This document shows positions 1 to 17,569 of a DNA stretch of 17,569 nucleotides, piece by piece; the stretch's first letter is position 1, and every line of letters starts with the position of its first letter. The position numbers were made by a program, and so were the translations under genes. Below the pieces are notes generated by a model that was given only the letters and a program-made list of their open reading frames with translations, searched no databases and was not told the DNA's origin. The stretch is from Nitrospinota bacterium (GTDB lineage: Bacteria > Nitrospinota > Nitrospinia > JACRGO01), in NCBI GenBank assembly GCA_016212295.1, contig JACRGO010000142.1, positions 1-17,569 on the forward strand, given 5' to 3'.

Positions 1-17
1 ATTTGTTTAATGTCCAT
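1..17 (-). CDS. 5' end of an unidentified gene running off the left edge
   Basis: Only five codons are inside the window (Met-Asp-Ile-Lys-Gln), so no product can be named. The call rests on its upstream signals read on the minus strand. A strong Shine-Dalgarno GGAGGA (22-27) lies 4 nt before the ATG, and a good sigma70 promoter lies at 51-79. The start is therefore inferred from regulation, not from protein similarity. Confidence 0.5.
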
Positions 18-50
18 ACTGTCCTCCAAGATTAGACGCTAATGAAGAAC

Positions 51-79
51 ACTATACCCCATTCGCGGTTCAATGTCCA
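51..79 (-). promoter_or_regulatory. sigma70-type promoter for the left-edge minus-strand gene
   Basis: On the minus strand the -35 is TGGACA (74-79, 5 of 6 consensus) and the -10 is TATAGT (51-56, 5 of 6), with a 17-nt spacer. Transcription would begin near 44, giving a leader of about 27 nt that contains the GGAGGA site. Confidence 0.55.
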
Positions 80-272
80 GGAGTCGATGGTTCTCTCTTA
101 TATATCAGTGAGATAGGGAAAAGAACAAATTCACCCTGGCTCGATGCGGCCAACCCTGCGCCAAGGAATACGCATGCCCGGAGGAAACTTGAAAAGTAGG
201 CCTCTTTCCTTTAGGATGAAAACAGGTTGTTAAAGGAAAGCTTGGCAAAAAAAGCACAAAGTGGAAATCTTA
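80..272. other. intergenic stretch, no gene seen
   Basis: No convincing coding frame or known RNA was found here. The one structure is a stem-loop with perfect 10-bp arms, CTTTCCTTTA (204-213) and TAAAGGAAAG (231-240), and a 17-nt loop. It is followed by sequence containing an A-run rather than a T-run, so it is not a clear plus-strand terminator. A minus-strand terminator role is possible but unproven. Confidence 0.4.
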
Positions 273-456
273 ACACACCCCGGCCTTCGACCACCCCTCT
301 CAAGAGGGGAATTTATAGGCGCCGGCGCCCTTTCAATATGGGGTTAAGGAGTAAGGCGTCGCGGCAAACCGCGGGAAATCATACCGCCGGCGATTAAAAA
401 TTTTTTCCTCTGAAAAATTCCCCTCTTGAGAGGGGTGGCCGAAGGCCGGGGTGTGT
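273..456. repeat. 184-bp palindromic (MITE-like) element with 42-bp inverted ends
   Basis: The arms at 273-314 and 415-456 are inverted copies matching at 41 of 42 positions. Each arm holds its own small hairpin (CCCCTCTCAAGAGGGG or CCCCTCTTGAGAGGGG) and the CCGGCCTTCG/CGAAGGCCGG motif. The 100-bp core has no gene but contains the perfect 12-bp palindrome GGCGCCGGCGCC (318-329). I saw no clear target-site duplication. From memory, similar GAGAGGGGTGGCCGAAGGCCGG repeats are dispersed in many bacterial genomes; no search was run. Confidence 0.8.
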
Positions 457-553
457 CAGCGGGCTTCTTATTGCAACCGCATGTTTGCTTTTCAGGGTAA
501 ACGTTTTTTTCAAGACAGCTTCTTAAGATTCGGATTTTGTCATTTGAAAATTT

Positions 554-1345
554 ATGTCCGATAGAGAACTTCTGAGGCTTATGTTTTTGGCATGGGGATT
601 TTTGTCCTTATGCCTTTTGTGCGTCCAGCTTTTCATTACCAGGCGGTTTTTAAGGAAAATGGAAATTGCCCTCGGACCAAAGCTCAAGCGCAAACGCATA
701 AAAAACGCCTTGAGAAAAAAAGATTCCGCCATGGTCGCCTTCGATGGAAAAAATGAGGCCTTTTATTGGAACGGGAATTTTGAAGAGAGCAAGGCCATGT
801 ATTCCATTAACGCGGAAACAGGTTACGCCTGCCTGAAGCTGGAAAAGGAGGGCGCGGCCCTGAATATTTACCAATACGAACGCGATATTTTCGAATCACG
901 CATAACCTCGATGGTGCCCTATAAACTGGAACTCAATGGGAGGACCGTTTACAACACAAGCCTGCTGAAGGAATCCGGGGAAAAAAAACTTATTTACGAG
1001 ATTTTGAAGGATTACTTCAAGAGAGGGGTAAAGCGGAACGCCGAGTTCCTCAGTCCGGAATCCCAGGAATCCATAAACGCCCTTATTTTTGGATATCATA
1101 CCTTTCAAAGATTCAAGGCATATATAAAGGAATCTTATCCGGATTTTTGCCAGGAGATCGAAAATTATAAAAGGAGATCCCTTAAGGATAGCCTGTCCCT
1201 GTTTCAACCCGGGGAGAAGACCGAAGACGAACTGGAGATAGAAATCAAGAAGGCCGTCTTCGAGGAGGATTACGAAAGGGCGGCCCGAATCCGCGACCAG
1301 TTAAAAAAGCTCAACCAGCCCGGGAGCCCCAAGAGCATGGATTAA
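554..1345 (+). CDS. membrane-anchored hypothetical protein with a C-terminal UVR motif
   Basis: This is a 263-residue protein. An N-terminal hydrophobic helix (about residues 9-29) is followed by a very basic stretch (about 30-57), which predicts a single-pass anchor with the bulk in the cytoplasm. I do not recognise the middle region (about 60-215). Residues about 225-254 match the UVR helical hairpin seen at the C-terminus of UvrB, in UvrC and in McsA-type proteins: acidic start, then VFEEDYERAARIRDQLKKL. UVR motifs mediate protein-protein contacts such as UvrB-UvrC, so a scaffold or adaptor role is possible but inferred. No strong ribosome binding site precedes the ATG at 554. ATG 581 is an alternative start that would leave a shorter helix. 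It lies alone between the palindromic element and tkt. Confidence 0.75.
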   Translation: MSDRELLRLMFLAWGFLSLCLLCVQLFITRRFLRKMEIALGPKLKRKRIKNALRKKDSAMVAFDGKNEAFYWNGNFEESKAMYSINAETGYACLKLEKEGAALNIYQYERDIFESRITSMVPYKLELNGRTVYNTSLLKESGEKKLIYEILKDYFKRGVKRNAEFLSPESQESINALIFGYHTFQRFKAYIKESYPDFCQEIENYKRRSLKDSLSLFQPGEKTEDELEIEIKKAVFEEDYERAARIRDQLKKLNQPGSPKSMD

Positions 1346-1449
1346 AAGGCGGCTTACTCAGTCAGAAGAACACCTCCCTTTCATTTTTCTTCGTCATCCA
1401 TGCGCGGGAACGGGTTTATTAAACCAGGTTTTCGCCCCAAAAACTTCAT

Positions 1450-1479
1450 TTGAAACCAAATTCCAAAAAATGTTAGACT
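1450..1479 (+). promoter_or_regulatory. possible promoter upstream of tkt
   Basis: TTGAAA (1450-1455) and TAGACT (1474-1479) are separated by 18 nt in the 244-bp gap before tkt. The -10 match is only 4 of 6. The remainder of the gap (1346-1589) shows no gene or other clear structure. Confidence 0.3.
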
Positions 1480-1589
1480 TGGGTACACTTCTCAAAATTA
1501 AGCGTCCCGCAAACCTCATGGCGCTGCATGGCCGCAAGCCCTTCTTGTAAAAAACTTAAACCATTAAAATCCAGGAAGAACTCAAAAAA

Positions 1590-3470
1590 ATGAACGAGCA
1601 AATTGAAAAGCTGAAGGATTTAACAAAGGTTCTCAGGGGAGATATTTTAAAAATGCTCTACAAGGCCCAGTCGGGCCATACAGGAGGCTCCCTCTCCTGC
1701 GTGGAGATACTGGCCGCGCTCTTTTTTTACAAAATGAAATATTTCCCCGACAACCCTCAATGGCCGAACCGGGACAAATTCATCATGTCCAAGGGACATG
1801 GGGCGCCTGCCCTTTATGCTGCGTTGGGGAGAAGCGGATATTTTGACGTAAAGGAATTCGACAGCCTCCGGAAATTAGGTTCCATATTAAGAGGCCATCC
1901 ATACAGTAAGGCGACCCCCGGCGTGGAAGTCTGTTCCGGCTCCCTGGGCCAGGGATTGTCCCAGGCCAACGGCTTGGCCCTTGCCGCCAGGCTGGACAAC
2001 AGAAAGACCAGGGTTTATGTGCTGCTGGGCGACGGCGAGCTCCAGGAGGGACAAGTATGGGAGGCGGCCATGACCTCTGTCCATCATAAAATAGACACTA
2101 TTTGCTGTATCGTGGACAACAACGGCCTGCAGATCGATGGAAAGGTGGCCGACATAAAGTCAGTGGCGCCTATCACGGCCAAATGGAAATCCTTCGGCTG
2201 GAACACCCTGGAAGTGGATGGGCATGACCTGGAGGAAATCATCCATGCCCTGGATAAGGCGGAAGAAACCAAGGGCGCGCCGACCTTGATCCTGGCCAAT
2301 ACGGTCAAGGGAAAAGGCGTCTCCGTCATGGAGGGAAAGGCCGGCTACCACGGGGTCGCCCCATCCTGGGACGAACTTCAAATGGCGGCCAGGGAAATAG
2401 GTTTTGCGCTGGACGAAAGCGAATACCCAAAACCGGCCCCGCCAATAAAAAAAGGCCCTGCCGTGGAATTGCTCGGCACCAGGGAAATGTATGGCCAGAC
2501 ATTAGCGGAGTTGGGGGCTGAAAATCCCGATATAGTGGTATTGGACGCGGACCTTTCGGGCTCGACCAAGTCCAACAGCTTCGGGAAAAAATTCCCGGAC
2601 CGGTTTTTTAACATGGGCGTCGCGGAGCAGGACATGATGGGCACGGCCGCCGGCTTTGCCGCCGCCGGGAAGACAGCCTTCGCCAGCACCTTCGCCATCT
2701 TCGCGACAGGCAGGGCATGGGAACAGGTGCGGCAGGCGATCGCGTTTCCAGGATTCAACGTGAAGATCGTGGCCAGCCACGGCGGATTGACCGTGGGAGA
2801 GGACGGCGCCTCGCATCAGGCCCTGGAGGACATCGGCCTTATGAGGGGCCTGCCAAATATGCGGGTCATTGTTCCAGCGGACGGATACGAAGCCGCCGCC
2901 GCTGTCCGCGAGGCGGTTCGCCTGGACGGTCCGGTCTATATCAGGACCTCAAGGGAAAAATTCCCGGTGCTCTACAATAAGGACCATAAATTCACCCTGG
3001 GCAAGGCCGTTGTTCAAAGAAAAGGGAAGGACATGGCCATTATAGCCATAGGCCTCATGGTTCACTCCGCCTTGGAGGCCGCGACGATTCTGGACGCCGA
3101 GGGCATTCAATGCACGGTCATAAATTCCTCCTCGGTCAAACCGTTGGACGTGGATACAATAGTGGAAGCCGCGCGTGAAACCGGGGCGGTGATTACAGTG
3201 GAAGAGCATTCCATTTATAACGGCCTGGGAAGCGCGGTGGCCGAGGCCCTGTCCGAGGAGTGTCCGGTCCCCATGAAAAGGATAGGCGTCATGGACCTGT
3301 TTGGCATGACCGGAGCGCCCCATGCCCTTTTAGAGAGATATGGTCTTACGCCCTCCGCCATAGCGGACCAGGTCCGGGATTTATTTTCAAAAAAAAACGG
3401 CAAAACTTCCGCGGCAGGCGAAATAATGTTCGCCGAGAATGAGGTGGAAGCCGAGTCCTTGGTCTCCTGA
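1590..3470 (+). CDS. tkt: transketolase
   Basis: This thiamine-diphosphate enzyme moves two-carbon ketol units between sugar phosphates in the pentose phosphate and Calvin-type pathways. The chain is 626 residues and holds all three domains. The N-terminal PP domain has GHTGG (29-33), SKGHGAP (68-74), GHP (102-104), SLGQG (118-122) and the cofactor motif starting GDG (147-149) and ending NN (177-178). The pyrimidine domain (about 295-460) carries the catalytic glutamate in GVAEQD (E346). A C-terminal domain (about 470-600) follows, then an acidic tail to 626. Length is slightly below the roughly 660 of E. coli TktA. The start is supported by AGGAAG at 1573-1578. Its stop overlaps the ftsE start by 1 nt, so it may be the head of the ftsEX operon. 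DXS is excluded by overall motif order and the transketolase-like C-terminus. Confidence 0.95.
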   Translation: MNEQIEKLKDLTKVLRGDILKMLYKAQSGHTGGSLSCVEILAALFFYKMKYFPDNPQWPNRDKFIMSKGHGAPALYAALGRSGYFDVKEFDSLRKLGSILRGHPYSKATPGVEVCSGSLGQGLSQANGLALAARLDNRKTRVYVLLGDGELQEGQVWEAAMTSVHHKIDTICCIVDNNGLQIDGKVADIKSVAPITAKWKSFGWNTLEVDGHDLEEIIHALDKAEETKGAPTLILANTVKGKGVSVMEGKAGYHGVAPSWDELQMAAREIGFALDESEYPKPAPPIKKGPAVELLGTREMYGQTLAELGAENPDIVVLDADLSGSTKSNSFGKKFPDRFFNMGVAEQDMMGTAAGFAAAGKTAFASTFAIFATGRAWEQVRQAIAFPGFNVKIVASHGGLTVGEDGASHQALEDIGLMRGLPNMRVIVPADGYEAAAAVREAVRLDGPVYIRTSREKFPVLYNKDHKFTLGKAVVQRKGKDMAIIAIGLMVHSALEAATILDAEGIQCTVINSSSVKPLDVDTIVEAARETGAVITVEEHSIYNGLGSAVAEALSEECPVPMKRIGVMDLFGMTGAPHALLERYGLTPSAIADQVRDLFSKKNGKTSAAGEIMFAENEVEAESLVS

Positions 3471-4129
3471 TGATCCAGATTTTTCATCTACAAAAAACCT
3501 ACGAGGGAAACAACATCCCCGCGCTGAGCGAAATCAACCTGCATATCCAAAAAGGTGAGTTTTGCTACCTCTGCGGTCCCAGCGGCGCCGGGAAGTCCAC
3601 GCTAATGAAGATCCTCATGAAGATGGAAAACTATAACCAGGGCCAGATCCTGATCCAGGGAATGAACCTGGCCAAGATAAAGGAGTCCAAAATACCTTAT
3701 CTCCGGCGGGAAATCGGGGTCGTGTTTCAAGATTTTAAGCTCCTGAACAGAAAAACGGTTTTTGACAATATAGCCTTTCCCCAGGAAGTGGTGGGAAAGC
3801 CCAGGAATGAAATCAAAAAGAAGACCTGGGAACTTCTAAAATATATCGGACTGGCCCATAAAAAGGACGCTTACCCGCTCCGCCTTTCCGGGGGGGAGCA
3901 GCAGCGGGTGGCCATAGCAAGGGCCCTGGCCAATGACCCCTCCATCCTTTTGGCCGACGAACCAATGGGGAATCTGGACGAGGAAATCTCAATGGAGATA
4001 ATGGGCCTGTTTGAGAGGGCCAATCAATACGGCGCCACTGTTTTATTGGCGACCCATAACCTTTCCCTGACAAGACGAGTCATGCATCGAAAAATCGTGT
4101 TGGAGAGGGGAAAGCTCCTTGCGTCCTGA
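3470..4129 (+). CDS. ftsE: cell-division ATP-binding protein FtsE
   Basis: FtsE is the cytoplasmic ATPase of the FtsEX complex, which sits at the septum and couples ATP hydrolysis to activation of cell-wall hydrolases. All ABC motifs are present in the 219 residues: Walker [10 protein letters not shown] (36-44), Q-loop Gln87 in VVFQDF, signature LSGGEQQ (139-145), Walker B ILLADEP (159-165) and H-loop His196. Length is typical of FtsE (about 220). The ATG shares its A with the last base of the tkt TGA stop, and its own stop overlaps the ftsX ATG in the same way, so translation of tkt, ftsE and ftsX is probably coupled. The partner ftsX follows directly, which distinguishes it from LolD- or MacB-type ATPases. 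Confidence 0.95.
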
Positions 4130-5046
4130 TGCCGCCATTCCTGAAACAATCCCTTAAGACCTTTGCTGAAGCCGCCGCCAATATAAGGGACAACAAGGAA
4201 ACGTCCCTTATCGCCATATTCACCATCTCCGTCGCCATCACCATCCTCGGACTCTTCCTCCTGGTTTATTTCAATCTCAATAATGTCCTGCGCGGCTTGT
4301 CCGAAAAGCTGCAACTCGTTGTTTACCTTAAGGACGATATTCAGGAGAGCGGATTGAAGAAAGTGGAGGCCATGATCCGGGACGAGGAGAAAATCTGGAA
4401 ATGGGAATATCTCTCGAAGGACAACGCGTTAAGGGCCTTCAGGGAAAAACTCAAGGACAAAAGCGCCATACTGGAGGGCCTGGACGCCAACCCTCTGCCC
4501 GCCTCATTCAATATTTATTTCAAGGAAGGTTACAGGAATTACGAGGAGATCAAGCTTCTGGCCGGGAAATTCAGCGCCGCCCAGGGAGTGGAGGACGTGG
4601 ATTACGGCGGCGGCTGGATACTTCGCTTTGAGGCCGCCATTTTTTTCCTGAAGATTTTCATCACGGCCGTGGGAGGATTGCTGGCGCTGGGGCTTATAAC
4701 CATTATTTCCAACACGGTCCGCCTGTCGGTCTATTCCCGCCATGACGAAATTGAGATAAAGAAGCTGGTGGGCGCAACCAGATGGTTCATCCAGGCCCCA
4801 TTTTTGGTGGAGGGGATCATTCAGGGCATGGCCGGGGTCGTTTTTTACTTGGGCGTTCTTATCATTTTTTAAGGCTATTTTTTGGTCAGACTGGCTTCCG
4901 GTTCCCAGCTTTTGATGGGGGTTAACGTGGTGTTTCTCCCTGGCAAGGTTATTCTTTTGCTGGTCTTGTTAGGAGCTTTGGTGGGAGGAACGGGAAGCCT
5001 TTTGTCATTAAGAAAACTCATGCGGTTTGATAAACCGATGCAGTGA
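4129..5046 (+). pseudogene. ftsX: ftsX, interrupted by an in-frame TAA before its last membrane helix
   Basis: FtsX is the membrane partner of FtsE; its periplasmic loop binds the hydrolase activator EnvC. Residues 1-247 show TM1 (about 26-49), the periplasmic domain (about 50-165), TM2 (about 169-193), the conserved cytoplasmic segment with VRLSVYSRHDEIEIKKLVGA (197-216) and part of TM3. A TAA at 4870-4872 then ends the frame. Reading on in the same frame gives 57 more codons to a TGA at 5044-5046. They encode a typical FtsX ending: a hydrophobic helix (VILLLVLLGALVGG) then SLLSLRKLM. Full length would be about 305 positions, normal for FtsX. The stop therefore removes TM4. It could be a true nonsense mutation or a consensus error: two T6 runs lie at 4865-4870 and 4878-4883. 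As written, the open product is 4129-4872. Confidence 0.85.
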
Positions 5047-5142
5047 AATTGGTTCAATTAGTTTGATTCGTTTGATTGGTTTAGTTGGTTGGATTGGTTA
5101 AAACCAGTTGAACAAACTGGACCAATTGAACCAATTTAACGG
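5047..5142. repeat. hairpin repeat A with 9-bp periodic arms
   Basis: This begins at the base after the ftsX TGA. The left half is a degenerate tandem array with period 9 (TTCAATTAG, TTTGATTCG, TTTGATTGG, TTTAGTTGG, TTGGATTGG). The right half carries similar units in inverted orientation. The centre is GATTGGTTAAAACCA, shared exactly with hairpin B at 5613-5714. It is also placed to act as a hairpin downstream of the minus-strand DUF1640-like gene that ends at 5146. Confidence 0.8.
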
Positions 5143-5145
5143 TTT

Positions 5146-5535
5146 TTAAGAAATGAAAAATGCCTTCAAGATAAGCGACATGACGCCTGCAAGCATGAAA
5201 CCGGTCATCCACTTGAGGACCAGTATCTCTTTCTCCAACCGGTTGATGTCGCCCTTTACCTCCTTTTCAAGCCGGCCTATGTCGCCTGTAATTCGTTTTT
5301 CAAGATCGCCCTTTACCGAGGCAAGATCGCCCTTTACCGAGGTAATATCGTTCTTTACAGAGGTAATATCGTTCTTTAACCCATTGATATCCCCCTTGGT
5401 GGCCAGGCTGGAATCCAATATTTCCGCCAGCATGTCCTTTTGGGCCTCGGCCTGGATTTCGGCCTGCTCTTGGGTAAAACCGGCGCTTTTAAGCTTTCTG
5501 GCGTATGCCAGGGTGTCAAAGGTGACAGTGGACAT
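5146..5535 (-). CDS. DUF1640/CCDC90-like coiled-coil protein with C-terminal membrane anchor
   Basis: The protein is 129 residues from ATG 5535. The N-terminus has the pattern TFDTLAYARKLKSAGFTQEQ followed by an acidic helix and ATKGDI, typical of small bacterial DUF1640 (CCDC90/MCUR1-like) proteins as I recall them. The middle is a heptad coiled coil with near-repeats DITSVKN, DITSVKG, DLASVKG. A hydrophobic C-terminal segment (WMTGFMLAGVMSLILKAFF) should anchor it in the inner membrane. Bacterial function is unknown. A TTG at 5544 would add three residues; ATG 5535 is preferred, although neither has a clear Shine-Dalgarno. It lies antisense between ftsX and envC, has its own consensus promoter at 5570-5599, and is flanked by hairpins A and B. 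Confidence 0.8.
   Translation of the reverse strand: MSTVTFDTLAYARKLKSAGFTQEQAEIQAEAQKDMLAEILDSSLATKGDINGLKNDITSVKNDITSVKGDLASVKGDLEKRITGDIGRLEKEVKGDINRLEKEILVLKWMTGFMLAGVMSLILKAFFIS
5304..5387. repeat. four tandem 21-bp units inside the coiled-coil gene
   Basis: Units at 5304-5324, 5325-5345, 5346-5366 and 5367-5387 each encode one heptad. Units 1 and 2 differ at one base and units 2 and 3 at a few; unit 4 is more degenerate. The unit is three turns of 7 codons, so copy-number change would lengthen or shorten the coiled coil without shifting frame. Confidence 0.8.
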
Positions 5536-5569
5536 TAGAATCAATCAGCTTTAAATTGTGGTCAATTGC

Positions 5570-5599
5570 ATTATATCCCTGGCGGAAAAATGTTGTCAA
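5570..5599 (-). promoter_or_regulatory. consensus sigma70 promoter of the DUF1640-like gene
   Basis: On the minus strand the -35 is TTGACA (5594-5599) and the -10 is TATAAT (5570-5575), both perfect, with an 18-nt spacer. The start point would be near 5563, giving a leader of about 28 nt to the ATG at 5535. This is the best promoter match in the window. Confidence 0.75.
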
Positions 5600-5612
5600 T
5601 GAAAAATTTCTG

Positions 5613-5714
5613 TTGGTTCAATTGGTTCCTGTTGGTTTAATTGGTTTGATTGGTTAAAACCAACTGAACCAATGTAACCAATAGAACCAGTGAAACCAAT
5701 CAAACCAATCAAAC
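5613..5714. repeat. hairpin repeat B with 9-bp periodic arms
   Basis: This is a second copy of the hairpin design. The left arm has units such as TTCAATTGG, TTTAATTGG and TTTGATTGG. The right arm, read in reverse complement, gives TTTGATTGG twice, then TTTCACTGG, TTCTATTGG, TTACATTGG and TTCAGTTGG. The core GATTGGTTAAAACCA is identical to hairpin A. It ends 14 nt before the envC ATG. Confidence 0.8.
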
Positions 5715-5728
5715 AAAAATCCTTAGCC

Positions 5729-6907
5729 ATGTCCATTTTAATTCGTCTTTATTTTGGGTCCCTTATTTCCGCCGCGCTTCTTTTTTCCCCCGTCCCCGCC
5801 CTTTTCGCCGCGCATCAGGATGACACCGCAAGCAAAATCGAGGCGGAAAAAAATGAGCTGGCGAAACTGAGAAAGGCCATGGAAGAGGAGAGGCAAAATA
5901 TCTCCGGCCTGGAGGACAAGGAAAAGTCCGTCCTTCAAAAGATCCAGGAGGTCTCCAGGAAATTGGACCTTCAAAAAAGAGAGGTCAGGGTCTGCGAGCG
6001 TTCCATTGCCCTGAATCAGATGGAGCTTAGTGAAAATGAAAAAAAACTGCGGGAAACTGAGGCCATCGCGGAAAACCAAAAAAAAATCCTGGCAAAGAGA
6101 GTCCGTTTTTTATATAAGGAAGGGGACCTCTCATACCTGAAGGCGGTTTTTTCCTCGGAGGGCTTGTCCGATCTGACCAGGCGCATAACTTACATGAAAT
6201 TGATCGCGGAGGCGGACGCGGATATGTTCAGGAAGATACTGGACAACAAGGAAAAGCTGGAAAAAATAAAGGCCCACCTCATTCAGGTAAATAACCAACT
6301 CGCTGTTTCCCAAAAGGAGATTTTGGGAAAAAAAGCTAAATACGAGGAGGAAAAGGAAGCCAAGAACCGTTTTCTTGGAGAAATACAGGAAAAAAAATCG
6401 CTTTACGAAAAATCCTTGAAGGAACTGGAGACCGCTTCCCTGGCATTGGAGGAATTGATAAGAAAATTGGGAGAGCCCGCTGGTGAGGACGCCTTAATGG
6501 AATTCGCCGGCCTTGGCTTTAACCTCCCGTGGCCGGTGAAGGGGGGGATCATTTCCAGCTTCGGAAAAGCGTATAATCCCGAATACCGGACCTCCACCTT
6601 CAACAATGGGATCGTGATAGGATCGGCCTTTTCTGAAAAGGTCCGGGCCATTGCCGGAGGCAAGGTCCTGTTCGCCGATTGGCTGAAGGGGTATGGGCGG
6701 TTATTGATAATTGGGCATGGGAAAGGTTATCATTCCTTATACGGGTATCTTGATGATTTTCTGGTTAAAGCCGGGGCGCCGGTTGAAAAGGGCCAAGTTA
6801 TTGGAGAGGTAGGAGACACCGGCTCCATGCGCGGCCCTTCCCTGTATCTTGAAATCCGTAAGCTTGGCAGGCCGGTGGATCCATCGCGGCTGCTTTCCAG
6901 GCAGTGA
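5729..6907 (+). CDS. envC: EnvC-type murein hydrolase activator (degenerate LytM/M23 domain)
   Basis: EnvC is periplasmic, binds the outer loop of FtsX and activates cell-wall amidases at the septum. From ATG 5729 the protein is 392 residues: a signal peptide (about 1-28, ending ALFAA), a long charged coiled coil (about 33-250) and a C-terminal LytM/M23 fold (about 266-388). The metal-binding residues are degraded. The usual H-x-G-x-D site reads NNGIVI (292-297) and the final H-x-H site reads LYLEI (372-376), while His335 in the GKGYH segment remains. This matches E. coli EnvC, a non-catalytic activator. A GTG at 5690 would extend the N-terminus with repeat-encoded KPIKPIK and is rejected because ATG 5729 directly opens a signal peptide. 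No clear Shine-Dalgarno precedes it. Confidence 0.9.
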   Translation: MSILIRLYFGSLISAALLFSPVPALFAAHQDDTASKIEAEKNELAKLRKAMEEERQNISGLEDKEKSVLQKIQEVSRKLDLQKREVRVCERSIALNQMELSENEKKLRETEAIAENQKKILAKRVRFLYKEGDLSYLKAVFSSEGLSDLTRRITYMKLIAEADADMFRKILDNKEKLEKIKAHLIQVNNQLAVSQKEILGKKAKYEEEKEAKNRFLGEIQEKKSLYEKSLKELETASLALEELIRKLGEPAGEDALMEFAGLGFNLPWPVKGGIISSFGKAYNPEYRTSTFNNGIVIGSAFSEKVRAIAGGKVLFADWLKGYGRLLIIGHGKGYHSLYGYLDDFLVKAGAPVEKGQVIGEVGDTGSMRGPSLYLEIRKLGRPVDPSRLLSRQ

Positions 6908-6915
6908 AAAAAATT

Positions 6916-7020
6916 GTAACTGCTCAGGCACAAAGGCAGAAGCCACAGAGGCACAAAGAAAAAAGAGAGTTATTGCCGGATTTTACTCTGTGCCTTCTGC
7001 CTTTGTGCCTGAGCAGTTAC
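6916..7020. repeat. 105-bp palindrome between envC and ctpA
   Basis: Perfect 27-bp inverted arms lie at 6916-6942 and 6994-7020, beginning GTAACTGCTCAGGCAC. They extend to 35 bp with one mismatch, leaving a 35-nt loop. It starts 8 nt after the envC stop and ends about 20 nt before the ctpA ribosome binding site. The arms contain the motif GGCACAAAG, also found in the repeat near 17129-17211. It lacks a T-run, so it is not a classic terminator. RNA processing or attenuation within the operon is possible. Confidence 0.85.
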
Positions 7021-7055
7021 AGAAATTTAAACATTGTTTTAGGAGATCGTGAAAA

Positions 7056-8417
7056 ATGGCGTCTAAAATCAAGGGAAAACTGGTTTATATCAATTTGTTG
7101 ATCCTGCTTGCCGCTTCATTGTTTCTGGGTTTTTCAGGCTCGTCCAAGGTGATGGCCGTCGGCGCCGCGTACGAAAGCCTGAAAAATTTCTCCGAGGTCC
7201 TGTCCCTTGTCCAAAAAAATTACGTGACCGAGGTCAATACCGACACCCTCATCCAGGGCGCCATCAACGGCATGTTAAGGGAACTGGACCCTCATACGTC
7301 CTATATGCCGCGCGAAGCCTACAAGGAAATGCAGGTGGAGACCGAGGGCAAGTTCGGCGGACTTGGCATAGAGATAAGCATCAAGGATGATTTACTCACC
7401 GTCGTCTCTCCAATTGAGGACACCCCGGCCTACAACGCCGGAATCAAGGCAGGCGACAAGATACTGAAGGTCGATGGGCAATCAACAAAGGACATGTCAC
7501 TCATAGAGGCAGTAAAAAAACTGAGGGGCGAGCCGGGGTCAAATGTGACCATCACAGTCATAAGGGAAGATTTCCAGGCCCCAAAGGACTTCACCATAAC
7601 CAGGGCCATTATACAAATCAAGAGCGTCAAGACAAAAAAGATAGACCCGGACGTGGCTTACATAAGGATCCGGAGCTTCACCAAAACCACGAATAGCGAA
7701 CTGGACGAGGCCCTGGCAAGCGCAGCTAAGCAAAAAGGCGGCATAAAGGGATTGATCCTTGATCTCAGGAATAATCCGGGCGGACTCCTGAATCAGGCCG
7801 TTGAAGTGTCCGAACGCTTCCTGGAAAAGGGGAAGCTTGTGGTTTACACCAAGGGACGGATTAAGGAGCAGGACATGCGCTTTGTGTCCGAGGGCGCCAA
7901 TGCCCGCACTGATTTTCCGATGGTGATCCTGGTCAATGCAGGAAGCGCCAGCGCGTCCGAGATTGTCGCCGGGGCCTTGCAGGACCTCCAACGCGCTCTG
8001 GTTGTCGGGACGCAGACCTTCGGCAAGGGTTCGGTCCAGACCATTATTCCATTGAGCGACGGGGCCGGCCTGCGCCTAACCACGGCCAGATATTATACGC
8101 CAAGCGGCACGATTATCCAGGAGAAAGGGATTACCCCGGATATCGTTATAGAGAATATCCTTGAACCCGCCAAGACCGAGAAAGAGGAAAAAGAGGACAC
8201 GAAATTCAAGGCCATTAGGGAAAAGGACCTGGACCAGCACCTCAAGGGGGAAGCCGCCAAGGAAAAGGCTGACAAGACCGAGCAGGAGAAAAGCGTTACC
8301 GGGGAGTCACTCGAAGCAATCGATTCCAGGGACGTTCAACTGCAAAGGGCGGTCGGATTGTTGAAGGGAGTGGCGATTTTCAAGGACAAATTATTTTCAC
8401 CCAAAAAGGCCGGATAA
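7056..8417 (+). CDS. ctpA: C-terminal processing peptidase, S41 family (CtpA/Prc)
   Basis: This periplasmic, membrane-tethered serine protease trims or degrades exported proteins from their C-termini; in other bacteria relatives control peptidoglycan hydrolases. The chain is 453 residues: an N-terminal hydrophobic signal or anchor (about 9-27), the helical cap region ending ELDPHTSYM (76-84), a PDZ domain (about 97-185) and the S41 core (about 195-365). The catalytic Ser299 lies in GSASASE and Lys324 in FGKGSVQ, with Gln328; the 25- and 4-residue spacings match CtpB-type enzymes. A charged Lys/Glu-rich tail (about 370-453) follows. AGGAG at 7041-7045 supports the start. It follows envC in the same direction, as commonly seen, and the next operon member would be the yibQ-like gene now lying beyond the restriction-modification genes. 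Confidence 0.95.
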   Translation: MASKIKGKLVYINLLILLAASLFLGFSGSSKVMAVGAAYESLKNFSEVLSLVQKNYVTEVNTDTLIQGAINGMLRELDPHTSYMPREAYKEMQVETEGKFGGLGIEISIKDDLLTVVSPIEDTPAYNAGIKAGDKILKVDGQSTKDMSLIEAVKKLRGEPGSNVTITVIREDFQAPKDFTITRAIIQIKSVKTKKIDPDVAYIRIRSFTKTTNSELDEALASAAKQKGGIKGLILDLRNNPGGLLNQAVEVSERFLEKGKLVVYTKGRIKEQDMRFVSEGANARTDFPMVILVNAGSASASEIVAGALQDLQRALVVGTQTFGKGSVQTIIPLSDGAGLRLTTARYYTPSGTIIQEKGITPDIVIENILEPAKTEKEEKEDTKFKAIREKDLDQHLKGEAAKEKADKTEQEKSVTGESLEAIDSRDVQLQRAVGLLKGVAIFKDKLFSPKKAG

Positions 8418-8420
8418 AGT

Positions 8421-8448
8421 CGGCTGGGTTGCTCACTTAGGCCAGCCG
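8421..8448 (+). other. GC-rich stem-loop after ctpA
   Basis: CGGCTGG (8421-8427) and CCAGCCG (8442-8448) form a perfect 7-bp stem with a 14-nt loop, 4 nt after the ctpA stop. No T-run follows, so intrinsic termination is doubtful; it may stabilise the mRNA end. Confidence 0.4.
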
Positions 8449-8510
8449 CAGCCTGTAATTTCCCGTACCATATCCTCGGATTCGCCAATGCGTTGTTCAT
8501 GGACTTGGCA

Positions 8511-8516
8511 TATAAT
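8511..8516 (+). promoter_or_regulatory. -10 element of a likely promoter for the restriction-modification pair
   Basis: A perfect TATAAT lies 32 nt before the methyltransferase ATG, giving a short leader. No good -35 is found at 16-18 nt, so it would be weak or activator dependent. The position fits a self-standing promoter carried with the system. Confidence 0.4.
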
Positions 8517-8548
8517 ATGTTTTTTAAGCCCACGATAGAGAGTGAAAC

Positions 8549-9577
8549 ATGATCGCACCAACAAGCGAGCTCAACTTCAAAATTGAACGGTTGCCCAAAA
8601 GCTTGCAGGCTGCATTCCATGTATTATATTCCAGAAAGGAAGAAACTTCCTCGTATTTGAGTCCCAATCAAATCTATCAAGGAAACGCATGTGACCTCCT
8701 GCCCCAAATCGAGCTTAACAGCATTGCTCTAAGCGTGTGGTCTCCCCCGTACTTTGTAGGCAAAGACTACGAAGCACATTTAACTTTTGACGACTGGCAG
8801 GTTTTACTTGCAAAAGTAATACGCCTACACTACCCCATAATCAAGCCCGGCGGATTCTTAGTTATCAACATAGCAGATATTCTTTGCTTTAAAGACCCTT
8901 CAATGCCGAGAGTTCAAGCCGATGCAGTGCATAGAAAACGCTCATCGGTCACAAAAGAAGATGTTCTCAAGGCATTGGCAGAACATCCCAATTACAGTCG
9001 CTATCAACTTGCCGCTTTGCTTGAGTGTAGTGAACAGACTATAGACCGACGATTGCACGGCAACAATATACGTGGCGGCAAGCATGAACCACAGACCAGA
9101 GTAAAAATTATCGGCGGTCTTGTGGAAGATTGGGCACTCAACGCAGGTTTTTATCCTTACGACCGCCGCGTTTGGGTGAAGGACGCCGCATGGGAGAATT
9201 CGCGCTGGGCTAGTCTATCATATCGAGCTGTGGACGAGTTTGAGTATTTGTATTTTTTTTGGAAACCTGGAATAACTAAATTTGACAGGAACAGACTTTC
9301 ACGCGATGATTGGAAAAACTGGGGGTCACGGGGCGTATGGACTTTTCCATCAGTCCGAGCCAATGATAACCACGAAGCGAAGTTTCCTTTAGAACTTCCT
9401 TTGAGGACTATTCGCTTGCTAACAGACCCCAGCGAGATTGTGCTTGATTGCTTCCTGGGTAGCGGAACGACAGCCGTTGCCGCAGTCCGTGAAAACCGCC
9501 AATACATTGGCATCGAACTTGAAAAAAAGTATGTGACCCTTGCCCGTCGCCACGTAGCCGCCGAAAAGAACCGCTGA
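8549..9577 (+). CDS. type II DNA methyltransferase, beta class (SPPY motif), probably N4-cytosine
   Basis: This is the protective partner of the adjacent endonuclease and uses S-adenosylmethionine to methylate its target. The protein has 342 residues with permuted motifs: the catalytic SPPY (65-68) is near the N-terminus and the AdoMet-binding DCFLGSGTT (300-308) is near the C-terminus, with NHEAKFP (274-280) just before it. This order defines the beta class, and SPPY is typical of N4-cytosine enzymes. Between them, residues about 134-176 look like a helix-turn-helix (TKEDVLKALAEHPNYSRYQL then CSEQTIDRRL) and may help target recognition or regulate transcription. One nt separates its stop from the endonuclease ATG. 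The gene appears more A/T-rich than ctpA before it, consistent with acquisition. Confidence 0.9.
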   Translation: MIAPTSELNFKIERLPKSLQAAFHVLYSRKEETSSYLSPNQIYQGNACDLLPQIELNSIALSVWSPPYFVGKDYEAHLTFDDWQVLLAKVIRLHYPIIKPGGFLVINIADILCFKDPSMPRVQADAVHRKRSSVTKEDVLKALAEHPNYSRYQLAALLECSEQTIDRRLHGNNIRGGKHEPQTRVKIIGGLVEDWALNAGFYPYDRRVWVKDAAWENSRWASLSYRAVDEFEYLYFFWKPGITKFDRNRLSRDDWKNWGSRGVWTFPSVRANDNHEAKFPLELPLRTIRLLTDPSEIVLDCFLGSGTTAVAAVRENRQYIGIELEKKYVTLARRHVAAEKNR

Positions 9578-9578
9578 T

Positions 9579-10289
9579 ATGCTCATCAACCCGCGTGATT
9601 TACAAGACAACTTGGAAAGGCTGGAAGAGATTGAAAAGGCATCTCTGCGGTTGGTGGTTCAGGCAATTTACGAGTACAGAGAAGATGCCCTCGTAATCTT
9701 TCGAGAAGAAGGCGACCAAGTTGCAGACATTGGCGAAGATGTAACACGAGAGGCCCTTGACCGGCTTGGAATGTCCAAGATAGACCAGCGTCTTTTTGGA
9801 AAAGTTGACTACAAACGCGCCCGCTATCTCTTTCATTCAGAATACGCCGCAAAACAAGCGCTATTTGTTGACTCAAAGGCGGAAAAAGTCAGTGGACAAA
9901 GAACGGCTACTCTTCAAATCTCACAGCTCTCAATGACCGTTCGGCAAATTCGTTCTGGACAAGAAGTCAGTGTGTCGGGAAAGTTGCCCACTGTTCTGAC
10001 GCTCAGAAACGAACAATACATCACTACTACTTTGTTCGTGAAGTACAACTATGACGAAGAAGACGGTGTAAACGTACTGAAAACCGTTACAGTCGCCGCA
10101 GTGCCGAGTGGGATGCTACAAGCTCGATATAACCCCAACGCTAACGACACTATTTGGCTTGCAGGGCGAGACGCGCCCACGTTGGGAGAAGAATTCCGAG
10201 TTCGACTAAGTTTCTCGCGCTTGAAAGATAAGGCCAATTGGCGCGTTCAGAAAATCCCAATGTCCCCTGAAGAATTCCGGTGGGATTAA
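9579..10289 (+). CDS. SfiI-like type II restriction endonuclease
   Basis: The 236-residue protein resembles SfiI, a tetrameric type IIF enzyme that cuts two copies of GGCCN5GGCC. From memory of the SfiI sequence, the shared landmarks are an N-terminal helix ending RLVVQAIYEY, the segment VDYKRARYL (76-84), LFVDSKAE (95-102), LQISQLSM (112-119) and QARYNPNAND (181-190). The PD-(D/E)xK site would be Asp77, Asp98 and Lys100; the 21-residue and 2-residue spacings agree with the SfiI residues I recall (D79, D100, K102). The protein is somewhat shorter than SfiI (about 269). It starts 1 nt after the methyltransferase stop, so the two are co-transcribed and probably coupled. Its recognition sequence is inferred, not seen. 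Confidence 0.85.
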   Translation: MLINPRDLQDNLERLEEIEKASLRLVVQAIYEYREDALVIFREEGDQVADIGEDVTREALDRLGMSKIDQRLFGKVDYKRARYLFHSEYAAKQALFVDSKAEKVSGQRTATLQISQLSMTVRQIRSGQEVSVSGKLPTVLTLRNEQYITTTLFVKYNYDEEDGVNVLKTVTVAAVPSGMLQARYNPNANDTIWLAGRDAPTLGEEFRVRLSFSRLKDKANWRVQKIPMSPEEFRWD

Positions 10290-10410
10290 CAGGCTATATT
10301 AGCTTTTCAAATCATAGGGTGCGACTCAATCTCATGCGCAGAGGGGACATGCTCCACAGCGCATCTGACACCCCATCCGTTAGGAAATAAAAAATTAAGG
10401 ACCCGCTTAT

Positions 10411-11223
10411 TTGCATTTTAAAATCCGCTCATTCAGGACCGCGTTTTTTTTAATTGTTCTTTCCCTCTTTTGTTCTTCCACCGGCTTGGCGGACGATATA
10501 TCTTATCTCCACGCTTTGTCCAGGCCGTTAAACCCCAATAGACCAGCCTCATCTGCGGCAGCCCCAAGGGTCGCGATAATAATCGACGACCTCGGAATGA
10601 ACCTGGCCCTGGCGCAATCCTTTCTGGATCTCCCGGTCCCGGTGTCTTTTTCCATTCTTCCCGGCCTGGCCCACTCCAGGGAAATAGCGGAGCTAGCGCA
10701 TTTAAAAAACAGGGACGTCCTCTGCCACATCCCGATGGAGCCTTACAAGTACCCGAAGGTAAATGCCGGCGACTATTCCCTGCTTTCCTCCATGGACACC
10801 CAAAGCCTCGAAAAAGCCTTGAAGGCGGACCTGGCCTTCGTCCCTTACATCGTGGGGGCCAATAACCACATGGGGTCCAAATTGACAGAGAATGAAAGGA
10901 TCATGAGGCTGGTCCTCGGCCACCTTAAAAACCTGGACCTCTTTTTCATAGACAGCGTCACATCGCCGAATTCCAAGGCGTTTCAACTGGCGCGGGAAAT
11001 GGGGTTGAGGACCGCCAGGAGAAATGTGTTCCTGGACAGCACCCTGGACCCGGATTTTATTGAAGCGCAGTTTCGTAAACTGAAAAATTCCGCCTTGTCC
11101 CTGGGCAGTTCCATAGGCATCGGACATCCTAACCCCGCCACCATCTCGGTTTTGCGTGACATGATCCCTGAATTCGAGGCAAGCGGCATCCGGTTCGTGC
11201 CCGTGTCTGAATTGGCAAGGTAG
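10411..11223 (+). CDS. divergent polysaccharide deacetylase family protein (YibQ-like)
   Basis: These periplasmic proteins have a NodB-like fold. In enterobacteria yibQ follows envC directly, implying an envelope role; the substrate is unknown. The 270-residue chain has a signal peptide (about 1-27, ending TGLADD) and the family signatures VAIIIDDLG (54-62), FSILPG (80-85), CHIPMEP (105-111), NNHMGS (151-156), FFIDS (178-182) and IGIGHPNP (235-242). The start is a TTG with AAGGA at 10396-10400, 10 nt upstream. Expected order is envC-ctpA-yibQ, so this gene appears separated from ctpA by the restriction-modification pair. The 121-bp gap before it shows only a weak 6-bp inverted repeat (ATGCGC 10334-10339, GCGCAT 10359-10364). 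Confidence 0.9.
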   Translation: MHFKIRSFRTAFFLIVLSLFCSSTGLADDISYLHALSRPLNPNRPASSAAAPRVAIIIDDLGMNLALAQSFLDLPVPVSFSILPGLAHSREIAELAHLKNRDVLCHIPMEPYKYPKVNAGDYSLLSSMDTQSLEKALKADLAFVPYIVGANNHMGSKLTENERIMRLVLGHLKNLDLFFIDSVTSPNSKAFQLAREMGLRTARRNVFLDSTLDPDFIEAQFRKLKNSALSLGSSIGIGHPNPATISVLRDMIPEFEASGIRFVPVSELAR

Positions 11224-11285
11224 CGGATTTTTTCTCGTAAAGTCCGCAAGGACCACAGGGGTCTGGGGCTATTGGCATGAAAAAA

Positions 11286-11313
11286 TTGTCTCTCTACATG
11301 CTTCCCATATTTT
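11286..11313 (+). promoter_or_regulatory. possible promoter upstream of the PIG-L deacetylase gene
   Basis: TTGTCT (11286-11291) and TATTTT (11308-11313) are separated by 16 nt in the A/T-rich gap 11224-11440. A TATACT at 11361-11366 is another -10 candidate but has no good -35. The gap holds no gene. Confidence 0.25.
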
Positions 11314-11440
11314 CTAAATCGGGATTTGGGCGCATACTTCCATTATTAATACAAATATTTTATACTTTGTGCTGCAAATAGATTATTTTCCCAAAAAGCT
11401 GAGTGGCTAAAGTGTCAAGTTAATTAAAAGGACTCGAATC

Positions 11441-12055
11441 ATGGGCATACTCGCCATCGGGGCGCACCCGGACGATATAGAAATAGGCTGCGGCGGCACC
11501 CTGCATAAATTCGCCGCTGAGGGCCACGGCATTTACCTGATGGTCATGACCCTGGGGGACAAGGGGGGAGATACGGCCAAGCGTAAGGCGGAGCAAATGA
11601 AGTCCGCTGAAATCCTGGGCGCGGCGGATGTTTTTTTCCAGGGATACGAAGACACCAATCTCCCAATGGACAAGGGAACGGTGGATTCGATAGAACGAGT
11701 CATCCATAAAATCCTGCCTCAATACATATTCGTCAACTATAAGGAAGACACCCACCAGGACCACCGGGCCCTGGCAAAGGCCACTATTTCCGCCACCAGA
11801 AACATTCGCAATGTTTTGTTCTATGAAGTCCCCACCACCCATGATTTTACTCCAAACGTCTTCGTGGACATCACCTCCGTGATGGAAAGAAAGGTCGAAT
11901 CCCTTGAGGCCCATTCCTCCCAGATAATGAAAACCAACGTTGAAGGCTCCTCCATCATGGACATCGCCCTATCCGCGGCCCGTTTTCGCGGGGTCCAGGG
12001 AAGGGTGAAGTTCGCCGAGGGTTTTGTTTCTCAAAGGCTTTTCCTGAATATCTGA
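11441..12055 (+). CDS. PIG-L/LmbE family deacetylase
   Basis: This is a zinc-dependent N-deacetylase that removes acetyl groups from N-acetylglucosamine-type substrates. The 204 residues carry the hallmark AHPDD (8-12) and HQDH (105-108). Zinc ligands are expected at His9, Asp12 and His108, with Asp11 as general base. GCGGTL (16-21) is also typical. Length is in the short BshB1-like class, but family members act on bacillithiol precursors, antibiotics or cell-surface glycans and the substrate cannot be read here. AAGGA at 11428-11432, 8 nt before the ATG, supports the start. No neighbouring bacillithiol genes are seen. Confidence 0.9.
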   Translation: MGILAIGAHPDDIEIGCGGTLHKFAAEGHGIYLMVMTLGDKGGDTAKRKAEQMKSAEILGAADVFFQGYEDTNLPMDKGTVDSIERVIHKILPQYIFVNYKEDTHQDHRALAKATISATRNIRNVLFYEVPTTHDFTPNVFVDITSVMERKVESLEAHSSQIMKTNVEGSSIMDIALSAARFRGVQGRVKFAEGFVSQRLFLNI

Positions 12056-12148
12056 CGCAGCCACGCCCTAAGTTCACTTCATATTAGAGTGATTAGAACA
12101 TAGCTTCGCAAATTGATTTTAAAAGAAACACTTTGAAATTCCCATACA

Positions 12149-14143
12149 GTGAAACCATTCAAACTCTCCTCTCCCTTCCGCCCCTCAGGCAGCCAGCCCC
12201 AGGCCATTGAAAAAATCGTTGAAAATATTCTCAATGGAGAAAAGCACCAGACTCTCCTGGGCGTCACTGGTTCAGGCAAGACCTTCACAATGGCCTCCGT
12301 GGTGGAGAGGCTTCAACGCCCAGCGCTGGTGATAGCGCCTAATAAAACCCTGGCGGCCCAGTTGTACAATGAATTCAAGAATTTCTTCCCGGAAAACGCA
12401 GTGGAGTTCTTCGTGAGTTATTACGACTACTACCAGCCCGAGGCGTATATCCCGCACACGGACACCTATATAGAAAAGGACGCGGCCATAAACGAGGAGA
12501 TAGATAAAATGCGCCATTCGGCCACCCATTCCCTGCTGGAGCGAAGGGACGTGTTGATCGTGGCCTCTGTCTCCTGCATTTACGGCATAGGGTCCCCTGA
12601 GACCTACCAGGGGATGCTGCTGAAAATAGCCGAGGGGCAGACCGTGGACCGCGAAGAGGTCCTCTCCAGGCTGGTGGAAATTCAATATGAACGGAACGAC
12701 TATGATTTTCACCGGGGGACCTTTCGCGTGCGCGGGGACGTGGTGGAAATTCTGCCCAGCTACCAAAGGGAAGAGGCGATAAGAATGGAGTTCTTCGGGG
12801 ACGAGATAGAAGGCATTTTCAGGATAGATCCCCTCACCGGCGAGGTGCTTGGCAGGATGAAGGAAGCGGTCATCTATCCTGGAAGCCATTACGTCACCCC
12901 AAAGAGCACCCTTGACCGCGCGGTTAAGACCATCGTGGAGGAACTCCACGACCGCATACGGTTTTTCGAGTCGGAAAATCTCCTCATAGAGGCCCAACGC
13001 ATCGAGCAGCGCACCAATTTCGACATTGAAATGATCCGCGAGATGGGGTATTGCCAGGGTATAGAAAATTATTCGCGGCATCTCACTGGACGCGCCCCTG
13101 GAGAGCCGCCACCCACCCTGTTCGAGTACCTTCCGTCCGGCGCCCTGCTCCTGGTCGACGAGTCTCATGTGGCCATTCCCCAGATCCGGGGAATGTACAA
13201 CGGAGACCAGGCCAGGAAGGAGGCCCTTGTGCGATATGGATTCCGCCTCCCTTCCGCCAAGGACAATCGGCCCTTGTGCTTCGAGGAGTTCGAGAGACGC
13301 TCTAACCAGACCATTTATATCTCGGCCACGCCAGGCCCATATGAGCTGGAAAAATCCGCGCGCAACGTGGTGGAGCAGATCGTGCGGCCGACCGGCCTGG
13401 TGGACCCGCATATAGAGGTCCGGCCAATCCGTGGCCAGGTCGATGATCTATACCAGGAGATATGCAGGCGGACGGAAAAAGGGGAGCGGACCCTGGTGAC
13501 CACCCTTACCAAACGCTTCGCCGAGGACCTCACGGAGCACTTCCAGGATTTGGGGGTCAAGGTGAAATATCTTCATTCAGACATCCAGACCCTGGAGCGG
13601 GTGCAAATCATACGCGAATTGAGGCTGGGCGAATTCGACGTCCTGATCGGAATCAACCTGTTGAGAGAGGGACTTGACATACCGGAAGTTTCACTCGTGG
13701 CCATACTGGACGCGGACAAGGAGGGCTTTCTCAGGTCAACCACCTCCTTGATCCAGACCTCCGGCCGGGCCGCGAGGAACCTCGCAGGGATGGTAATCAT
13801 GTACGCTGATTCGGTCACACGGTCCATGGACAGCGCCATAAAGGAGATGAACCGCCGCCGCCAAATTCAATTGGAATACAATACTGAACACAACATTACG
13901 CCTGAGTCAGTGAAGAGCATAATCCACGGCGAGATGGGAAGGGTGTACGAGGCGGATTACTATGAGGTCCCCATGGTGGTGGAAGGACAGGACAGGTATT
14001 TGTCCGACGAGGAGATTGAAAAAACCATCCGGAAGCTGGAGAAGGAAATGTTCGAGGCCGCGAAAAAACTGGAGTTCGAGAAGGCCGCGAAGCTGCGTGA
14101 CAGAATCAGGACCTTGAGGAGCGTGGAGATGGAGATTTTATAA
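12149..14143 (+). CDS. uvrB: excinuclease ABC subunit B
   Basis: UvrB is the central helicase-like subunit of nucleotide excision repair. It receives damaged DNA from UvrA and recruits UvrC. The 664-residue chain is full length (E. coli about 673): Walker A GVTGSGKT (38-45), the damage-probing beta-hairpin region [12 protein letters not shown] (91-102), DESH (337-340) with the [11 protein letters not shown] segment after it, helicase motif [11 protein letters not shown], and a C-terminal UVR domain (about 624-659) for UvrC contact. The start is a GTG at 12149 with no evident Shine-Dalgarno, but KPFKLSSPF matches the normal UvrB N-terminus, so the start is well fixed. The 93-bp gap before it shows no clear promoter. 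Confidence 0.97.
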
Positions 14144-14147
14144 ACCG

Positions 14148-14393
14148 ATGAGCGCCTTTATACTTTTTCTTTTTCTGATAGCCGGAGCCGTGGTCCTTAT
14201 AACGCTGCCCAAGGCCATACAAAAAAAATCCGGCCCGAAGGAAAAGAAATCCCGGCCAAAGTCTCCAGCCGCGTTGCCGGATGAAATCAGAAAAAAAGAC
14301 CCGCATCGGGACCGCATGCGGGACTTGGCAATGGAAGACCCGGAAAAGCTGGCTTCCATGATAAAAGACGCCTTGAAGAAGAAGGACGCGTGA
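14148..14393 (+). CDS. small single-pass membrane protein, unknown function
   Basis: This is an 81-residue protein starting 4 nt after the uvrB stop, so translation is probably coupled. Residues about 3-21 form a hydrophobic helix, followed by a Lys/Pro-rich linker (about 22-45) and a charged helix ending MEDPEKLASMIKDALKKKDA. That last part resembles in style the acidic tails with DPE..A..I that end FliF-like ring proteins, but similarity at this length is not evidence of homology. No family recognised. A terminator-like hairpin follows at 14420-14448. Confidence 0.65.
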   Translation: MSAFILFLFLIAGAVVLITLPKAIQKKSGPKEKKSRPKSPAALPDEIRKKDPHRDRMRDLAMEDPEKLASMIKDALKKKDA

Positions 14394-14419
14394 AAGGCTT
14401 CTTATATTATTACGTTCAG

Positions 14420-14448
14420 AAATTTGCCTTGTCCGCGCAAATTTTTTT
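14420..14448 (+). terminator. possible intrinsic terminator after the uvrB pair
   Basis: AAATTTGC (14420-14427) pairs with GCAAATTT (14437-14444) around a 9-nt loop, and four more T residues follow. The stem is 8 bp but A/T-rich, so strength is uncertain. It would separate the uvrB transcript from pcm. Confidence 0.5.
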
Positions 14449-14585
14449 CACCTGCGGAGACTGTTAATAAATAGATTTTGTCCTTTTTTGAGTGATATAT
14501 TGAAGTGCGGCTATTTTTTTGACATTCGGTAATTGTAATTTGTTGTTTGCCATTAGCGCCCTATTTTCTACATTAAGGAATTTCA

Positions 14586-15269
14586 TTGGGCATCTTCTCC
14601 AAAAAAAACCCGCCGGATGATTTTAAATCCCTTAGGGAAAAGATGGTCCGCGCCCAAATAGAGGCGAGAGGCATCAGAAGCGAAAGAGTGCTTCAGGCCA
14701 TGAGGGAAATGCCCAGGCATCTCTTTGTCAAGGAGTCCCTCAGGGACGAAGCCTATGGTGACCATCCCCTGCCCATCGGAGAGGGACAAACCATCTCCCA
14801 GCCCTACATGGTGGCCCTGATGACTGAACTCCTCGGGTTAGAAGGAAATGAGAAGGTCCTGGAAATAGGAACAGGGTCCGGCTACCAGTCCGCTATTTTA
14901 GCAAGACTGGCCGCGAGGGTGATAACCATCGAAAGGATAAGGCAGTTAAGCGAGTCCGCCAAGGCGGTCCTTGACTTCCTGAAAATATCCAACGTGGACT
15001 TCCGGGTGGGGGACGGGACCCTGGGGCTGGAGGAAGAGGCCCCTTTTGACGGAATCATCGTCACCGCCGGGTCTCCGGCGGTCCCGGAAACCTACAAGAG
15101 TCAATTGGCCGAGGGGGGACGCATGGTCATTCCCGTTGGGGACGGTTTTACCCAAACTCTTTTCAAGTTCAGAAAAAGAGGGGACAAATGGGAGAAGGAA
15201 CGGTTCACCGGCTGCGTCTTTGTAAAACTCATCGGCAAGTACGGCTGGCGGGGGGATGAGTCACTTTAA
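14586..15269 (+). CDS. pcm: protein-L-isoaspartate O-methyltransferase
   Basis: Pcm methylates isoaspartyl residues in damaged proteins using S-adenosylmethionine, which starts their repair. The 227 residues include the family signature [13 protein letters not shown] (65-77), AdoMet motif [12 protein letters not shown] (91-101), the acidic loop VITIER (112-117) and [14 protein letters not shown] (154-167). The start is a TTG at 14586, supported by AAGGA at 14575-14579 (6-nt spacing). ATG 14643 would cut off the first helix, so it is less likely. The gene converges on the HD-GYP gene, with only 12 nt between the two stops. Confidence 0.93.
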
Positions 15270-15281
15270 ATTTAATAGTAT

Positions 15282-16988
15282 TCATATCTTACCCTGTTCC
15301 CTCAGCACCTGCAGTATGGCTTCCAAACTGTCCTTGCAAAGATGCGTCCCGGAGGATTTGACCATGATGTCCACCGCATCGGCGGTAGGCATCCCCTTCC
15401 TGTAGGGGCGGTCCGTGGTCAGGGCGTCGTAGGTGTCGGCCACGCTGATTATTCTCGCCCCCAGCGGTATATTGTCGCCTTTCAATCCGTTGGGATACCC
15501 CTTGCCGTCCATTCGCTCGTGGTGGTGCTGGATAAACGGGATGATCGGCTTCAGGCTGGGTATGGGCCTTAAAATTGACGCGCCTTTCCCCGGATGCTCC
15601 TGGATGAGAAGGAATTCATCCTCCGTGAGGGGACCCTCCTTCAGTAGGATAGCGTCCCGGATGCCGATTTTTCCGATATCGTGGACTATGCCGCTGAGCC
15701 GGATCTGCTCTATCTCGCGGTTGCCCAGCCCGATTTTTTTCGCCATTTCCACGGAATAGTCGGAAACGTTCTGGGAGTGGAACCGGGTGTACGGGTCCCT
15801 TTCGTCCAACGCCTTGGCCAGGGCCGCGATGGAGGCGATCATGATGTCCCTTTCCAGTTCGAGTTTTTGTCTCTTTTCGGAAAGAAACCTTTCTATTAGG
15901 ACCACTATACGGTCCACCTGAAACGGCTTGCAGAGGTACGCGTTGACCCCGGCCCTGGCGCCCAAGGCCCTGGCGCCCCGCGTGTCCCGGCTGGTCAAAA
16001 CAATGAAGGGAGTATGTTTCAGGTCCTCATGGCTTTTCACCGCCCGGCAGAAATCGAAACCGTTCATATTGGGCATTTCTATATCGGATATAATGATATC
16101 CGGTTTTTCCTGAATGGCCTCCCGCAGGCCATCTTCCCCGTCGCACGCCGTGATGATCCTGAATCCCTGCTGGCTTATGCCGTTATGCAATATGCTTCTC
16201 ACCGTGGAGCTATCGTCCACCACGAGGACCTTTTCCTTCCTGTCCTGTGTCAGGCCGCCGAAAATCTGCTCCACCTTGGTGACAAGCTCCTCCAGCTTGA
16301 AGGGCTTTGTCAGATAATCATCCGCTCCGACGTCGAACCCCTTTTCTATCACGTTTTCGTCCGTTCTGGCGGAAACGAACATGACCGGGATCCTGGCTGT
16401 TTCCGGATTTTCCTTTATTTCCTGGCATACCTGGATTCCGTTTTTCCCGGGCATGTTTATGTCAAGAAGGATCAGGTCCGGCATCAGGGAACGGATCATA
16501 TCCACCGCCTCTATCCCGTTGAAGGCCGGAAAAATTTCATATTTATCCTTGTCCAAGGCCCGTGAGATTACGTCCTGTACTATTTCCTCATCATCGGCCA
16601 CGAGAATTCTTTTCCTCCCCTTGGGAAGGAGCTGGATGATAAGGTTGTAGAGCCCCTCCTGTTCCGCCGGACTGTATTCCCAGCACCTGTCCGCATGGGC
16701 CACCCGCGCTTCTCTTTCCTGGTCGGCGTCGAAAAGGATCATGAGCGTTTTGATATGCTTATAAGACTCGTTGGACTTGATTTTCCCGCAGACTTCGAAG
16801 GCCTCGGCTAGTATAATGAGGGAGGGTGTGTCATGCGCCAGGGCGGCCTCTAGTTCCGATGCCTTGATGATCACCGGATTCAGCCACTTGTTCTTTTCCA
16901 GCATGGAGTAGATCCGATTATTTATGCTGGAATGGTCAGTTGCAAGGAAAATGATGGATTTGTTTTCCATGGATTCAGATAATACCAT
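15282..16988 (-). CDS. response regulator with tandem receivers and HD-GYP phosphodiesterase domain
   Basis: A cytoplasmic signalling protein predicted to hydrolyse cyclic di-GMP under phosphorelay control. From ATG 16988 it has 568 residues: a degenerate receiver-like domain without the aspartate pocket (about 10-120), a complete receiver (about 127-245: Asp132/133, phospho-acceptor Asp176 in LLDINMP, Lys228 in TKPF), a second complete receiver (about 254-370: Asp258/259, Asp302 in ISDIEMP, Lys354 in CKPF) and an HD-GYP domain (about 380-568) with HDIGK (His436-Asp437) and the HHHERMDGKGYP segment (GYP 497-499). ATG 16970 is an alternative start, and neither has a clear Shine-Dalgarno. The frame stays open to 17234, but that extension runs through inverted repeats and is excluded. 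It is divergent from the cheR fragment, suggesting a shared signalling locus. Confidence 0.9.
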   Translation of the reverse strand: MVLSESMENKSIIFLATDHSSINNRIYSMLEKNKWLNPVIIKASELEAALAHDTPSLIILAEAFEVCGKIKSNESYKHIKTLMILFDADQEREARVAHADRCWEYSPAEQEGLYNLIIQLLPKGRKRILVADDEEIVQDVISRALDKDKYEIFPAFNGIEAVDMIRSLMPDLILLDINMPGKNGIQVCQEIKENPETARIPVMFVSARTDENVIEKGFDVGADDYLTKPFKLEELVTKVEQIFGGLTQDRKEKVLVVDDSSTVRSILHNGISQQGFRIITACDGEDGLREAIQEKPDIIISDIEMPNMNGFDFCRAVKSHEDLKHTPFIVLTSRDTRGARALGARAGVNAYLCKPFQVDRIVVLIERFLSEKRQKLELERDIMIASIAALAKALDERDPYTRFHSQNVSDYSVEMAKKIGLGNREIEQIRLSGIVHDIGKIGIRDAILLKEGPLTEDEFLLIQEHPGKGASILRPIPSLKPIIPFIQHHHERMDGKGYPNGLKGDNIPLGARIISVADTYDALTTDRPYRKGMPTADAVDIMVKSSGTHLCKDSLEAILQVLREQGKI

Positions 16989-17098
16989 ATATACAGATGG
17001 AATCAAAAATGGTATATTGGCTTGGCTCCGGGTCCTTTTATTATTAAATTCGGTAAGTTGCGTTTTCAGCGCAAGTTTTTCAACCGTTTCTTGGAGCA

Positions 17099-17285
17099 CG
17101 GCATGGCCGCAATCAGTAATAAGAATTAACCGCAAAGGGCACAAAAAATCCACAAAGAACTCGGAGAAAAAAACTTTGTGATCTTTGTGCCTACTTTGTG
17201 CGCTTTGTGGTAAAAAAACTTTGAAATAAAACACAGTTTTATGGATTTGTTTTACGAAAAATTTATTTTGATTGCGGCCATGCCG
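17099..17285. repeat. outer 17-bp perfect inverted repeat enclosing a smaller palindrome
   Basis: CGGCATGGCCGCAATCA at 17099-17115 is repeated exactly in inverted form at 17269-17285, with 153 bp between. The pair lies in the 323-bp gap between the divergent HD-GYP and cheR genes and could be a regulatory hairpin or the ends of a small element. No gene is seen in this gap (16989-17311). Confidence 0.75.
17129..17211. repeat. inner imperfect palindrome of the CACAAAG type
   Basis: Arms 17129-17145 and 17195-17211 match at 15 of 17 positions in inverted orientation. The right side repeats the CTTTGTG motif four times at about 9-10 bp spacing. The motif GGCACAAAG links it to the palindrome at 6916-7020. 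From memory, such CACAAAG/CTTTGTG palindromes are widely dispersed in bacterial genomes. Confidence 0.7.
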
Positions 17286-17311
17286 CGTTATTAATTATTC
17301 AAGGAAAGACA

Positions 17312-17500
17312 ATGATTGAGGAAAAGGCCATCTCCGACGAGGAGTTTCAAACGCTTGTGGACCTCGTGTACCGGGAGGCCGGGATCATGCTTCAGCAGAA
17401 GAGGGACCTGGTGAACGCTCGCTTGGCGACTATAGAGCCTACGCATAAATTAAAAAACAACAAATCAATTTTAAAAAACCCAACAAAATCAATGAGTTAG
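17312..17500 (+). pseudogene. cheR: cheR-like methyltransferase gene, truncated after its N-terminal helix
   Basis: CheR methylates glutamates on chemoreceptors. The first 40 residues fit the CheR N-terminal helical domain: SDEEFQTLVDLVYREAGIML then KRDLVNARLAT, where intact proteins continue into RLR and the catalytic domain. Here the frame instead enters A/T-rich sequence at about 17431 (residues EPTHKLKNNK onward) and stops at 17500, so the methyltransferase domain is absent. AAGGA at 17301-17305, 6 nt before the ATG, gives a convincing start. The change in composition points to an insertion in the gene or a junction between sequences. The rest of cheR might lie beyond the window. Confidence 0.7.
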
Positions 17501-17569
17501 GATTTTAGGGTCTATGGGTAAATTGAAAACCAGTAAATATAAACTTGTCAATTTTGAAGCAGTCCCATA
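17432..17569. mobile_element. A/T-rich sequence breaking cheR, possible edge of an insertion
   Basis: Composition shifts abruptly from GC-rich cheR codons to A/T-rich DNA at about 17431. ATAGAGCCTA (17432-17441) and TAGGGTCTAT (17506-17515) form a 10-bp inverted repeat with one mismatch. An ATG at 17514 then opens a frame to the window end. No transposase family could be recognised from this fragment. Confidence 0.35.
17514..17569 (+). CDS. possible gene start running off the right edge
   Basis: A frame opens at ATG 17514 and encodes MGKLKTSKYKLVNFEAVP to the window end. AGGG lies very close upstream (17507-17510) and AGGA lies 12 nt upstream (17498-17501). It may be a transposase or other cargo of the sequence that interrupts cheR, but nothing identifies it. 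Confidence 0.3.
   Translation, partial: MGKLKTSKYKLVNFEAVP

Follow-up and report, generated by a model that had tools for sequence, protein, structure and literature searches.

Between ftsX and envC, within an operon for cell division, the window analyzed here (the whole 17,569-nucleotide stretch of DNA, a single contig from the draft genome of a Nitrospinota bacterium) carries a block that is probably a dispersed gene module; no recognized enzyme explains how it moves. When the sequence is read directly, a palindrome, a gene, and a second palindrome are seen to occupy positions 5047 to 5717 (Table 1). We tentatively read this block as a non-autonomous, repeat-bracketed single-gene module in which the palindromes may act as ends or landing pads, and we give that reading, with its inferred movement step, close to an even chance. 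The original prediction went further in naming the block its best candidate for an undescribed system, a term that is too strong; a repeat-bracketed non-autonomous gene module is the description that fits.

Table 1. Features of the block between ftsX and envC and of its flanks, in positions of the window
Feature	Position	Strand	Detail or evidence
ftsX, left flank of insertion	4129..5046	+	in-frame TAA 4870-4872
3' palindrome (gene sense)	5047..5141	-	TTGGTTNNA units converging on AACCAANNN units; core GGTTTTAACCAATCCAACCAA at 5085-5105
PF07798 CCDC90-like gene, 129 aa, stop codon included	5146..5535	-	profile match
Sigma-70 type promoter TTGACA-18-TATAAT	5570..5599	-	12/12 match
5' palindrome (gene sense), 9-nt units	5608..5717	-	core GGTTTTAACCAATCAAACCAA at 5641-5661
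envC-type M23 peptidase, right flank of insertion	5729..6907	+	gene call and profile

The observation made from the window alone is confirmed, with corrections. Two related palindromes with a common core had been described, and the core GATTGGTTAAAACCA is found in both by direct reading; the gene does have its own consensus promoter, runs antisense to the operon, and is rightly called a coiled-coil membrane-protein gene (DUF1640), its product matching PF07798 (CCDC90-like, formerly DUF1640) at 35.5 bits, above the curated cutoff of 33.5. The edges of the block need adjustment. A start immediately after the ftsX stop is correct with respect to TGA 5044-5046, but this codon closes only the frame of ancestral length, and the in-frame TAA comes earlier; an end 14 nt before the envC ATG is correct for position 5714, but the array itself reaches 5717, 11 nt before that start codon. 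Past the TAA, the ftsX frame runs on to 5046 with FtsX-like sequence, and ftsX is intact, at 304 aa, in the congener (G001); the TAA is either a sequencing error or the sign of a truncated FtsX. No Rfam family was found within the window. Elsewhere in it are an inverted repeat at 273-456 (42-nt arms, 98% complementary, 100 nt apart), a second near-perfect palindrome at 6915-7021 with GGCACAAAG-like units (36-nt arms, 97%) between envC and the gene that follows it, and, downstream of that gene (7056-8417), a type II restriction-modification pair at 8549-10289 made up of an N6/N4 methylase and an SfiI/BglI-like endonuclease.

Both palindromes of the block are arrays of a degenerate 9-nt unit, TTGGTTNNA, continued past the center by its reverse complement. 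The units are spaced by 9, and six of the nine bases are largely kept while three are variable, so that the arms, which are 75-92% complementary, pair in six-base steps. As DNA, the two palindromes fold better than 200 of 200 dinucleotide shuffles (z of -4.24 and -3.51), and as RNA the 3' palindrome reaches a z of -6.0 against such shuffles. With respect to the gene, the two hairpins point the same way and are not mirrored. The 5' and 3' hairpins of the window (contig C96) match better when compared directly than when inverted (66 versus 57), as do those of a second contig, C26 (88 versus 47), an orientation bias that is based on five hairpins.

A check for further copies in the genome, as the original prediction had advised, gave two more bracketed PF07798 genes, on contigs C26 and C207. 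In this assembly (G000; 3.74 Mb, a fragmented draft of 237 contigs), a unit-chain scan returned 54 array matches, and there are about ten converging palindromes, six of which form three pairs around PF07798 genes (C96, C26, and C207). The core GGTTTTAACCAATCNAACCAA occurs without mismatch exactly four times, twice on C26 and twice on C96, always on the gene strand; the reversed core, used as a control, gave no match in the genome even at three mismatches. The brackets are not uniform, as the distance from hairpin to stop codon is unequal among the bracketed copies and no core is present in the 3' hairpin of C207. Outside them, clear solo palindromes are present on C90 and C210, weaker ones at C207:17156-17235 and on C220, and one-way arrays on C91, C92, C108, C34, C211, and C219. 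Short-unit arrays in general were considered as the same element and rejected; they are common in the genome but have periods of 7 or 8, and none of the 48 found in 256 kb of unselected contigs has a period of 9. Arrays of 7-nt units (GACGAGT, GAACATC, CAATGAC, and others) are distributed genome-wide, with 39 in 256 kb, and some are palindromic (L212-L231).

Additional insight is gained when the bracketed loci are aligned with each other. C96 and C207 align continuously through the 5' hairpin, spacer, and promoter once a MITE in C207 is set aside, the ends of their ORFs are identical at 136 of 156 and 85 of 105 nt, and their proteins share 91% identity, with nucleotide changes that are mostly synonymous. 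The alignment stops inside the outer arm of the hairpin, and the neighboring genes differ. It follows that at least the 5' hairpin, promoter, and ORF were copied together, before the MITE arrived, and dispersal of these three as a unit is supported. The MITE itself, 150 nt long, lies between the 5' hairpin and the promoter of C207; its ends, GTAACATTTTAGC / GCTAAAGTGTTAC, are inverted, and an imperfect duplication of about 8 nt flanks it. Members of its family (L045 2190-2420, L246-L252) measure about 150-165 nt and end in GTAACATTTTAGC, and some of them are flanked by duplications of about 8 nt; the genome has at least seven substantial copies.

The C26 gene belongs to another subfamily, its protein being 31% identical to that of C96, and the 3' hairpins of the two loci are 87.5% identical over 80 nt. 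As arrays of a common unit inflate apparent similarity, this pair was set against unit-resampled controls and scores above 300 of 300 of them (110 versus a control maximum of 93); the p-value has a floor of about 1/300 and is uncorrected for how many pairs of hairpins were compared, and only this pair is therefore leaned on. Near-identical 3' hairpins around different gene subfamilies imply that bracket and cargo are separable. Within the second subfamily, the five copies compared have sequence in common from about -40 to the stop codon, and directly outside this segment identity is at background. The ATG follows the promoter, which is TTGAAC-17-TACATT-like, by a few bases, so that the transcript may be leaderless. 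Such conservation reveals a gene unit complete in itself; the pattern would be no different, however, under purifying selection on promoter and ORF.

The main alternative, possible if doubtful, is that these observations reflect two overlapping repeat classes, namely, ordinary intergenic palindromes that fill gene junctions and a separately duplicated orphan PF07798 family. The two would have been paired once, after which one or two duplications and gene conversion spread the pairing, the hairpins having no role in movement. Solo hairpins on C90 and C210, and one in a genome from another family of the phylum, fit this explanation, as do the hairpins that abut ORF ends at several loci without a PF07798 gene, the wealth of further short-unit arrays in the genome (48 within 256 kb), and the predominance of unbracketed PF07798 copies, with 7 of the 10 head-domain genes free of a TTGGTT bracket. 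It accounts less readily for the confinement of the exact core to brackets, for a bracket common to two gene subfamilies, and for three pairs around a single gene family drawn from about ten palindromes, which is far from random placement.

The ftsX-envC junctions of relatives, whose comparison had also been suggested, place the arrival of the block in this lineage. In six class-level relatives the block is absent and ftsX and envC overlap or lie tens of nucleotides apart, from which it follows that the block is derived here; the comparison leaves the insertion ends undefined and offers no same-genus empty site. In G001, the single same-genus genome, a radical-SAM-like gene (by eye) comes after ftsX and envC is on another contig; this junction has also been disrupted, in a different way. 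The strict three-unit array pattern is missing in G001, and a search of 76 other genomes of the phylum gave it in one alone, G013, the genome of another family mentioned above, in which a TTGGTT palindrome lies inside a larger imperfect palindrome with arms CCACAGAGGCAC...GTCTCTGTGG (L236 2110-2300). None of 80 PF07798 loci of other organisms has such arrays. Carriage by a virus or plasmid was considered and set aside, as the hairpin core is absent from the viral contigs searched and the protein from the plasmids searched; a phage search gave only distant protein relatives, in Bordetella avium phages.

With respect to the means of movement, the cassette had been described as lacking a recombinase, and in agreement no dedicated recombinase was found. 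The genome contains two Y1 transposase genes, and a Y1/RAYT mover was rejected on the ground that no TTGGTT array lies within about 2 kb of either. No target-site duplication is visible by eye at 5047/5717, and no close relative offers an empty site for comparison at the nucleotide level. The idea of a non-autonomous mobile unit survived both of the refuting conditions attached to it, given the two further brackets and the relatives without the block. It is supported for the shared 5' hairpin, promoter, and ORF, and it does not extend to hairpin-driven movement, insertion ends, or target duplication.

When these results are put together, it can be hypothesized that a PF07798 ORF with its own promoter, held between two low-copy palindromic repeats of the same orientation, arrived at a formerly tight ftsX-envC junction. 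The palindromes could serve as ends or landing pads for the spread of the module. Such spread would most likely involve recombination (or conversion) of palindromes that share an orientation and lie at dispersed sites, the enzymes being provided in trans. A solo palindrome, such as that at C90 or C210, would in this way become palindrome-gene-palindrome, and cargo of either PF07798 subfamily could occupy the same kind of bracket. Such landing-pad recombination would explain the direct orientation, the solo sites, the exchange of cargo, and the absence of both a recombinase and a target duplication. Against the model stand the seven unbracketed head-domain genes, the solo hairpins and one-way arrays, the unequal hairpin-to-stop spacing, the 3' hairpin of C207 without a core, the lack of any target-site duplication or dedicated recombinase seen, and the 80 array-free PF07798 loci of other organisms. 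Its fullest version, which we regard as unlikely, is a new type of minimal gene cassette, consisting of promoter and ORF and mobilized via flanking 9-nt-unit palindromic arrays; these would be ends and landing pads at once, the PF07798 cargo would be interchangeable, and no recombinase would be encoded.

Alternatively, the hairpins could be regulatory. They would then serve as bidirectional insulators or as leader elements that flank a strongly transcribed gene, itself antisense within an operon, and that abut start codons much as the TAACTGA repeats of Beggiatoaceae do (PMC4679880). Their positions would suit such a role, as the 5' hairpin adjoins the promoter on its outer side, the 3' hairpin directly follows the stop codon, and the arrays at envC, C207, and C210 stop 1-12 nt short of the start codons, where no Shine-Dalgarno sequence is seen by eye; the stable RNA fold is also consistent with it. 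This explanation is nonetheless improbable, considering that no terminator-like site was called at either hairpin of the window, that other PF07798 genes have equally conserved promoters without such hairpins, and that some arrays lie inside or between convergent genes. Chance or an assembly artifact, that is, degenerate simple repeats beside a gene or repeat-driven misjoins, might be suspected from the 237-contig draft, the low-complexity units, and the position of the C26 copy near a contig end, but is highly improbable in view of the shuffle controls, the exclusivity of the core to brackets, and a bracket that is intact within a 17.6-kb contig and again within a 24.4-kb contig.

The encoded protein can be placed in a known family. 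It consists of a conserved N-terminal head motif, variable coiled-coil repeats, and a C-terminal hydrophobic segment; among 13 aligned sequences, the FDT...QAE...TK.D columns are invariant and the C-terminal hydrophobic stretch is retained. A family profile built from this genome and its relatives matches PDB 6h9m (CCDC90B head) and 6h9l, and the likeness to the CCDC90/MCUR1 family (PF07798) comprises head motif, coiled-coil stalk, and C-terminal hydrophobic anchor. On this basis, the product is predicted to be a coiled-coil stalk that is anchored in the membrane and bears a CCDC90-type head. The genome holds ten PF07798 genes with the head region and three further, weaker matches that cover only the later part of the profile. 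One PF07798 gene (C216; L051 1759-2067) lies between genes resembling, by eye, those for the small and large subunits of a NiFe-hydrogenase, and in G007 (C4; L121) three consecutive PF07798-like matches fall within about 900 nt. PF07798 proteins are widespread and often multicopy in bacterial genomes; mitochondrial relatives have been studied in calcium and proline metabolism (PMC7519068). A genome in which several copies have a common bracket may help to explain the multiplication of such orphan genes. Shared brackets also bear on whether simple palindromic arrays can act as cassette ends.

For the CCDC90/MCUR1 family itself, we know of no comparable genetic module. As regards an integron gene cassette, the units here are single and dispersed and do not form an array. 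Similarity to REP or BIME elements with their RAYT (TnpA-REP) lies in dispersed intergenic palindromes that are sometimes paired, and in the presence of Y1 genes in this genome; however, REP usually number more than 100 copies per genome (as stated in PMC2817692), whereas there are about ten copies here, with arms built of 9-nt units and no Y1 gene beside the arrays. MITEs, including those that carry passengers, are likewise non-autonomous, repeat ended, and able to carry a gene, but the block ends without terminal inverted repeats and its bracket hairpins match better directly than inverted. The true MITE family of the same genome, one member of which is inserted in the C207 copy, has in contrast inverted ends and flanking duplications. 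A further parallel is with the TAACTGA repeats of marine Beggiatoaceae, 7-nt direct repeats in 169 sets, one of them indirect (PMC4679880), which are also lineage-specific intergenic arrays of short units that often end a few nucleotides before a start codon; the arrays described here differ from them in having a 9-nt unit, a converging arrangement, a low copy number, and a pairing around one gene family.
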